64,000 bases of DNA, from assembly GCF_000025625.1 (NCBI RefSeq), contig NC_013922.1, forward strand, positions 2,232,001 through 2,296,000. Reading direction: 5' to 3'. The notes under the pieces are model-generated. The model had not been told where the DNA came from. It searched no databases and was given only the letters and a program-made list of their open reading frames with translations. Source of the DNA: Natrialba magadii ATCC 43099 (lineage in GTDB: Archaea > Halobacteriota > Halobacteria > Halobacteriales > Natrialbaceae). Below, in pieces: positions 1-64,000 of this stretch. The first letter of the stretch is position 1, and each line of letters opens with the position of its first letter. The translations under genes and the position numbers were made by a program.

Positions 1-40
1 CCAGTACCAGTGCTAGCGCCAGTGTCGACAGTTCGCTCAC
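1..40 (-). CDS. start of a second CrcB/Fluc-like channel gene (cut by window edge)
   Basis: Only the first 13 codons lie in the window. A GTG codon at 40-38 overlaps the TGA stop of the upstream fluoride channel gene (bases 39-37) in a GTGA arrangement, which favours translational coupling. The readable residues are Met-Ser-Glu-Leu-Ser-Thr-Leu followed by a hydrophobic run, as expected for a first membrane helix. Fluc/CrcB proteins are dual-topology dimers and haloarchaea often carry two adjacent genes, so a second CrcB is the natural guess. The identity rests on context alone. Confidence 0.45.
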   Translation of the reverse strand, partial: MSELSTLALALVL

Positions 41-456
41 GCCGTCTCACCTCCAGCCGCTGTGGCTTCGGGACTGCGAACCCGACGGGCGAGTTCGCGG
101 CTCGCGAGCACGCCGGTGAAGCCGAGTCCGTAGTTCCCGAGGACGATGGCGGCGAGCAGGAGCGGGTCGGCGGCGAGCGCTGACTGGAGGGCGAACGTAC
201 TGTAGGTCGTCAGCGACGAGAGAAAGCCGGTCGTGAAGACGAGCCGCGATTTCCGCTCGACGATTCCCGAGTACTGGGCCTCGTAGGCGATGAAGCCGAG
301 CGCGAAGCAGCCCAGGACGTTGACGAGCAAGACGGCGATGACATCCGGGAAGATTCCAAGTGCAAAAAACCGGAGGTTCGCGCCGGCGAAGCCGCCGATG
401 CCGACCAGCGCGAGCGTTTCGAGTCGAACGAGAGGGTGAGAGTGGGATCCTGCCAT
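37..456 (-). CDS. crcB: CrcB/Fluc fluoride ion channel
   Basis: A 139-residue membrane protein that should export fluoride through a narrow dimeric channel in the cell membrane. Four hydrophobic segments are visible. The family signatures are GGFAGANLRF near the N-terminus, a LLVNVLGCFALGF helix with the conserved Asn, and TTGFLSSLTTYSTFA, which contains the phenylalanine/threonine-rich break typical of Fluc channels. The ATG at 456 was chosen because the 31 residues upstream of it are arginine/proline-rich and unlike the family. The gene overlaps the next one by GTGA, so the two are probably one operon. Length is normal for the family (about 120-140 residues). Confidence 0.9.
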   Translation of the reverse strand: MAGSHSHPLVRLETLALVGIGGFAGANLRFFALGIFPDVIAVLLVNVLGCFALGFIAYEAQYSGIVERKSRLVFTTGFLSSLTTYSTFALQSALAADPLLLAAIVLGNYGLGFTGVLASRELARRVRSPEATAAGGETA

Positions 457-517
457 GGCTACCGAAGCAGGGACCGTTAGCCGGCCGTGGGGTACAGGCT
501 GAACGCGCAGCGTGGAT

Positions 518-613
518 CCGACTAGCCAATCGGCCGATCGGCCGACCAACCGATTGTCCGGCTAGCCGACCAGTCGAATACTCGAATAGCCGACTATCCG
601 AACAGCCGAAAGC
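518..613. repeat. degenerate 8-bp tandem repeat, consensus CCGAnnAG
   Basis: Twelve consecutive octamers can be read in register from 518, nearly all starting with CCGA or TCGA (for example CCGACTAG, CCGATCGG, CCGACCAG, TCGAATAG, CCGAACAG). They fill the middle of the 376-base gap between the crcB gene (minus) and the cation efflux gene (plus). No gene is visible in this gap. The repeats are too diverged to be recent slippage and may be an old expansion or a protein-binding array. Confidence 0.7.
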
Positions 614-809
614 GTCTCGCGTACACAGTCTGCCCACAGCACCGACAGTTGGGTCAGGCGGGCCCCATCGCCCAGTGTCTGTGACGCCCTTCTCAGAGCT
701 AGCCAATGAGCGTTGTGGAACTGTGAGCAGGGGTGTATTCGAGTCCATTGCCGAAGTCCACGTCGCCAGCTACCCTACCCAGCAGCCACGGCGAAGGAAA
801 AGACTCAAG

Positions 810-826
810 TTTAGACTGACTCTAAA
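810..826. promoter_or_regulatory. inverted repeat TTTAGA-N5-TCTAAA before the cation efflux gene
   Basis: A perfect 6-bp inverted repeat separated by CTGAC ends seven bases before the ATG at 833. Its arms resemble the TTTAG/CTAAA half-sites of DtxR/MntR-type metalloregulators, and it sits where a repressor would block initiation of a leaderless message. The assignment to this regulator family is inference from the sequence and from the metal-transport function of the gene. Confidence 0.5.
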
Positions 827-832
827 ACATTC

Positions 833-1744
833 ATGGTCGAGGCCGCCGAGGAGCGACGCGGGTTTGCGCGGGCGTCGTGGGCCAACGTGCTCGGAAACGC
901 GGCGAAGATTATCGTCGAGGGTGCAGTTGGGTTGTTGTTCGGCAGCGTCGCGTTGCTGGCCGACGCGGCCCATTCCGTCGCGGACCTCGTCGCGAGTATC
1001 GTCGTCCTCGTCTGGGGACGGAGTACGTTCGACGAACCCGACGACACCCACCCCCACGGCCACGATCGGATCGAACCGCTGACGGCGCTGTTCGTCGGTG
1101 CGGTGATCGCCCTGCTAGGGCTGAACCTGCTCTATAGCTCCGTCGAGGGACTCATCACCGGCGTCGATGTCACGTTCAGTCCGCTCCTGCTCGGCGCGCT
1201 CGCGTTCGCAATCGTCGATATGTACCTCGTCTACCGCTACACCGAGGCGATCAACGAACACCTGCAGTCGACCGCACTCGAGGCGCTCGCGACTGACTGT
1301 CTGAACGATATCTACACTTCCTTCGCCGCCGTCGTCGGCGTTATCGGCGTCTTGCTCGGCCAGCCGCTGCTCGATCCGCTCGCTGGCGCGCTCGTCAGCG
1401 TGCTGGTCGTCTATCAGGGCGTCGTGATTGGCCGTGAGAACGTGAACTACCTCATCGGTGCCGCGCCGACGCCAGAGAAGCGCGAGGCGGTGTCCGAGGT
1501 CCTTCGCGAGCATCCTGACGCGCACGGAATGCACGACCTGACGGTCTTCTACGACGGCCCCGTCCTCGAGGTCGAAGTCCACGTCGAGGTCGACGGCGAC
1601 CTCCCGCTCCGGCAGGCCCACGACATCGAGTCCGACCTGGTCGACGAACTGCGGGCACTCGAGGACGTGGGTGACGCGCACGTCCATCTCGATCCGTCGG
1701 GGATCGGGGAGTGGAAGGAGCAATCGGACGAGACTGGCCTGTAG
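833..1744 (+). CDS. cation diffusion facilitator (CDF) family metal efflux protein
   Basis: A 303-residue proton-coupled exporter of divalent metals (Zn, Fe, Mn or Co). The N-terminal part holds about six membrane segments. The HSVAD motif in LADAAHSVADL (helix 2) and the later TDCLND (helix 5) supply the metal-site residues, and a histidine-rich loop (DDTHPHGHDR) follows helix 2. The C-terminal cytosolic domain (about 210-290) ends with VGDAHVHLDP, typical of the ferredoxin-like CDF domain. The substrate metal cannot be read from the sequence. The palindrome just before the start suggests control by a metal-responsive repressor. Confidence 0.92.
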   Translation: MVEAAEERRGFARASWANVLGNAAKIIVEGAVGLLFGSVALLADAAHSVADLVASIVVLVWGRSTFDEPDDTHPHGHDRIEPLTALFVGAVIALLGLNLLYSSVEGLITGVDVTFSPLLLGALAFAIVDMYLVYRYTEAINEHLQSTALEALATDCLNDIYTSFAAVVGVIGVLLGQPLLDPLAGALVSVLVVYQGVVIGRENVNYLIGAAPTPEKREAVSEVLREHPDAHGMHDLTVFYDGPVLEVEVHVEVDGDLPLRQAHDIESDLVDELRALEDVGDAHVHLDPSGIGEWKEQSDETGL

Positions 1745-1820
1745 TGGCGCGGGTTCCGCCGGAGAACGGCGGACTTGCTGTGATACGTGCTTTTATGTCG
1801 TCGTCGGACGCGCATTCGGT

Positions 1821-2738
1821 ATGGCTATCGGAGACGTTCGCGAGGTGACGGTCGGCGACTGTTCGGATCTGTACTACCTGGATACCGGAATGTACGAGAC
1901 GGAGGGATACGGTGCTGTCTACATCCTCGACGACGAGCGACCGGCGATCGTCGAGACCGGCATCGGAGCCAACTACGACCGGATTCTCGACGCGCTCGCG
2001 GAACTCGACATCGCGCCCGAGGATGTCGCGGTCATCGCCGTCACGCACATCCATCTCGATCACGCGGGCGGCGCGGGACTGCTCGCGGAGTCCTGTCCGA
2101 ACGCCGACGTGTACATCCCCGGCGTCGGCGCGAGCCTGCTCGCTGACCCCGGCAAACTCGTCGCCGGAACGAAAAACGCCGTCGGCGACCAGTGGCAGTA
2201 CTACGTCGAACCGAAACCGATCCCCGAAGACCGAATCGTCGAACTCGAGGACGGCGACGTGATTGACCTCGGCGAGCACGAACTGCGCGTCCACGCCGCC
2301 CCTGGCCACGCGTTCCACCAGGTGGTCTTCGAGGATCCCGCGAACGACGCGGTCTTCACCGGCGACGCGGCGGGGATCTGGATTCCCGACCGTGAGGAAA
2401 TCGTCGAGACCTCGCCGCCGTCTGACTTCGATCTCGAGCAGTGTCTCGCGGATGCTCGAACGATTGCCGACATCGATCCCGACGTGCTCCTTTACACTCA
2501 CTTTGGCCCACGGTATGTCGGCGACGACGCTGACCAGGCACTCGATGAGTACGCTACCGTCCTCACCGAGTGGGTGGGGGCGGTCGAGGCGAAGCGGGAC
2601 GAACTGGATGACGAGGAACTCATGGACCACTTTGCGGCAGCGACCGACCACGGTGACGCCTGGAGCGACGAGAAGGCGAGCGCCGAGGCGGCGATGAACG
2701 TCCGTGGCGTCGTCGGCTATCTTGACGACCGGGAGTAA
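1821..2738 (+). CDS. MBL-fold metallo-hydrolase
   Basis: A 305-residue cytosolic metallo-beta-lactamase-fold protein. The metal-binding motif HIHLDHAGG lies near residue 75, and later HAAPGHAFHQ and the FTGDAAGI motif supply the remaining metal ligands. Members include thiolesterases, glyoxalase II-like enzymes and lactonases, so the substrate is unknown. The ATG at 1821 is preferred because a TATA-like CTTTTATG lies about 27 bases upstream, fitting a leaderless message; the longer upstream reading frame overlaps the CDF gene and is arginine-rich. It stands alone between the CDF and acyl-CoA ligase genes. Confidence 0.85.
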   Translation: MAIGDVREVTVGDCSDLYYLDTGMYETEGYGAVYILDDERPAIVETGIGANYDRILDALAELDIAPEDVAVIAVTHIHLDHAGGAGLLAESCPNADVYIPGVGASLLADPGKLVAGTKNAVGDQWQYYVEPKPIPEDRIVELEDGDVIDLGEHELRVHAAPGHAFHQVVFEDPANDAVFTGDAAGIWIPDREEIVETSPPSDFDLEQCLADARTIADIDPDVLLYTHFGPRYVGDDADQALDEYATVLTEWVGAVEAKRDELDDEELMDHFAAATDHGDAWSDEKASAEAAMNVRGVVGYLDDRE

Positions 2739-2888
2739 ACTGCGAGCACGGACTGACGTCCCTCGAACGAACTCGCCGAGGCTGTCGACAGATCTTCGGC
2801 AACAGGTTCTCCAGCGCGAATAAACGGAAATTCGACCGAAATCAGTTTCATCACGTTTTATCGCGTGGGCCTCACTCTCATTGGATAT

Positions 2889-4898
2889 ATGAACTGGCGG
2901 GACGCCGAACGCGAGTACGACGACGAGGTGATCGGGACGACGACACTCGGACGGATGTTCGAGGAGTCGGCCGAACGGAACAAGAGTCGGCCAGCCCAGC
3001 GCTACAAGGGTGGTGTCTACGACCGATCGCTCACCGACGACGTACTGCCGTCGGCTGCTCCGGGTTCGTTCAACGCACTCTCTTACGCCGAGATGCGCGA
3101 CATCGTTCGCAACCTCGCCGCCGGCTTTCGAGACCTCGGCATCGAGTCAGGCGACCGAGTCGGCATCTTCAGCAACACCCGGATGGAGTGGGCCCAGACC
3201 GACTTCGCACTGCTGAGTGCTGGCGCAGTCGTCACCACGGTCTACACGAGTTCCTCTCCCGATCAGGTCTCCTATCTGCTCGACGACCCCGACGCGGACG
3301 GCGTCGTTGTCGAAAATCAGGAACTCTTAGAGCGCGTGCTCGAAGTCGAGGACGAACTCGATCTCGAGTTCATCGTCTCGATCGACAACTTCGATGGGTA
3401 CGACGACCGGGACGATATCCTGACGCTCGCGGAACTCCACGACCGCGGCGCTGGGGCGTTCGACGAGGAAGCCTACCAGACGTGGGTCGACGAACCCGCA
3501 ATGGACGATCTGGCGAGTCTGATCTACACGAGCGGAACGACCGGCAAGCCGAAAGGCGTCCAGCTCACGCACGGTAACTTCCGGTCGAACGTCAATCAGA
3601 TTCGCAAGCGCTTCGCGCCGCGGCCGGATCGCGACGACGACGTTCCGGTGATCGATTCGGAGAGTCAGGCGATGTCCTATCTGCCACTGGCACACGTCTT
3701 CGAGCGCACGGCGGGACACTTCCTGCTGTTTGCAAGCGGTGCCTGCGTGGCCTACGCCGAGAATCCGGACACGCTGCAGGAGGACTTCAGCACCGTTCAG
3801 CCGAACACGGCGACCAGCGTCCCGCGCGTCTACGAGAAAATCTACGACGCGATCCGAGAACAGGCGAGCGAATCGTCAGTCAAGAAGCGCATCTTCGAGT
3901 GGGCGACCGACGTGGGTGTCGAGTACCAGCGTGCCGACTCGCCCGGCCCGATTCTGAACGCGAAACGCGCGCTCGCGGACAAGCTCGTTTTCTCGACGGT
4001 GCGCGAGGCACTGGGTGGCGAGATCGAGATCCTGATCAGCGGCGGTGGCAGTCTCTCGCCAGAACTCTGTCGACTCTACCACGCGATGGGGCTCCCGATC
4101 TTCGAGGGGTACGGCCTGACCGAGACGTCGCCCGTCATCGCGGTCAACCCGCCAGAGGAGCCGAAAATCGGTACGATCGGCCCGCCGGTGGTCGACGTGG
4201 ACATCTCGATCGACGAGAGCGTCGTCAATCAGGACGCGTTCGACGATCCGGGTGCAGTCGGCGAACTCCTCGTCCGTGGACCGAACGTGACCCAGGGCTA
4301 CTGGAACAAGCCGTCGGCGACCGACCGGGCGTTCACCGAAGGTGTACAACCCGACGGTGGCGCCGCTCTGGAAGCACCACGCGAGGATGGCGACGCCGAC
4401 GCCGACGACGACGGTCTGTGGTTCCGCACCGGTGACGTCGTCCACCTGCGCGACGACGGCTACATCTCCTTCCGCGACCGCGTCAAACAGCTCATCGTCC
4501 TCTCGACCGGCAAGAACGTCGCCCCCGGTCCGATCGAGGACGCCTTCGCCGCGAGCGAAATCGTCGAGCAAGCGATGGTCGTCGGCGACGGCGAGAAGTT
4601 CATCGGCGCGCTGCTCGTTCCGAACACCGAGCACATCCGCGAGTGGGCCGACGAGGAAGGCATCGACCTGCCCGGCGATGCCGAAGCGCTCTGTGACGAC
4701 GACCGCGTTTGCGAGTACATCCAGCAGGAGGTCGACCGGGTGAACGACGACTTCGAGAAACACGAGACGATCAAGCAGTTCGAACTCGTTCCGCAGGAGT
4801 TCACCGAGGAGAACGACATGCTGACGCCGACGATGAAGAAGAAGCGCCGCGTCATTATGGACCGGTTCGAAGACCGCGTCGACCGAATCTACGAGTAG
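2889..4898 (+). CDS. long-chain fatty acid-CoA ligase (AMP-forming)
   Basis: A 669-residue adenylate-forming enzyme that should activate fatty acids to acyl-AMP and then acyl-CoA in the cytosol. The ATP/AMP signature LIYTSGTTGKPKG is at about residue 214, the GYGLTETSP motif at about 406, FRTGD at about 515, and the hinge/lysine region STGKNVAPGPIE at about 540. The length and the long central domain match the FadD/ACSL (FAA1-like) branch. An acidic insert (GDADADDD) precedes the FRTGD motif, a haloarchaeal feature. The ATG at 2889 is chosen over the GTG at 2865 because the eight extra residues are poorly conserved in style. No beta-oxidation genes are adjacent. Confidence 0.9.
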   Translation: MNWRDAEREYDDEVIGTTTLGRMFEESAERNKSRPAQRYKGGVYDRSLTDDVLPSAAPGSFNALSYAEMRDIVRNLAAGFRDLGIESGDRVGIFSNTRMEWAQTDFALLSAGAVVTTVYTSSSPDQVSYLLDDPDADGVVVENQELLERVLEVEDELDLEFIVSIDNFDGYDDRDDILTLAELHDRGAGAFDEEAYQTWVDEPAMDDLASLIYTSGTTGKPKGVQLTHGNFRSNVNQIRKRFAPRPDRDDDVPVIDSESQAMSYLPLAHVFERTAGHFLLFASGACVAYAENPDTLQEDFSTVQPNTATSVPRVYEKIYDAIREQASESSVKKRIFEWATDVGVEYQRADSPGPILNAKRALADKLVFSTVREALGGEIEILISGGGSLSPELCRLYHAMGLPIFEGYGLTETSPVIAVNPPEEPKIGTIGPPVVDVDISIDESVVNQDAFDDPGAVGELLVRGPNVTQGYWNKPSATDRAFTEGVQPDGGAALEAPREDGDADADDDGLWFRTGDVVHLRDDGYISFRDRVKQLIVLSTGKNVAPGPIEDAFAASEIVEQAMVVGDGEKFIGALLVPNTEHIREWADEEGIDLPGDAEALCDDDRVCEYIQQEVDRVNDDFEKHETIKQFELVPQEFTEENDMLTPTMKKKRRVIMDRFEDRVDRIYE

Positions 4899-5029
4899 TC
4901 CTCACTCGTCGTTTCACGACCGGACCACTCCAGTTGGAAGCCGACGCCGCCAGGTTTTCTCGAGTTGCATCGACTCGCCCCCGCTATTCTGCTCACCCGA
5001 ACACGTCCATACACGCCGACCACTCGCTG

Positions 5030-5043
5030 TTAGGCTCGCCTAA
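5030..5043. promoter_or_regulatory. DtxR/IdeR-like operator 1 (TTAGGC-TC-GCCTAA)
   Basis: A perfect inverted repeat with two central bases. It matches the core of the known DtxR/IdeR iron box (TTAGGTTAGCCTAA type). It is the first of two such sites upstream of the iron-type ABC ATPase, and the two centres are 34 bp apart, roughly three helical turns. Confidence 0.7.
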
Positions 5044-5063
5044 AACGATGCACTTTCCAGTAA

Positions 5064-5077
5064 TTAGGCTAGCCTAA
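5064..5077. promoter_or_regulatory. DtxR/IdeR-like operator 2 (TTAGGCTAGCCTAA)
   Basis: A perfect 14-base palindrome identical in its outer arms to the site at 5030. Two copies in one promoter region are good evidence for a real metalloregulator target. Binding by a haloarchaeal DtxR-family protein under metal-replete conditions, with repression, is the expected mode but is inference. The remaining gap 4899-5108 contains no other clear signal. Confidence 0.75.
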
Positions 5078-5108
5078 AACACGAACAGGCGGTCCTGTTC
5101 GGTACGCT

Positions 5109-5306
5109 ATGAGCAACAACACGAACCACCTGCACCATCACCCTTCCTCGACATCGCCGTCTGCTGCGCGAACACGAACCGGCCGGTCCGCCGCGCGCGA
5201 GTCCGATGAGATCACCACTACTATAGTAACAACTGCAACTAGTTACACACTGATCACCGAGCAGACTGGCGATCAGGTGTGCAGCGACTTGCAGTGGCTA
5301 CTATAG
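5109..5306 (+). CDS. small uncertain reading frame, possible frame-shifted N-terminus of the ABC ATPase
   Basis: A 65-residue frame starting 31 bases after the second DtxR-like box. It is rich in Ser, Thr and Arg with a His cluster near the start, and has no recognisable domain. The ATPase frame downstream is open from 5254 but has no ATG before the GTG at 5398, so the two frames overlap in 5254-5306. It could be a small leader protein, an N-terminal extension separated by one frameshift, or chance. Confidence 0.3.
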   Translation: MSNNTNHLHHHPSSTSPSAARTRTGRSAARESDEITTTIVTTATSYTLITEQTGDQVCSDLQWLL

Positions 5307-5397
5307 CCCGCTCGCCGACGGTGGCACTCACTCTGTCCCGCGATCAATCGATTCCGCTGCTAACGACCACTCGAGTCCCACCGCTGACGCCGGCGAG

Positions 5398-6192
5398 GTG
5401 CACTCGAGTCGGTTGGTTGGCGACGACCTCGCGATTGGCTACCCGACGACCGAGGAGCCGGTCGTCGAGGTCGACCGGATCGATCTTCCAGCGGGCGAGA
5501 TTACGGCGCTCGTCGGACCGAACGGGAGCGGCAAGTCGACGCTGCTGAAAGCGCTGGCCCGCCAGCATGCGCCCGAACACGGTACTGTCCTCCTCGACGG
5601 GGACGATATCGACGATTTCGATAGCAAGCCCTTCGCTCGCCGTGTCGGGATGCTTTCCCAGGAGTACGAGTCGGCCGGTGGGATGACTGCCGAGGAGTTG
5701 ATCTACTACGGACGGTATCCGCACATGGGGTTTTTCGATACACCGACCGAGTCCGACGAGGCGGCCGTCGAGCGGGCTATCGACCCCGCGGATGTCGGCC
5801 ACCTGCGCGAAGAGGAGGTCGGGAACCTGAGCGGCGGCCAGAAGCAACTCGTCTGGATCGCGATGGTGCTCGCCCAGGAGACGGATGTGCTTCTGCTCGA
5901 CGAGCCCACGACGTATCTCGACCTGCAACACCAGCTACAGGTGATGGAACTCGTCCAGACGCTGAACGACGAACGCGGCGTGACGGTGGGACTCGTTCTC
6001 CACAATATCTCGCAGGCAGCACGGTTCGCAGACTATCTCGTCGCGATACGCGATGGCGAACTGTACGACTGGGGTCCGCCACGAGAAATTGTGAGCGAAC
6101 AGTTGCTGGCGGACGTCTTCAACGTTAAAGCGACAGTCGAGCACGATCCCGAGATACGGATTCACCCCGCGCGTGCACTCTCTGATCAATAG
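5398..6192 (+). CDS. iron-siderophore/cobalamin-type ABC transporter ATPase
   Basis: A 264-residue FecE/FepC/BtuD-type nucleotide-binding subunit, expected on the inner face of the membrane energising uptake of ferric siderophore or a similar metal chelate. Walker A is GPNGSGKST (about residue 41), the signature is LSGGQKQ (about 143), and Walker B is DVLLLDEPT (about 163), with LHNISQA as the H-loop. The start is a GTG because the frame has no upstream ATG. The two DtxR-like boxes 320-370 bases upstream fit iron control. No permease or binding-protein gene lies beside it in this window, so its partner must be elsewhere. Confidence 0.85.
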   Translation: MHSSRLVGDDLAIGYPTTEEPVVEVDRIDLPAGEITALVGPNGSGKSTLLKALARQHAPEHGTVLLDGDDIDDFDSKPFARRVGMLSQEYESAGGMTAEELIYYGRYPHMGFFDTPTESDEAAVERAIDPADVGHLREEEVGNLSGGQKQLVWIAMVLAQETDVLLLDEPTTYLDLQHQLQVMELVQTLNDERGVTVGLVLHNISQAARFADYLVAIRDGELYDWGPPREIVSEQLLADVFNVKATVEHDPEIRIHPARALSDQ

Positions 6193-6302
6193 GTGCAACC
6201 GGACGTGATTCCGGAATCGCTTTTGTCCGTGTCACGAACGGATGGTGGATCAGCGAGCGCCTCCCTGGCGACAAAAAATCGCTATTTCTGGCCACCGACG
6301 TT

Positions 6303-6965
6303 TCAAACGCGGTAGTGGCCTGTGTACTCAGCTGTATACGGTCCTTCGTTTCCGACGAACGCGTAGTAGTCACCGGACTCTTCAACCTCGAAGCTAACTG
6401 ACCCTTGTCCGTCTGATTCTTCCGTACAGATGATGTCACCGTCGGCTGTCATAATACCAAGACAGAGATCAGAGTCGGCGGCGTCCCACGACACGTCGAC
6501 AGTTAGCGTTTCTCCGGGAGCGAGTGAATGCGTGCCGTACGCAGTCGCCTCTCCTGGGTCAATCGTTCCGTCGATGTCGTACGTTGCAGCCGGACCGACA
6601 TCGGCCACACTGTCGACTTCGTCGGTCGTCACGTCGAATTCGTCAGAAGCGGTCGTCCTGTTGTCATGCGCTTCGTGATCGAGCGCCGTCGGCTCGGTGT
6701 CGTCCGAACGCGGCACTATCGAATCATCGGAAGACGTGTTCTCGTCGGCGGTAACCGTCACCGACAGTTCCTCGAACTCGGTCTCATCGATCTGTTCGAG
6801 CGTGAACTCGTCTCCGTGTTCCACCTCAGCATCGTCCGCATCGACGAGTTCGACGTCGACGTCGATACCATCCGTCGCAGCGACACCACCGCCGCTGAGC
6901 GCAATCGCGACCATCGCCACGAGTGCGAGCGCAATCGGGAGTCGGTTTCGTTTCATCGTTGTCAT
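6303..6965 (-). CDS. exported protein with pre-peptidase-like C-terminal domain
   Basis: A 220-residue secreted protein of unknown function. After MTTMKRNR comes a hydrophobic stretch ending GGGVAATDG, a good Sec-type signal peptide. An acidic linker (about 30-110) follows, then a beta-rich domain (about 120-220) with ETLTVDVSW, DLCLGIMTADG and a closing GDYYAFVGNEG motif, which resembles the PPC-type beta-sandwich of secreted proteases. No catalytic domain is present. ATG 6965 is chosen because it begins the signal peptide; ATG 6956 is an alternative. The next gene on this strand, at 7152-7718, ends 187 bases upstream. Confidence 0.65.
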   Translation of the reverse strand: MTTMKRNRLPIALALVAMVAIALSGGGVAATDGIDVDVELVDADDAEVEHGDEFTLEQIDETEFEELSVTVTADENTSSDDSIVPRSDDTEPTALDHEAHDNRTTASDEFDVTTDEVDSVADVGPAATYDIDGTIDPGEATAYGTHSLAPGETLTVDVSWDAADSDLCLGIMTADGDIICTEESDGQGSVSFEVEESGDYYAFVGNEGPYTAEYTGHYRV

Positions 6966-7151
6966 GTGATTGTCTTCGAGACCGGTTCGGAACGGGCTAC
7001 AGCAGTCTGTGATACCGTTTCGACACTGCTCGTCGTCTCGTCGTTCCGAACCGACCTCAAACGGGTGTTGGGAGAAACACCTGATAATCACCCGTTGGAA
7101 AGCCGTTTCGGAACGGCTGAAATACTCGTTCCAGCTGTTGTGACACTGAAT

Positions 7152-7718
7152 TCACAGAAGGAACACGACGTTTCCCATCCCTCGACGTTTTCGCTCGACG
7201 AGGTTTTTGCTCTCCAGCCGATCGAGTTTCCGACTGACTGTTGCTTTCGAATGGTCCGTTTGCTCGACGATGAGGCGCTGCTCGAGAACACCGTCAGCGT
7301 CGAGTATCTGTTCGTAGATGTCTTGTTCTGCTTGGGAAAGTTTCGCCGCGGTCGTTTCCCACTCGCGTTTTCGTCGCTCGAGGAGGTCGTCAGACGTCGC
7401 TGTCGAACCAGGTTCATCTTCACCTCTCGCCGATCTTGTAGTGGTCTCCGCGCCGTCTTCCGATGGTATCTGGGTCGTTCCTGCCCGCCAGTCGAGAAAC
7501 AGGTAGGCACTGCTCGCACCGAGGACGAACGACGTACCGAGGATGACGCCGACGTCACGATAAGAAAAAAAGCCAGGGAGTCGCGTCGTCTCCGAACCCG
7601 TGCCGTCCACAGAAACGACGACCGGTGACGGATGTGCTAACTGCAACCCCAGCACGACCGACGCGACGACGACCGTCGCCGCTACCAACCCGGGACCGAG
7701 GCGTGTGCGTAACTTCAT
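7152..7718 (-). CDS. membrane-anchored winged-helix transcriptional regulator
   Basis: A 188-residue protein with a membrane segment at 10-28, a short outside loop, and a second hydrophobic segment at about 54-72 (VGVILGTSFVLGASSAYLFL). After a polar linker, the C-terminal 70 residues form a MarR/IclR-like winged helix (ILDADGVLEQRLIVEQ, then SKATVSRKLDRLESKNLVE). This layout is common in haloarchaeal membrane-bound HTH regulators. A TATA-like CTTATAAC lies about 30 bases before the ATG on the minus strand, fitting a leaderless message. It diverges from the exported protein at 7946, which makes that promoter region a likely target. Confidence 0.75.
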   Translation of the reverse strand: MKLRTRLGPGLVAATVVVASVVLGLQLAHPSPVVVSVDGTGSETTRLPGFFSYRDVGVILGTSFVLGASSAYLFLDWRAGTTQIPSEDGAETTTRSARGEDEPGSTATSDDLLERRKREWETTAAKLSQAEQDIYEQILDADGVLEQRLIVEQTDHSKATVSRKLDRLESKNLVERKRRGMGNVVFLL

Positions 7719-7835
7719 CGCTCGTGGCTGATGGTTGCCCCCAGTATGGTTATAAGACTGAGGATTTCACGGTACGTATGAGTCAGTCAATAGATTTTGG
7801 CGAGAGAGAACATATACTGTTGCTATAGCCAAAAT

Positions 7836-7882
7836 GAAACAAGATGAAACAAGCACGAAACACGAGTGAAATACGCTGAAAC
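7836..7882 (+). promoter_or_regulatory. five helically phased GAAAC repeats
   Basis: GAAAC (GAAAT once) begins at 7836, 7846, 7857, 7868 and 7878, so the spacing is 10, 11, 11 and 10 bp. All copies face the same side of the helix. The array lies between the membrane-anchored regulator (minus) and the exported protein (plus), 64 bases before the ATG at 7946. It could be a cooperative binding array, and short A-runs in phase also favour intrinsic DNA curvature. Confidence 0.6.
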
Positions 7883-7945
7883 AAATAACTACATAGTATT
7901 TCACGCAGAGTCACCGACCACGTCACGAGAACGAACTACCCGACG

Positions 7946-8656
7946 ATGAGAGAAATTCCGCTCCGGTCGATTCTTCGCGGCCGTTCGCCTCGAGTACTGA
8001 GTTTACTCCGTGTCGGCGCAGTGGTCGCGCTGGTCCTCTCGAGTGTGAGTCTCGGTGTCAGCGTCGGAATCGATGGACCGATCGACCGAACTCCTGCAGC
8101 AGAAGTTCAGGTAACGAACGAAAGCGTTTCACTCGAGTCCGAAACGCTCACCGAACCTGTCGACGTACACACGATGTCAGGCACGCCAGACGAACAGATC
8201 AGTATCGCCCGAGACGGCGATACTCTTGCGATTACGGCCGAGTCGCCACCGATCAACGAAAGCGCGCTCGAGGGCGAGCCAATAGCCCCGAACGAAACGC
8301 ACGTACAGGAAATCGTTCGAGCCAACGAGACCGTACAGTCACTCATCGACAACAGTAGCGACCACGATCTCTCGACACAGATAGCGGTTGATCTGTCGTA
8401 CGAGGGCGAACGAGAACCCATGTCCGTAGAACGGGGCCAGCCAGCGTTCGACATCACTACAACCAGTGAAAACGAAATCCGTATCTGGCAAACAGCGCCA
8501 ACAGCTCTCGATACTATCACTGCAACGTTGATTCTCCAGGACGATGGACACGCAACGACAACTGCAGTGACGGTCGATACAGTGAACGAGACGGTGACCG
8601 ACATCACTGCAACTCCGTCGGAACGTCCTGTCGCTCACGGTGACGCAAGTCAGTGA
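7946..8656 (+). CDS. exported or membrane-anchored protein of unknown function
   Basis: A 236-residue protein I cannot assign to a family. Residues 1-42 carry basic residues and then a long hydrophobic run (VGAVVALVLSSVSLGVSVGI), a signal peptide or anchor. The rest is acidic and rich in Thr and Ser with several N-x-S/T sequons (NESVSLE, NETHVQ, NETVQS, NETVTD), consistent with a glycosylated cell-surface protein. It has no cysteine motif or catalytic pattern. It faces a membrane-anchored HTH regulator across a shared promoter region, and the helicase gene starts nine bases after it. Confidence 0.6.
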   Translation: MREIPLRSILRGRSPRVLSLLRVGAVVALVLSSVSLGVSVGIDGPIDRTPAAEVQVTNESVSLESETLTEPVDVHTMSGTPDEQISIARDGDTLAITAESPPINESALEGEPIAPNETHVQEIVRANETVQSLIDNSSDHDLSTQIAVDLSYEGEREPMSVERGQPAFDITTTSENEIRIWQTAPTALDTITATLILQDDGHATTTAVTVDTVNETVTDITATPSERPVAHGDASQ

Positions 8657-8665
8657 CGGACTGGT

Positions 8666-10849
8666 GTGGACGAAACGAAGCGGTTCCTTCTGGCGAAGAG
8701 CACCGGCGACAGTCAGGTCGTCGTCCAGCGGCCACCGCCGGAGTCCGAATCGCTCAAGTACGACAGTCGTGTATCACGTATCGTGTCGAAGCAGGTCCAG
8801 CAGGTCGAAACCATCTTCTGCCACGAAACCGGCGGCGACTACCTGATCGTCGTCCAGCGCGACGGCAAGCGGCTGTTCCGGGCAAAGCTCGGACTCTCCG
8901 AAACTTCCGCCGGGCCCCGCCCCGCGAAGTTCCGCCTCAAAGACGGCTCGAGCGAGGAGCCACGCCAGCCCGACGAGTTCGTCGAACTCGCACGCCGCGC
9001 GAAGCGAATTCGCATTTCAGAGCAGACCTCCCACACTGGCCGCGAGGAACTCCTCGAGATGCTCTCGGGCTACCAGCTCGAGGAGAAGGCCAAGGCCGTT
9101 CGGACCTGCCGCTACTGCGCCTCCGCGGGTCGTTATTCGCCGATCACGACCGACACGGCGGTCAAGGACGACGAAGACTGGATCTGCCAGGACTGTGCCC
9201 GCCAGGAACTCGAGCGTCAGTTATCGTACTCCGGCGGCGGTAAGGTCACGGGCGCTGCGAAAGACCGACTCGAGGACCTCATGATCGAAGTGCAGGACCT
9301 GGATCGGATCGTCAACCTGTTGCAGGGCCAACTCGACCCCGATCTGACGAAGTTCGATACCATCTCTGCGACGACCGACGAGGTCGATCCCGTCCGGGTC
9401 GACTCGCTGAATCTCCACCCCGGCCTCCAGAACCTCCTCGAGGACCGGTTCGAAACGCTGCTCCCGGTGCAGAGCCTCGCGGTCGAGAACGGGCTCTTTG
9501 ACGGCGACGACCAGCTGGTCGTCTCCGCGACGGCAACCGGGAAGACGCTGGTCGGCGAGATGACCGGCATCAACCGCGTGCTAAACGGCAAGGGGAAGAT
9601 GCTCTTTCTCGTCCCGCTCGTCGCACTCGCGAATCAGAAACACGAAGACTTCGAGGACGAGTACGGCGACCTCGTCGACGTCTCCATCCGCGTCGGTGCC
9701 AGCCGCATTGCGGACAACGGCAACCAGTTCGACCCCAACGCAGACGTCATCGTCGGCACCTACGAGGGGATCGACCACGCCCTCCGAACCGGCAAGGACA
9801 TGGGCGATATCGGCACCGTCGTCATCGACGAGGTCCACACCCTCAAAGAAGACGAGCGCGGCCACCGCCTCGACGGCCTCATCTCGCGGCTCAAACACAC
9901 CTGCGAGCAGCGAGCAAAGCGACGAGACGACTACCAGGGTGCCCAGTGGATCTCCCTCTCCGCAACCGTCGGCAACCCCCATCAGCTGGCGGGCGCACTC
10001 GAGTCCACCCTGATCGAGTTCGAAGAGCGCCCGGTCCCCATCGAGCGCCACGTCACCTTCGCCGACGGCCAGGAGAAGGTCCGTGTCGAGAACAAACTCG
10101 TCAGACGCGAGTTCGACACGGAGTCCTCGAAGGGGTATCGCGGACAGACGATCATCTTCACGAACTCCCGCAGGCGGTGTCACGAAATTTCGCGGAAACT
10201 CGAGTACTCCTCGGCACCGTACCACGCGGGTCTCGATTACAAGCGCCGCAAGAAGGTCGAGCGCCAGTTCGGTGACCAGGATCTCGCGGCGGTCGTGACG
10301 ACGGCGGCGCTCGCAGCCGGTGTGGACTTCCCCGCCTCGCAGGTCGTTTTCGATTCGCTGGCGATGGGGATCGAGTGGCTCTCTGTGCAGGAGTTCCACC
10401 AGATGCTCGGGCGCGCGGGTCGGCCGGACTACCACGACAAGGGGACGGTGTACGTTCTCGTCGAACCAGACACCGCCTATCACAATTCGATGGAGATGAC
10501 GGAGGATGAGGTGGCGTTCAAGCTTCTCAAGGGTGAGATGGAGTCGGTGATGACCCACTACGACGAGAGCGCGGCGATCGAGGAGACACTCGCGAACATT
10601 ACTGTCGGTGGCAAGGCAGCGAAGGCGCTCAACGACCGGATGCTTGGTGACGTCCCGACGAAGCACGCGGTTGGCAAACTGCTCCAGTACGACTTCATCG
10701 ACGGCTTTGAGCCGACGCCGCTGGGGCAGGTCGTGACGGAGCACTTCCTCGATCCCAGCGAGGCGTTCATGCTGCTCGATGGTATTCGGAAGGACGCGCA
10801 TCCGTATGAGCTCGTAGCGGATATCGAGCTTCGCGATGCAGATCTCTGA
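8666..10849 (+). CDS. Ski2-like DEAD/DEAH-box helicase with zinc ribbon
   Basis: A 727-residue ATP-dependent nucleic acid helicase. An N-terminal domain (about 1-150) is followed by a zinc ribbon (CRYC at about 150 and CQDC at about 177), then RecA domain 1 with Walker A SATATGKT (about 289) and DEVH in VVIDEVHTL (about 389), then RecA domain 2 with the motif VI QMLGRAGRPDY (about 580). Arrangement and motif VI match superfamily 2 Ski2/Hel308-like enzymes. RNA or DNA substrate cannot be told from the sequence. The start is a GTG because no in-frame ATG gives a better N-terminus, so the exact start is uncertain. Confidence 0.85.
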   Translation: MDETKRFLLAKSTGDSQVVVQRPPPESESLKYDSRVSRIVSKQVQQVETIFCHETGGDYLIVVQRDGKRLFRAKLGLSETSAGPRPAKFRLKDGSSEEPRQPDEFVELARRAKRIRISEQTSHTGREELLEMLSGYQLEEKAKAVRTCRYCASAGRYSPITTDTAVKDDEDWICQDCARQELERQLSYSGGGKVTGAAKDRLEDLMIEVQDLDRIVNLLQGQLDPDLTKFDTISATTDEVDPVRVDSLNLHPGLQNLLEDRFETLLPVQSLAVENGLFDGDDQLVVSATATGKTLVGEMTGINRVLNGKGKMLFLVPLVALANQKHEDFEDEYGDLVDVSIRVGASRIADNGNQFDPNADVIVGTYEGIDHALRTGKDMGDIGTVVIDEVHTLKEDERGHRLDGLISRLKHTCEQRAKRRDDYQGAQWISLSATVGNPHQLAGALESTLIEFEERPVPIERHVTFADGQEKVRVENKLVRREFDTESSKGYRGQTIIFTNSRRRCHEISRKLEYSSAPYHAGLDYKRRKKVERQFGDQDLAAVVTTAALAAGVDFPASQVVFDSLAMGIEWLSVQEFHQMLGRAGRPDYHDKGTVYVLVEPDTAYHNSMEMTEDEVAFKLLKGEMESVMTHYDESAAIEETLANITVGGKAAKALNDRMLGDVPTKHAVGKLLQYDFIDGFEPTPLGQVVTEHFLDPSEAFMLLDGIRKDAHPYELVADIELRDADL

Positions 10850-11010
10850 TGCGGTCCGTTGTTTTTGAACCGACTCGTTGACTCGCGAGTTCTTCGCAGT
10901 CAGTACGTCGATTCGTGGATTCCGAGCGGTCAGTAGCGGGTGCGATATGAGTTGGCAGAAACAGGTGGGGGAAACGAACGGCGAACGGCAAACAGCGAAC
11001 GGCGACCGAC

Positions 11011-11181
11011 GAACAGCGGTCAGCGGTCAGTGATCGGTGATCAGTATCACGGAACGAACGCGATCCCGAACAGCGGTCAGCGGTCAGTGATCGGTGATCA
11101 GTATCACGGAACGAACGCGATCCCGAACAGCGGTCAGCGGTCAGTGATCGGTGATCAGTATCACGGAACGAACGCGATCCC
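11011..11181. repeat. three tandem 57-bp direct repeats at the end of the BofA-like gene
   Basis: Copies run 11011-11067, 11068-11124 and 11125-11181 and look identical. Each unit includes the reverse complement of the last seven sense codons and stop of the BofA-like gene plus 36 bases beyond the stop. The unit is itself built from smaller related pieces (CAGCGGT, GATCGGTGATCAG). Bases 10950-11010 contain further diverged pieces (AACAGCGAACGGC). No gene is visible in 10850-11160. Confidence 0.95.
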
Positions 11182-11418
11182 GAACAGCGAGAGCAGGATG
11201 ACGAGCAACGAACCGGGGAAGCCGCCGATCGCAACGATCGCGAGCGCAATCGGAGTGATCGCGACGGAGAGCCCGAAGACAGTCTGGGCCAGAAAGAGGA
11301 CGAGCAGCCCCACGACGGCGTTGACGATGAAGGGGCGAATCGTCTGAATAATGGTCGTTGCGCCGATGAGCGCAGCGAGAACGAGGACCAGCAGGAGGAT
11401 TTCGAGTCCTGTAACCAT
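11161..11418 (-). CDS. BofA-family small membrane protein
   Basis: An 85-residue, almost wholly hydrophobic protein with about three membrane segments (LEILLLVLVLAALIG, FIVNAVVGLLVLFLAQTVFG, PIALAIVAIGGFPGSLLVIL). The pattern, notably PFIVNAVVGLL, matches the pro-sigmaK processing inhibitor BofA family, which is widespread in archaea that have no sigma factor, so the role there is unknown. ATG 11418 is chosen because upstream residues read through the tRNA-Pro gene. The stop codon falls inside the third copy of a 57-bp tandem repeat. Confidence 0.8.
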   Translation of the reverse strand: MVTGLEILLLVLVLAALIGATTIIQTIRPFIVNAVVGLLVLFLAQTVFGLSVAITPIALAIVAIGGFPGSLLVILLSLFGIAFVP

Positions 11419-11501
11419 AGACAACTCTAGTGTCGCGAGGAACAAAACCGTTCGGAACAGAACGAAACCCTTTATGCAATGCACCCAAAAGTGGGAGGTA
11501 C

Positions 11502-11574
11502 GGGATCGTGGGTTAGCCTGGTATACTTCGGGCCTTGGGTGCCCGTGACCCCGGTTCAAATCCGGGCGATCCCA
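11502..11574 (+). tRNA. tRNA-Pro (anticodon TGG)
   Basis: The acceptor pairs GGGATCG with CGATCCC, followed by discriminator A. The anticodon stem CGGGC/GCCCG encloses the loop CTTGGGT, giving TGG, and the T arm is CCCGG-TTCAAAT-CCGGG. No intron. A TTTATGCA box about 30 bases upstream is a plausible promoter. CCA is not encoded. Confidence 0.95.
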
Positions 11575-11749
11575 TACTTCTGTTGCGAACAACTTCGTGA
11601 GGGACACCGCTTTCGTATTGAGCGAGTTGCTCCCTGCCAGTCACAGCGCGTGAGCACCAGGAATCCAACTCGTTGGAACTGTTCTGTGGAGGGGCGCAGT
11701 CAGCAGTAGGCCGAACGGTTTACTGCGCCTCCCCTGTACAGTCTGCTGC

Positions 11750-12454
11750 ATGGTCGAGTTTTGGGCACGTCTCCAGTCTTCTCTCAAGCGATGGCTCATC
11801 AACGGCATCGCGATCACGATACCGCTCGTTATCACGCTCCTCATTCTGATCGTGGTCGTCGATTTCGTGCTCGGCATTCTCTCCCCGATTGTCGAGGGCA
11901 TCATCTTCTTGCTGCCGAACGATCCGCCGACCACTGTCGTCCAGTTCGTGACGCTGGCGTCGCTGGTCGGGTTCTTCCTGCTCGTCGGGATCGTAGCGGA
12001 GTACACACCGGGTCGCCACATCTCGAAACGGCTCCACGCAACCATGGAGACGATTCCTGGTATTAGTACCGTTTACAAGAGCATCCGTCGCGCGAGTCAC
12101 ATGCTGCTCGACGACGATACGGACCAGTTCGAGGACGTGAAACTCGTCGAGTTCCCGCACGAGGGCGCGTACATGCTTGCCTTTCTTACCGCACAGACAC
12201 CACCTGTCATCGAGGCGCAAGCCGACGAAGGGAAGATGGTGACGATTATGGTGCCGCTCGGACCGAACCCGACCACGAACGGCTTCGTTATGCACGTGCC
12301 CGCGAAGAACGTCTACGACATCGACATCACCGTCGAGGAGGCAATTCGATCGATTGCAACGCTCGGTGTCGCCTCCTCGGAGCTCGGGACGCAGGCAGCT
12401 GCGTCCTCGTCAGAACCGGCTGACAATCTGGACACTGAGAGTAGCCGCCACTGA
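11750..12454 (+). CDS. DUF502 family membrane protein
   Basis: A 234-residue integral membrane protein of unknown function. Two strong membrane helices lie at about 15-45 (GIAITIPLVITLLILIVVVD) and 62-82. They are followed by the DUF502 hallmarks TIPGISTVYKSIRR and, later, MVPLGPNPTTNGFV. The C-terminal 30 residues are polar and probably disordered. The gene is transcribed away from the BofA-like gene and precedes the left end of the IS607-type element by about 30 bases. Confidence 0.85.
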   Translation: MVEFWARLQSSLKRWLINGIAITIPLVITLLILIVVVDFVLGILSPIVEGIIFLLPNDPPTTVVQFVTLASLVGFFLLVGIVAEYTPGRHISKRLHATMETIPGISTVYKSIRRASHMLLDDDTDQFEDVKLVEFPHEGAYMLAFLTAQTPPVIEAQADEGKMVTIMVPLGPNPTTNGFVMHVPAKNVYDIDITVEEAIRSIATLGVASSELGTQAAASSSEPADNLDTESSRH

Positions 12455-12551
12455 CGGCTGTGGGGTCCTGTAACTCGACGACTGGGGTAATGTAACTGTT
12501 ACAGAATTCAGTATCTATAAGTATCTACCAGTAGTAACCAGTAACATCAGG

Positions 12552-13178
12552 ATGCCGCGGTCGTACTCGATTGGCGAGTTCGCGGACGAACTCGGTGTTC
12601 ACCCCCAGACCGTCAAACGCTGGTGTCGCAACGACGATCTCGACTACACCCGAACACCCGGCGGCGAACGTCGGATTCCACACCGAGAACTCCGCCGACT
12701 CGCAGGCGACACTCGTCCAACAGACCGTGTTGCCCTCTACGCCCGCGTCTCAAGCCACGGCCAGAAAGACAACGGCGACCTCGACCACCAACTCGACCGA
12801 CTCACAGACTACGCTCACGACCACGGCTGGAGCGTCGAAAACACCTATACCGACGTTGGCAGTGGCCTCAACGAAGACCGCCGTGGCCTCAACTCCCTCC
12901 TCGATGACCTACAGGAAGCCGACTACGGACGCATTCTCGTCACCTACGAAGATAGACTCACTCGCTTTGGGTCCTCGTATCTCAAACGGTATTTCGACTG
13001 CTACGGCGTCACAGTCACCGTCATCGAAGACGAGACGGACAAATCTGCACAGGAAGAACTCGTTGACGACCTTATCAAGCTCGTCGCCAGCTTCAGCGGC
13101 AAACTCTACGGGATGCGCTCATCGAAAAAACAACAGGTCGTCAATACCGTCGAATCAGAGGTAAAACCCGATGAGTGA
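12552..13178 (+). CDS. tnpA: IS607-family serine recombinase (TnpA)
   Basis: A 208-residue transposase acting through a serine-DNA intermediate. In this family the order is inverted: a MerR-like HTH comes first (SIGEFADELGVHPQTVKRWC, about 5-25), then the resolvase catalytic domain with VALYARVSSHGQK (about 59-72), where the nucleophile is one of the two serines. DVGSGLNEDRRGL and YEDRLTRFG (about 133-141) are further IS607/resolvase motifs. Its stop overlaps the TnpB start by eight bases. CAGTA repeats just before the ATG are candidate binding sites. No frameshift is seen. Confidence 0.93.
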   Translation: MPRSYSIGEFADELGVHPQTVKRWCRNDDLDYTRTPGGERRIPHRELRRLAGDTRPTDRVALYARVSSHGQKDNGDLDHQLDRLTDYAHDHGWSVENTYTDVGSGLNEDRRGLNSLLDDLQEADYGRILVTYEDRLTRFGSSYLKRYFDCYGVTVTVIEDETDKSAQEELVDDLIKLVASFSGKLYGMRSSKKQQVVNTVESEVKPDE

Positions 13179-14943
13179 CCACCTTTCACTCCCAATTCGC
13201 TTGCCAGACGAGGAGGACAACCGATTCGGGCGACTGGCAACACTCACCCGTCGTGTCGCCAACCATGTCCTCGAAGACCACTGGACGCCAGCCCATCTTG
13301 ACGGGATTGCTGACGCATCGCATCAAGCGTGGAAATATTTCGATGAACACGAACCGTTCGACGAACTCGGCCTGTATCTCCCCTCGCGGTTTCGACGGTG
13401 CATCTTGCAGAAAGTCGGGGAAACGCTCCGGAGTCACGCCGACAAGCGAGACGCCTTTCAGTCCATCCAAAGCGTGTTGCCCGCCCACAAAATCCGACGC
13501 ATCCACCGTCGTCGCATCAAAGAACAACTCTGGGATGACGGTGACTACCTCTCGTCGGGATACGTGGACATCCTCATCGACCAACTCACCAGCTACTGCG
13601 ACCGTCATGGCACGCATCCTGCCACGTATTTCGAACTGCAGGACTGTCCAGAGTACGATAGCGGCGTGCTACCGTTTTCTGCGGACGACGGCCCAACGAG
13701 CGGCCAAGCCGTCAAATACCAGTATGACGCCGACAGTGAGACGCTGACCATTCGCCTCAAGACACCGGACACGCTGTCGCCGGAGACACGAGGTGACTGG
13801 TCGTGGACGGAGTACGAGCGTGACGGCTACGAGGCGTTTCATGACCTCCTCGCTCACGGCGATCTCTCGGCTCCCGAGTTTCAGCCCGCTCGCCGAAAGA
13901 CCGGTGACACCTATTACGAACTGTCCTTCCCCGTCGAAGTCGACCACGCGGAGACGACTGACGGCACAGACTGCGTACTGGCGCTCGACGCCGGGATGCG
14001 AAAAGACATGACTGTCGTGGTGGCCACAGACGATGGCGAGCAACGATCCACGCCACAGTTCATCCAGTTCACAGACCGCGAGAAGATGCGACGACTCCAC
14101 CGCGAACGTACCCGCCTGAACGACCGCCTTGCCGCGTTGCGCCGTGGCGCTCGCTCGCATACTGACGAGTTCGCCCACATCCACAGTGAGTACGAGCGAG
14201 TGAACAGCAAGATCCAGCACAAGCGCGATCAACTAACACACGACGTCGCAAACCAAGTTCTCGCACTTGCACTCGCCTACGACGTAGACGCCATCGTCCA
14301 CGAGGACTTGCGGTCGCTCTCCCCGCCGAGTGACGAAGGCACGTTGTCGTGGGAATTGTCGTCGTGGGCGCGGCGGGACATCATCAAAAAAATCGAATAT
14401 CGGGCAGAGTGTGCCGGTCTCGCTGTTGAGCGAGTCTATCCACAGGGAACAAGTCGGTCGTGTCCCCGGTGTGGCTCAACCGGCCACACCTGCAAGTCAC
14501 CCGACCACCACGAAGAACACTGGTGGGGCGGGCACTTCCGGTGTGACAACGCGCGGTGTGGGTTCGAGGGCGACCGGGACTACATCGGGACACTGAACGT
14601 AGCTCGCGTGTTCTTCAGCGAGACGGACGAGCTAGACCACGGTTTCACCTCCTCCTACACGGGGGATTCTGAAATCGTGCTAGCTGGCCGTTCCGCTGGT
14701 GAGCAGTCCGATGGACTGCGATCCTCGTCAGAAGCGAGTTCTGACGCTGGCACGCGGCTCACGTTCGGATCTGGCATCGTCGCCTACGAACCTGAACAGG
14801 CAGCGGCGACCACTGGTGGTGGGTCGGCTGTCATAGCACCCGCTGTCGCCTTGCCCGAGTCGAATGCGGATGGGAGTGATGGACGCGGCCCAGTCGTCCA
14901 ACAGTGTACCCGTTTCTTACGGTGTCCTACTGAAAGCTACTGA
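13171..14943 (+). CDS. tnpB: TnpB RNA-guided nuclease of an IS607 element
   Basis: A 590-residue RuvC-type nuclease, the transposon-borne ancestor type of Cas12. The three RuvC acidic residues can be seen: Asp in VLALDAGMRKD (about 272), Glu in IVHEDLRSLS (about 376), and Asp in EGDRDYIGTLN (about 472). A zinc ribbon with CPRCGSTGHTC and CDNARCGF sits between the last two. The final 110 residues (after about 480) are Ser/Gly/Ala-rich and probably reflect the guide-RNA scaffold encoded underneath rather than a folded domain. The stop codon lies inside the right-end repeat. It is translationally coupled to the recombinase. Confidence 0.93.
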   Translation: MSDHLSLPIRLPDEEDNRFGRLATLTRRVANHVLEDHWTPAHLDGIADASHQAWKYFDEHEPFDELGLYLPSRFRRCILQKVGETLRSHADKRDAFQSIQSVLPAHKIRRIHRRRIKEQLWDDGDYLSSGYVDILIDQLTSYCDRHGTHPATYFELQDCPEYDSGVLPFSADDGPTSGQAVKYQYDADSETLTIRLKTPDTLSPETRGDWSWTEYERDGYEAFHDLLAHGDLSAPEFQPARRKTGDTYYELSFPVEVDHAETTDGTDCVLALDAGMRKDMTVVVATDDGEQRSTPQFIQFTDREKMRRLHRERTRLNDRLAALRRGARSHTDEFAHIHSEYERVNSKIQHKRDQLTHDVANQVLALALAYDVDAIVHEDLRSLSPPSDEGTLSWELSSWARRDIIKKIEYRAECAGLAVERVYPQGTSRSCPRCGSTGHTCKSPDHHEEHWWGGHFRCDNARCGFEGDRDYIGTLNVARVFFSETDELDHGFTSSYTGDSEIVLAGRSAGEQSDGLRSSSEASSDAGTRLTFGSGIVAYEPEQAAATTGGGSAVIAPAVALPESNADGSDGRGPVVQQCTRFLRCPTESY

Positions 14944-14960
14944 AAATTGGAACGGTGAAC
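14690..14960 (+). ncRNA. predicted omega-RNA (TnpB guide RNA) at the element's right end
   Basis: TnpB guide RNAs are read from the 3' end of tnpB through the right end of the element into flanking DNA. Two strong stem-loops lie in this stretch of the coding sequence: GCAGTCC-GAT-GGACTGC at 14703-14719 and CGTCAGAA-GCGAG-TTCTGACG at 14726-14746. Overlapping sense RNAs at tnpB 3' ends are known from haloarchaea. The RNA start is not visible and the guide would begin just past the right end near 14943-14960. Limits are approximate. Confidence 0.5.
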
Positions 14961-15072
14961 GGGCTGCGCTACGGTGAACGAAAACGCGACACGCGGCCAC
15001 ACACAGACTCCCGTTTCAGTTTCGGTCTGCTTTGCGACCATTTATACCCGATGGCGAACTTAGGACAGTGCA

Positions 15073-18000
15073 ATGGCGCAAGCGGGAAATTCTGAACTTG
15101 TCGACGCGTTCGAGCAGTTCTTCCGCAACTACTACGACAACGAAATCAAGCAGCTTGCGCAGCAGTATCCCAACGAGCAGCGCTCGCTTCACGTCGACTG
15201 GCAGGACCTCTACCGGTTCGATCCCGACCTGGCCGACGATGTTCTGGCCCAGCCTGAACAACTCCAGCGCTACGCCGAAGAGGCGCTGCGGCTCTACGAC
15301 CTGCCAATCGACGTCAGCCTCGGACAGGCCCACGTCCGCATCAAGAACCTGCCCGAGACGGAAACGCCCGAGATCCGCGAGATTCGCGCGCGCGATATGA
15401 ACTCGCTGGTCGAGGTCCACGGCATTGTCCGCAAGGCGACGGACGTCCGTCCGAAAATCGAGGAAGCAGCCTTCGAGTGCCAGCTCTGTGGCACGCTCAG
15501 CCGCGTCCCGCAGTCGAGCGGCGACTTTCAGGAACCCCACGAGTGCCAGGGCTGTGAACGCCAGGGCCCGTTCAAGGTCAACTTTGACCAGTCCGAGTTC
15601 GTCGACTCCCAGAAGCTCCGTATTCAGGAGAGCCCCGAGGGACTCCGCGGCGGCGAGACGCCGCAGGCGCTCGACGTCCACGTCGAGGACGACATTACCG
15701 GCGAGGTCACGCCGGGCGACCACGTCTCTGCGACGGGTGTGCTCAGACTCGAACAGCAGAGCAACCAGGGCGAGAAGACGCCGGTGTTCGACTTCTACAT
15801 GGAGGGGATGTCCGTCGACATCGACGAAGAGCAGTTCGAGGACATGGACATCACCGACGAGGACAAGAAGCGAATCTACGAAATCTCGAATCGGGACGAT
15901 GTCTACGAGAAGATGGTCGGTTCCATCGCGCCCTCCATCTACGGCTACGATCAGGAGAAGCTCGCGATGACCCTCCAGTTGTTCTCCGGCGTTACGAAGC
16001 ACCTCCCCGACGGGTCCCGAATTCGTGGCGACCTGCATATGCTTCTGATAGGGGATCCAGGTACCGGAAAGAGTCAGATGATTGGCTATATCCAGAATAT
16101 CGCGCCTCGATCCGTCTACACCTCCGGGAAGGGGTCGTCCTCGGCGGGACTTACCGCTGCGGCTGTGAGAGACGACTTCGGCGACGGCCAACAGTGGACA
16201 CTCGAGGCCGGTGCGCTGGTCCTCGCCGATCAGGGAATTGCGGCGGTTGACGAACTCGATAAGATGCGGTGCGTGACTGGTGACACACTGGTTCATACTG
16301 GTGACGGCATTAAGCCGATCCGTGAACTCGCACACGAAGCGGTACCGAGTGGTTCAATTGAAGAACTCAAGAACGGGCGAACGATCCGGGACGTTGATGT
16401 GGATGTCTTGACGATGACAGAGGATGGATCTATCGTCAAGCGCGACGTTTCAGCGATCCACGAGTACGACGCACCTGATGAACTTCACGAGATTACGCTA
16501 GAGAGTGGGGAACAACTGACAACGACAGCCGATCACCCGTTCTTCGTTCTGAACGAGGGCAACCGGGAGGAACGCCAGGCACAGGATTTGAACGAAAACG
16601 ATTGGATATTTGTTCCCGACACGATTCCCGCGACAGTGGCCGATGGCGGAGTCAGCGTACTCCCATCAGCCGACGCCGAAACGGAAACGAATCGACTATC
16701 TCCTTCGCACGGCGCGATCCTCGGATATATCGCCGGTGATGGCAATATCTTCTATGACCGTGACGAGGGGTGCTATGGCTTCCGCTTTACGAACAACGAG
16801 GAAGAATTGCTGAGCGACTTCGAAGAGACGTGTACGAACGCGTTCAGTACCCAGGCTGTTCGCCATCCGAGCGAACAACGAGCTGACGGTGTCGAGACGG
16901 TTCGAGTACACGGAAAACAGTACGTCGACGAACTCCTCGATTCAGGTGCGAACCTCGAAAACTACGATGGAAAACGGCTCCCGGAGGCGGTAACAAGCGC
17001 GTCTCGCGAGACGAAATCTGCCTTTATTCGTGCGCTCGCGGATTCGGAGGGAACAGTTGACAAGCGCGCTGTCAAACTCTTTTCATCGAGCTATGAACTC
17101 TTGCTCGGAACGAAAATGTTGCTCCTCGAGTTCGGAATTTCGAGCCAGATCCAGACACGACCTCGAGATGGCGGACGCGATCTGTTCATTCTTGCAATCA
17201 CGTCCCGCGAATCGCTGGAAGCGTTCAAGCGTTCCATCGGATTTACACTTAAACGAAAACACCGCGCGTTGGAACGTGCCTGCGAACGGACGACAGGAGA
17301 CCGGACCATTCTCGACGTACTTCCGGAGTGTGGTGAGCTGTTTGAACAGGCGCGGGGAGCACTTCGCCTCTATCAATCCGAGTGTGGCCTCGAAAATGAT
17401 TCAACTTACTGCAACTTCGAAAACGGGGACGCAAATGCGTCTCTCCGTCTCTCAAGACCAATACTCGAAGCGTTCGAAGATCGGAAATTAGCTGCGAAAG
17501 AACACTATAGTGAGCTTATATCTGAGGCGTCCTGGGAACGACTTGCTGAACTTCGGGAGCAATATCATATCTCCCAGCAGGAGTTAGCTGCCGAGATGTC
17601 AATCTCACAGCAACAACTCTCGGCCCAGTGGGGTGGTGATTTTGAACTCCAAGAACAAGTTCGATATCGACTTCGCGACTTGCTCGAGACCCCGGCTTCA
17701 GTCGATCTCGATCCGCTTCGAGGGTTAATCGAGAGCGACGTAAAGTGGCGGCGCGTCGAAACTATTCGACGAATCGATTCACGAGAGCACACCGATGCCA
17801 GAGTACGGGTTCTCGAACAACGCCTTGCTGATGAAATCGGTGCTGAAACCGTCGACTCAGTTCGTGAGTCGGCTCGGTCTCTGATCGAAACAGAGAACTC
17901 GGCTGAAACGTGGGATGAACTCCGAATTCGACTGGAAACGTATGGCATCTCATTCCAGCAGGTCGCTGCGGAGATGGATGTCGCAGGGTCGACCGTCTCA

Positions 18001-19101
18001 CGATGGTTCTCTGGAACCGTAGATGTTGACAACTTCGAGGCCGTTAGATCCGTCTGCGAAGAACTACTTAATGCGAAGCGTCGTCGAATCTCGGAGCTTC
18101 TTCAGGAAATCGACCGACGTGATCAACCAAGAGTATACGACCTCACGGTCGAGGGCACGCACAACTTCGTCGCCAACGGCATGGTTGTCCACAACTCCGA
18201 AGACCGCTCTGCCATGCACGAGGCCCTCGAGCAGCAGAAAATTTCTGTTTCCAAGGCAGGGATCAACGCCACCCTCAAGTCCCGCTGTTCGCTGCTAGGT
18301 GCGGCGAACCCCAAGTACGGCCGCTTCGACCAGTACGAACCGATCAGTGAACAGATCGACCTCGAACCGGCGCTCATCTCGCGGTTCGACCTGATCTTCA
18401 CCGTCACGGACACGCCAGACGAGGAGAAAGACCGCAATCTGGCGGAACACATCTTGACAACCAACTACGCGGGTGAGCTAACCACTCAGCGCGAGCAGAT
18501 GACCAACCTCGACGTCAGCCAGGAGGAAATCGAGGAGATGACCGAGCAGGTTGACCCGGAGATCGACGCCGACCTCCTTCGGAAGTATATCGCCTTCTCC
18601 AAGCAGAACTGTCACCCGCGGATGACCGAGGAGGCCCGCGAGTCGATCCGGGACTTCTACGTCAATCTCCGCTCGAAGGGGACCGATGAGGATGCGGCTG
18701 TGCCCGTTACGGCCCGAAAGCTCGAGGCGCTCGTTCGCCTCTCGGAGGCGAGTGCGCGTGTCCGACTCTCGGATACGGTCGAGCAATCCGACGCAGACCG
18801 GGTCATCGAAATCGTCCGCTCGTGCCTGCAGGATGTTGGTGTCGACCCCGAAACGGGTGAGTTCGACGCCGACATCGTCGAAGCCGGGACTTCGAAGTCC
18901 CAGCGCGACCGGATCAAGAACCTGAAGCAGCTAATCAGCGATATCGAAGAGGAGTACGACGACGGTGCGCCGGTCGACATCGTCATGGATCGGGCAGAGG
19001 AGATCGGTATGGATCACTCGAAAGCAGAGCACGAAATCGAGAAGCTAAAGCAGAAAGGCGAGGTCTACGAGCCGAGTACGGATAATCTGCGGACGACGTA
19101 A
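15073..19101 (+). CDS. mcm: replicative helicase MCM with an in-frame intein
   Basis: The 1342-residue precursor yields a 700-residue MCM after splicing, the usual haloarchaeal length. The N-terminal domain has a zinc motif (CQLC and CQGC, about 137-160). Walker A is GDPGTGKS (about 327-334) and Walker B is AVDELDKM (about 391-398). The intein (residues 400-1041) is inserted right after DELDKMR, and the host resumes with SEDRSAMHEALEQQ, so this essential ATPase site is intact only after splicing. The C-terminal end has the winged-helix region typical of archaeal MCM. A TATA-like TTTATACC lies about 32 bases before the ATG. The protein unwinds DNA at the replication fork as a hexamer. Confidence 0.97.
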   Translation: MAQAGNSELVDAFEQFFRNYYDNEIKQLAQQYPNEQRSLHVDWQDLYRFDPDLADDVLAQPEQLQRYAEEALRLYDLPIDVSLGQAHVRIKNLPETETPEIREIRARDMNSLVEVHGIVRKATDVRPKIEEAAFECQLCGTLSRVPQSSGDFQEPHECQGCERQGPFKVNFDQSEFVDSQKLRIQESPEGLRGGETPQALDVHVEDDITGEVTPGDHVSATGVLRLEQQSNQGEKTPVFDFYMEGMSVDIDEEQFEDMDITDEDKKRIYEISNRDDVYEKMVGSIAPSIYGYDQEKLAMTLQLFSGVTKHLPDGSRIRGDLHMLLIGDPGTGKSQMIGYIQNIAPRSVYTSGKGSSSAGLTAAAVRDDFGDGQQWTLEAGALVLADQGIAAVDELDKMRCVTGDTLVHTGDGIKPIRELAHEAVPSGSIEELKNGRTIRDVDVDVLTMTEDGSIVKRDVSAIHEYDAPDELHEITLESGEQLTTTADHPFFVLNEGNREERQAQDLNENDWIFVPDTIPATVADGGVSVLPSADAETETNRLSPSHGAILGYIAGDGNIFYDRDEGCYGFRFTNNEEELLSDFEETCTNAFSTQAVRHPSEQRADGVETVRVHGKQYVDELLDSGANLENYDGKRLPEAVTSASRETKSAFIRALADSEGTVDKRAVKLFSSSYELLLGTKMLLLEFGISSQIQTRPRDGGRDLFILAITSRESLEAFKRSIGFTLKRKHRALERACERTTGDRTILDVLPECGELFEQARGALRLYQSECGLENDSTYCNFENGDANASLRLSRPILEAFEDRKLAAKEHYSELISEASWERLAELREQYHISQQELAAEMSISQQQLSAQWGGDFELQEQVRYRLRDLLETPASVDLDPLRGLIESDVKWRRVETIRRIDSREHTDARVRVLEQRLADEIGAETVDSVRESARSLIETENSAETWDELRIRLETYGISFQQVAAEMDVAGSTVSRWFSGTVDVDNFEAVRSVCEELLNAKRRRISELLQEIDRRDQPRVYDLTVEGTHNFVANGMVVHNSEDRSAMHEALEQQKISVSKAGINATLKSRCSLLGAANPKYGRFDQYEPISEQIDLEPALISRFDLIFTVTDTPDEEKDRNLAEHILTTNYAGELTTQREQMTNLDVSQEEIEEMTEQVDPEIDADLLRKYIAFSKQNCHPRMTEEARESIRDFYVNLRSKGTDEDAAVPVTARKLEALVRLSEASARVRLSDTVEQSDADRVIEIVRSCLQDVGVDPETGEFDADIVEAGTSKSQRDRIKNLKQLISDIEEEYDDGAPVDIVMDRAEEIGMDHSKAEHEIEKLKQKGEVYEPSTDNLRTT
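16270..18195 (+). other. 642-residue LAGLIDADG intein in MCM with two extra HTH modules
   Basis: It starts with CVTGDTLVHT (block A, residue 400), has TTTADHPFFV (block B), and ends VANGMVVHN before a serine (block G), so all splice residues are present. Two LAGLIDADG-type motifs, ILGYIAGDGN (about 548) and IRALADSEG (about 651), make a homing endonuclease likely. Between the endonuclease and block F there are two helix-turn-helix-like segments: YHISQQELAAEMSISQQQLS (about 831) and YGISFQQVAAEMDVAGSTVS (about 957). Codon use is slightly more AT-rich than the surrounding extein, as expected for a mobile insert. Confidence 0.93.
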
Positions 19102-19159
19102 CGAATCGGCTTCGGCTGCTCTCACAGCCACCGATTCCATTCAGTCGAACCGTTCGAGA

Positions 19160-20146
19160 CTACTCCGGTGCTGATTCCCCCTTTGTCTCTGTCTCTGTCT
19201 CTGTCTCTGTCTCTGTCTCTGTCTCTGTCTCCGACTTTGACTCTGTCTCGAGTGCACGAAGTTTTTTGACTGTCGCCCGGACCGTTGTGGGGGCGACATC
19301 TGCGACATCGGCGGCTGCGACTTGCGTGATGGTCGGCCACGAATCGCGTTCACCGGCAGCGTGGTAGAGACAGGCTGCGGCGACGCCGCTTGGGTTGCTG
19401 CCACAGATCTGGTTTGCCTCCTTGAGTGCCGTGACGTGTTCGTATGCGCGTCGTTCGGTGGGCATCTCGAGGTCGAGTTCTGAGGCGAACCGTGGGAGGA
19501 AGTGGCTGGGATCGATCGGTCCAGTCTCGAGTCCGAGGTCGCGATTGAGGGCGGCGTAGGCGGCTTTGAGTTCGGCTTCGTCCGCGCAGGCGATGGCAAC
19601 GATTTCGTCGATCGTCCGCGGGAGCGAATGGACACGACAGATCGCGTAGACAGTTGCGGCGGCAAACCCCTCGAGTGACCGTCCCTGTAAGAGGTTTTCC
19701 GACTGCGCGGAGTCGAACAGGGAACAGGCCTGTTCGTGGATGGCCTCGGTTAGTGAGAGTCGAGCGACGATGCGTTTGATCTCGTTGAACGCGCGGACCT
19801 GATTGTAGGCAGCTTTCGTCGGGATCTGTGAGCGGGTGTGTTCACGCCGGAGGCGAGTTATCTGGCGGCGCTTCCGGCCGGTGATACGAGTGCTGCGGTC
19901 GAACTGCGAGCCGGACCCATAGCCGATGTTCGTCGAGAGGCCTCGGTCGTGTCGCGAGCGTGTAAGTGGGGCACCAGTTCGGCGGCGGTCGGTCGGATCG
20001 TCGTCGAACGATCGCCATTCGGGACCGTGGTCGATTGGATCGTCGTCGACGACGACGCCGCAGTCTTCACAGAGCGTTTCCGTTCCTCGCTCCCGGAGCA
20101 CTCCATCGCACTCCGGACAGCGGGTCGGCGAATCGTTGCTCTCCAT
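19160..20146 (-). CDS. tfb: transcription initiation factor TFB paralog
   Basis: A 328-residue archaeal TFIIB homolog that bridges TBP, the BRE element and RNA polymerase. The N-terminal zinc ribbon is CPEC (about 9-12) with CEDC (about 26-29). The B-reader region follows (GPEWRSFDDD), then two cyclin folds (about 110-205 and 210-300). The C-terminus is unusual: after VKKLRALETESKS there is a Glu-Thr dipeptide run encoded by a hexanucleotide microsatellite. Haloarchaea carry several TFB genes, so this may serve only a subset of promoters. A TATA-like TTTAAATATAAG lies about 45 bases before the ATG. It converges with the MCM gene, with stops 58 bases apart. Confidence 0.95.
   Translation of the reverse strand: MESNDSPTRCPECDGVLRERGTETLCEDCGVVVDDDPIDHGPEWRSFDDDPTDRRRTGAPLTRSRHDRGLSTNIGYGSGSQFDRSTRITGRKRRQITRLRREHTRSQIPTKAAYNQVRAFNEIKRIVARLSLTEAIHEQACSLFDSAQSENLLQGRSLEGFAAATVYAICRVHSLPRTIDEIVAIACADEAELKAAYAALNRDLGLETGPIDPSHFLPRFASELDLEMPTERRAYEHVTALKEANQICGSNPSGVAAACLYHAAGERDSWPTITQVAAADVADVAPTTVRATVKKLRALETESKSETETETETETETETETKGESAPE
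19185..19230. repeat. GTCTCT hexanucleotide microsatellite in the tfb 3' end
   Basis: Seven full copies of GTCTCT plus four bases. On the coding strand it gives alternating Glu-Thr. Because the unit is six bases, slippage would change tail length without shifting the frame, so length can vary between strains while the factor stays functional. Confidence 0.97.
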
Positions 20147-20331
20147 TGCTTATATCGCTTCGTATTGTTCTGGGGACTGTCTTATATTTAAAACAATCGA
20201 ATAATTGGAAACATAACACGATGGTCGAGGAGAGAACACTCTACGATGGCAACGGTCGGTAGTCGTGCATACCGGCAGCAGGAGTGGTACTGCGTGGGTA
20301 GCGGTTGACAGCGGTGGAGTGTCTGGACGGG

Positions 20332-20913
20332 TTACGAGCTGAATGTGATCTCAGCGCCCGTGAGGACTTCCCCGAATAACCAGTCGGCGTGGTCGAGGGC
20401 GTACTCGTGGTGCTCGTCGTCAATCGCACCGATACAGTCTTCCACCATGAGCGGCCGGAAGTCTCGCAGACCGGCACTTCCGCCAGTGTGGAGTACGCAA
20501 ACGTTTGCGAGCGTGCCACAGATAACCAGGTCGTCAATTCCGCGAGCGTTCAGCCAGCCCTCGAGTTCAGTATTATAAAAGGCGTCGTAGGTGTGCTTTT
20601 CGACGACGTGGTCCTCCGTGTGGACCTCGAGTTCGTCGACAATCTCGGCCTCCCAGGTGTCCTCGAGGACGTGTTCGCCCCACTGCTCGAACTCGTTGTA
20701 GTAGTATGCCCCGTCGAACTGTTCTGGTGGGTGAACGTCTCTGGTGTAGACGATGCGCGCGCCTGCGTCGCGAGCGCGGTCAACGAGTTCAGCGGCTGGC
20801 TCGATGACTGTCTCGCTGCCGGGCGCGTACAGCGTCCCGTCGGGGTGACAGAACCCGTTTTGCATGTCGACGACGATCACGGCCGTACGGTCTGGTTCCA
20901 GTGTGACGGACAT
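20332..20913 (-). CDS. pncA: isochorismatase-fold cysteine hydrolase, probably nicotinamidase
   Basis: A 193-residue cytosolic amidase. The catalytic triad is visible as Asp in VVDMQNGF (about 16), Lys in VVEKHTYDAF (about 107) and Cys in LANVCVLHT (about 141). The DVHPPEQ motif and a later His (WGEHVLED) match the metal-binding Asp-x-His and His of PncA nicotinamidases, which separates it from plain isochorismatases. Nicotinamide to nicotinate is the likely reaction, feeding the nicotinate phosphoribosyltransferase encoded 3.8 kb away on the other strand. ATG 20913 is chosen over 20940 because MSVTLEPDRTAVIVVD is the normal family N-terminus. Confidence 0.75.
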   Translation of the reverse strand: MSVTLEPDRTAVIVVDMQNGFCHPDGTLYAPGSETVIEPAAELVDRARDAGARIVYTRDVHPPEQFDGAYYYNEFEQWGEHVLEDTWEAEIVDELEVHTEDHVVEKHTYDAFYNTELEGWLNARGIDDLVICGTLANVCVLHTGGSAGLRDFRPLMVEDCIGAIDDEHHEYALDHADWLFGEVLTGAEITFSS

Positions 20914-21026
20914 ATGTGATGGTACGAACGCTTCTGTCAAAACGTTCGCGGCGGAGATCCGTTCGGCCGACCGTCGGTCTTTTTACGGTTGCTTTCGTAC
21001 AGGTTGGCAGCTACAAGCTATCCCTG

Positions 21027-22823
21027 ATGAATCCGACGCGAACGCAACTTACGGCGGGTCTTGCCGTCCTCGCAGCACTCGTCCTCCTCGGTGCGGCGAT
21101 CGGCGGTGTCGCTATCTTTTCGCCGGGCGACGATCCGGGTCCGGGCCCTGATTCGGACTCGGGTGCCGGCGACCACGAACAGAACGGACTCGAGTCAGAG
21201 GTCCCACAGGAGGACCGGCCGGACGATCCGGCGACAACTGAGACTATTGGCTACGTCGACGGCTACTGGTACGACGACGAGTTACCAGTCGACGACCGGG
21301 ACGACGCTGTCGTGGAGTCAGACGAACTGGACGCTGTCGTCGCCCGGTCGATGGCGCGTGTCGAACTCATCCGTAACCTGACCTTCGAGGGCGAGGCTGA
21401 CGTCGACGTCATTTCTCGCGAGGAGTATCAGGCGGAGCACGGTGACATGTTCGCGAACGTGACCGGTGACGAGCACCTGCAACAGAACGTCAACTACGAG
21501 GCGCTGTTCATGGTCGACCGCGAGACCGACGCCACAGATGCGTTCGAATCGCTCTATGGCGGTGCCGTGGACGGCTTCTACGATCCAGCGACCGACGAAA
21601 TCGTCCTCGTCTCGGACAACCCCGACACTCCTGAACTGGACGAGGTCGTTCTGGGCCACGAGTTACTCCACGCCCTCCAGGACCAGCACTTCGATCTCCG
21701 GAGCTACGACCGCGAGACGATCGATCAGGATAACGCCAAAAACGGCCTCATCGAGGGCGACGCGGTCTGGGTCGACACCGCGTACGAACAGCGATGTGAG
21801 GCTGACTGGGACTGTCTTCAGCCGGATCGAATCCCACCCGCTCCGGACGATCTCAACTGGGGGCTGTATCTCACCATGTACCAGCCCTACGACGACGGTC
21901 CCGACTACGTCGACTACCTGCTCGAACAGGATAGCTGGGACGCCGTCGACGCAGCCTACGACGACCCACCCGCGAGCAGTTCCGAAGTGATCCGCCCAGG
22001 CGACGACCGGGAGCCAACTGCAATCGAGGTCGAAGACCAATCGAACGACGAGTGGACCCAACTCGAGTTGGACGACGATGTTGCGAGCGAATCTGTCGGC
22101 GAGGCGGGGATGGTCGCAATGTTTGCAGGCGGTGCGTTCGACCCCCAGCGGCCGACCGTGATCGACCGCGCTGACTTCGTTGGCTCCGAGATGGGATACG
22201 AGTTCGATCACGCCATCACCGACGGCTGGGCCGGTGACGAACTGGTAACGTACGTCGCGACGAACGACGGGGAGACTGCTGACGATGCCGACGTCGACGT
22301 CGGCGACACCGGCTACGTCTGGCAGACCGAGTGGACCTCGACCGAGGACGCCTCGCAGTTTGCCGACGCCTATCTCGAGTTACTCGCGCTGTACGATGGC
22401 GAGTCGGTCGATGACTCGCAGGATACCTACGTGATCGACGACGGCTTCCCCGGTGCGTACCACGTCGAGCAGGACGATGAGACGGTCACCATCGTCCGCG
22501 CACCGACCGTCGACGACCTCGATGCAATCGACCCAGGCGCTGTCCCGGGGAGTGCGGAGCCGGCTGGATCGAACTCGACGGATTCTGACGCAACTACAGC
22601 CAGTACTACCGACGACCAGGAGGGTGCCGTACTCGCGGGGCTCGATCCTGGCTTCGGAACGGTGACGGCCGTCTTCGTGTCCGTCGCGCTCGCAGCAACG
22701 GGTGGCTGGCTCGTCATCCTCAGAACACGCGCTCGGCCACGGATCGACTCACTCTCACCCGTTTCGGGCTCGCACGGCGCACGCCGGGTGGCTGTGGCGG
22801 GCGAAAAGCCGACGAAGCTTTGA
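21027..22823 (+). CDS. Hvo_1808-like cell-surface protein with HExxH protease motif
   Basis: A 598-residue exported protein. It has an N-terminal hydrophobic segment (LAVLAALVLLGAAIGGVAIF) and a C-terminal membrane helix (VTAVFVSVALAATGGWLVIL) followed by basic residues, so it should be tethered with its bulk outside the cell. The middle contains VVLGHELLHALQDQHFDL (about 207-224), a zinc-metallopeptidase HExxH motif, with GLIEGDAVWV downstream supplying the likely third-ligand Glu. The haloarchaeal Hvo_1808-type surface proteins have this layout. An acidic Ser/Gly/Pro linker follows the N-terminal anchor. The start was set at 21027 because residues before it do not resemble a signal. It sits 31 bases upstream of a paralog. 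Confidence 0.8.
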   Translation: MNPTRTQLTAGLAVLAALVLLGAAIGGVAIFSPGDDPGPGPDSDSGAGDHEQNGLESEVPQEDRPDDPATTETIGYVDGYWYDDELPVDDRDDAVVESDELDAVVARSMARVELIRNLTFEGEADVDVISREEYQAEHGDMFANVTGDEHLQQNVNYEALFMVDRETDATDAFESLYGGAVDGFYDPATDEIVLVSDNPDTPELDEVVLGHELLHALQDQHFDLRSYDRETIDQDNAKNGLIEGDAVWVDTAYEQRCEADWDCLQPDRIPPAPDDLNWGLYLTMYQPYDDGPDYVDYLLEQDSWDAVDAAYDDPPASSSEVIRPGDDREPTAIEVEDQSNDEWTQLELDDDVASESVGEAGMVAMFAGGAFDPQRPTVIDRADFVGSEMGYEFDHAITDGWAGDELVTYVATNDGETADDADVDVGDTGYVWQTEWTSTEDASQFADAYLELLALYDGESVDDSQDTYVIDDGFPGAYHVEQDDETVTIVRAPTVDDLDAIDPGAVPGSAEPAGSNSTDSDATTASTTDDQEGAVLAGLDPGFGTVTAVFVSVALAATGGWLVILRTRARPRIDSLSPVSGSHGARRVAVAGEKPTKL

Positions 22824-22854
22824 TTGCACCGGCGAAAGGCAAAACCGAGACTCG

Positions 22855-24633
22855 ATGACGAAGCGACAGGGGTCGAACTCCCAGCAGGTCGGCAGAGGGC
22901 TGCGTACTCGAGTACGAAGTCTGCCGCTGGGGCTCGTCGCTGTGCTCTTTCTCGTCGTTCTTGCGGGGTGTACGCTTCCAGCGTCGCCAGACCAGTTCGG
23001 CACTGACCGCGAGTACGGCGACCTCGGCGAGTACTCACCCGAAGACAGGTTTGCGTTCGACGAGGGGGCCACTGCTGACCTCACCGAGACCGAACTCGAG
23101 CAGGCTAAATATCGTGCGATGGCTCGTATCGAAGTCATCCGCGGCTTGCGGTTCGAGCACGACGTCGAACTCGAGGTAATCACCCGTGAGACGTACCGCG
23201 AGCAACGCGGCGATTCCGGCACCGCGTCGCCGTTCGTCAACGAGTTCTGGCGTGGCACGTTCGTCGTCGACGGTGAGACAGACGTGAATCAGGAACTCGA
23301 CGCCCTCTACGCTGGGGCTGTACAGGGGTACTACACTGACGACCGAATTGTCATCGTCACCGACGTAGCGGACGATGGCGTCCGGATCGACCGGGATACG
23401 CTGGTGCACGAGCTCGTCCACGCGCTGCAGGATCAGCACTTCGGCCTCACACGTGAGGGAGAGACGCTCGACGAGCGCCGTGCCGAACTCGGCCTGATCG
23501 AGGGGGAGGCGAACTACGTGCCGGAGCTGTACGACGAGCGCTGTGGCGAGCAGTGGCAGTGTCTCGATGCCACCGTTCCGACGGATGCGTCTACTCCTGA
23601 CGCAGCCGATGGCACTGGGGGTGAAGCCGATGTCGATGACGATGACGAGGCCAATTCCGATACCGACGCCAACGAGATCAACCCCGGACTCTTCCTCTCC
23701 ATCTACGCTCCCTACGCCATGGGACCGGAGTTCGTCGCCAGCCTCCACGAGCGCGGTGGCTGGGACGCTGTCGACGCGGCCTACGACGATCGGCCGACGA
23801 GCACGGCACAACTGATCGATCCCGAGCGCTATCCCGACGGCGAACCGGTCACCGTCGACGTTCCCGACCGCTCCAGTGCGGCGTGGGAGCCGATCACAGT
23901 CGGCGGCGAGAGCGACGAACCGCGAACTGATACCGTCGGCGAGGCGACGCTGTTCGCAACGCTGTGGGCCAACGGCGTCATTGATCGCCCGCTCGCCGCG
24001 GGCGCACCCGAGCACTCGCCGTACAACTACTCGGCACCCGAAACTGACGGCTGGGAAGGCGATACGTTTCAGGTGTATCAACAGGTGAACGCGGACGCGG
24101 ACGCGGACACAGACGCAGATACAGACACAGACGCAGATACAGACACAGACACAGATACAGATACAGACACAGACACTGACGTGGACGTGGACGAGGACGA
24201 GGACGAGAGCGGCGGTAGTGACGACGATGACAGCGGTGAGCGCGACGACAACCATGAAAACGACGACTCACAGCACGCCTTCGTCTGGAAACTCACCTGG
24301 GACAGCCCCGACGAGGCAACCACATTCGCCGACGCCTACCGGACCCTCCTCGCCACCCACGGCGCAACGCTCGAGGACACAACCTCCCCTACAGCCACCC
24401 AGCAAACCGTTCACCACATCCCCGACAATGACCCGTTCGCCGGCGGCTACGCCGTCTCGGTTTCCGACGACACGGTGACTATCGTCGGCGCACCGACGAC
24501 GGCAGCACTCGAGTCCGTCCACGACACAGTCCCCACACCGATACCTGAATCCACAGCGATCGCTGCTCCTCCGTCCGCTTCCACTGCTGGTAACACAGGA
24601 CCGTCCGCGAGTCCGGTTCCAGCCGCGCCGTAA
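22855..24633 (+). CDS. Hvo_1808-like surface lipoprotein, paralog of the preceding gene
   Basis: A 592-residue protein with a lipobox: VAVLFLVVLAGC places the lipid-anchored Cys at about residue 39. The HExxH motif is LVHELVHALQDQHFGL and the downstream LIEGEANYV matches the preceding protein, so both are the same metallopeptidase-like family from a tandem duplication. Unlike its neighbour it has a lipoprotein anchor and no C-terminal helix, and carries an Asp/Thr repeat (DTDTDT then DVDVDEDED, about 415-452) coded by hexanucleotide repeats at about 24091-24210. Substrates are unknown. Confidence 0.8.
   Translation: MTKRQGSNSQQVGRGLRTRVRSLPLGLVAVLFLVVLAGCTLPASPDQFGTDREYGDLGEYSPEDRFAFDEGATADLTETELEQAKYRAMARIEVIRGLRFEHDVELEVITRETYREQRGDSGTASPFVNEFWRGTFVVDGETDVNQELDALYAGAVQGYYTDDRIVIVTDVADDGVRIDRDTLVHELVHALQDQHFGLTREGETLDERRAELGLIEGEANYVPELYDERCGEQWQCLDATVPTDASTPDAADGTGGEADVDDDDEANSDTDANEINPGLFLSIYAPYAMGPEFVASLHERGGWDAVDAAYDDRPTSTAQLIDPERYPDGEPVTVDVPDRSSAAWEPITVGGESDEPRTDTVGEATLFATLWANGVIDRPLAAGAPEHSPYNYSAPETDGWEGDTFQVYQQVNADADADTDADTDTDADTDTDTDTDTDTDTDVDVDEDEDESGGSDDDDSGERDDNHENDDSQHAFVWKLTWDSPDEATTFADAYRTLLATHGATLEDTTSPTATQQTVHHIPDNDPFAGGYAVSVSDDTVTIVGAPTTAALESVHDTVPTPIPESTAIAAPPSASTAGNTGPSASPVPAAP
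24091..24210. repeat. GACACA/GATACA hexanucleotide array coding Asp-Ala and Asp-Thr repeats
   Basis: In-frame six-base units (GACGCG, GACACA, GATACA, then GACGTG and GACGAG) run through this part of the second surface protein gene. They encode DADADA, DTDTDT and DVDVDEDED. As with the tfb tract, slippage would alter length in frame. The acidic run may bind divalent cations or act as a stalk. Confidence 0.9.
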
Positions 24634-24757
24634 TCCACGCTCTTCTGTCAGTCGTTCTCCCCGCACGCTCGCTGCCAGTGTACAAATGTCCGCCACAACG
24701 ACGCCGAAATCGACCGGAGACGGGTAGATTTTTGGCTCCGCGCAGGAAATCGACGCT

Positions 24758-25918
24758 ATGTCAAACCCGTTCGGAACCATCCCTGACGAGGCAATTCTCG
24801 AGGGGACCGCGACGGACGCCTACTTCGACCGCACCCGGTCGACACTCGAGTACGCCGGGAAGAACCCTCACGTCGTCGCCGAGGTCACCGCCGACCAGTT
24901 CCCGACTGGGTCGTTCGATGTCTTCACGGGCGTCAGAGACGTCGCAACGCTCTTCGAGGGCCGCGCCGTCGACGTCGACGCGCTGCCTGACGGCCACCTG
25001 TTCGATGGCGGCCCAGTCATGCGAATCGAGGGCCCCTACCTCGAGTTCGCCGAACTCGAGACGTCGCTGCTCGGCTTTCTCTCTCAACCAAGTGGGTTCG
25101 CGACGGCAGCACTCGAGTCCCGACTGGCTGCACCGGAGTCGACCGTCCTCTCCTTCGGTGCGCGCCACGTTCACCCGTCGATTGCGGCGACGGTCGAGCG
25201 GGCGGCGTTGCTCGCTGGACTCGATGGCTTCTCGCACGTTGCAGCGGGCGAGATTCTCGACCGGGAGGCGGGCGGCACGATGCCCCACGCGCTCATGTTC
25301 TGCTTCGGCGAAGGGAACCAGGCCGAGGCCTGGGAGACGTACGATGAGGCAGTTGCTGCGGACGTTCCCCGGATTGCACTGGTCGACACGTTCTGGGACG
25401 AAAAGAGCGAGAGTCTGCTGGCCGCAGAGACGCTCGGCGATGACCTTGACGGCGTTCGAATCGACACCACGGGTTCACGACGCGGCGACTTCCGTCACAT
25501 TATCCGTGAAGTTCGCTGGGAACTCGACGCACGGGGATACGAGGACGTCGATATTTTCTGCAGCGGCGGGATCGGTCCTGACTCGATGCGTGAACTGCGA
25601 GACGTCGCGGACGGCTTCGGCGTTGGCAGCCACATCACCAGTGCCGACTCGGTCGACTTCAGCCTGGATATCGTCGAAATAGAGGGCGAACCGATCTCAA
25701 AGCGCGGCAAACTTTCCGGTGTGAAGCAGGTGTACCGGACCGCAGCTGGTGGTCACCACGTTGTGCTGGCTGACCGCGAGGCGCCTGCCGATGCGACGGC
25801 GCTACTCGAACCACTCGTCCGCGATGGCGAACTCGTCCGCGAGTTCGACCTCGATGAGGCGAGTGAACGGTGTCTGGCCGACGCCGAGGCGGTTAGCTTC
25901 GGCGACCAGAATATCTGA
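24758..25918 (+). CDS. pncB: nicotinate phosphoribosyltransferase
   Basis: A 386-residue enzyme that joins nicotinate and PRPP to nicotinate mononucleotide in NAD salvage. Typical archaeal-type signatures are GTATDAYFDRTR at the start, LSFGARHVHPSI (about 133), the PHALMFCFGEGNQ segment (about 178), the phosphate-binding DIFCSGGIGPDSM (about 265), and FGVGSHITSADSVDF (about 288). The length fits the short archaeal/TIM-barrel form. It lies downstream of the two surface proteins and on the opposite strand from the probable nicotinamidase, so the NAD salvage steps flank them. Confidence 0.92.
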   Translation: MSNPFGTIPDEAILEGTATDAYFDRTRSTLEYAGKNPHVVAEVTADQFPTGSFDVFTGVRDVATLFEGRAVDVDALPDGHLFDGGPVMRIEGPYLEFAELETSLLGFLSQPSGFATAALESRLAAPESTVLSFGARHVHPSIAATVERAALLAGLDGFSHVAAGEILDREAGGTMPHALMFCFGEGNQAEAWETYDEAVAADVPRIALVDTFWDEKSESLLAAETLGDDLDGVRIDTTGSRRGDFRHIIREVRWELDARGYEDVDIFCSGGIGPDSMRELRDVADGFGVGSHITSADSVDFSLDIVEIEGEPISKRGKLSGVKQVYRTAAGGHHVVLADREAPADATALLEPLVRDGELVREFDLDEASERCLADAEAVSFGDQNI

Positions 25919-26024
25919 TTTGACCCGCTGTTGTGTTTGTTGGTCTGTAGAATCTGAGAATACGCGCTCTCGATCCTGACTTCACTCTTTGACCAGTACG
26001 AGAATCGATGCAGAATTCGTTTGA

Positions 26025-26624
26025 TTAGAGCTCTTCGATACTGCCGTCTGCTTCGCGCTCGCGGAACACTTGCCCTTCGAAGAGTGTAACGACAACGTCG
26101 TCGTCCTGCCAGGCACCGGGGGCGAGTTTGGCCTTGCGGCAGGTTCGATCGAGATACTCACGTTTGCTCCAGCCGTTTTCGACGGGCACTGTCGGGTAGA
26201 GCCAGCCGCCCTCGCCGCCGTCGATGGCAACCCCGTGCGTGCCGAGTTCGAGATCTGCAAGCGGGTCGTCGGTGAGGACGACGTTCTTGACCGTACAGAC
26301 CGAGACTGTGAGATTCGGTAGTTCGGAGGGACTCACTTCGGAGCTACAGGAGTCCTCGCTCGCGGCTTCGATCGCTGCATCGACGATGACGTGACCGAGT
26401 TGCTCACCAGAGCGGTAGCCGCCGGCGCAGCCGCGCAGGCTGCCGCGACCGCGAGTGGACTCGAGACGAACGAACGCACCAGTTCGCTCGTAGAAGCTCT
26501 CGCGCATGCTGCCTGGTTGTTCTCGTTGGCCATGTTCGACGTAGGATTCGACGGCTTCACGCGCGAGTTCAACCGCTCGTGCACCGTCTTCGTAGGAAAG
26601 GTTGACGCCCTGTCCCTGGGACAT
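26025..26624 (-). CDS. AMMECR1-domain protein
   Basis: A 199-residue protein of the conserved AMMECR1 family (TIGR00296). The hallmark LRGCAGGY (LRGCIG in most members) lies at about residue 60, and FVRLESTRGRGSLRG just before it is typical, as is GGWLYPTVPVENGW later. The biochemical role is unknown, though proximity to radical chemistry and MEMO partners has been suggested for relatives. ATG 26624 is chosen over 26636. It is transcribed convergently with the nicotinate phosphoribosyltransferase and divergently from RNase P RNA. Confidence 0.9.
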   Translation of the reverse strand: MSQGQGVNLSYEDGARAVELAREAVESYVEHGQREQPGSMRESFYERTGAFVRLESTRGRGSLRGCAGGYRSGEQLGHVIVDAAIEAASEDSCSSEVSPSELPNLTVSVCTVKNVVLTDDPLADLELGTHGVAIDGGEGGWLYPTVPVENGWSKREYLDRTCRKAKLAPGAWQDDDVVVTLFEGQVFREREADGSIEEL

Positions 26625-26780
26625 ACACGTGTACATGAGACAGTCGTCCTAAAACGCTTCCATTCGTTTCGACCGTCAAACCACCGGGTGGTATCATCCT
26701 ACTGGTGACATGTATTGCGAGTATCGACAGTCGGCTGCGGGTTCGACCGAGGGACTTATTCACCAGTAGCACCTAGAAAT

Positions 26781-27363
26781 GGTGGAGAGAGAGCCTGGCT
26801 GCCGCGGCGGCCATGCTGGTAACAGGATGGCTGTACAACGCGGGCCACCCCGCTGGGGTGTCCCGCGCTGACCGTTGGCCAACCCTCTGGGTTGCCCAGC
26901 GCTCTTACCGTTGCCCGACTCTCCGAGTCGCGCAACGCTCGCGAGGAAAGTCCCCCCACCTGTTCGGGCAGGTGACCGGACGCAAGTCCGGAGCGGGAGA
27001 CCGCTGGCTCTGGAACAGAAACGACACGTCTCGGCCTGACCGATGATGCGCGCGAACCCGACCGAGAGGAAGGGGAGCTGACCCGCAGAGGGAGGGCGAC
27101 TCAGAGCGCCTCCGGCGCGAAAGTCACCTTATGCGAGACGGCGTGAGCCGTCGAGCCCCGTGTGGTCGATCGATCGCGGTTCGAAACCGCGGGTTGCGCA
27201 CGTCGTAACCGACCGCACGGAGACGGCCGAGGATCGATGGAACGGCGAACCCTCACCGGTGCAAGTCCGCGCCGTGGTAGCCCGAACACCGCGGCCTCGC
27301 CGCGACGGCGCGGACGCTCAGCCGAATGCCGGGATGAACAGAAGGGGGCTTACTCCTCTCACC
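26781..27363 (+). ncRNA. rnpB: RNase P RNA
   Basis: Conserved region I is recognised as GAGGAAAGTCC (26942-26952), and the 3' conserved region as ACAGAAGGGGGCTTAC (27338-27353); GGTGCAAGTCC lies between them. The 5' end GGTGGAGAG pairs with the 3' CTCTCACC as helix P1, which sets the ends. A TATA-like GACTTATT lies about 27 bases upstream. At about 583 nt it is longer than the 430-500 I expect for haloarchaeal RNase P RNA; the extra length is a triple hairpin insert before conserved region I. Confidence 0.93.
26840..26936 (+). repeat. three homologous stem-loops inserted in RNase P RNA before CR-I
   Basis: Hairpins at 26840-26866, 26874-26900 and 26910-26936 are each exactly 27 nt and share one plan: 5 bp, a C-C or C-U mismatch, 6 bp, and a three-base loop (GCT, TCT, TCC). 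Linkers are GCTGACC and GCTCTTACC. Stem sequences differ but pair perfectly (CACCCC/GGGGTG, CAACCC/GGGTTG, CGACTC/GAGTCG), so they evolved with compensatory changes. They occupy the P3 position. Confidence 0.85.
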
Positions 27364-27484
27364 GTCTTACACCCTGTACCGATAGGTATACCCTGTGTCT
27401 GGTGGCTCGCTTGTGCGACTCGCTGTCTGTATTCTTTGAGCGGAGTGACGAACCGACAGTCGAAGAACGGGTGGTACGCCAGCG

Positions 27485-27736
27485 CTACTCTGTCACTTCA
27501 ACAGAGAGCTGTGTTTCGGTTCGAACGACCGTTACCGCGTACCCGTCGTAGCTAAACGAAACCTCCGGCCGAACGCCGGTTTCGGTCTGTTCTGAGAGCA
27601 GCGCATCGAGTGCATCCGGATCAATCGTCTCGTACAGGGGTGGCAGTTCGGTCGGGTCGCGGTCGGCAACAGCCGAAACTGCGTTGATCACCGCGAGTGA
27701 GGCGGTGTGATCGACATCGTAGTCGTGCTGTCCCAT
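27485..27736 (-). CDS. stand-alone HalOD1 output-domain protein
   Basis: An 83-residue protein made almost wholly of the haloarchaeal HalOD1 output domain. The motif DPTELPPLYETIDPDALDAL (about 27-46) is its signature, followed by VSFSYDGYAVTV. The domain is usually attached to receiver or PAS domains of signalling proteins; here it is alone, as in many haloarchaeal paralogs, and its partner is unknown. ATG 27736 is preferred, with ATG 27787 as an alternative that would add a polar N-terminus. The gap 27364-27484 after RNase P RNA holds no other gene. Confidence 0.75.
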   Translation of the reverse strand: MGQHDYDVDHTASLAVINAVSAVADRDPTELPPLYETIDPDALDALLSEQTETGVRPEVSFSYDGYAVTVVRTETQLSVEVTE

Positions 27737-28038
27737 TGCTGTTGATCCCGCAGTCGAGTTTGTCCGTTGGTGTACTTTCGAATCCATCCCACTTCTTGGA
27801 AGATGGGCCACATCGTCTCATAAAAAACTATCTAAATCTCGCACTCATTCTCCCAGTTTGGGAAATAGCCAATGGAAATAATTCAAATTCAAGTGAGCAC
27901 CATCAACCCCAGAATCAGACTCTGGTGGCAACGACAGCTGGGCTCACTACTCACACAGCAGATATCTAGTATGGGTCATACTACTCACAGCAGCTACGAG
28001 AGGCTCGGCCACCGTTCTCACGCTTGTGTTCGGAAAAC

Positions 28039-28163
28039 CGTCCTGACGGAGTCCAACGCGAGCGGTAGCGAGCGTTGGGCACGTCAGGACCGAACGCAAA
28101 AGCGGACGCTGAGTAATGCGAAGCGTCCGCGATAAGTAAGCGTCCTGACGGAGATTTGAACTC
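28039..28163. repeat. tRNA-Arg-associated module, distal copy (125 bp)
   Basis: This block matches 28298-28422 at all but about two positions. It contains an imperfect inverted repeat (GTCCTGACG with CGTCAGGAC, and CCAACG with CGTTGG), a perfect 9-bp stem GCGGACGCT/AGCGTCCGC with an 11-base loop (28102-28130), and ends with 22 bases identical to the 3' end of tRNA-Arg (28142-28163). The upstream gap 27737-28038 contains AT-rich DNA and no gene I can support. Confidence 0.95.
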
Positions 28164-28297
28164 GCCAAGATGTTCCGGGCGTGCGGCGCAAAGCGCCGTT
28201 CCGGGCTGCAACTTGTCTGCTCAAATCTCCGGATACGTTTTGACGCGACAGCTACTCCCGACGCTACGCGTCGCTCGTGATGTTGTCGCGTCAGAAA

Positions 28298-28422
28298 CGT
28301 CCTGACGGAGTCCAACGTGAGCGGTAGCGAGCGTTGGGCACGTCAGGACCGAACGCAAAAGCGGACGCTGAGTAATGCGAAGCGTCCGCGATAAGTGAGC
28401 GTCCTGACGGAGATTTGAACTC
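28298..28422. repeat. tRNA-Arg-associated module, proximal copy (125 bp)
   Basis: Same content as the copy at 28039, offset 259 bp. Its last 22 bases are the genuine 3' end of tRNA-Arg (T arm 3' half plus acceptor). Between the two copies (28164-28297) is a spacer with GGCGCAAAGCGCC and GACGCGACA/TGTTGTCGCGTC inverted repeats. The arrangement is that of a small element bounded by tRNA 3'-end copies. Confidence 0.95.
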
Positions 28423-28472
28423 CGGTCCCTGGCTCCGCAAGCCAAGAGGATAGTCCACTACCCTATCAGGAC
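28400..28472 (-). tRNA. tRNA-Arg (anticodon GCG)
   Basis: On the minus strand the acceptor pairs GTCCTGA with TCAGGAC, the anticodon stem TTGGC/GCCAG encloses TTGCGGA, giving GCG, and the T arm is CGGAG-TTCAAAT-CTCCG. No intron. A TTTAATG box about 27 bases upstream is a plausible promoter. Its 3' end is duplicated 259 bp downstream. Confidence 0.95.
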
Positions 28473-28701
28473 TCATCTCTTCGTAGCCGCGTGGACATTA
28501 AAGCCCTTTCGAAAGCGACCGGCGAACGGGCCTGTTTCGGCCGATTGTGCCTGTCTTACTCTCCCACGACGCCATTCCGCGTTTCAACCCACCGTAAAAC
28601 GCGCTGGCGGCAGCACGAACACCTGTACTCGAGTACCAACCCTGATCGACGCCCGGCTCAACATTCATATAGGATGATAGACCCAATACGTGGTGATCAC
28701 G

Positions 28702-28908
28702 ATGAAGCAGGAAATCGATACGGTTTGGACTCGAGTGACGCCCGGCGCGCGTGGGACACTCGAGACAGTCAGTCCGTTTGAGGTACCCGACTATCCCGGC
28801 GAACGTGATACGCTCGTCACGTCGAGCAGACACCGCCGCGGACGACAGCCCACGCGTGCACATCGAATGGATAACGCTTATGCGCGGGCTACGCATGCAC
28901 GAGCATAG
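28702..28908 (+). CDS. small uncertain reading frame upstream of the RPA gene
   Basis: A 68-residue frame starting MKQEIDTVW. A TATA-like CATATAGG lies about 35 bases before its ATG and the frame ends one base before the RPA start. The first 30 residues look moderately protein-like, while the last 25 are arginine-rich and resemble out-of-frame readthrough. It could be a short leader protein or chance. Confidence 0.3.
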   Translation: MKQEIDTVWTRVTPGARGTLETVSPFEVPDYPGERDTLVTSSRHRRGRQPTRAHRMDNAYARATHARA

Positions 28909-28909
28909 A

Positions 28910-30373
28910 ATGAGCGATATCGAGGGCGTCTACGAGGATCTCGAGGCCGACGTTTCTCTCGAAGAGTTTCGCGAGGCCGTCGAAGAAAAAGTAGAGCAGA
29001 TGGGGGGGCTCGCGGACGAGGAGACCGCGGCGATGCTAATCGCCCACGAAATTGGTGAAAGCGAAGTCGGCGGTATCGCCGATATCGAACCCAGCATGGA
29101 GGTGGCGAAGTTCGTCGCCAAGGTGCTCTCGATCGGTGAGCGCCGCACCTTCGAACGCGACGGCGAGGACGAAGACGGACAGGTCGTCAACGTCGAAGTC
29201 GCCGACGAAACTGGTTCCGTGCGCGCAGCGTTCTGGGACGAACACGCGGAGGCCGCACTCGGGGAACTCGAGGAGGGCCAGGTGCTCCGAATCAAGGGCC
29301 GGCCAAAGGACGGCTTCAGCGGTGTCGAGGTCAGCGTCGACGAAGTCGAACCGGATCCGGATACCGAGGTCGACGTGCAGGTTTCGGATACACACACTGT
29401 CGAGAGCCTTTCACTCGGTCTCTCGAACGTCAATCTCGTCGGACTGGTTCTGGATACCGGCACCGTCCGCACGTTCGACCGCGACGACGGCTCCGAGGGG
29501 AAGGTTTCGAATCTCGTCCTCGGTGACTCGTCCGGCCGCGTCCGCGTGACGCTGTGGGACGAGCAGGCCGATCTCGCGACCGAAATCGAGGCCGGGACGA
29601 CCGTCGAGGTCGTCGACGGCTACGTCAAAGAACGCGACGGCAGTCTCGAACTCCACGTCGGCAACCGTGGCGCGGTCGAAGAAGTCGACGCCGAGGTCGA
29701 ATACGTCCCGGAGAGTACGTCTATCGAGTCCATCGAAATCGGACAGGAGGTCGACCTCGCCGGCGTCGTCCGCTCGGCGGACCCGAAACGGACGTTCGAC
29801 CGCGACGACGGCTCCGAGGGACAGGTCCGGAACATCCGGGTCCAGGACGCGACCGGCGACATTCGTGTCGCGCTCTGGGGCGAGAAGGCCGATATCGACA
29901 TCGGACCCGGCGACGAAGTCGCACTCGGCGACGTCGAAATTCAGGACGGCTGGCAGGACGACCTCGAAGCCTCCGCAGGCTGGCAGTCGACAATCACGGT
30001 ACTCGAGTCCGATTCCGACTCCGAGCGCACGACGGGCGGCGATGAGAGCGGCGGTGGCGATGAGAACGCGGGACTCGGTGCGTTTGCCGGCGATGCGTCC
30101 GGTGGCTCTGAAACAGCTGACGCGACAAGCGGTGGTGGCGCTGACACGGCCGCGACAACAACAGCCGATGAACACGGCGATGCGGCTGCAGCCGACGACG
30201 GCGAGGAAACCGAATTCACCGGCGTCGTCGTCCAGGCTGGCAGCCCGGTCGTCCTCGACGACGGCGAGACGACGATGAGCGTCGACACCGACGTCGACGT
30301 GGGCCTCGGTGAGGAAGTCACTGCACGAGGCGTCGTCCGGGACGGCCGGCTGGATGCAAACGACGTGTTCTAA
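28910..30373 (+). CDS. replication protein A (single-stranded DNA-binding protein), three OB folds
   Basis: A 487-residue ssDNA-binding protein. Three OB folds are visible through repeated cores: VEVADETGSVRAAFWDE (about 100), LVLGDSSGRVRVTLWDE (about 205) and IRVQDATGDIRVALWGE (about 310). Each is preceded by an RTFxRD[GD]G strand. A Ser/Gly/Asp-rich linker (about 365-430) leads to a short C-terminal beta domain. It lacks a zinc finger, unlike the second RPA at 46840. The start at 28910 follows a TATA-like CTTATG about 32 bases upstream. It is followed by histone and deacetylase genes on the same strand, a chromatin/replication cluster known from other haloarchaea. Confidence 0.9.
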   Translation: MSDIEGVYEDLEADVSLEEFREAVEEKVEQMGGLADEETAAMLIAHEIGESEVGGIADIEPSMEVAKFVAKVLSIGERRTFERDGEDEDGQVVNVEVADETGSVRAAFWDEHAEAALGELEEGQVLRIKGRPKDGFSGVEVSVDEVEPDPDTEVDVQVSDTHTVESLSLGLSNVNLVGLVLDTGTVRTFDRDDGSEGKVSNLVLGDSSGRVRVTLWDEQADLATEIEAGTTVEVVDGYVKERDGSLELHVGNRGAVEEVDAEVEYVPESTSIESIEIGQEVDLAGVVRSADPKRTFDRDDGSEGQVRNIRVQDATGDIRVALWGEKADIDIGPGDEVALGDVEIQDGWQDDLEASAGWQSTITVLESDSDSERTTGGDESGGGDENAGLGAFAGDASGGSETADATSGGGADTAATTTADEHGDAAAADDGEETEFTGVVVQAGSPVVLDDGETTMSVDTDVDVGLGEEVTARGVVRDGRLDANDVF

Positions 30374-30377
30374 GCAG

Positions 30378-30400
30378 TCCTCGCGCTGCGAAGCGGCGAG
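30378..30400. terminator. hairpin CCTCGC...GCGAGG between the RPA and histone genes
   Basis: A stem CCTCGC/GCGAGG with a short internal region lies five bases after the RPA stop and 38 bases before the histone start. It could attenuate readthrough into the histone gene. No T-run follows on the plus strand, so a terminator role is doubtful. Confidence 0.3.
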
Positions 30401-30437
30401 GAAAAGCGTTAAGGGCGTTAGCTTCACCTATGGTTGT

Positions 30438-30869
30438 ATGAACGTCGAACTCCCGTTCGCCCCCGTGGATACGATTATCCGGCGGAACGCGGGCGAGCTT
30501 CGGGTGAGTGCCGATGCGTCCCAGGAACTCGCAGCCCGGATCCAGAACCACGGGAGCGAACTCGCAATCGACGCCGCGGAATGCGCCACCGACGACGGCC
30601 GAAAGACGCTGATGGCCGCCGACTTCGGCGTCGAAACCGTCGTCGACAAGGACGAACTCGAGTTACCGGTCGCACCGGTCGACCGGATCGCCAGACTGGA
30701 GATTGACGATCAGTACCGTGTCTCGATGGACGCTCGCGTCGCGCTCGCTGATATTCTCGAGGATTACGCCGACAACGTAGCAGGTGCGGCAGCGATTCTC
30801 GCACACCACGCAGACCGACGCACGATCATCGACGACGACATCGAGACGTACTTCTCGCTGTTCGAGTGA
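30438..30869 (+). CDS. archaeal doublet histone
   Basis: A 143-residue protein with two histone folds in one chain, the haloarchaeal form. Fold one starts LPFAPVDTIIRRNAGELRVS and contains the ELAIDAAECATDDGRKTLMAAD helix region; fold two starts LPVAPVDRIARLEIDDQYRVS and ends HHADRRTIIDDDIETYF. Each has the RxT pair motif region (GRKT, RRT). The acidic surface is unlike methanogen histones, so how tightly it wraps DNA in high salt is open. ATG 30438 follows a TTAAGGG/TATGG region consistent with a leaderless start. The deacetylase gene begins six bases after its stop. Confidence 0.95.
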   Translation: MNVELPFAPVDTIIRRNAGELRVSADASQELAARIQNHGSELAIDAAECATDDGRKTLMAADFGVETVVDKDELELPVAPVDRIARLEIDDQYRVSMDARVALADILEDYADNVAGAAAILAHHADRRTIIDDDIETYFSLFE

Positions 30870-30875
30870 CAGCAG

Positions 30876-31910
30876 ATGCAATTCGGCTACAGCGAGGTCT
30901 GCCTCGCACACGATCCCGGTCCGCGCCACCCGGAGTCGCCAGACCGGCTGCGTGCCATTCGAGAGCGCCTGAAGAAGAAACACGGCGTCGAGTACGTCGA
31001 GGCCGACCCCTGTCCGATCGACGACATTGCAGCGATTCACGACCGCGACTACATCGAATCGGTCAAGGAGTTCTGTGAGGACGGCGGCGGGAACTGGGAC
31101 CCTGACACGACGGCGGTCGAGGAGACCTGGGACGCGATCTGTGCCAGTGCTGGGCAGGCCTGCTGGGCCGTCGACGCTGCCCTCGCGGGCGATTCAGGTC
31201 GCAAGACGCCATTTGCGATCGGCCGACCACCGGGACACCACGCCGTCCCTGACGACGCGATGGGCTTTTGCTTCGCAAACAACGTCGCGATCGCCGCCCA
31301 GCACGCACTCGACCACGACGAGTACGACGTCGACCGCGTCGCGATCTTCGACTGGGACGTCCACCACGGCAACGGCACGCAGGACATCTTCGAGGACCGC
31401 GACGACGTATTCTTCGTCTCGATCCACGAACAGGGCCTGTATCCCGGCACCGGCGATGTCGAGGAGACCGGCTCCGGTGACGGTGCAGGGACGACGATGA
31501 ACATCCCGATGCCCGCGGGAACGAGCGACGCTGGCTACCTCGCCGCGTTCGACGGCCCGATTACGGCCGCACTCGAGTCGTTCGATCCGGACCTTCTCCT
31601 CATCAGCGCAGGGTTCGACGCACATCGCCACGACCCAATTTCTCGAATTCGTCTCTCGACGGAGGCCTACGCGCTGTTGACCGACCGCGTTCGAACCCGT
31701 TCCGACGAACTGGATGCACCGCTTGCGTTTATTCTGGAAGGGGGGTACGGGCTCGACGTGCTCGCTGACAGCGTCTCGATCGTCCACGAGACGTTCGACG
31801 GCCGCGAACCGCTCGGGCCGGACGACGACGAGGAGATTGACGAGGCAGTTGAAGACGCACTCGAGGCGGTTCTCGAGGAGCACGAGTTAGATGCCGATAG
31901 TGGCCTGTAG
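30876..31910 (+). CDS. histone deacetylase-superfamily protein (AcuC-like)
   Basis: A 344-residue zinc-dependent deacetylase. The family motifs are in order: HPESPDRL near the N-terminus, RPPGHHA (about 111-117) with the catalytic histidine pair, DWDVHHGNGTQ (about 153-163) supplying zinc ligands, SAGFDAHRHDP (about 243), and LEGGYGLD (about 289). Substrates could be acetyl-lysines on proteins including chromatin or acetylated polyamines. The six-base gap to the histone gene means they are almost surely co-transcribed, which supports a chromatin-related role. Confidence 0.93.
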   Translation: MQFGYSEVCLAHDPGPRHPESPDRLRAIRERLKKKHGVEYVEADPCPIDDIAAIHDRDYIESVKEFCEDGGGNWDPDTTAVEETWDAICASAGQACWAVDAALAGDSGRKTPFAIGRPPGHHAVPDDAMGFCFANNVAIAAQHALDHDEYDVDRVAIFDWDVHHGNGTQDIFEDRDDVFFVSIHEQGLYPGTGDVEETGSGDGAGTTMNIPMPAGTSDAGYLAAFDGPITAALESFDPDLLLISAGFDAHRHDPISRIRLSTEAYALLTDRVRTRSDELDAPLAFILEGGYGLDVLADSVSIVHETFDGREPLGPDDDEEIDEAVEDALEAVLEEHELDADSGL

Positions 31911-31992
31911 CTGTTCTAGCGAATCGTCCCCTCCGTATTATTTCCTTGACAATCCTCGATCGGTCCGTCTCTCGAACTGAGCCGCGTACGGG

Positions 31993-32181
31993 TCACATCC
32001 CTACTGCGACAGCCACACCAGCGAACATGAAGAATCCGCCAATTAGTCTGTAGAACAGCGCACCAGCACTGGACAGGGTCCCCTCCTGGAGGAGCCCGAA
32101 AAAGAACACTCGGAGCAGCTTTTCGGGAAACGTCACGACCGCAAGCCCAAACAGAAACAGCAACGCACCTGCAGGATTCAT
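31993..32181 (-). CDS. small hydrophobic membrane protein
   Basis: A 62-residue protein with two membrane segments (AGALLFLFGLAVVTFP and IGGFFMFAGVAVAVGM) separated by a loop with KLLRVFFFGLL. No family is recognised, but such DUF-type two-helix proteins are common in haloarchaea. It lies between two convergent larger genes and has its own start. Confidence 0.55.
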   Translation of the reverse strand: MNPAGALLFLFGLAVVTFPEKLLRVFFFGLLQEGTLSSAGALFYRLIGGFFMFAGVAVAVGM

Positions 32182-32259
32182 GACAGATACGTCATTCTAC
32201 CCTTGCATATTTGTTCCTCTATTCGGGCGTCTGTTACTAACCCAAAACTCGAGACGAAC

Positions 32260-33753
32260 TCACGGCCGCGGCTCGAAGTACGTCCTGAGCTCGCGACCGA
32301 ACTCCTCGAGTAGCACTGCCACATCGTCACCCACCAGCACCTCGTAGTCGGACTCGAGTGCCGTCTCGACGTGTGCGCCGAGGCCGACATCGAAGAGGCG
32401 CTGACTCTCGAGAAACTCGCGTGCGCTCGTGAACTCTCGCTCGCGCTCGGTGATGTAGCGGTCGCCGTCGATGAACGGGCCGTACGCGTCGGAATCGTCC
32501 GCGTACGCGTCGTAGAATCCTCCGGCGTGGCCCTGCACGTGAACTGGTGGCCCGTCGTGGCGCTCGACTGCGGGGCGCTCGGCGACGGCGAGTTCGGCGA
32601 ACACGACAGCAGCCTCGTCTGCGAACGCTGCAGCGCGGAAGACGTCGAAGCCGCGGTTATCGAGCCCCTGTGTGATCCCGTCGAGCGATTTCTGAAGCTG
32701 GGGGTAGAGCTGGTCTTCCACGAGGTCCGGCGCATCGAATCGGATCGCAACCGGCGTCGTCTGGCGGCGCTCGAGATGCTCGCGAAGGTCCGTCTCAGAT
32801 AGTGGCTCGGGGTCGGCTGGCTCGAAGCACTCGAGTGCCGGCTCCTCGAGGAACGCGCGGGCGTAGTGCTGGAGTCGGGCGACGTTCTCGGGGGCGCAGA
32901 CTGCGGCGACGTTGCGGTCGGGATCCGTGGGGTCGATGACGATGAGCGGGTCGGCAAAGGTTTCACGGCCGTGATTCTCGGGGTCGAGTTCGACCGGTGG
33001 CTGCCAGTCCGCAGCAGCTTCGAGAAGTGGCCGAAAGCCGCCGTACTCGCAGACGAGCAGTTCGGTCAGGTACCCGCTGAACCCACGCGTTCGGAGGTCG
33101 CTGCCGTAGGCACCGATTCCCTTCAGAAACTGCTTCGTGACGCGCACGTCGGCGGCGAGGTCGTCGTCGAGTCGCTGGCGCAGGTATGTCGTGTGGAACG
33201 GTGTTCGGTCGACGGCCGACCTGATTTCGGTGGCCGACTCGAGTCGAAAGCAGGGGACGACGTCGACGTCGAATCCTTCGACGGTGCCCTTGACGTAGGG
33301 GTGTTCGGCGTACTCCTCGTGGCCCCCGGGGAGGGTGGTGTGGCCAACCTCGAGGCCGTAGGACTCGAGTGTCTCCCGGTCGAGTTCGGGTGGGAACCGA
33401 ACGAAGACGTCGATGTCGCGGTCGCCGCTGATCCAGGTGCCTCTCGCGGTGGAGCCGACCTGGATGACATCCGCGTCGTTGCATAGCTCGGTCGCTGCGG
33501 CTTCGGCGCGGGTGGTGAGCCGATCGGCGACTGCGCGCAGTCGCTCGCGTTCGTCCTCGTCGGGGTCGACGCGGTCTCGGACGGTGGCGACGACGGTGTT
33601 GAACTCGTCGCTGGCAGCGTCGCCGCTGTTGCTGCCGTTACTGTTACCGTTGCCGTTGCCTTCGTCTCGAGTTCCTCCGGCATCACGGTCGCCGCCGGTT
33701 GCGTCAGCCTCGGCGTCTGCATCAGCGTCGGCGTCTGCATCCTCGTCGCTCAT
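32260..33753 (-). CDS. cca: CCA-adding tRNA nucleotidyltransferase (archaeal class I)
   Basis: A 497-residue enzyme that adds CCA to tRNA 3' ends; the tRNA genes in this window do not encode CCA, so it is needed. The nucleotidyltransferase motif GSTARGTWISGDRDIDVFVRF (the GS and DxD residues) is at about 103-123, and VDVVPCF supplies the third acidic residue. The rest fits the archaeal palm/neck/body/tail layout, roughly 45 residues longer at the N-terminus: MSDEDADADADAD followed by Gly/Asn/Ser repeats, an acidic low-complexity extension. ATG 33753 is chosen as the upstream frame crosses the tRNA-Asn gene. Confidence 0.95.
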   Translation of the reverse strand: MSDEDADADADADAEADATGGDRDAGGTRDEGNGNGNSNGSNSGDAASDEFNTVVATVRDRVDPDEDERERLRAVADRLTTRAEAAATELCNDADVIQVGSTARGTWISGDRDIDVFVRFPPELDRETLESYGLEVGHTTLPGGHEEYAEHPYVKGTVEGFDVDVVPCFRLESATEIRSAVDRTPFHTTYLRQRLDDDLAADVRVTKQFLKGIGAYGSDLRTRGFSGYLTELLVCEYGGFRPLLEAAADWQPPVELDPENHGRETFADPLIVIDPTDPDRNVAAVCAPENVARLQHYARAFLEEPALECFEPADPEPLSETDLREHLERRQTTPVAIRFDAPDLVEDQLYPQLQKSLDGITQGLDNRGFDVFRAAAFADEAAVVFAELAVAERPAVERHDGPPVHVQGHAGGFYDAYADDSDAYGPFIDGDRYITEREREFTSAREFLESQRLFDVGLGAHVETALESDYEVLVGDDVAVLLEEFGRELRTYFEPRP

Positions 33754-33849
33754 TTTCCCGCATCTACTCGTGCGGTGCGTGAAAGGGTGTCGAACCGCCG
33801 GAAGCGAAAACGAAAGCCCTATCAAATGAACCCTCCAATCACAAGTTGA

Positions 33850-33955
33850 GCCGAAGTAGCTCAGATGGTAGAGCACCTCGCTGTTACGGCGACTCAGGTA
33901 CTGCCTGTCCGCCGCAGATACGAGGTTGTCCCAGGTTCGAGTCCTGGCTTCGGCG
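33850..33955 (+). tRNA. tRNA-Asn (anticodon GTT) with 33-nt intron
   Basis: The acceptor is GCCGAAG/CTTCGGC with discriminator G. The anticodon stem CCTCG/CGAGG is interrupted by CTGTTA, then an intron of about 33 bases (33887-33919), then A. The intron sits at the canonical 37/38 site, and its ends (CGGCG...CGCCG) pair with one another in the style of a bulge-helix-bulge. The T arm is CCAGG-TTCGAGT-CCTGG. Its last 21 bases are repeated twice downstream. Confidence 0.92.
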
Positions 33956-33963
33956 CTGTTTTT

Positions 33964-34829
33964 CGAATCGTTACTTGCGAGGAGCGATAGCTTCGAGCAA
34001 AAATACGAGAGAAAACAGCGAAACAAGGAAGACTCGAACACGCGAGTCGCACGCGGCCGAACATAGTGAGGCCGACCGCCTCGCACCTGTTCGAGTCCTG
34101 GCTTCGGCGCTCTTTCACTTTCATCGTTTAGTTGGTTCACCGATCGGTATCTAACTGATGATTTATATCATATACCGCATCGAATAGCGGTATGTCTGAT
34201 CGGACGACATGGTATGAGTCACTCAACGAACCGCAAAAGCGCGGTCAAGCAACCGAGGCGATCATCCGTTCTGCGTTCGTACTCCGCGACGTTCCGGTTC
34301 TCGTTCCAGCCTACGATAACGAACCGTATGATCTGGTCGTCGAAATCGCCGGTAAATTCCTCCGAATTCAGTGCAAAACAGCGTACCAGAAGAGCGAGGG
34401 CACGGTCGCGTTTGAGACGGTAAGCACACGCCGCCGGGGGGATGGATACGATCGGACTGGGTACGATGGCCGTGCCGAGTACTTTGCGGTCTACGACCCA
34501 ATCAACGACAATCGGTATCTCGGACCCGTTTCCGAGGCTGCAACTGGGAAAATGGAAATTCGGTTTCGAGACTCAGCAAACGGGCAACACGCTGGGATCA
34601 ACTGGGCAAAAGAGTATCTCTTCGACAAACGACTCGCAGCACTGAGGCCATAATTCCGGCAGAGTGTTCCAGTGTCGCTGTTTTTCTCGGGTTTTTGCTC
34701 GAAGCTATCGCTCCTCGCAGGTAACGATTCGAAAAACAGCGACACAAGCAGACTCGAACACGCGAATCGCATGCGGCCGAACACGGTGAGACCGACCGCC
34801 TCGTACCTGTTCGAGTCCTGGCTTCGGCG
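33964..34829 (+). mobile_element. putative tRNA-Asn-associated element bounded by repeat modules
   Basis: Two modules enclose a nuclease gene. Module A (34014-34109) and module B (34735-34829) are direct repeats of about 95 bp, each ending in a 21-base copy of the tRNA-Asn 3' end (34089-34109, 34809-34829). In front of each is a 40-base arm: 33964-34003 and 34692-34731, which are inverted relative to one another with one mismatch. There is no integrase. The tRNA-derived ends suggest site-specific integration or recombination at the tRNA. Confidence 0.6.
34192..34653 (+). CDS. PD-(D/E)XK endonuclease-like protein
   Basis: A 153-residue protein resembling the group-I-intron-type PD-(D/E)XK nuclease family (PF11645-like). 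The catalytic pattern can be placed as Glu in GQATEAIIRSAF (about 24), Asp in EPYDLVVEI (about 47) and Gln-x-Lys in LRIQCKTAY (about 60). TATA-like TTTATATCATATA lies about 25 bases before the ATG. It is the only gene between the two tRNA-Asn repeat modules, so it is a candidate for moving or resolving that element. Codon use is less GC-biased than the neighbours. Confidence 0.75.
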   Translation: MSDRTTWYESLNEPQKRGQATEAIIRSAFVLRDVPVLVPAYDNEPYDLVVEIAGKFLRIQCKTAYQKSEGTVAFETVSTRRRGDGYDRTGYDGRAEYFAVYDPINDNRYLGPVSEAATGKMEIRFRDSANGQHAGINWAKEYLFDKRLAALRP

Positions 34830-34891
34830 TCCACCACTTCTTCGGAATGGGGGCCTCTCTCGCTACACTCGAGTCGATCTGTCGTCAGCTT

Positions 34892-36040
34892 TCAGTGCAG
34901 CTCCTCGAGTGCACTCGCGACGGCATCCGCGACAGCTGCCCACTGCTCTTGCCGAACGTCCATCGGCTGTTCGAGCTGAATCGTTTGCCCAATCGTTCCG
35001 ACCTCGTTGAGCACGTTCTCGGGTGCTGCACCGGCGTAGCTGCTCGCGTCACTGCTCGCGAGTTCGACCGGCGTCTCGGGCAGGGCCTCCTCGAGTGCAG
35101 TGGCGACGAGTGCCCGGTCGTCTTCGCTTGCGGTCCCGCCGACGAGGATGGTGTTGTTCGTGTAGCCGTGGAAGGCGACACTCCACTCGAACTCCCCGTG
35201 GCGGATGTCGTCGAGGGCTGGAAACGAGGCGTGGTGGATATCCGTCGAGTGGATGTGCCACCGGTCGAGCGCGCCGCCGACGTCGTTGAAGCCCGCACAG
35301 ATCCAGGCGAGGCCGTCGGCCGTGTCGGCGACACGTTTTGCCTGCCAGTCGGTTCCGTACTCTATGTAGCCGCCGTGGGGGGCGAGTGCGAGCACGTCGG
35401 TATCGACATCACCGCCATCGACACCGTTCTTGACATTGCTATCGCCATCGTCGCCGACAAGATACTCCGCGTACTCGTCGTTGAGACGCGCACTCTGTCG
35501 CGTGCCGTAGTTTGGGTGAGCCGCAAGCTGGCCAACTGTCACGGTGTCGCCGCCTTCGGCACCGATGCGGCCGAGACCGCGGTCGGTTAGCCAGAGGTGT
35601 TCGCTGTCGTGGTCCGACGCGATGGTATAGATAGCGTTTGCAAAACCGCCGCCATCGTCGTGAAACAACCGAACCTGCTGGCCAATCTCGAGTGTACTCG
35701 AGTCGAGGAGCTCACATGGGAGCGAGCAGTAACGATCAGTTGCAGCGCGGGTCGTCCATTCGTCGTCGACCTCCTCGACGGTTCGGTCCCAGTAGGTCGT
35801 TTCGCCGTTACAGCTCAGTGGAGTGGTCATGGTCGTTCGTTTGGTCGTGATAGCTGTCGTCTTCGTTCCGGTCCCTGTTTTGGTCGCCGGATCCGAGTCG
35901 GCTGCCAGTGCTCGGGAACCGAATCCGGACCCGCCGACTGCAGTTGCCGCGATTCCGGTTCGAAGCAGTTGGCGGCGGCGATAATTGTGCTCCGAATTCG
36001 TCTTTGAATGCTGGTTCGTAGCGGGGCGCTTTTTGCACAT
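34892..36040 (-). CDS. exported poly-gamma-glutamate hydrolase-like protein 1
   Basis: A 382-residue protein of the phage-type PGA hydrolase family (PF05908-like). A Tat-type signal, RRRQLLRTGIAATAVGGSG, follows an N-terminal extension of about 20 residues, so secretion in folded form is likely. The family motif LALAPHGGYIE (about 215) and a later DRWHIHSTDIHHASFPALDD (about 270) carry probable metal-binding His residues; NNTILVGGTASEDDR matches the paralog. It should cut the glutamate polymer outside the cell. It shares strand and neighbourhood with the PGA synthesis genes. Confidence 0.85.
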   Translation of the reverse strand: MCKKRPATNQHSKTNSEHNYRRRQLLRTGIAATAVGGSGFGSRALAADSDPATKTGTGTKTTAITTKRTTMTTPLSCNGETTYWDRTVEEVDDEWTTRAATDRYCSLPCELLDSSTLEIGQQVRLFHDDGGGFANAIYTIASDHDSEHLWLTDRGLGRIGAEGGDTVTVGQLAAHPNYGTRQSARLNDEYAEYLVGDDGDSNVKNGVDGGDVDTDVLALAPHGGYIEYGTDWQAKRVADTADGLAWICAGFNDVGGALDRWHIHSTDIHHASFPALDDIRHGEFEWSVAFHGYTNNTILVGGTASEDDRALVATALEEALPETPVELASSDASSYAGAAPENVLNEVGTIGQTIQLEQPMDVRQEQWAAVADAVASALEELH

Positions 36041-36157
36041 CTGTTGTTAATTTCCGAAAGTCGCTAGTTGTAGTCGTACTCACACGTTCTCATTGCGGTG
36101 TGTCTTTCGAGACCTGCAACCGATCCAGATCGCAGTGAAAAACTGTCGGGATTAGGT

Positions 36158-36229
36158 GTGGTGCCGTGGTGTCGTGGTGCCGTGGTGTCGTGGTGCCGTG
36201 GTGTCGTGGTGTTGTGGTGGCGTGGTGTG
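36158..36229. repeat. nine tandem octamers, consensus GTGGTGYC
   Basis: Units GTGGTGCC and GTGGTGTC alternate three times and then drift (GTGGTGTT, GTGGTGGC, GTGGTGTG). The array lies in the gap between the two PGA hydrolase genes, about 120 bases upstream of the first hydrolase start and just past the stop of the second. Alternation of two octamers implies growth by 16-bp steps. Confidence 0.95.
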
Positions 36230-36247
36230 TCGCTCCCAGCGAACTGC

Positions 36248-37342
36248 TCAGCAGCTATGTCGCTGCATCAACACGACGTCGTCGGAGAGTCCAGCGGCGA
36301 CGCCGAGCGAAATCTCCTTCCAGTAGGCTCGTCGAGCGTCGTAGCTCTGTGCGAGGTAGATGGTTTCCGCAGCGAGGCGGTTGCTGAGCAGTTCCTGGTT
36401 GGTTCCGCTCTCGTCATCGGCAAGCGTCGCCGTCACCGAACAGGTTGGCAACGCATCGTTGATCGAATCGCGCACGGCTTCGCGGCGTGCTCGGTCAGCC
36501 GTCCCGCCGACGACGATCCCCGTCTCACAGACGCCGCTGAAGTCGACGGCGAGCTCGAACTCCTCGTCGGTGACTGTCGCGAGTTCGGGGTAGGACGACG
36601 GCGAGAGTTCGCTCGTCGGGACGTGCCATCGGTGGAAGGCGTTGACTCCGTTTGGGCCCCACCCCTTCGTCCGCCAGCACGTTGCCTCGGCAAGCTCACC
36701 GGCGTGTTCGGCCTGCTGGTCGGTCTTTGGCTGGACGGCTCCGCCGTGGGGTGCGAGAAAGAGGAGGTCGGACCCCCGATCGTCCAGCCGTTCGATCAAC
36801 TCGCCCTGTTCGCGCGCTTCGTCTTCGGAGAGGTCCGGATTTGGAATCATCGTCGAAATCGTGACGTCGATTTCCTTATCGTCGCCAGTATAGGCTTGGA
36901 GGAGCTCCGGACAGTCGTCGTTGCCAGGATCAGTCGGCTCGACCGACGCGAGATCGAGCCGCTTGCGTGCAGCGGCCCCACCTCTGATGATGTCGGACGG
37001 ATTCTCCGGGCGCTCCTCGACGATCGTGTAGATGGCGAACTCGTCGTCGGTGTCGTTTCGGACGAGCCGGACCTGTTGTCCCGCCGAGAGCCCGTGGGCC
37101 GAGAGCAGCCGTGGATCGGCCGAGATTGCGGTTTTCTCTCCCTCGAGCGACGGTTGGTTATCAGCGAGCGGACAGAGGATTCCGGTCTCGGACTCGTCGC
37201 CGTCGCTGACTCGCGTCGCTGCCTCGTACGAGCCGACGGCGAGGCCGAGCAACGCCGGTGTTCCGACTGCGGCGGTCAACGCCGATCGGCGGGTTAGTTT
37301 CGGGGTGTCGATTCGTTCGGTTTTGTTTGTGTCGTCTGTCAT
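36248..37342 (-). CDS. exported poly-gamma-glutamate hydrolase-like protein 2
   Basis: A 364-residue paralog of the preceding protein. A Tat signal, KLTRRSALTAAVGTPALLG (about 14-33), is followed by a mature part with LFLAPHGGAVQ (about 195), WGPNGVNAFHRWHVPTSEL (about 230) and CETGIVVGGTADRARRE (about 278). These align with the motifs of paralog 1, so a tandem duplication is likely, now strongly diverged. ATG 37342 is chosen because upstream residues lie in the gap and are arginine-rich. The PgsB gene stop is about 100 bases upstream on the same strand, so the two could be co-transcribed. Confidence 0.85.
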   Translation of the reverse strand: MTDDTNKTERIDTPKLTRRSALTAAVGTPALLGLAVGSYEAATRVSDGDESETGILCPLADNQPSLEGEKTAISADPRLLSAHGLSAGQQVRLVRNDTDDEFAIYTIVEERPENPSDIIRGGAAARKRLDLASVEPTDPGNDDCPELLQAYTGDDKEIDVTISTMIPNPDLSEDEAREQGELIERLDDRGSDLLFLAPHGGAVQPKTDQQAEHAGELAEATCWRTKGWGPNGVNAFHRWHVPTSELSPSSYPELATVTDEEFELAVDFSGVCETGIVVGGTADRARREAVRDSINDALPTCSVTATLADDESGTNQELLSNRLAAETIYLAQSYDARRAYWKEISLGVAAGLSDDVVLMQRHSC

Positions 37343-37442
37343 TGGTTTGTTTCTGTGAGCATGGGAGATGCCCGTCTCCCTGCGGTTTTCTACCGCTCGA
37401 TACCTCTGTTCCGTCGCCGTGTTCCCCGCCAGCGGCCAGCGG

Positions 37443-38786
37443 CTATTGAGCCGGGGCACGCTGCTCGGGTTCGGGCTCATGCCCGGACTGTGTGTCTTCC
37501 CGACCGTCGGCGGTCATCGCGGCGTCTGCTGGCGCGTTCGACTGTTGATCGCGTTCGCGCTCGCACCTGGCAGTGCCGTCGCTCGCAGCCTCACGTTCGG
37601 GTTCGGACTCGAGTTCGCGCTCGCACACGGCCGCCGGATCGGTTGCGTGGCGCTCAATCTCGTCGTCGAGATCGCGCATGAACTCGGCGACGGTATTCCC
37701 CATCACCAGCACCGGCCAGTCCTCTTCGAGCATCTCGTTGAGGACATCGATCGCAGCCTCGGTCTGCTCGTCGTGACAAATTACGGGAAACGACGCCTTT
37801 GCTGCGAACAGGTCTGTGTGGCTGCCCGCAACACGGGCCTGCTCGAGTGCATCCTGCTCGAACAGTTCCTCGAGATACTCGTGGAACGACGCTGTCCGGG
37901 CGCGACGGTCGCGGCGCAGGTAGACGAACGGCTGAATCTGTTCGCCGTCCTCGACCAGCGACTGTCGGACCATTTCGGTACTCTCGACGTCGTTGACGTC
38001 GGCCGCGTTGTAGATGCGGCCGCCGAGGGCGTGCACCCAGTCGACGGCGAGGGCGTCGAGCATCGACGCTCGACGCTCGTCGGACATGGCCGGTTCGCCG
38101 ATCGTCTCGAGGACGCAGTCGATGGCGTAGACGCACTCGGCTCCCGGGACGTGCTGGTGGCAGTCGGGAACATCGACGTGCGTCACGGTCGCGCCGATCT
38201 CCTGTAGTTCACGCTCTAGGTACGAGCGAAGCTCCGGGTCTTGCTCACCGTTTACCACGTGGGTGCCGGGTGGCGCAGCCCGCGCGAACGCTCGGGCGAT
38301 CGTCTCGCGACTCTTGCCGAGCGTGTCGCGGTGATCCTGACGGATGTTCGTGATGACGAGGACATCGGGTTGGCCGAACGCCTCGTTCATCATTCGCGTC
38401 GTGTAGTCCGTGATCCCCTGATTCTCGAGGACCAACGCCTCGGCGTCGGCGTACTTGCGAAGCTCGCGGACGTTCTCGTAGAGCGTGACGCGCTCGCCGC
38501 GATCGATAGCGTTTTCGTCCCCGTCGTACAGCGACAGGGGATGGTTACCCGTGACTTTCGCGTAGGCGTCGTACTCGCGGGCCCGAAGGACGTCGTACAG
38601 TCGCTCGATGGTACCCGATTTGCCGCGGGTTCCCGAGACGACGATCTTGACGTCGATGTCCGCGAGTCTGCGACGGTGTTCGAGACCGCGGGTGAACGGC
38701 GACAGGAGGTGCCGTCCAGCCCGCATAAGCGGTCCAGAGAGGGTCGTGATCGATTGCCGGAGTGCTGTGAGGGGTGGGTTTGACAT
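37443..38786 (-). CDS. pgsB: poly-gamma-glutamate synthase ligase subunit PgsB/CapB
   Basis: A 447-residue Mur-ligase-type amide ligase, the catalytic subunit polymerising glutamate through its gamma-carboxyl at the membrane. The ATP-binding loop VSGTRGKSGT is at about 50-59, TGNHPLSLYDGDE and VLENQGITDYTTRMM (about 118) follow, and the GQPDVLVITNIRQDHRDTLG segment matches CapB. The C-terminal 65 residues are Glu/Arg-rich and disordered, beyond the usual length (about 390-400). Start is ATG 38786. PgsC is encoded 117 bases upstream. Confidence 0.93.
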   Translation of the reverse strand: MSNPPLTALRQSITTLSGPLMRAGRHLLSPFTRGLEHRRRLADIDVKIVVSGTRGKSGTIERLYDVLRAREYDAYAKVTGNHPLSLYDGDENAIDRGERVTLYENVRELRKYADAEALVLENQGITDYTTRMMNEAFGQPDVLVITNIRQDHRDTLGKSRETIARAFARAAPPGTHVVNGEQDPELRSYLERELQEIGATVTHVDVPDCHQHVPGAECVYAIDCVLETIGEPAMSDERRASMLDALAVDWVHALGGRIYNAADVNDVESTEMVRQSLVEDGEQIQPFVYLRRDRRARTASFHEYLEELFEQDALEQARVAGSHTDLFAAKASFPVICHDEQTEAAIDVLNEMLEEDWPVLVMGNTVAEFMRDLDDEIERHATDPAAVCERELESEPEREAASDGTARCERERDQQSNAPADAAMTADGREDTQSGHEPEPEQRAPAQ

Positions 38787-38903
38787 AGTCTGGTTGAGAC
38801 GACGTGTCAGAGTGGGAACGCTATCGGTGTGTCACCATACAACGTGTTAGGCGGTGGTGCGTGGGGTGCCATTCGTGTTTAGAGGGGACTCTCAATCGCG
38901 TGC

Positions 38904-40076
38904 TCAGGTGTGTCTACTCCGGAACATCGACTGCTGGACTCGATCCGGTGAACGGAGCCACTCGAGACGGAGCGCCGTGAGGCCACCAGCAACGATGGCA
39001 ACGACGAGCACGCTCATCTGGAGTGGAACGTGTGTCACGAGCAGCCCGTTCGGGCCAGGAGCGACCGTTGTCCGGAGGGCGATGGCGAAGATCGCGAACG
39101 CGCCTGCGGAGAGCCGAATCGATGTCCATCGGTGTTTCTGGGGCATTCGATGCAGGTTGTATGCACCGATGCCGATCAGGATCGCTGTGAAGAACACGTG
39201 CATCGCGGAGTCGACCGGGGCCACCATCGCCACGGGGACTGCACCCAGAAGCGAGATGACGAGTCCGGTTGAGAGCAACACGCGTCCGTACAGCAACGTT
39301 GTCCGGTGGACGAGCGTCAGCAGGGCGTAGACGATGGCGATGCCGCCGATGTACAGCGGAACGATCGCAGCCGACTGGAGCGCGAACAGTGCGAGTAACG
39401 GGAGTGCGATGATCCCGTTGAGCCTGATTCCCCAGCGGCCGTATACACCCTCCGAAACGAGCATCCCACAGAGCAACACGGCCAGGATGAGGCCGAACGA
39501 CGCGTCGATGAAGAGGTTGGGATCGGTGGTGATCTCAGCCCCTCGTGCGACGGCGATGTCAGATCCCGATGCGTAGAGCAACGGTGGTGTGAGTTCTCGA
39601 ACGGTAGGCGTCAGCGTGATATTCACGAGACTGACACCGAGTGCGACGAGCCCGATGAGTGCGCCACCGCTTACCAGCACGTCCTCGCGTCGTCGCTCGG
39701 AATCGAGCTGGTGGTAGTTGTACGCGGCGACACCCGGGAGGATACTCCCGACGAAGGTAAACGACGAGAGCGCCAGCCCGGGAACGCCGACAGCGGCGAG
39801 CCCTCCGAAGACGGCGAGCGGCACGGCCATACTGATCGCCACGCTCGCGAGGAGCAACTGACGACCGAACAACAGTGTCCGCTGTTGGAGCACCGTGAGT
39901 CCGACGTACGCAGCAGCAGTACCGAGTACGAACACTGGGAGTGCGAGGAAGTCATACAGTACGTACACTGCGAACAGCGGTACGACGAGGACGCCGGACA
40001 ACCGGAGTCCGTACGACTGTACGAGGCCGATACCCAGGAGCAATCCGAGCACGGTAAGGGTGACAGCAATGATCAT
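38904..40076 (-). CDS. pgsC: poly-gamma-glutamate biosynthesis membrane protein, tandem PgsC/CapC fusion
   Basis: A 390-residue membrane protein with about ten helices. Bacterial PgsC is about 150 residues; here two PgsC-like halves are joined. Half one has GLRLSGVLVVPLFAVYVLYD and TLLFGRQLLLASVAIS; half two has GIRLNGIIALPLLALFALQS and TLLYGRVLLSTGLVIS at matching positions. It should form the membrane part of the polymerase with PgsB. The start ATG 40076 is followed at once by a membrane helix (IIAVTLTVLGLLLG). No PgsA/CapA gene is in the cluster. Confidence 0.9.
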   Translation of the reverse strand: MIIAVTLTVLGLLLGIGLVQSYGLRLSGVLVVPLFAVYVLYDFLALPVFVLGTAAAYVGLTVLQQRTLLFGRQLLLASVAISMAVPLAVFGGLAAVGVPGLALSSFTFVGSILPGVAAYNYHQLDSERRREDVLVSGGALIGLVALGVSLVNITLTPTVRELTPPLLYASGSDIAVARGAEITTDPNLFIDASFGLILAVLLCGMLVSEGVYGRWGIRLNGIIALPLLALFALQSAAIVPLYIGGIAIVYALLTLVHRTTLLYGRVLLSTGLVISLLGAVPVAMVAPVDSAMHVFFTAILIGIGAYNLHRMPQKHRWTSIRLSAGAFAIFAIALRTTVAPGPNGLLVTHVPLQMSVLVVAIVAGGLTALRLEWLRSPDRVQQSMFRSRHT

Positions 40077-40340
40077 TGTGTCCTCGTTCTGGCACGGGCC
40101 GTTCGGAGGTGATCACTGTCACCATCACGGTGCGCGGATAACTGCTGGACCGACGAAAACGACTGGCGTCGGTCTCCTCGACTCGGTTCACCTGCAGCCG
40201 CAGCTATCGGACCGCTGCACGGTGCTGGAGGGCTCATACTTCCACCTACAACGAGGATGTTTGATAAAGATTTCTTACTAGTATTTAACCATTCTGGCCG
40301 TTGTTTGAGATATTCCTCTTATCGGTATTCCAGTGGTACA

Positions 40341-40383
40341 AATAGAACGTTTCTATTGGAAATCGCTATGAGATATTCTCATA
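40341..40383. promoter_or_regulatory. two 7-3-7 inverted repeats upstream of the PGA genes
   Basis: AATAGAA-CGT-TTCTATT (40341-40357) and TATGAGA-TAT-TCTCATA (40367-40383) are both perfect 7-bp inverted repeats with a three-base centre, 26 bp apart. They lie in the 404-base gap between the NikR-like gene stop and the PgsC start, which is otherwise AT-rich and has no gene. They could be operators for the PGA promoter or hairpins ending the regulator message. Confidence 0.45.
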
Positions 40384-40480
40384 AAAATAGGATTATGGTG
40401 GACAAATAGTCAACGTCACGGTTTTTAGTTGGTCTTCTAATAACAATTCTGGGAGAGCATTGCCAGTCTGGCACACTTGG

Positions 40481-40891
40481 TCATACTCCAGTCGTCTCTA
40501 GCGGCACTAGCGAGTATTCCACCGTCTGGACGCCGTCAATCGCTCGGAGTTTCCCGACAACCGTCGCCAGTTCGTCGCGAGCGGTTTCGAGTACCAGGAC
40601 GTCGAGACAGGAGTCACCGACGTGGCTGTGGGTGATCGAAGCGATACTGTCTTCGTATTCGTGACGAAGCGCCGTTAGCTCTCGCTCGATAGGCTGAGTT
40701 TCGAAATCGGAGAAGACACTGACAGTTCCGGCGAGTTGCTGATTCGCCGGGCGGTCGTCTTCGAATTCAGTGAGGAGAACTCGCGATCCCTCGCGGACGA
40801 CTTCGCTTCGCCCTGTATACCCGTGGCGCTCGGCGACAGAGTCGAGTCGGTCGATCAGTTCCGCGGGCATGGAGACGCTGATGACGGGCAT
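40481..40891 (-). CDS. NikR-like ribbon-helix-helix metalloregulator
   Basis: A 136-residue repressor with an N-terminal RHH DNA-binding domain (VISVSMPAELIDRLD, then GYTGRSEVVREGSR) and a C-terminal ACT-like metal domain. The metal-site motifs are HEYEDSIASITHSHVGDSCLDVLVL, where the two His and Cys residues of NikR (HxH and C) can be picked out in HSHVGDSC. NikR senses nickel; here the metal is uncertain. It diverges from two CobW-type GTPase genes with a short shared promoter that has a palindrome, so it likely controls itself and them. Confidence 0.82.
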   Translation of the reverse strand: MPVISVSMPAELIDRLDSVAERHGYTGRSEVVREGSRVLLTEFEDDRPANQQLAGTVSVFSDFETQPIERELTALRHEYEDSIASITHSHVGDSCLDVLVLETARDELATVVGKLRAIDGVQTVEYSLVPLETTGV

Positions 40892-40916
40892 CTGTAGTTG
40901 TGAAACTCTACATAAA

Positions 40917-40930
40917 AAATATTAATATTT
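40917..40930. promoter_or_regulatory. perfect 14-bp palindrome AAATATTAATATTT
   Basis: It lies in the 110-base divergent promoter between the NikR-like gene (start 40891) and the first CobW-type gene (start 41002). Its position suits an operator for the RHH regulator or the two overlapping TATA elements. NikR operators are normally longer inverted repeats with wide spacing, so the assignment is tentative. Confidence 0.5.
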
Positions 40931-41001
40931 GTTATTCTCTAACGGGCTGGGGCATAATAACTAGTATTAACAACACTGGAGATCATATTCATAACTGACG
41001 C

Positions 41002-42204
41002 ATGACTGACGACCCTATTCCAGTGACCGTCCTCAGTGGTAGCCTCGGTGCGGGAAAAACGACCGTCTTGAATCACGTACTGACCGCGGATCACGGCCTC
41101 GACGTCGCCGTTGTCGTCAACGACATGGGTGAGGTGAACGTCGACGCCGAACACGTCACCCAGCAGTCCGACCTGGGCGGCGAAGAAGAGGTTATCGAAC
41201 TATCCAACGGTTGCATCTGCTGTCGCCTGCGAGGTGACATGCTGGATGAAGTCGGCCGACTCGCTGAGCGGCGCGAATTCGACTACCTGCTGGTCGAATC
41301 GTCCGGTATTTCCGAGCCGATTCCGGTCGCCCAGACGTTCGCGATGGGCTTCGAAGACGCCGAGTTCGATCCGACCGGCACTTACGAACTGGACACGATG
41401 GTGACGGTGGTCAACGCCCACAGCTTCTGGGAGTCGTTCGACTCCGGCACCGCCCTCACAGAACAGGAACTCGAGGGCCAGTCTGGCCGCGTCCCTGAGG
41501 AAGTCCTACTCGATCAGATCGAATTCTGTGACGTACTGTTGCTAAACAAGTGTGACCTCGTCCCTGACGACGCGCTTGCAGAGATCGAGTCAGTTCTCGA
41601 GCGCCTTCAACCACGCGCAGAGATCATCCGCACGGAGTTCGGGAACATCGACCCGACCGAGATTCTGGGGACCGGAACGTTCGACTTCCAGCGTGCCCAG
41701 AACTCGGCGGGCTGGAAACACGAACTCCAGCACGATCATCACCACGACCCACAGGAGGAACACGGTGTTACCTCCTTCGTCTACGAGCGCCGACGGCCGT
41801 TCCACCCCGAACGCATCGCCGCATTGCTATCGGACATGCCGGACGAAATCGTCCGCGCCAAGGGGTTTCTCTGGAGTGCGGGCCGCGAAGACGTCTCGAT
41901 GGGCGTCGACAAAGCCGGTACCTCCGTCCGTGCCGGCCCCGCTGGCACGTGGCTCGCGAACCTTCCGAAGGCCGAACGCGAGCAGTACTTCGCCGCCCGC
42001 CCTGGGCTGAAAGACGACTGGCACGAGGAGTACGGCGACCGAATGACTCGGCTGGTCTTCATCGCACGCGAGTTCGATGAAGACCGGCTGATCGACCGGC
42101 TCGACGACTGTGTGCTCACCGACGCGGAGATGGAGGACAACTGGTCGCGCTATTCCGATCCGTTCAAACCGGAAGACCGACGTGAGCTTGCGCTCTCCCG
42201 GTAA
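41002..42204 (+). CDS. CobW/ZNG-type G3E GTPase, metallochaperone 1
   Basis: A 400-residue GTPase thought to insert metals into target proteins or aid supply under limitation. Walker A is GSLGAGKTT (about 13-21), the metal-binding CICC of NGCICCRL is at about 70-73, and the base-recognition motif LNKCDL is near 180. The His-rich QHDHHHDPQEEHG (about 240) is a further metal site. The CobW C-terminal domain begins at RRRPFHPERIAALL (about 258). It is followed six bases later by a paralog and faces the NikR-like regulator. Confidence 0.9.
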   Translation: MTDDPIPVTVLSGSLGAGKTTVLNHVLTADHGLDVAVVVNDMGEVNVDAEHVTQQSDLGGEEEVIELSNGCICCRLRGDMLDEVGRLAERREFDYLLVESSGISEPIPVAQTFAMGFEDAEFDPTGTYELDTMVTVVNAHSFWESFDSGTALTEQELEGQSGRVPEEVLLDQIEFCDVLLLNKCDLVPDDALAEIESVLERLQPRAEIIRTEFGNIDPTEILGTGTFDFQRAQNSAGWKHELQHDHHHDPQEEHGVTSFVYERRRPFHPERIAALLSDMPDEIVRAKGFLWSAGREDVSMGVDKAGTSVRAGPAGTWLANLPKAEREQYFAARPGLKDDWHEEYGDRMTRLVFIAREFDEDRLIDRLDDCVLTDAEMEDNWSRYSDPFKPEDRRELALSR

Positions 42205-42209
42205 CCAGC

Positions 42210-43556
42210 ATGTCTATTCCGGTCACCGTCCTCAGCGGCGAACTCGGCGCGGGAAAGACGACGTTGCTCTCTGGCCTTCTCGAGTCGGCCGACCGCGATG
42301 TCGCAGTGTTGGTCAACGACGTCGGCGCGGTCAACGTCGACGCTGATCTCGTGGAGGCTCGCACCGACCTCGCGACCGGCGAGGAAGTCGTCGCACTCGA
42401 GAACGGCTGTATCTGTTGTAGCCTCGGCGGCGAACTCTCGCGGGCGGTGATCCAGCTCTGGAAGGAACACGAGTTCGACCATCTCGTCGTTGAGGCCTCT
42501 GGCGTCGGCGAACCCGAGCCGATTGCCCGCCAGTTCGTCCGCGGCCCTGCTGGGGGGCCGTACGACCTCTTTGCTGTCGTCACCGTTGTCGACGCGCGGC
42601 GATTCCACGACCGGTTCGCCGACGCCGGTTCCGACGAGGCTCCCGCCGTGCAGGGGCCGGACGACTCCGGAACGCGTCCGCTCGCGGATCTCGTTCTGGC
42701 ACAGGTCGAGTTCTGCGACCTGCTGGTTGTCAACAAGTGTGATCTCGTTTCCGACGCCGAACGCGAGCGCGTGGTCGCCGTTCTCGAGACGCTTCAGCCC
42801 CGCGCCGAGGTCGTGACGACCGAACACGGGGTAATCGATCCTGCCGAGATACTGGCTGTCGAGCGATTCGACCTCGAGGCAGTGACCGACGCGGCGGGCT
42901 GGAAGCGGGCGATCGAAGCGGATGAGCGCGGTGACGATCACGCCCACGGCGAGGTGGAACACGATCACTGTGTGGACGACAACGACCATGACGAGTTCCA
43001 TGCCCATGATCGCCCCGAGCACTCTGAACACAACGAACACCCAGACCACTCTGAACGCAACGAACACGACGACCACGAGGGCGGCCACGACCACACCCAC
43101 CCGCCCGAACGCTACGGCATCACCGTCGACACCTACCACCGCCGCCGGCCGCTCCATCCCGAACGGTTCGCTGCCTTCCTCGCTGACCTCCCCGACGGCC
43201 TCGTGCGCGCGAAGGGACTGTGCTGGATCGCCGGACGCGACAAACAGGCCATCACGATGAGCTACGCCGGCAGTGAGACCGCACTCGAGGTGACGGGCCG
43301 CTGGATCGCCAGCTTCTCCGCGGACCGCCAGGAGACGTATCGCCAGGGCCAGCCCAACCTCCCGTGGGACGAGGAGTGGGGCGACCGCGAGACACGACTC
43401 GCGTTGATCGGCCGCAACGTCGACCTGGACGACCTCGAGGAACGCCTCGACGAGTGCCTGCTCACCGACGCGGAACTGGACGACGACTGGCTCGAGTACG
43501 AGAACGCCGCGCCGACAGGCATGGGCGAGACCACGGTGATTTCGATCGAACCGTAG
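42210..43556 (+). CDS. CobW/ZNG-type G3E GTPase with long histidine-rich insert, metallochaperone 2
   Basis: A 448-residue paralog of the preceding protein. GELGAGKTT, NGCICCSL and NKCDLVS are all present. Between the GTPase and the C-terminal CobW domain lies a roughly 65-residue His/Asp/Glu-rich stretch (about 236-300) with repeated HxH and EHxEH units, ending GGHDHTHPPERYG. This could buffer several metal ions. The gene follows paralog 1 with five bases between, so they form one operon. The metal may be zinc, nickel or cobalt. Confidence 0.9.
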   Translation: MSIPVTVLSGELGAGKTTLLSGLLESADRDVAVLVNDVGAVNVDADLVEARTDLATGEEVVALENGCICCSLGGELSRAVIQLWKEHEFDHLVVEASGVGEPEPIARQFVRGPAGGPYDLFAVVTVVDARRFHDRFADAGSDEAPAVQGPDDSGTRPLADLVLAQVEFCDLLVVNKCDLVSDAERERVVAVLETLQPRAEVVTTEHGVIDPAEILAVERFDLEAVTDAAGWKRAIEADERGDDHAHGEVEHDHCVDDNDHDEFHAHDRPEHSEHNEHPDHSERNEHDDHEGGHDHTHPPERYGITVDTYHRRRPLHPERFAAFLADLPDGLVRAKGLCWIAGRDKQAITMSYAGSETALEVTGRWIASFSADRQETYRQGQPNLPWDEEWGDRETRLALIGRNVDLDDLEERLDECLLTDAELDDDWLEYENAAPTGMGETTVISIEP

Positions 43557-43622
43557 GATCGAGTGTCGCTGTCTGGTCCAAGTGCTCTCCGAGCACGAGA
43601 CCCTTAGCGGTCAACGTGAGTG

Positions 43623-45197
43623 CTACTCTGGACCCGGGTCCGGATCCGGATCCGGGTCTGGATACGCCTGCCGCCAGAGCCCGTGCAGAACGAGGGCGAT
43701 AAACGGCAGCCCGAAGATGACGTACGGGAGCGCGACAAGCAACGGCCAGGGACCAACGACGACCGCGACGGCACCAATGAGAAGGCCACCGAGCGGGGCA
43801 ACTGCAATCGCTGCAATCCGTCGATCGATTGGTTGTAACTCGAGTACCGTCCCGCGAATCGGGAGGTCGAGCGCCTCGGCGAAGGCGTCGGCGTCCACGA
43901 CCGGACCGATCTCTCGCGTCGCTTCGTCGTCGCCCCAGCCCATCTGCGCTTCGAGCGTCCGGGTGTCGTACACGCGATCTGGATACCGGTCGGTGACGAG
44001 ACGCACGTCGCGGATCTCGTGCAGCGGGATCTGCCACTGAGGTTCCTCGACCCACGTATCGTACGCGACCAGTCGGTCGTCGTATCGGTGGTACTCGAGT
44101 GGCGCGTGCGAGAGGATGTGCTCGAGCGTTTTGACGGTCAGATAGCCGGCGAGTGCGGCGAGTGCGAGGAAACTGATGCCGACCGTTAGCGCGACTGCGA
44201 AGCCGCCGCTGGCGGTGCCGCCCAGCACGGCGAGGGTGATGAACCAGGCGAGAATCACGATGGCGGTGTAGAACGGTGCAGGCTTCACCAGCGTGTGGAG
44301 GATGCCGGTGAGAACCACTGTGGGCGTATGTGTTGAAACGCGAGTGTCTGGTTCGCCATCGGGTACGGAAAGGGGTTCGAGTCTCTCTCCGTTTTCACTG
44401 ATTTCGTTGGCGGTGGTTTCGCCTGCCTCGCCTGCCTCGCCTGTCTCGTCGGACTCGTCCTCGCCGTCCGGACCGGACAGCCAGCCGGTAAGCCGACCAC
44501 CACCGCCGTTGGTCGCGCGAAACGCCGACCAGTCGACGAGCAACTTGACGGCGACGAACGCGGCGAGAACGATCGCACCGCTGGCTTCCGCCACGATGAA
44601 GAGGACAAAAATCAGGAAGAAGGCCTGCCGCGCTGGCGTTTCGATGACGGCGTACGGCGAGGTCTCCTCGTAGCGTCCGCCGCGGAGATAGTCGCGCCAG
44701 GTTTCGATGAGTTGCCCGCTGAGCAGCGCGCCGACGCTGAGCCAGACCTCCGGTCGTGCGAGGGCCTCGTCGATTGCCACCTCGGACAGCAGCGCCACGA
44801 TGAAGAGTGTCGACCAAACGGTCGCGAACAGCACCGCACCGATGAACGGCACGTTCCGCGGATACACCGGCGGCAGCCAGGATACCAGTCGCACGCTCCC
44901 GCGCTTTCGTGCCAGATCCGTATTGCCGATACTGACGACACTCGAGTCCCCGCTACTCTCGTCCCCGTCTTCGTCGTCAGTCTCTAGCTCCTCGACGTTC
45001 GGTGGCTTCCCTGCGAACAGTGCTTTCCCCGCGGCGAGTGGGAACGCGAGCAGCACCTCGAGCGCATAGATGACGACCAGCGTCGCGGGATCCCAGCCGA
45101 ACTCGAGAACACCGACCAGCGGCACCAGATTAGCGAGCAAGATTGGGGCAAAGGACGCGGCGGGTGGGAGTCTACCCGTGGCGTCTCGGGGAGCCAT
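43623..45197 (-). CDS. DUF6498 family multi-pass membrane protein
   Basis: A 524-residue membrane protein with about eight hydrophobic segments (for example FAPILLANLVPLVGVLEFGW at 15-34, NVPFIGAVLFATVWSTLFIV, and FITLAVLGGTASGGFAVALTV). An acidic loop (about 70-90) and a Glu/Gly-rich loop (about 245-275) split it. The C-terminal cytosolic part contains YHRYDDRLVAYDTWVEEPQW and ends PDPDPDPDPGPE from a hexanucleotide repeat. Function unknown. It converges with the CobW operon. Confidence 0.75.
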   Translation of the reverse strand: MAPRDATGRLPPAASFAPILLANLVPLVGVLEFGWDPATLVVIYALEVLLAFPLAAGKALFAGKPPNVEELETDDEDGDESSGDSSVVSIGNTDLARKRGSVRLVSWLPPVYPRNVPFIGAVLFATVWSTLFIVALLSEVAIDEALARPEVWLSVGALLSGQLIETWRDYLRGGRYEETSPYAVIETPARQAFFLIFVLFIVAEASGAIVLAAFVAVKLLVDWSAFRATNGGGGRLTGWLSGPDGEDESDETGEAGEAGETTANEISENGERLEPLSVPDGEPDTRVSTHTPTVVLTGILHTLVKPAPFYTAIVILAWFITLAVLGGTASGGFAVALTVGISFLALAALAGYLTVKTLEHILSHAPLEYHRYDDRLVAYDTWVEEPQWQIPLHEIRDVRLVTDRYPDRVYDTRTLEAQMGWGDDEATREIGPVVDADAFAEALDLPIRGTVLELQPIDRRIAAIAVAPLGGLLIGAVAVVVGPWPLLVALPYVIFGLPFIALVLHGLWRQAYPDPDPDPDPGPE

Positions 45198-45394
45198 TTA
45201 CGTGACAGGTTGCTCGAGTGGTAGTAAAACGTTCCGGACGGGCGTCCTGACCTGTGTACTCGCAGACAGCGACGAGTCTCGCAGTGCTCGATCCGGTTCG
45301 ACGGCATCGGCTACCACTCACAGCGGGCATCACTTGCGCTAACTGCCGCTCGCGTCGACCACCGCTTATGGCACTGCAGTGTTGACGTATACGT

Positions 45395-45967
45395 ATGGCA
45401 ACCGACCGAGACGATCGGCGCAGCACCGACGACCACGGACACGACGTCATCGATCCCCTCTACGTCGGGATTGTAACGGTCTCGAGTTCACGCGCGCAGG
45501 CCGACGACGCTGGGTCCGCACCCGACGACCCCGGCGGTGACACCATCCAGGAGTGCTTCGAAGCCGAGGGCCACGAGGTACAAGAGCGGCTGCTCGTCCG
45601 AGACGACTATTCGTCGATCCGGACCGCTGTTCGCGGCCTCGTTGCGCGAGCCGATATCGATGTCGTCGTCACGACCGGCGGGACGGGCGTCACCGCGGAC
45701 GATGTGTCCCCAGAAGCGACATCGTCGCTGTTCGAGCGGGACCTCCCGGGCTTTGGCGAGCGGTTTCGCGCGCTCTCGTGGGAGGAGATCGGCACGCGGA
45801 CCATTGCCTCGCGTGCGACCGCTGGCATCGCCGTCGACACACCGGTGTTTTGTATCCCAGGGAGCACCGGCGCGTGTCAGACCGCGTGCGAACAGCTGAT
45901 CGTCCCCGAGTCGCCCCACCTTGCAGGACTGGCGACGCGTCACCAGGCCGACGGCGAAAATCAGTAG
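45395..45967 (+). CDS. moaB: molybdenum cofactor biosynthesis protein MoaB
   Basis: A 190-residue MoaB/Mog-type protein, which adenylates molybdopterin ahead of molybdate insertion. The ATP/MPT-binding motif VVTTGGTGVTADDVSPEA is at about residues 90-107, with VSSSRAQADD (about 28) and the AVFCIPGSTGACQ-type segment near the end. The N-terminus has about 20 extra polar residues. Start ATG 45395. It diverges from the DUF6498 gene. Confidence 0.92.
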   Translation: MATDRDDRRSTDDHGHDVIDPLYVGIVTVSSSRAQADDAGSAPDDPGGDTIQECFEAEGHEVQERLLVRDDYSSIRTAVRGLVARADIDVVVTTGGTGVTADDVSPEATSSLFERDLPGFGERFRALSWEEIGTRTIASRATAGIAVDTPVFCIPGSTGACQTACEQLIVPESPHLAGLATRHQADGENQ

Positions 45968-46010
45968 TGTGCTACAGTTGCTCGTGAGTAGACGCTGGAA
46001 AATATCTTTC

Positions 46011-46034
46011 GTGCTCGTGCTCGTGCTCGTGCGA
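46011..46034. repeat. GTGCTC hexanucleotide microsatellite
   Basis: About four tandem copies of GTGCTC lie in the 110-base gap between moaB and the zinc-finger membrane protein gene. It is non-coding here and sits about 45 bases before the ATG at 46078, where copy number could affect promoter spacing. Confidence 0.85.
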
Positions 46035-46077
46035 CCGACACCGTTGAGTACCCACTCTCGCTAGACCGAACCGACCG

Positions 46078-46722
46078 ATGCCCGACTGTGACTACTGCGA
46101 TGCATCGTTCGACGACGAGGCGTCCTATCTGGCCCACCTCAGTCGCGACCACGCCGGCGAACTCGGACGAATCGACCGCCGGCGCGTCGCCGCAGCAGGT
46201 GAACTCGAGTCCCCCTCGCAGTCACAGTCGGGGCCGGGTGGTAGAGATCCGATTATCGTCTACGGGCTCGCGCTCTCGTTCGTCCTGCTCGTGATCGGCT
46301 CGGCTGGCTACATCGTCGCCTCCGGGCTGAGTGAGAGCGGTGAGGTCCACGAACACGGTGAGATCACCGTCAGCGTCGACGGCGAGGCGATCGACTTCGA
46401 ACAGTCCCAGTACTACTACGAGGAACTCGGCGGGACGTTCCACTTCCACCCGGACGACGGCAACGTCTGGCATATGCACCCTGAACGAGTCACGTTCGGC
46501 GAAGCGATGTCCGACATCGAGATGCCGATCACCGACGCTGCGATCAGCATCCACGACACGACCTACGACGACAGCGACGACGGAACGAGCGTCGACATGA
46601 CGATCAACGACGCTCCTGCCGATCCGAACCAGGAACTCACTGAGGGTGATCACATTCGCATCATCGTCGAAACCGACGAGGGCACCGGGCTGCCTGATGC
46701 CGCAACCGAGTCGGAGTCGTAA
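46078..46722 (+). CDS. C2H2 zinc-finger membrane protein
   Basis: A 214-residue protein beginning with a C2H2 finger (CDYCDASFDDEASYLAHLSRDH, residues 4-25) on the cytosolic side. One membrane helix follows at about 61-82 (GLALSFVLLVIGSAGYIVASG). The outer domain (about 90-214) has His-rich strands, HEHGEITVSVDG, FHFHPDDGNVWHMHPERV, suggesting metal binding outside. The layout, one finger linked through a membrane helix to a His-rich exterior domain, suggests metal sensing across the membrane. I do not know a named family. Confidence 0.7.
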   Translation: MPDCDYCDASFDDEASYLAHLSRDHAGELGRIDRRRVAAAGELESPSQSQSGPGGRDPIIVYGLALSFVLLVIGSAGYIVASGLSESGEVHEHGEITVSVDGEAIDFEQSQYYYEELGGTFHFHPDDGNVWHMHPERVTFGEAMSDIEMPITDAAISIHDTTYDDSDDGTSVDMTINDAPADPNQELTEGDHIRIIVETDEGTGLPDAATESES

Positions 46723-46839
46723 CGACGTCTTCGCCCAGCACGCAGCTGTTCACTTTCACTCCGGTAACCGCAATTTAAATACGATCGGGCGCGAATGGCC
46801 GTATGCCTCCCAGTGAAACCAAAGAGGAGGCGTGACACC

Positions 46840-47769
46840 ATGAGCGACGTACGACAGCATGCGGACGACATCCACGACCAGTTTTCGGACCACCTCGACG
46901 TGAGCGTCGAGGACGTCGAAGAGCGCCTGGCCACGCTCGTCGACGAGTACAAAGTACCAATGGACGAGGCGCGCCGGAGCGTCACCAACCACTACTTAGA
47001 GGAGGCCGGCCTCGACCGCGAGGACCTCTCGAGTGGCTCCAGTGAAGCGGTGAACGTCGAAGACGTCGACGAACCCGAGGAGTGGGTCGACCTCACGGCG
47101 AAAGTCATCGAACTCTGGGATCCACGAAGCGACTCCGTCGCGCAGGTCGGCCTGCTCGGCGACCCGACGGGAACGATCAAGTTTACCAAGTGGGCCAAAT
47201 CAGAACTGCCCGCACTCGAGGAGGGCGGGGTCTACTCGCTCCAGAACGTCGTCACCGACGAGTACCAGGGCCGGTACTCGGTCAAACTCAACAGCACGAC
47301 GATCATCGAGGAACTCGACGAGGAGCTCGAAGTCGGTGACGACACGAGCGAGATCGAAGGCGCGCTCGTCGACATGCAAAGCGGCAGCGGCCTCATCAAG
47401 CGCTGCCCGAAGGAGGACTGCACCAGGGTTCTCCAGAACGGGCGCTGTAACGAACACGGCGAGGTCGAAGGCGAGTTCGACCTCCGGATCAAGGCTGTCG
47501 TCGACGACGGACTCGACGCGCACGAGGTCATCTTCGACAAGGAGGCGACGGAGGAGCTAACCGGACTCTCCCTCGAGGAGGCCAAGGACATGGCGATGGA
47601 CGCACTCGACACGACCGTCGTCGCCGACGAAATCGCGGACGACATCGTCGGCACCTACTACCGCATCGAGGGGCCGACGTTCGGCCGCTACGTGCTCGCA
47701 GACGACGTCTCCGAACTCGACGGGCCCGCCGATGCTGAACAGTTGCTGATCAAAGCGAGGTCGATGTAA
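46840..47769 (+). CDS. replication factor A (RPA) with zinc finger
   Basis: A 309-residue ssDNA-binding protein. An N-terminal helical segment (about 1-65) is followed by an OB fold (EWVDLTAKVIELWDPRSDS, then DPTGTIKFTKW) and a zinc finger CPKEDC...NGRCNEHG (about 186-203), then a second OB-like domain. It resembles the RPA1 type of Haloferax. ATG 46840 is favoured over ATG 46795 because GAGGAGG sits about 10 bases upstream as a ribosome-binding site. Its stop is two bases before the next gene, a dedicated partner. Confidence 0.92.
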   Translation: MSDVRQHADDIHDQFSDHLDVSVEDVEERLATLVDEYKVPMDEARRSVTNHYLEEAGLDREDLSSGSSEAVNVEDVDEPEEWVDLTAKVIELWDPRSDSVAQVGLLGDPTGTIKFTKWAKSELPALEEGGVYSLQNVVTDEYQGRYSVKLNSTTIIEELDEELEVGDDTSEIEGALVDMQSGSGLIKRCPKEDCTRVLQNGRCNEHGEVEGEFDLRIKAVVDDGLDAHEVIFDKEATEELTGLSLEEAKDMAMDALDTTVVADEIADDIVGTYYRIEGPTFGRYVLADDVSELDGPADAEQLLIKARSM

Positions 47770-47771
47770 CC

Positions 47772-48398
47772 ATGAGCCAGTCAGAACTCACTCGCGAAGT
47801 CGCCCGCCGCGTCTTCGCCTCGGAATTCAACGATTCGACGTACACGTTCAAAGAAAGCGACGACGAGCGCGCGCCGAACTTCGCCCTGCTCCCGACGGGC
47901 GACCGCGCAAACCGCGTGTTCATCGTCGGTACTCTCACCGAAACCGAGGACGTCGGCGAGGACAGCGAGTACTGGCGCGGCCGCGTCGTCGATCCGACGG
48001 GGACGTTCTTCGTCTACGCCGGGCAGTACCAGCCCGAAGCGGCCTCGATCCTGCGTGAAACCGAGCCGCCAGCGTACGTCTCGGTCGTCGGCAAGCCACG
48101 GACCTACGAGACCGAGGACGGCAGCGTCAACGTCTCGGTCCGACCCGAATCGATCGCCGTTGTCGACGCCGCGACCCGCGACCGCTGGGTCGTCGAAACC
48201 GCAGAACGCACGCTCGACCGCATTGAGGCCTTCGAGGAGTGGGAAGCCGAACAGGAGGCCCCCGAAAGCGCCTCGACTGCGCCGACGAACGAGTACGCCC
48301 AGATGGCCCGCGAGCAGTACGACTCGCCGGTCGTCAACTACCGCAACGACGTGATTCAGGCACTCGAGCAACTCGAGGAGACCGAAGCGACGGCTTGA
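47772..48398 (+). CDS. RPA-associated protein
   Basis: A 208-residue partner of RPA (COG3390 type). The N-terminus EVARRVFASEFNDS is characteristic, and an OB fold follows (FIVGTLTETEDVG, then GRVVDPTGTFFVYAGQYQPEA). These proteins form complexes with their neighbouring RPA in Haloferax. The stop codon TGA (48396-48398) is made from the first bases of an insertion-sequence end (TTGACATCCTCC), so the native C-terminus may have been shortened or replaced. Confidence 0.92.
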   Translation: MSQSELTREVARRVFASEFNDSTYTFKESDDERAPNFALLPTGDRANRVFIVGTLTETEDVGEDSEYWRGRVVDPTGTFFVYAGQYQPEAASILRETEPPAYVSVVGKPRTYETEDGSVNVSVRPESIAVVDAATRDRWVVETAERTLDRIEAFEEWEAEQEAPESASTAPTNEYAQMAREQYDSPVVNYRNDVIQALEQLEETEATA

Positions 48399-48700
48399 CA
48401 TCCTCCCCGCGCTGAAGCGCGAGGATTCCCACGTTGGGGTATTGTGGTTTACGACGTGACCTGCTCTTGAGGTGCGAACACACCAGTTTTCTTGTCAAAC
48501 AAGAACGTCGATGGCTGTACCAACCAGCCGTTACTCCTATCTCCTCCGTCACAGGCGAGACTCGGAGATACTTTCTGTCGGATGTTCTCAGCACCGTCCA
48601 CATCAGCATTCGCTACCGTGCCGCACTGATCACACACGTACAACCCACGTTGCCTTGTTGAACGCAAGATAGCGTCGGGATAGGGCCGTTCATCTACAGA
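48399..48700 (-). pseudogene. degraded IS200/IS605-type tnpB 3' end
   Basis: The plus-strand sequence GACATCCTCCCCGCGCTGAAGCGCGAGGATTCC (in parts, 48397-48428) is the usual terminal hairpin of haloarchaeal IS1341/IS605 elements. Minus-strand translation at about 48667-48449 gives CDQCGTVANADVDGAENIR and QPSTFLFDKKTGVFAPQEQV, the TnpB zinc ribbon and C-terminus. KPQYPNVGILALQRGEDVK appears in another frame, so there is a frameshift. The upstream catalytic part is gone. Confidence 0.85.
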
Positions 48701-48764
48701 TTCACGGCGTCAGAGACAGCTTTGTGACCGCAGAAGATGCAGTAGCTGTCACTTACGGTGTTTG

Positions 48765-49140
48765 CTGAACAGTCAGAACTATGGTAGCTAGCATCCTCAT
48801 GTCGATGACGCCGGCGATGCCTCTCCCGGATACGTCCGGAGAAGGGAGCAGGCGGCGAAGTTCACGCATCCGGTACTCTTGTTCCCACCGGCAGAACGAA
48901 CTGTAGTGCGGTGCCTCGTTGAGATCGAATACGGCAAGGATACCGGGCATCTCGTTGAGGTAGTCCTCGGTCTCGCGGAGGCTCTTCTCCAGTTCGACGC
49001 GGTCCAGAATTAACGCGATCTGCACCCACTTGGCGTACCCGTCCGCGCCGTCGCTCCTACCGGTGTGCGACTCGAAGCGAGTGACGAGTTGGCCCCTCGG
49101 GCGGTTCCGCGTCGTCTGCGCCCGTGTCGCCGACAGTTCG
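48765..49140 (-). pseudogene. degraded IS5-like transposase N-terminal part
   Basis: The minus strand reads SHTGRSDGADGYAKW (about 49080-49035) and then RVELEKSLRETEDYLNEMPG and APHYSSFCRWEQEYRMRELRR, the N-terminal part of haloarchaeal IS4/IS5-group transposases. No proper start codon is visible and the frame ends early (about 48765). It is a relic beside the tnpB relic, so this 850-base gap is an insertion-sequence graveyard with no intact gene. Bases 48669-48764 include CYS-rich DSYCIFCGHK on the minus strand, which is unassigned. Confidence 0.8.
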
Positions 49141-49250
49141 GTCTACCGACGACAGATTCTATCGTTACTCACACAAATACATATGAAATATTATATAAAT
49201 AAATAGTAAGTTCACTAAAACTATATTGTTTCCAATGGTTATGGTGCCCT

Positions 49251-50012
49251 ATGGACAGTATTGAGAAACTTGAGCTGCTCGTTCGGTCTCCCGTCAGGAT
49301 CCAACTTCTCGAACACCTGTCGGCACAGCCTGCAACGGTGAATCAACTTGAGTCCGAGTTCGACGTTCATCGACGAACGATCATCCGAAACCTCGACAGT
49401 CTCGAAACGAGTGGATGGGTCGCTGTTCACCAGCGGAACTATCATCTCACGCCTGCCGTCGAACTGTTTCTAACCGAACTCATCGACGTGTTAGACCGCC
49501 TCTCCACCGCATCCCAACTCGCGGCCTTTTTCGAGTACGTTCCACCGGAAGACATCGACATCCCGCTATCTGCATTCAAAGACATCACGGTCGTCAGGAG
49601 CGATTCGGATAATCCACACGATCCGTTGATGACGGTGCAAGAAGCCGTTTCGATGGCGTCGACTATTCGAATGGTAATTCCAGTCGTTTCACCGATCTAT
49701 GCGCAGATATACGCGGAGGCGATTGCCGACAATTCGATCGTCGAAACGGTTCTTACTGCTGGTGCGGCTAAAGCGTTACAAGAAGGCTCCAACCAGAAAC
49801 TAGACGCGATACTTGATGACTCCGACGCTCGCACGTATCTCGTAGACAGAAAAGTGCCGTACGGATTGCTCATCACGGATCAATCCGTGCTCGTCGGTGG
49901 CTACGATGACGGCGTTCTCCGAGTCGTGTTGGAAGGAGACTCCCCACCTTTCAGACAGTGGGCGAGGACGGCATACGCGCACCAACAAGAGGTAGCCAAA
50001 CAACTGGCGTAA
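49251..50012 (+). CDS. HTH transcriptional regulator, FilR1-like
   Basis: A 253-residue regulator. The N-terminal winged helix spans about 1-70 (SPVRIQLLEHLSAQPATVNQ, then VHRRTIIRNLDSLETSGW). The C-terminal part (about 95-250) matches the FilR1 middle-domain type seen in many haloarchaeal regulators: LLITDQSVLVGGYDDGVLRV. These are thought to sense small molecules. A TATA-like ACTATATTG lies about 28 bases upstream. It precedes a Tat-exported protein and an ABC-2 exporter on the same strand, which may be its targets. Confidence 0.82.
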   Translation: MDSIEKLELLVRSPVRIQLLEHLSAQPATVNQLESEFDVHRRTIIRNLDSLETSGWVAVHQRNYHLTPAVELFLTELIDVLDRLSTASQLAAFFEYVPPEDIDIPLSAFKDITVVRSDSDNPHDPLMTVQEAVSMASTIRMVIPVVSPIYAQIYAEAIADNSIVETVLTAGAAKALQEGSNQKLDAILDDSDARTYLVDRKVPYGLLITDQSVLVGGYDDGVLRVVLEGDSPPFRQWARTAYAHQQEVAKQLA

Positions 50013-50197
50013 GAACTGTTGTCGCGCGCGATACGAGCGATTTGATTTTTCGTTACCGGATGTCCGGTCACTCGCCGGGTATCCACTCCGGTAGAACTAG
50101 GCGAAGTCACCAATCTACAGCGACTGTCGACCTGACAGCGGTTGTCGTTTCAACAGTAAATATCATTATATCCTACTATCTTGATTGTGGAACTGAG

Positions 50198-51094
50198 ATG
50201 AGAGATAAAAATCAGCTCAGAAGACGAACTGTACTGAAATCAGTTGGCACTGCAGCGGTCGGCGTCAGTCTCGTCGGCGCGACAGCCGGCTCGGCCGTTG
50301 GCTCGAACGACGGTGAGTCAGTGACGTTCACCGCGAATCTCGATGAATACGAGTTTGTCACCGAAGCCTCGCTCACCATCACGGAGCGAGACGGACGGTG
50401 GGTCACCCGAGAGTCGATGTCGGTGGAAACACCGAAGGAGACACCGGTCCAGCGGTATAACGTGGGCTTAGAGAGCGACCTTCTCGAGGAACTCGAGGGT
50501 GACGCCCACGACGACGAGGTGCCATCGGTTGCTGAACTCAAACACGAAGCGAGCGCCGTTGTCGAGGTGGCAACGCTCGAGATGAGTCCGACGGAGTTCG
50601 TCACACAGCGGCCGGGAAGCCCCGTAGACGCCGCGGACGCAGGAACAATGGACGACACGTGGAACGGCCTGCTGATGCCGACCGCCTCGCGGTTCTGTGG
50701 CGACCTTGCAACGACGGAACTCAACATCAATTGGGAACATCACGGAACGAACCCCGAAACGATGTACAGCGAGTACCACGATCACATCTTCAATAGCTGG
50801 AGCGTAGACGGCGCGGAATGTAACTTCCCGGATTACGATGTCTTCGCCACGACGTGGCACGTCGATAGCGAAAGCGACAGCGCGGGCCAGACCGGCAGCG
50901 GCGAAGTGGAGTCCAGCTGCGAAGCGAACTACTACAACACCGACTTCCCGATGCCGTACGCTGGCACTCACTACGCCGACCACACGGCCTCGGTGGACAT
51001 CTCGTACACTGGCTCGGTCACCCGAGACTGGGACCGAAGCCACTCGGGGAACTACAGTTGGGCCCTGGACAAGCCATCTGTAACCACGTGGTGA
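50198..51094 (+). CDS. Tat-exported protein of unknown function beside an ABC-2 exporter
   Basis: A 298-residue secreted protein. The Tat signal is RRRTVLKSVGTAAVGVSLVG (about 8-27), with cleavage near AVGSNDG. The mature part has three Cys residues (RFCGDL, GAECNF, ESSCEAN) and is Trp/Tyr/His-rich in its second half (NWEHHGTNPETMYSEYHDHI, DVFATTWHVDSESD, HYADHT). No family is recognised. The ATG follows a TATA-like CATTATATCC about 29 bases upstream. The ABC-2 permease genes begin 44 bases after its stop. A secreted effector, for instance a toxin with an export or immunity pump, is one possibility. Confidence 0.65.
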   Translation: MRDKNQLRRRTVLKSVGTAAVGVSLVGATAGSAVGSNDGESVTFTANLDEYEFVTEASLTITERDGRWVTRESMSVETPKETPVQRYNVGLESDLLEELEGDAHDDEVPSVAELKHEASAVVEVATLEMSPTEFVTQRPGSPVDAADAGTMDDTWNGLLMPTASRFCGDLATTELNINWEHHGTNPETMYSEYHDHIFNSWSVDGAECNFPDYDVFATTWHVDSESDSAGQTGSGEVESSCEANYYNTDFPMPYAGTHYADHTASVDISYTGSVTRDWDRSHSGNYSWALDKPSVTTW

Positions 51095-51138
51095 GGACCA
51101 GAACCCTTACGTTTCGACTGCACAGTATCCCACAACCA

Positions 51139-51984
51139 ATGAGCGACCCAGCGTTCACAACCGAGATTCGACTCCTCTCCCGCTCGAGAGCGGTGTGGAT
51201 CTGCTGGCTCGCCATCGCGGCGTTACTGGTCGCCGCCGTTTTCGGCGCGTCACCACCGCGGACTGTACAGCCGGTTGACGTTCATCCGATACTGTTCGTG
51301 CTGTTCGAGAACGTCGAGTCGACGTACGAAGCCGTTATTCGGACGTACTTCACCGCGCTCCTCTTGCTTCCGCTCGTCGCGTTCGTCCACAGCTACGGCG
51401 CGATCGTTGAGGAGCGAGAAACCGGCCGACTCCGGGTAGCGCTCACGATGCCGTGTTCGAGACGACGGCTGTACGGGGCGATACTCGCCGCTCGTTCGGT
51501 GACGTTTCTCGTCCCCCTGTTCGTCGCGTTGCTGATCGCCGGTATCGCGCTCGCGTCCGCCGTCGGTGCGAACGCACTTCGGCCATACGGCTACGTCGTC
51601 CTCGCGGCGTGCCTACTCGCGCTCGCCTGCGTCAGCATCGGCGTCGCGATTTCGGCAGGAGCGTCAACGAGCAACCGTGCGGTCGGAGCCCTGTTCGTCG
51701 TCTACGCCGGACTGTTGGTCATCTACCCGATCGGCCTCCTTCGGTCTCCGCTCCCGTATGGGCTGCTCTTTCTCAACCCGCTTTTTGCGTCGACAGCGCT
51801 CATGACGAACGCCAGCCCACACATCGGAATGCCCGGTGCGGTCGATGGCTCAGAGACGGGGATGATCGAGCGGGAGACGATTCCGTTCTACCTTTCGGAC
51901 CCGTTTCTCGTTCTCGTCTTGCTCGGCTGGACGATCGTAGCGGCGTTGATCGGCCGATGGCTGCTCACCCGAACCGACCTCTAG
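51139..51984 (+). CDS. ABC-2-type transporter permease 1
   Basis: A 281-residue membrane protein with about six helices and the ABC-2 (NosY/CcmB) style. EERETGRLRVALTMPCSRRR is the typical cytosolic coupling segment after helix 2. The N-terminus is cytosolic, with AVWICWLAIAALLVAAVFG as the first helix and a large external loop (about 40-70). ATG 51139 is selected because the upstream frame is still inside the preceding gene. It has a three-base gap to permease 2. Confidence 0.88.
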   Translation: MSDPAFTTEIRLLSRSRAVWICWLAIAALLVAAVFGASPPRTVQPVDVHPILFVLFENVESTYEAVIRTYFTALLLLPLVAFVHSYGAIVEERETGRLRVALTMPCSRRRLYGAILAARSVTFLVPLFVALLIAGIALASAVGANALRPYGYVVLAACLLALACVSIGVAISAGASTSNRAVGALFVVYAGLLVIYPIGLLRSPLPYGLLFLNPLFASTALMTNASPHIGMPGAVDGSETGMIERETIPFYLSDPFLVLVLLGWTIVAALIGRWLLTRTDL

Positions 51985-51987
51985 TCC

Positions 51988-52884
51988 ATGTCAATCGTCA
52001 CACTCGCCCGAACGGAAGTCCGCATCGCCCGTCGCTCGAGATCGTTCTTCGCGATCGTGAGCGCGCTCGTCGTCGCGTCACTCGTGATCGTCTCCATGAT
52101 GTCGTCGGACGGTTTCGCCAACACGTACTTTCAGAACTATCGAACGATGACCGGCGTGGCGATCCTCGCGTTGAATCTCGCCAGCCCCTCGTGGATCGTC
52201 TTTTCGTTCGTATTTCTGGTTCCGTTACTCGGGCTGTTGTTTGGCTCGAGTACGATCGTCGACGACCGCCGGGCCGGCCGAATTCGCACCGCGCTGTCGA
52301 CACCCTGCGCTCGACGAGAGGTGCTCCTCGGGAAACTTCTCGGGAGGTTCCTGGTGTTCGCGTTCGCAGTCGTCGTCGCACTCGCCGTCGCCGCCGTCGC
52401 GGCGTACGTCCGGTTCGGAATCGTCCCGAACGCAGCCTATCTCAGATTCGTCGCGATGACGATCATCTACGGCTGGCTGTTCGTCACACTCGGCGTGTGT
52501 CTCTCGACGCTGTTCGAAACGAAGCGGCGAACGGTTGTCGCGACCGTGGCTATGTACGTGCTGTGTACGCCGTTCGGGTGGAATGTGCTCGTCTCGAGCT
52601 TGCCACTCCCCTCGCTCGGGCTCCGAGCGATCGAACCGACGACGGCGTACGCGATCCTCGTCGCCGGCAGCTTCGACGACCTCGAAGCGACCCTCAGGGT
52701 AACGACCGCGCTGGGTTCCGACGGCGGCAGAAGCTCGGAGGTGTTTCGAATCTGGTCGACCGTGTCCGAACAGGTGCCGATCTACCTGAGTTCGTGGGGG
52801 GCCGCGTTGATTCTCGTCGGCTGGATGCTTCTGGCGACGGCGCTCGCATCCCTCGCGTTCTCACGAACCGAACTGAACCCATGA
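51988..52884 (+). CDS. ABC-2-type transporter permease 2
   Basis: A 298-residue permease paralogous to the preceding one: DDRRAGRIRTALSTPCARREVLLGKLLGR is the coupling segment, followed by further helices. The two should form a heterodimeric channel with the ATPase encoded next. Its TGA stop overlaps the ATPase ATG (ATGA). Confidence 0.88.
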   Translation: MSIVTLARTEVRIARRSRSFFAIVSALVVASLVIVSMMSSDGFANTYFQNYRTMTGVAILALNLASPSWIVFSFVFLVPLLGLLFGSSTIVDDRRAGRIRTALSTPCARREVLLGKLLGRFLVFAFAVVVALAVAAVAAYVRFGIVPNAAYLRFVAMTIIYGWLFVTLGVCLSTLFETKRRTVVATVAMYVLCTPFGWNVLVSSLPLPSLGLRAIEPTTAYAILVAGSFDDLEATLRVTTALGSDGGRSSEVFRIWSTVSEQVPIYLSSWGAALILVGWMLLATALASLAFSRTELNP

Positions 52885-53813
52885 CTGCACTCACCACCAC
52901 CGATCTGACGAAGCAGTACGAATCGACCACCGCACTCGACGGGCTGTCGCTCACCGTCGACACGGGCACCGTCTTCGGTCTCCTGGGACCGAACGGTTCC
53001 GGAAAGTCGACGCTAATCGGCCTGCTATTGGACTTCGTTCGTCCCGACTCGGGCGCGACGACGGTGCTCGGCTACGATTCGCGGGCCGATCCCGTCGAAA
53101 TCCGCCGACGGACCGGAGTCTTACCCGAAGGGTTCACCGTCTGTCCCCACCTCAGCGGCCGCGAACACCTCGAGTTCTCAGTCGCCATGCACGAGTCCGA
53201 CGACGATCCGACGGCGCTGCTTGAGCGCGTCGGGCTCGCGGACGCCGCCGACAAACGCGCCGACAGCTACTCGACCGGGATGACGCAGCGGCTGGGGCTG
53301 GCGATGGCGCTGGTCGGCGAACCGGAACTGCTCATCCTCGACGAACCGTCGTCCGGTCTCGACCCGAACGGAGTGCGATTGCTTCGAGAAATTATCCGTG
53401 CAGAGAACGACCGTGGCGCGACGGTGTTCTTCTCGAGTCACGTCCTCTCGCAGGTCGAAGCTGTCTGCGACGAGGTGGCGATCGTAAACGAGGGTCACCT
53501 CGTCGCCGACGGTTCGATCGACGAGCTTCGTACCGCCCATGCGGCGGGCATCAGCCTGACCGTAGAAACGGAAGTCGAACCGCACGCAGAGGCCCTCGAG
53601 GCTGTCGAGTCACTCGAGACCGTCGAGTCAGTTTCGACGGCTGGCGAGACGCTGACATGTGCGCTCGTCGAGTCGACGGCGCGGACGGCGGTTCTGACGA
53701 CGCTCGACGACCACGGCGTCGAAATCGTCGATTTCGAAAGCGAAGCGGCGACGCTCGAGGACGTGTTCGCGCGGGTTGCGGTCGGGACCGAACGCAGCGA
53801 CGGCACCGACTGA
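52881..53813 (+). CDS. ABC-2-type transporter ATPase
   Basis: A 310-residue exporter ATPase. Walker A is GPNGSGKST (about 35), the signature YSTGMTQRLG (about 132, SxGMxQR type of the CcmA/NatA/drug-exporter group), and Walker B ELLILDEPSSGLDPNG (about 151). The C-terminal 85 residues are the extra domain common to CcmA-like ATPases (ETVESVSTAGETLTCAL). It starts in the ATGA overlap with permease 2. A gene order of two permeases then ATPase resembles LanEFG-type immunity pumps and other ABC-2 exporters. Confidence 0.9.
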   Translation: MTALTTTDLTKQYESTTALDGLSLTVDTGTVFGLLGPNGSGKSTLIGLLLDFVRPDSGATTVLGYDSRADPVEIRRRTGVLPEGFTVCPHLSGREHLEFSVAMHESDDDPTALLERVGLADAADKRADSYSTGMTQRLGLAMALVGEPELLILDEPSSGLDPNGVRLLREIIRAENDRGATVFFSSHVLSQVEAVCDEVAIVNEGHLVADGSIDELRTAHAAGISLTVETEVEPHAEALEAVESLETVESVSTAGETLTCALVESTARTAVLTTLDDHGVEIVDFESEAATLEDVFARVAVGTERSDGTD

Positions 53814-53886
53814 GACGGACTGGTGGAAGCCAGTTCACCTCACTCGCCGAGTTCTCGGAGCGTCTGCTGTACCTGGGCGTACACCT

Positions 53887-53927
53887 TCGGATGCCTTGTT
53901 GAACGCAAGGCAGCGTCAGGGTTGGGG
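53887..53927 (-). pseudogene. short tnpB relic in a 525-base gap
   Basis: The plus-strand bases TGCCTTGTTGAACGCAAG are identical to bases in the tnpB relic near 48651, and the minus strand reads PNPDAALRSTRQ, a TnpB segment. The rest of the gap 53814-54339 has no gene I can support. A minus-strand frame at about 54209-53916 with TRKWDEVHGIDGLIW looks protein-like but is unassigned and may belong to the same relic. Confidence 0.65.
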
Positions 53928-54339
53928 TCGCCAGTCAATCGGCAAGACGCTTATCTCCGAGATCAGCTGAGCGAAACTCTGTCCGGATCCAACCTGACAT
54001 ATCCATGTCACACAACGCTCCGTCTTCGTCCAAATCAGGCCGTCAATTCCGTGAACCTCGTCCCATTTCCTGGTTCCGTTCCACCAATTACAGGGATAGA
54101 ACTTGTGGGTGAGAGACAGCCCTAAAGGGACGGACTTTCTCCGTGATTCTCCGTAACTGCCAGCGCCGATTCGATTTTTCGGTTGGGAGATGCGACGGTG
54201 ATAGCGCACCTACACCGAGACTCACAGTCGTGTCGCCACACCGATAGACCGCCAGACCACCACACTGCCGCGCTATCAATCTCCTTCCGTTACCTATCAC
54301 CGGTCCCACTATACCCACTCGGACGATGTACACGAACCC

Positions 54340-54858
54340 ATGCCCGAGCCGAACGAGTCCACGTCCGAGTCGAACGACACCAGAACCGAGCCGAACACAG
54401 ACCGCACCGATGACCGACCGCAACTTGTCGGCATCAACCACGTCGCCCTCGAGGTCGGCGACATCGAGGACGCACTCGAGTTCTACGAGTCGCTGTTCGC
54501 GTTCGACCTCCGAGGGCGGTCGGAGACCACGGCGTTTCTCGACATGGGCGATCAGTTCATCGCGCTGTCGGAGACCGCCGACGCGGCGGCAACTGGGGAC
54601 GAGAAACGCCACTTCGGCCTCGTCGTCGACGACCTCGACGCCGCCGAGCGCCGGCTCGACGACCAGGGCGTCGACCGCCTCGACGTGCCGGGACTCGAGT
54701 TCCGCGATCCGTGGGGAAATCGCATCCAGCTCGTCGAGTACGGTGAGATTCAGTTCACGAAAGCCGAGCACGTGCGTGAGGGGATGGGTCTCGAGCTCGA
54801 GAAATCGGCGGACGCGATTGCCGAACTGGCCGAGAAAGGACTTGAACCGGAGTCGTAA
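54340..54858 (+). CDS. VOC (glyoxalase-fold) family protein
   Basis: A 172-residue protein. After a polar N-terminal extension of about 30 residues comes one VOC unit: GINHVALEVGDIEDALEFYE (about 31-50), AFLDMGDQFIALSE, RHFGLVVDDLDAAERRL (about 88) and RDPWGNRIQLVEY (about 122). The His and Glu of the metal site are present. It could be a lyase, dioxygenase or resistance protein; no neighbour narrows this. It stands as its own transcription unit. Confidence 0.88.
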   Translation: MPEPNESTSESNDTRTEPNTDRTDDRPQLVGINHVALEVGDIEDALEFYESLFAFDLRGRSETTAFLDMGDQFIALSETADAAATGDEKRHFGLVVDDLDAAERRLDDQGVDRLDVPGLEFRDPWGNRIQLVEYGEIQFTKAEHVREGMGLELEKSADAIAELAEKGLEPES

Positions 54859-54996
54859 GCGCCCGAGTGTCCGAGCGTGCGACGCCGGGCGACGCCAGGC
54901 GACGCCAGGCGACGAGCTGGTCGTTCGAACCGAATTCGATCTTCTTGTCTGACGAATCGTTAAGTGGAATGCCCGGTGAGTAACTGACGAGTACGA

Positions 54997-55458
54997 ATGG
55001 GCAACAAGAACAAGACGATCTCGTTTCGCGTCAACGAGGACGCGTTCGACGCGCTCCAGGACATCGCCGAGGAGCGCGACATCTCGCTGTCCGCGGTGTT
55101 TCGCGACTACGTCGACCAGCTCGTCGAGCACGACGGACAGGTCGCGGTCGTCCCCGAGCGCGACCTCGAGATCAGATCGGCCGAGGGTGCTGGCAGCAGC
55201 GATGGCGACGACGCGGATCTCTCGTTCCCGCCGACCGTCGAGGTCCCGAAGAGTTTCATCCGCGAGCACGAACGACTCGAACTCGAGACCAACCACCTTC
55301 GTGAGCAACTCGACGAGTACAAGGCCTACGTCACGCAGCTACAGGATCGACTCGAGGACGAGGAAGACGAGGTGCTGTTGCTCGACGATCTCGACGATTT
55401 TGACGACCTCGATGATCTCGATAGCGCGGACGTAGACGATTCCTACCAGCTTCGGTAG
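54997..55458 (+). CDS. ribbon-helix-helix protein with coiled coil
   Basis: A 153-residue protein. The N-terminal RHH motif is KTISFRVNEDAFDALQDIAE then DISLSAVFRDYVDQLVEH (about 6-45), typical of CopG/Arc-type DNA-binding dimers. After a linker a coiled coil follows at about 88-128 (ERLELETNHLREQLDEYKAY), and the tail is Asp/Leu-rich (DDLDDFDDLDDLD). It should bind DNA as a dimer or larger assembly. Starts at ATG 54997. No target is identified. Confidence 0.75.
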   Translation: MGNKNKTISFRVNEDAFDALQDIAEERDISLSAVFRDYVDQLVEHDGQVAVVPERDLEIRSAEGAGSSDGDDADLSFPPTVEVPKSFIREHERLELETNHLREQLDEYKAYVTQLQDRLEDEEDEVLLLDDLDDFDDLDDLDSADVDDSYQLR

Positions 55459-55524
55459 GTAGTCAGCAGTTTCGGAGTTGCAACGTTGCGAGTCTGATCC
55501 CTACTCGTCAGCCGCTACCGGTAG

Positions 55525-56490
55525 TTAGTCGAACGCCGGGAGCACATCCTCACCGAACGCCTCGATGAACTCTTCCTGATTCGTGTTGACGTTGTGGAGG
55601 TAGACCCGATCAACGTCGAGTTCGAGGTCCTGCTCGATCCACTCGCGATGATCGTCCAGGTCCGCGGAGACCCGAACGTTCGCTTCTACCGCTTCGGCAC
55701 CGATCTGCGCCCCGAGTTCGTCGTAGTCCTCCGGCGTCCGAAGCTCCTGTGTTACCGTCCCCGGAATACACTGGTTTCGCCACTGTTCAACCGCGCCTTC
55801 GAGTGCAGCCTCCTCGTCGCTCGCGTAGGAGTGCTGGGCCTTGAGATACACCGGTTTCTCCGGAGCGTGCTCGCGGAAGGCCTCGACGCGAGCCGCGTCG
55901 TCCTCGTGATTTGGCGTCGCGATGGTGATCATGCCGTCGGCCCACTCGGCCAGCCATTCGGCAGTCTCCTCGGATAGCGCCGCCCCAATCAGCGGCGGCG
56001 GCGTCTCCGGGCGGGAGTACAGCGTCGCCCGCTCGACATCGACGCGGCCATGGTGGGTCACCTCCTCACCATCCCAGAGGCGACGCATGACCGTCGCACA
56101 CTCCTCGAGGCGCGCGTTTCGTTCCTCCTTGATCGGCCAGTCTACGCCCGTAATGCCCTCGTTGAGCACCTGCCCGCTGCCGACCGCGAGCCAGAACCGT
56201 TCCGGATACATCTCGCGCAGCGTCGCCGCTCCCTGCGCGATGATCGCCGGATGGTAGCGGTAGCCGGGCGCGTTGACCGTCCCGAACGCCAGGTCTGTCG
56301 CCTCCAGCGCTGACCCGAGCCACGACCAGACCAGTCCAGATTCGCCTTGCTGCTCGCTCCAGGGATGGAAGTGATCCGAGGCGAGCGCGTGCTCGAAGCC
56401 CTGCTCGTCTGCAAGTTGGGCGTACTCGAGTACTTCGCTCGGCGCGAACTGTTCGTGGGAGGCGTGGTAGCCGAGGACGTCGGCTGTCAT
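55525..56490 (-). CDS. LLM-class flavin/F420-dependent oxidoreductase
   Basis: A 321-residue luciferase-like monooxygenase-family TIM-barrel enzyme. YHASHEQFAPSEVLEYAQLA at the start, DHFHPW (about 39), APGYRYHPAIIAQGAATL (about 75) and GSGQVLNEGITG (about 104) are the motifs of F420/FMN-dependent LLM enzymes related to F420-dependent glucose-6-phosphate dehydrogenase. Haloarchaea make F420, so either cofactor fits. It has its own start ATG at 56490 and diverges from nothing close. Confidence 0.85.
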   Translation of the reverse strand: MTADVLGYHASHEQFAPSEVLEYAQLADEQGFEHALASDHFHPWSEQQGESGLVWSWLGSALEATDLAFGTVNAPGYRYHPAIIAQGAATLREMYPERFWLAVGSGQVLNEGITGVDWPIKEERNARLEECATVMRRLWDGEEVTHHGRVDVERATLYSRPETPPPLIGAALSEETAEWLAEWADGMITIATPNHEDDAARVEAFREHAPEKPVYLKAQHSYASDEEAALEGAVEQWRNQCIPGTVTQELRTPEDYDELGAQIGAEAVEANVRVSADLDDHREWIEQDLELDVDRVYLHNVNTNQEEFIEAFGEDVLPAFD

Positions 56491-56722
56491 TGCTGGTCAC
56501 CTGCACCTGCGGGTGGTGTGGGTCGTGTCCGGTTGTTCTGTGAAACGCGACGGGTGCGACGGCTGGTATACGTGGACCAGCGCCGGCGCGATGGCTGCCG
56601 GGGGAGCCGTCCTCGGAGTGAAAGCTGTGGCGACAACACGGTGGTGTCGTCTACGGATGGCTACTTAGTTTCTCGACACGCAGGTGCGCAGGTGCATGAA
56701 GACGGATCGCTGTGCGAGCGCG

Positions 56723-57178
56723 CTACCGCGTGAGGTCCTGCTTCGCCTGTCGAATCTCGTCGCGCTTCTCGTCTGCGCCCTCGACTCGTGCGAGACTTTC
56801 GGCGGCCTCGAGCGTCCGCACGCCGCTGTCGAGGAAAGAGAGCACGTCCCCCGAGTAGGCATACACCATGTAGTCGTCGCTCATCACGTCCACGATCGCA
56901 TCGGGGCCGAGTCCCTGCGCTCGTAACTCGAGTAGGTACTCGATGAACTTGCGCTCGGGACAGCCACAGTACGGGTTGTTGTCACAGTCGCAGTCGAGGA
57001 AGTCCTCCGTGAAGTCGAGCACCCGATCCCGGGTCGCGTCGTCGAGCTTCTCGAGTCCCGCGCCCTGGAAGAGCATGTCGAGGGTGGCACCCTTGAACGC
57101 GCCCTTGGGGATGTTCGTCTCGAGCTGGGAGCTCAGTTGCCGGTGGTTCTTGACGTAGATCTTGTCGGTGATGGCCAC
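56723..57178 (-). CDS. conserved haloarchaeal cysteine-rich protein (possibly DUF5814)
   Basis: A 151-residue protein starting at a GTG. The first half (ITDKIYVKNHRQLSSQL, then KGAFKGATLDMLFQG) is very conserved in style. The cysteine cluster DFLDCDCDNNPYCGCPERKF (about 60-79) suggests a metal or iron-sulfur site. The C-terminal half is helical and acidic. I believe it matches the DUF5814 family but am not certain. No operon partner is adjacent. The gap 57179-57349 precedes tRNA-His. Confidence 0.6.
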   Translation of the reverse strand: MAITDKIYVKNHRQLSSQLETNIPKGAFKGATLDMLFQGAGLEKLDDATRDRVLDFTEDFLDCDCDNNPYCGCPERKFIEYLLELRAQGLGPDAIVDVMSDDYMVYAYSGDVLSFLDSGVRTLEAAESLARVEGADEKRDEIRQAKQDLTR

Positions 57179-57349
57179 GCGTTGGCGGATATACGACAGC
57201 GTGGCCGAAAAACGTCTCGGTCGGCGATTGAAGTTCCGATTCAGACCGGGACTGTGAGTGTCCGCTAACCGCGGTATTCGGTACCACGATCACGTACGCG
57301 AGTCGTAACGTATTTCAGGTTAACCGGACCTACATACGTCTGCAAGCGT

Positions 57350-57422
57350 GTCCGGGTTGGGGTAGTGGTTATCCTTCAGCCTTGTGGAGGCTGAGACGCG
57401 GGTTCGATTCTCGCACCCGGAC
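57350..57422 (+). tRNA. tRNA-His (anticodon GTG), G-1 encoded
   Basis: G-1 (57350) pairs with C73 (57422). The acceptor is TCCGGGT/ACCCGGA, the anticodon stem CAGCC/GGCTG encloses TTGTGGA, giving GTG, and the T arm is GCGGG-TTCGATT-CTCGC. No intron. A TACATA box about 20 bases upstream may be its promoter. Its 3' end is copied twice downstream. Confidence 0.95.
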
Positions 57423-57752
57423 TTTGTTGCCGCGAGCAAATTCGCGAGCGGCGCAAATCCGACCGAGATCGAACCCTGCCAGTCGCAGCGGCCGAACGAA
57501 GTGAGGCCGACCGTCTGGCTACGGTTCGATTCTCGCACCCGGACGTTCTTCAGCGTTGTCGCGAACGGAGTGAGCGACTGCTCGGCGCAGCACACTGCTC
57601 CGGTGAACAAATCCGTGAACCGACGGACTTCTCAGAGATTCGAATCAGACGAGTCGCGCGCAGCGAGAGCGCGGTCGCTTCGCGACCGTGATTGCGAACA
57701 GCGCAGCCGTGAGCGAGCACGTCTCGGCGTGGTTCGATTCTCGCACCCGGAC
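57423..57752 (+). repeat. two tRNA-His-associated modules with copies of the tRNA 3' end
   Basis: Module 1 (57423-57544) and module 2 (57545-57752) each end with 22 bases identical to the tRNA-His 3' end (57401-57422), at 57523-57544 and 57731-57752. Each contains a stem-loop with loop GAACGAAGTGA or GAACGGAGTGA (57489-57509 and 57558-57578). The modules otherwise differ in sequence and have no gene. The loop matches those behind tRNA-Asn. Confidence 0.9.
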
Positions 57753-57819
57753 GTTTTTCTCGCGAACACGTCACAGCAGCATCACTGACCTATTTTTACT
57801 CACCAACGAACGTGCGCAT

Positions 57820-58401
57820 ATGCCACGGATTCCACCTGTCGACCCCAAGGAGTTCCCGGCCGACAAACGTGACCTGCTCGACACACTGTCCGACAAAGAC
57901 ATCCCACCCGAGGAGCGCGGCCACTCACTCGAGGGCGGCACGCTGAACGTCTACCGAACGATGGGCCAGGACCCCGCCTTGCTCGAGCAGTTCCGTGCCT
58001 ACGGCTCTGCGGTCTGGCGCGAGAGCGGCCTCTCTCCCCACGAACGCGAGTTCGTAATCCTCGCGACGGCGTACTACGCCGACTCGGCCTACGAGTGGCA
58101 CCAGCACGTCCGCGTCGCACTCGACGAGGGGATGGACCCCGAGCAGATTCTTGCGGTCTCCCGCGAGGAACAGGACCGACTCGAGTACAACCACGCAGCG
58201 ATTGTCGATTACGTCGCGGCGTTCGTCACAGGAACGGTCGACGACGCGACGCACGACCGGTTGGCGGAGTGCTACGATGACGAGACGATTTTGGGGATTG
58301 GAATGCTCTCGGGATGTTATCTCGGCCTCGCGCGACTACTGGACGCGCTCGCGGTCGAGTGTGAAGCGCCGTTCGTTGGCTGGGATCTCGAGAACTGCTG
58401 A
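57820..58401 (+). CDS. carboxymuconolactone decarboxylase (AhpD-like) family protein
   Basis: A 193-residue all-helical protein. The motif ERLARLAT-type region here is HEREFVILATAYYADSAYEWHQHVRVALDEGM (about 69-100, in pieces), with DYVAAFVTGTVDD and GMLSGCYLGLARLL after it. The AhpD CxxC pair is absent, so peroxidase-reductase activity is unlikely and the CMD-type fold with the EWxxH motif is what remains. ATG 57820 is chosen because the upstream frame runs through the tRNA repeat modules. A TATA-like TATTTTTA lies about 28 bases upstream. Confidence 0.85.
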   Translation: MPRIPPVDPKEFPADKRDLLDTLSDKDIPPEERGHSLEGGTLNVYRTMGQDPALLEQFRAYGSAVWRESGLSPHEREFVILATAYYADSAYEWHQHVRVALDEGMDPEQILAVSREEQDRLEYNHAAIVDYVAAFVTGTVDDATHDRLAECYDDETILGIGMLSGCYLGLARLLDALAVECEAPFVGWDLENC

Positions 58402-58532
58402 GGCGGGTTCGGTTCGGTTCGAATCGTGTTGCAATGCGACCGGATCAGTCTGTCCGCCAGACTGGTCGTCCTCCTGTACTTACACCAACATGTGGAAAAC
58501 CATTATGATACCGATCGGTCATAGGGCACCCC

Positions 58533-59792
58533 ATGGGAGACGATACCATGAACGTCGACCGTCGCGGTGTGCTCCGTGGCGTCGGCGGCGGGGCGATCGT
58601 ACTGGCGGGACTGGGCGGCGCTGGCAGTGTCAGCGCACAGGATGCAATCACAGTCACGGCGGTCTGGACCGACGACGAGGAAGAAGACTTCCTCGCTGTG
58701 GTCGACTACGTCGAGGACGAGACCGACATCGACATCTCGTATGCGCCACGAGACACCGAAACGCTCCTGACAGAGACGCTGATGGACTACGAGGCCGGCA
58801 TCGCGACGGCGGATATCGTCGTGTTGCCGACCGAGGGACGTGTCCGACGGGACGGCGAAGCGGGGCACCTCGAACCGGTTGGTGACCTGTGGGACGAAGA
58901 CGAGTACTCGACCGAGCACGCGGTGGTCGAGGCGAACGGCGAGGTCTACGCCGCTCCGTTCGGGATGGACCTCAAGCCGGGCTTCTGGTACCGCCAGTCG
59001 TTCTTCGATGAACACGGACTCGAGGAGCCCGAGGATTACGACGCCTTCCTCGACCTCCTCGACGAGATCGACGGCATCGAAGGCGTCGAGGCACCGCTCG
59101 CGTCCGGGAACGGCGACGGCTGGCCGCTCAGCGACGTCACGGAGGCGTTTATCCTTCGGCAGGACGACGGCGCACAGCTCCAGCAGGACCTCATCGAGGG
59201 CGATGCCGAGTTCACCGACGACCGCGTCGTCACGGCCTTCGAGGAACTACAGGAACTCTTGCAGGCGGGCTACTTCAGCGAGGTCCGTGATTTCGGTGTG
59301 CAGTACGAGTTCTTCTGGGAGAACGAGACGCCCCTGTACTTCATGGGGTCGTGGACACCAGCCTTCGGCGCAATCGAGGATCCAGACGACCTCGAGTACT
59401 TCATGCTCCCGGGTACCGATGCGATGGTGACCAGCATCAACTGGTTCACCATCCCCGCGTACACGGAGGCGACTGACGCGGCCAGAACCGCCGTCGAGGA
59501 AATCATCTCTCCCGACGGTCAGGAAGTCTGGACCGAACGCGGCGGTTTCGTTCCGTCATCGCTCGAGGTGCCGGCAGACGCGTTCGACCACGACATCATG
59601 CAGGAACTGTCCGAACACGCTGACGAGGTCGAACTCGTCCCCGACCTCGACGACGCGGTCGGCGATCCGTTCCAGGCCGAGTTCTGGTCGCAACTGCTCG
59701 GTCTCTGGGCCGAACCAGACCAGGACGTCACCGGCATCACCGAGTCGCTCGACGGCGTCTTGCAAGAAACCGTTCAGGAGGACGACCCATAG
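58533..59792 (+). CDS. ABC sugar-type solute-binding protein, Tat-exported
   Basis: A 419-residue extracellular binding protein of the MalE-like family. The Tat signal RRGVLRGVGGGAIVLAGLGG is at about 10-29, and the mature fold has the family pattern EAGIATADIVVLPTEGRVRR, NGEVYAAPFGMDLKPGFWYR (about 135), and FMGSWTPAFGAI (about 270). No lipobox Cys is seen. ATG 58533 would be leaderless with a TATA-like CATTATGA 27 bases upstream; ATG 58548, preceded by GGGAG, is the alternative. Permease and ATPase genes lie just downstream on the opposite strand. Confidence 0.9.
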   Translation: MGDDTMNVDRRGVLRGVGGGAIVLAGLGGAGSVSAQDAITVTAVWTDDEEEDFLAVVDYVEDETDIDISYAPRDTETLLTETLMDYEAGIATADIVVLPTEGRVRRDGEAGHLEPVGDLWDEDEYSTEHAVVEANGEVYAAPFGMDLKPGFWYRQSFFDEHGLEEPEDYDAFLDLLDEIDGIEGVEAPLASGNGDGWPLSDVTEAFILRQDDGAQLQQDLIEGDAEFTDDRVVTAFEELQELLQAGYFSEVRDFGVQYEFFWENETPLYFMGSWTPAFGAIEDPDDLEYFMLPGTDAMVTSINWFTIPAYTEATDAARTAVEEIISPDGQEVWTERGGFVPSSLEVPADAFDHDIMQELSEHADEVELVPDLDDAVGDPFQAEFWSQLLGLWAEPDQDVTGITESLDGVLQETVQEDDP

Positions 59793-59793
59793 C

Positions 59794-60204
59794 GTGTCGA
59801 AACTCGAGACCGACGGCGGCACCGACACTGATACGACCACCACAGGCACCGACGCCGAGGGGAACACCAGCAGCGGGACCTCCCTCGGTCTCGAGAGCGG
59901 ACCGAACAACGAGGCCGGACGCGACGCTCACAACGGCGGGGTACTCGAGTCCATCCAGATCGTTGGCCAGGAGATCCGGCGCAGTAGTGCGAACGCCATC
60001 GCGGTGGACCTGCTGTACGTGTTCACGATTGGGTTTTTCGCGAGTCTCGCGATTCGTGGGTTCTGGCCGGCGCTGATCGCAGCGTTTCCGATTGCGGTGT
60101 TGCTCACGTTCGCCTGGCTCTCTTCACGACTGTTTTTCCTGACGAACGTGCTCGCAATCGTCGTCGCAATCGCAGCGACGAGAGCTGGTTTGTTGGCGCT
60201 GTGA
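59794..60204 (+). CDS. small membrane protein co-transcribed with the binding protein
   Basis: A 136-residue protein starting at GTG one base after the binding protein stop. The N-terminal 45 residues are Thr/Gly/Asp-rich, the C-terminal half holds three hydrophobic stretches (VDLLYVFTIGFFASLAIRGF, LIAAFPIAVLLTFAWLS, VLAIVVAIAATRAGLLAL). No family is recognised. Its tight linkage suggests a role in the transporter, but the permeases are already encoded elsewhere in the cluster. It ends 73 bases before the convergent permease gene. Confidence 0.6.
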   Translation: MSKLETDGGTDTDTTTTGTDAEGNTSSGTSLGLESGPNNEAGRDAHNGGVLESIQIVGQEIRRSSANAIAVDLLYVFTIGFFASLAIRGFWPALIAAFPIAVLLTFAWLSSRLFFLTNVLAIVVAIAATRAGLLAL

Positions 60205-60277
60205 ACTGCTAAACAGGGTCGCTGTACGAGCTGCCGACACTGGATATCGGGGTAGGGTTGCTGGTAACCGCTCACTG

Positions 60278-61258
60278 TCAGTCCGCGACCGCGGCAACCA
60301 TCCCCCGCTTGTAATACCGTTCTAACAGCAGGAACAGGATCACCGGCACGGCCATCGTCATAATCGAGCCAGCGGCGATCATCCCCCACTCGACCTGTGC
60401 GCGCCCCGTCATCAGTGGGAGCACCTGTGGCGCGAGATAGAGCTCCGGCGAGCGCATGAACACCAGCGGGAAGAAGAACGCGTTCCAGACCCAGGTAAAC
60501 TGAATCACCGCTACCGAGACGAGCGCGGGCGTCGACAGCGGCAGGATGATCGTCCGAAAGATCTGGTACCGCGAGGCCCCGTCGATTCGCGCGGCCTCCT
60601 CGAGTTCCTCCGGAATTCCGAGCAGATAGTTCCGCAAGAAGAGGACGACCCAGCCCAGCCCCCACCCGATGTGGATCAGGATCAGCCCCATGTAGGTGTC
60701 GAACAGCCCGAACTCGCGCAGCGCGTTGTAGTTGCCCATCGCGACGAGTTCGGGCGGTGCGGCCATCACGAGCAGTATCAGGAAGAAGAGTGTCGTCTTC
60801 AGCGGGAACTCGAAACGGGCGAAGGGGTACGCCGCCATCACCCCGAGGAGCATCACGATGAGCACGGCTGGAATCGTGACGATGAACGTGTTTCGTAGCG
60901 CCCGGCCCATCGGCGCGGTGCTGTAGTCCCAGGCCTGATAGTAGTTCTCGAGTGTGACCGTCATCCCCTCGACGTGCCACCAGCCGCCGATAATCTCCGA
61001 GAGCGGCCGGAACGAGGCCATGAACAGGCCGATGAAGGGAACGATCCAGAGGAGCGCGACGGTAATCGCAACGAGATACGTGAGCGCGCGCCTACTCGAG
61101 GGGATGGTCTCGGCAATTCGGGTCCGCCAGTCGAGGTCGGCTTCTGGAGCTGTTTCGGGTATCTCCTCGGTTCGCAGGTAGTGATCGCGCTCGCGGTTGC
61201 TGGCCGTCTCTGATCCCGTGTCGATGCCGGTCGGTTTGAGTGGGTCGTCGTCTGTCAT
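60278..61258 (-). CDS. ABC sugar transporter permease (MalG/UgpE-like)
   Basis: A 326-residue permease with six helices after an N-terminal extension of about 60 residues. The EAA loop, EELEEAARIDGASRYQIFRTIILPLSTP (about 220-247, in parts), is the contact point for the ATPase. Typical MalG-style MASFRPLSEI follows helix 1. ATG 61258 begins a polar N-terminus. The upstream permease stop is five bases away. It forms the channel with the other permease. Confidence 0.93.
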   Translation of the reverse strand: MTDDDPLKPTGIDTGSETASNRERDHYLRTEEIPETAPEADLDWRTRIAETIPSSRRALTYLVAITVALLWIVPFIGLFMASFRPLSEIIGGWWHVEGMTVTLENYYQAWDYSTAPMGRALRNTFIVTIPAVLIVMLLGVMAAYPFARFEFPLKTTLFFLILLVMAAPPELVAMGNYNALREFGLFDTYMGLILIHIGWGLGWVVLFLRNYLLGIPEELEEAARIDGASRYQIFRTIILPLSTPALVSVAVIQFTWVWNAFFFPLVFMRSPELYLAPQVLPLMTGRAQVEWGMIAAGSIMTMAVPVILFLLLERYYKRGMVAAVAD

Positions 61259-61263
61259 TTCGA

Positions 61264-62223
61264 TCACCGCATGCGAGCGATGTAGAGTGCGAGTGGGGCG
61301 ACGATGAACAGCTGGAGCAGTGCGACGACCATCGCCATCCCGTAGTCGATTTCTGGGCGGAACGCGGCCCGGTACACCTCGATCCCGAGCACGGAGTAGG
61401 CGTGGTTCGGGCCTCCGGCGGCGCCGCCAGCCGCGTAGACGATGTCGAACATCCGCATCACCCAGATGATGCCCATGATGACGACAACGGCAGTCACTGG
61501 TTTGACTAGCGGCCAGATGATGTCCCAGAACCGTCGCCACGCCCCGGCACCGTCGACCTTTGCTGACTCGATCAGTGATGGGTCGATAGCGGACAGCGCC
61601 GAACTGTACAGGAGCATACTGAACCCGGTATGGACCCAGATGCCGCCCGCGATGAGGGCGTAGATTGCAACCTGTGGTGACTGGGTCCAGTTACGCACCA
61701 GGTGGTCCTGTCCGATCACACGCAGGACCTCGTTGAAGATGCCGGCCTGTGGGTCGTAGACGAACATGAGAACCAGACCGATCACGATCGGTGGGACGGT
61801 AAAGCCCGCAAAGACCGTTGACCGAAGGATGCGCCGGCCCTTCAGATCGGCGAACAACAGCGCGAGTGCCAGCCCGAGGAACGTGCTCGCCGGGACGTGC
61901 AGGACGACCCAGAGGAGGTTGTGTGTGAGCGCCCCCATCGGATACTGGAGCTCCTGCATATTCGACCAGTTGACGATGAGCGGGTCAGTGAGCGACCGAA
62001 TCCAGTTGTCGAGGCCGACGAAGTGCTCCATCGTGAAGGTGTCCCACGAATAGAAGCTTCCGATCGCAGAGTAGACGATCGGGCCGACGGAAAAAATCGC
62101 AAAGAGCGTCAGCCCGGGAACCAGAAAGACCACGATTGCGATTGCCTTGTCGCGGTCGACGGCCAGTCCGTTCGCTTCGTCGGTGTCTGCGGTGACCGCG
62201 TCGAAGTGGTCTCGGAGGCTCAT
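61264..62223 (-). CDS. ABC sugar transporter permease (MalF/UgpA-like)
   Basis: A 319-residue permease with six helices. The EAA-type loop is DPSLIESAKVDGAGAWRRFWDIIWPLVKP (about 222-250, in parts). Helix 1 starts at about 28 (IAIVVFLVPGLTLFAIFSVGP) and the long periplasmic-type loop follows. ATG 62223 lies 21 bases after the ATPase stop, so ATPase, MalF and MalG-like genes are one operon on the minus strand. Confidence 0.93.
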   Translation of the reverse strand: MSLRDHFDAVTADTDEANGLAVDRDKAIAIVVFLVPGLTLFAIFSVGPIVYSAIGSFYSWDTFTMEHFVGLDNWIRSLTDPLIVNWSNMQELQYPMGALTHNLLWVVLHVPASTFLGLALALLFADLKGRRILRSTVFAGFTVPPIVIGLVLMFVYDPQAGIFNEVLRVIGQDHLVRNWTQSPQVAIYALIAGGIWVHTGFSMLLYSSALSAIDPSLIESAKVDGAGAWRRFWDIIWPLVKPVTAVVVIMGIIWVMRMFDIVYAAGGAAGGPNHAYSVLGIEVYRAAFRPEIDYGMAMVVALLQLFIVAPLALYIARMR

Positions 62224-62244
62224 AGCTCTGGTTCCTGTGGTCCG

Positions 62245-63399
62245 TTAGCCAACCAGTTCGCCGTTCTCGTCGTACAGGTAGGCGTCCTCGTCGTCGAACG
62301 TGAGGTAGACGCGCTCGTCGCGCGAGACGGTTCCGTCGGCCAGCTTCGCGTTTACGAGCTGGTCGTTGACGATGACGTTGACGAGGACGTACTCGCCGAG
62401 CGGTTCGACGGTGTCGACCTGCCCTTCGATCACGTTCTTGGCTGGCGGGCGCGAGGTCGAGATGGTCAGGTCTTCCGGGCGAACACCCAGTTCGACCTCG
62501 CCCTGTACGTCGCTTGCCACGACGCTGGTGGCGCCACTGCCGTCTTCAGCCCCTGACTTCTCGGTTCCGACCGTCTCGTCGCCTGTCTCGCCCACTCGAA
62601 CCACGTTGTCCAACTCGACAGCCCCTGCCTCACCGAAGTCGATCGAACCGTTCCGACGCGTGCCCTCGAACAGGTTCATCGGTGGCGAGCCGATAAACCG
62701 GGCCACCCACGCAGTCCGCGGGCGTTTGTACAGCTCCTGTGGGGGCGCGACCTGCTGGATCGTCCCCTGGTTCATCACCACGACCCGGTCGGCCATGCTC
62801 ATCGCCTCCTCCTGGTTGTGGGTCACGTAGACGGTCGTGATGTCGAGCTCGTTCTGGAGTCGCTTTAGCTCGACACGCATCTCCTGGCGAAGCTTCGCGT
62901 CGAGATTCGAGAGCGGTTCGTCGAGCAAAAACACCGATGGTTCCCTGATAATTGCTCGCGCGAGCGCCACGCGCTGGCGCTGCCCACCCGACAGCGCCGC
63001 CGGCTTCTTCTCGACTTGATCTTCGATGTGTAACAACGTGGTGACCTCCTCGACCTTCCGATCACGCTCGTCGGGTGGGACGCCCCGAACCCGCAGCGGA
63101 TAGCCGATGTTCTCCGCCACAGTCATATGCGGATACAGTGCGTAGTTCTGGAACACCATCGCCACGTTTCGACTGCTCGGCGACCACCCGTCCACTCGTT
63201 CGTCACCGAAGTAGATCTCTCCCTTTGAGGGCTGCTCTAGCCCCGCAATCAACCGCAGTGCCGTCGTCTTCCCACAGCCCGACGGGCCGAGAAACACCAG
63301 AAACTCGCCATCGGCCACCTCAAGCGTTAGCCGGTAGTTCGCGATGGTCTGCCCACCGTCGAAATACTTGCTAACGTCATCCATGACAATCGATGTCAT
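62245..63399 (-). CDS. ABC sugar transporter ATPase (MalK/UgpC-like)
   Basis: A 384-residue ATPase. Walker A is GPSGCGKTT (about 37), the signature LSGGQRQR (about 134), Walker B SVFLLDEPLSNLDAKLRQEM (about 152), and the switch region VTHNQEEAMSMADR. The C-terminal 140 residues form the MalK-type regulatory OB domain (EGTRRNGSIDF, ELGVRPEDLTIS), with an insert of about 25 residues. ATG 63399 is selected because the upstream 52 residues are not family-like. It is the first gene of the operon. Confidence 0.94.
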   Translation of the reverse strand: MTSIVMDDVSKYFDGGQTIANYRLTLEVADGEFLVFLGPSGCGKTTALRLIAGLEQPSKGEIYFGDERVDGWSPSSRNVAMVFQNYALYPHMTVAENIGYPLRVRGVPPDERDRKVEEVTTLLHIEDQVEKKPAALSGGQRQRVALARAIIREPSVFLLDEPLSNLDAKLRQEMRVELKRLQNELDITTVYVTHNQEEAMSMADRVVVMNQGTIQQVAPPQELYKRPRTAWVARFIGSPPMNLFEGTRRNGSIDFGEAGAVELDNVVRVGETGDETVGTEKSGAEDGSGATSVVASDVQGEVELGVRPEDLTISTSRPPAKNVIEGQVDTVEPLGEYVLVNVIVNDQLVNAKLADGTVSRDERVYLTFDDEDAYLYDENGELVG

Positions 63400-63639
63400 T
63401 GGGGAGTGCGTACGTTCGAATCCTCCATTAATCCCGAACCTACCAGCACGGGCTCTGATACGTCCAGAATGACGGAGTGTCACTGTAGGAACGGTACACG
63501 TAGATACTCGTTGAAACTCCTTTGGCTCCGAAATTGCGGCGTCGTCTCGTCCCACTCTTGTCGTGACCTCCAGTCAAATCGATCCAATCGCTACTCGAGA
63601 CTCGCCGTTCCGCGATAGCACGTCAGAAGGCGAAATCGG

Positions 63640-63975
63640 TCACTCGGGTGGCTCGATAGTTTGTGGCTCGTTGTCGCCGCAGCCGTGGTCATAAATCGGC
63701 TGGACGTCCCGGTCGCGATCCATCGGTTCGTCGATTGTCTCGTGGGTCACGTCCTCGACGACGTAGTGCATGGAGATGTGTGTTAGTTCCTCACCGTGGT
63801 CTTCCTCCCAGGTCTCGCACAGGTGTTCGGCGAGTGTTTCGGCCACGATATCGTCAGGACCACCACGTCTGACGCTGCTCATGTAGAAGCGTTCCCGATA
63901 GGTATCGAACTGTTTCTGGAGTTCGTCGTATGGTCTTTCATGCGTCAACTGACGCTCATTATTTGCGTCTACCAT
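63640..63975 (-). CDS. hypothetical acidic protein
   Basis: A 111-residue protein I cannot assign. It is acidic with several Glu/Asp/His stretches (CETWEEDHGEELTHISMHY, HETIDEPMDRDRD) and two Cys residues near the end of the middle and tail. ATG 63975. It lies upstream of the ABC operon on the same strand, 241 bases from the ATPase start, and might belong to a different unit. The last 25 bases of the window have no gene. Confidence 0.45.
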   Translation of the reverse strand: MVDANNERQLTHERPYDELQKQFDTYRERFYMSSVRRGGPDDIVAETLAEHLCETWEEDHGEELTHISMHYVVEDVTHETIDEPMDRDRDVQPIYDHGCGDNEPQTIEPPE

Positions 63976-64000
63976 CTCTCCGTTTTCGGTCTCGGCTGGG

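Follow-up and report, generated by a model that had tools for sequence, protein, structure and literature searches.

The window analysed here, i.e., a 64,000-nucleotide stretch of the Natrialba magadii ATCC 43099 genome, contains the complete gene of an archaeal RNase P RNA (rnpB), which extends from about 26781 to 27364 on the + strand. RNase P RNA is a textbook example of a conserved ribozyme and belongs to an essential tRNA-processing enzyme. The divergent neighbour of the gene (26025-26636, - strand) looks like an AMMECR1-domain protein. A covariance-model search of the 4,443,643-base genome returned rnpB as the sole match to the archaeal family RF00373, at window positions 26912-27355, with a score of 110 bits for a gathering cut-off of 84. 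The window RNA has the same conserved regions CR-I to CR-V and the same helices P1, P2 and P4 as the other archaeal RF00373 RNAs, and P1 and P2 close the catalytic domain around P3. It departs from them in a usual, although not strictly defining, trait of this family: whereas their P3 is a short single hairpin, that of the window RNA is an arm of 143 nt with four hairpins. The features of the gene, all located on the + strand, are as follows.

26755..26760, + strand: TATA-like box CTTATT of the rnpB promoter, placed by the position of the TATA-like motif in the family genes
26781..26793, + strand: 5' strand of P1, where the mature RNA probably begins, pairing with 27353-27363 in the fold
26794..26799, + strand: 5' strand of P2 (CCTGGC), pairing with 27328-27333
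26800..26942, + strand: expanded P3 arm, 143 nt, from the 5' strand of P2 to CR-I
26808..26833, + strand: hairpin P3a, with 7 bp, a G.G mismatch, 3 bp and a GUAA loop (fold z = -6.0)
26839..26867, + strand: module 1, CGCGGG.C.CACCCC.GCT.GGGGTG.T.CCCGCG (module model, 41.4 bits)
26873..26901, + strand: module 2, CGTTGG.C.CAACCC.TCT.GGGTTG.C.CCAGCG (module model, 42.6 bits)
26909..26937, + strand: module 3, CGTTGC.C.CGACTC.TCC.GAGTCG.C.GCAACG (module model, 49.0 bits)
26943..26953, + strand: conserved region I (CR-I), GAGGAAAGTCC, start of the 5' side of P4 (RF00373 alignment)
27328..27333, + strand: 3' strand of P2 (GCCGGG), from the P2 pairing across relatives
27353..27363, + strand: 3' strand of P1, from the fold; the RF00373 match ends at 27355

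The true start of the RNA is at about 26781, in P1, and not at the position 26912 given by Rfam. This is because P2 is paired across the array (98.5% of standard pairs among 121 relatives, with some compensatory changes), because the TATA-like motif lies 32-34 nt upstream of the conserved P1 sequence GAGAGAGCCYGGC in 113 of the 121 family genes, and because RF00373 independently gives the 5' boundary of P1 in 49 of the 51 relatives with no or one module, which it delimits correctly. On the contrary, in all the family genes with at least two modules (70/70), RF00373 loses the 5' end, i.e., the first 58-294 nt, and places the start inside the array; in the window, it falls within the third hairpin. 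Public rnpB annotations of Natrialbaceae may thus be wrong at their 5' end.

The P12 region of the window RNA (27050-27215) is also enlarged, with about 164 nt that are not aligned to the Rfam model, which agrees with the P12.1/P12.2 growth reported for Halobacteria. Modules of the P3 type were looked for in this region and none was found.

Homologous hairpins with a fold under selection

The P3 stretch (153 nt) folds at -86.1 kcal/mol (z = -5.5). The preliminary description had recognized three homologous hairpins in P3, directly 5' of CR-I, and both their number and their position are borne out by our analysis. It had overlooked a fourth hairpin, P3a, which lies 5' of the three modules. A GNRA loop is found at the P3a site in 108 of the 112 relatives with an enlarged P3, and its retention suggests a tertiary contact. 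Each window module is made of 29 nt, with two 6-bp stem segments separated by a 1x1 mismatch (C/U, C/C and C/C in modules 1, 2 and 3, respectively) and capped by a 3-nt loop; the first count, of 27 nt with 5 bp in the outer segment, had missed the outermost C-G pair. As for the linkers, which had been said to share GCTNNNACC, this is the case of linker 2 (GCTCTTACC) and not of linker 1, which reads GCTGACC. We defined a module family with its covariance model, R1, to which the three window modules belong with scores of 41-49 bits, scores that are not independent since these modules were part of the training set. This model recognizes only these three places in the 4.44-Mb genome (E-values of 4e-8 to 4e-6), the next match elsewhere having an E-value of 3, and thus found no module outside rnpB in N. 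magadii.

The alignment of relatives, proposed beforehand as a check, revealed structured units at this place rather than random sequence. To describe their pairing, we used two sets of modules. For the set based on position only, we took from each of 112 family genes the last, or terminal, module, 5 nt before CR-I, while ignoring pairing, which gives 100 distinct sequences: 87.6% of their positions are paired, compared with 26-48% after shifting the register by 1-6 nt. In the other set, of 82 distinct modules, 97.5% of the cells pair, compared with 26-47% when slid, a value biased towards pairing because these modules were selected with a pairing filter. The compensatory differences noticed between the stems of the window's own modules are also found across these 82 modules, with changes on both sides at 8 of the 12 pairs and a covariation score of 0.55, which drops to 0.21 in shuffles and does not exceed 0.09 in slid registers. 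The mismatch is retained as well: only 24-28% of the modules could pair at this position, and C.C is the commonest mismatch, in 103 of all 169 modules and in 48 of the 100 terminal ones. We demonstrated by this sequence comparison that the modules are homologous and that their fold, with its retained 1x1 mismatch, is under selection, as the preliminary description had proposed for the structure.

Conservation is not uniform along the stem. Change is saturated at pairs 4-6, 9, 10 and 12, whereas pairs 8, 11 and 13 display a one-sided C-G conservation: among the 100 terminal modules, pair 11 is C-G in 87 and G-C in none, and pair 8 is C-G in 81. This conservation of C-G at pairs 8 and 11 and of the C.C mismatch, which exceeds the needs of a bare stem, hints at a specific recognition rather than at a mere insulation.

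Number, order and possible exchange of modules across Natrialbaceae

The P3 arm lies inside an RNA closed by P1 and P2, and its module number ranges from 0 to 5 across the family. Among the 121 Natrialbaceae genes, its length increases by steps of about 36 nt and clusters at 17-27 (i.e., no module), 71-76, 102-112, 139-146, 178-184 and 215 nt. Outliers are few (e.g., 55, 66 and 79 nt), and five Halovivax-like genes are longer or irregular (164-289 nt). In four genes of one Halovivax-like genus (L090, L092, L095 and L123, genus g11), P3 measures 247-289 nt, and most of its hairpins are too irregular for the strict module scan to resolve. The R1 model finds a match in 88 of the 125 family genomes. 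Outside Natrialbaceae, a one-module form is present in one related group, which includes Halostella (f7 g35). The weak R1 matches obtained in five genomes of other families (G215, G159, G180, G202 and G187) are located away from rnpB and were taken as chance.

Module number varies inside 10 genera. In Natrialba, N. chahannaoensis has one module, strain SSL1 and the window three, and N. hulunbeirensis four, while N. asiatica, N. aegyptia and N. taiwanensis have one module plus a different hairpin. In one genome (G079, gene L026), the whole array has been lost and P3 is a bare 26 nt, while its congeners have one or two modules. G079 shares its genus group with Halobiforma haloterrestris. A tree built on the rnpB core gives at least 39 changes of copy number, but it requires 44 changes of genus instead of the 28 that are sufficient; because this tree breaks genera, we used the within-genus variation instead. 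The triplication had been called old: the module is indeed family-wide, but the number and the order of modules change within Natrialba itself. A salt adaptation, also put forward, is not supported by this distribution, since P3 is mostly of 14-60 nt in the other haloarchaeal families sampled and since one Natrialbaceae genome, G079, has the bare P3 mentioned above.

The modules belong to a small set of recurring types (TTGC-CGACTC, TTGG-CAACCC, TGAT-CATCCC, TGGC-CATCTC and others). Nine identical 29-mers are common to at least two genera, often at differing positions in the array; module 3 of the window, for instance, recurs letter for letter as module 2 of N. hulunbeirensis and in the arrays of two further genera, so that this 29-mer is present in three genera. 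In another gene (L063), the third module matches, base for base, the reverse complement of a module from another genome, which converts the C.C mismatch into G.G. Judging from these sequences, the pattern looks like recombination of whole cassettes, and convergence is possible too, given the few permitted types. A growth by recent head-to-tail duplication was rejected, as none of the 71 adjacent pairs reaches 90% identity (0/71). An avoidance of similar modules within arrays, which selection against misfolding would produce, was not significant, 135 of 1000 shuffles being as low.

Possible roles of the array

We consider it fairly probable that the array is a lineage-specific, fold-constrained and dispensable P3 expansion of a working RNase P RNA, consisting in the window of P3a and three 29-nt modules. 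Such an array would evolve by recombining whole modules, through gain, loss, permutation, inversion and exchange between lineages. Each module would fold on its own, the array forming a peripheral appendage that protrudes from P2/P3, and selection would mainly keep each module self-contained, the ribozyme core working without the array. Any benefit would most likely lie in contacts around P2-P3, the place of Rpp30 and Pop5 in the Methanocaldococcus jannaschii enzyme. In this holoenzyme, where P3 is short, Pop5 occupies the P2/P3 junction, while Rpp30 contacts the P2-P3 of the partner RNA (PMC6565675). Because Rpp30 and Pop5 sit there, an array at P2-P3 must avoid or replace the Rpp30 contact. 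A protein- or Rpp30-contact role for the array is plausible.

Several other readings were weighed against this dispensable expansion. Each module could dock one copy of a haloarchaeal RNA-binding protein through its C.C mismatch and conserved C-G pairs, copy number tuning the assembly or the localization of RNase P. The retention of C.C and, in stems whose pairs 4-6, 9, 10 and 12 are saturated with change, the one-sided C-G of pairs 8, 11 and 13 point in this direction, and eukaryotic P3 expansions do bind proteins (PMC12974513). On the other hand, copy number ranges from 0 to 5, some family members have no array, and at least one inverted module carries G.G instead of C.C. Moreover, the obvious candidate is Alba, whose eukaryotic homologues, Rpp20/25, bind P3, and a search for it (PF01918), positive in the controls M. 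jannaschii and S. acidocaldarius, detected it in none of the 28 Natrialbaceae genomes searched. We thus rejected an Alba platform modelled on the eukaryotic P3, and regard the docking of one protein per module as unlikely. The enlarged P3 could also support Rpp30 in cis, as the eukaryotic P3 does with its proteins, which would allow the enzyme to work as a monomer and not as a dimer, where Rpp30 rests on the partner's short P3. The contact of M. jannaschii Rpp30 with the P2-P3 of the other protomer, whose P3 is short (PMC6565675), is consistent with this, as are the location of the 70-290-nt arm exactly at that site and the GNRA loop kept by P3a. However, close relatives with a P3 of 17-27 nt exist, so that both forms would have to be workable, and we hold this support in cis to be less probable still. 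The literature searched yielded no structure of a haloarchaeal RNase P. A broader proposal, which we find doubtful, would combine both ideas: exchangeable cassettes (0-5, gained, lost, inverted and swapped), each docking a haloarchaeal protein or supporting Rpp30 in cis, would amount to an equivalent of the eukaryotic P3 domain that is built of RNA and evolved separately.

The behaviour of the modules also recalls a selfish or mobile hairpin acting at the DNA level and lodged in rnpB by chance: their order differs between species, some are inverted, and identical ones are common to several genera. But no copy was found beyond rnpB in the N. magadii genome, viral contigs searched with three module-type patterns gave no match, and the rnpB gene has no similarity in plasmid and phage records; covariation and the retained mismatch point, moreover, to selection at the RNA level. 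This origin is therefore very improbable. Hardly credible at all is an array processed out of the precursor and taking no part in the mature RNA: the array is internal to both P1 and P2, the modules have 1x1 mismatches and not the bulge-helix-bulge needed for archaeal splicing, and the keeping of their structure in so many lineages would lack a reason.

Whatever its role, the array is of direct relevance to the P2-P3/Rpp30 contact, to which the M. jannaschii enzyme owes its dimeric form. One family repeatedly adds a countable, self-contained module to a conserved ribozyme, and this natural copy series (0, 1, 2, 3, 4, 5) can be used to ask if an RNA expansion segment is functional or tolerated baggage.

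Comparison with other expanded RNase P RNAs

In the open literature searched, we found no description of a haloarchaeal P3 array, older mentions in classical comparative papers being possible, nor any publication on RNase P RNA with Natrialba, Natronobacterium gregoryi or Halococcus. This silence is likely due to the Rfam model, which cuts off P1-P3 in every multi-module gene.

Arrays of another kind exist in haloarchaea. In the Halococcus group (L239, L245 and L267) and in two other genes (L258 and L259), P3 is a row of two or three small hairpins of about 14 nt (GTGCC.AGCG.GGCAC), apparently unrelated in sequence to the Natrialbaceae modules and probably of independent origin. Tandem repeats inside the RNase P RNA gene, as in the Natrialbaceae array, were reportedly described by Vioque in 1997 in heterocyst-forming cyanobacteria, whose rnpB contains STRR repeats. 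These are short simple repeats, present elsewhere in those cyanobacterial genomes too. Unlike them, the Natrialbaceae unit is a covarying hairpin of 29 nt found only in rnpB.

Concerning P3 itself, the same helix of RNase P RNA is enlarged in eukaryotes (ES 3.1, PMC12974513). The eukaryotic form consists of an internal loop and an additional helix to which RNase P proteins bind, whereas the P3 of Natrialbaceae, whose 28 genomes searched lack Alba, is a string of separate homologous hairpins of variable number. The P12.1/P12.2 growth of Halobacteria likewise enlarges a peripheral arm of haloarchaeal RNase P RNA, but it affects another helix, in the S domain, and no repeated modules are described for it in the text consulted (PMC12974513), where archaeal RNase P RNAs are presented as mostly reduced. 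Hence, P3 growth in eukaryotes and P12 growth in Halobacteria were already known (PMC12974513), and what appears to be new is an expansion segment built from exchangeable hairpins in the P3 of haloarchaea.
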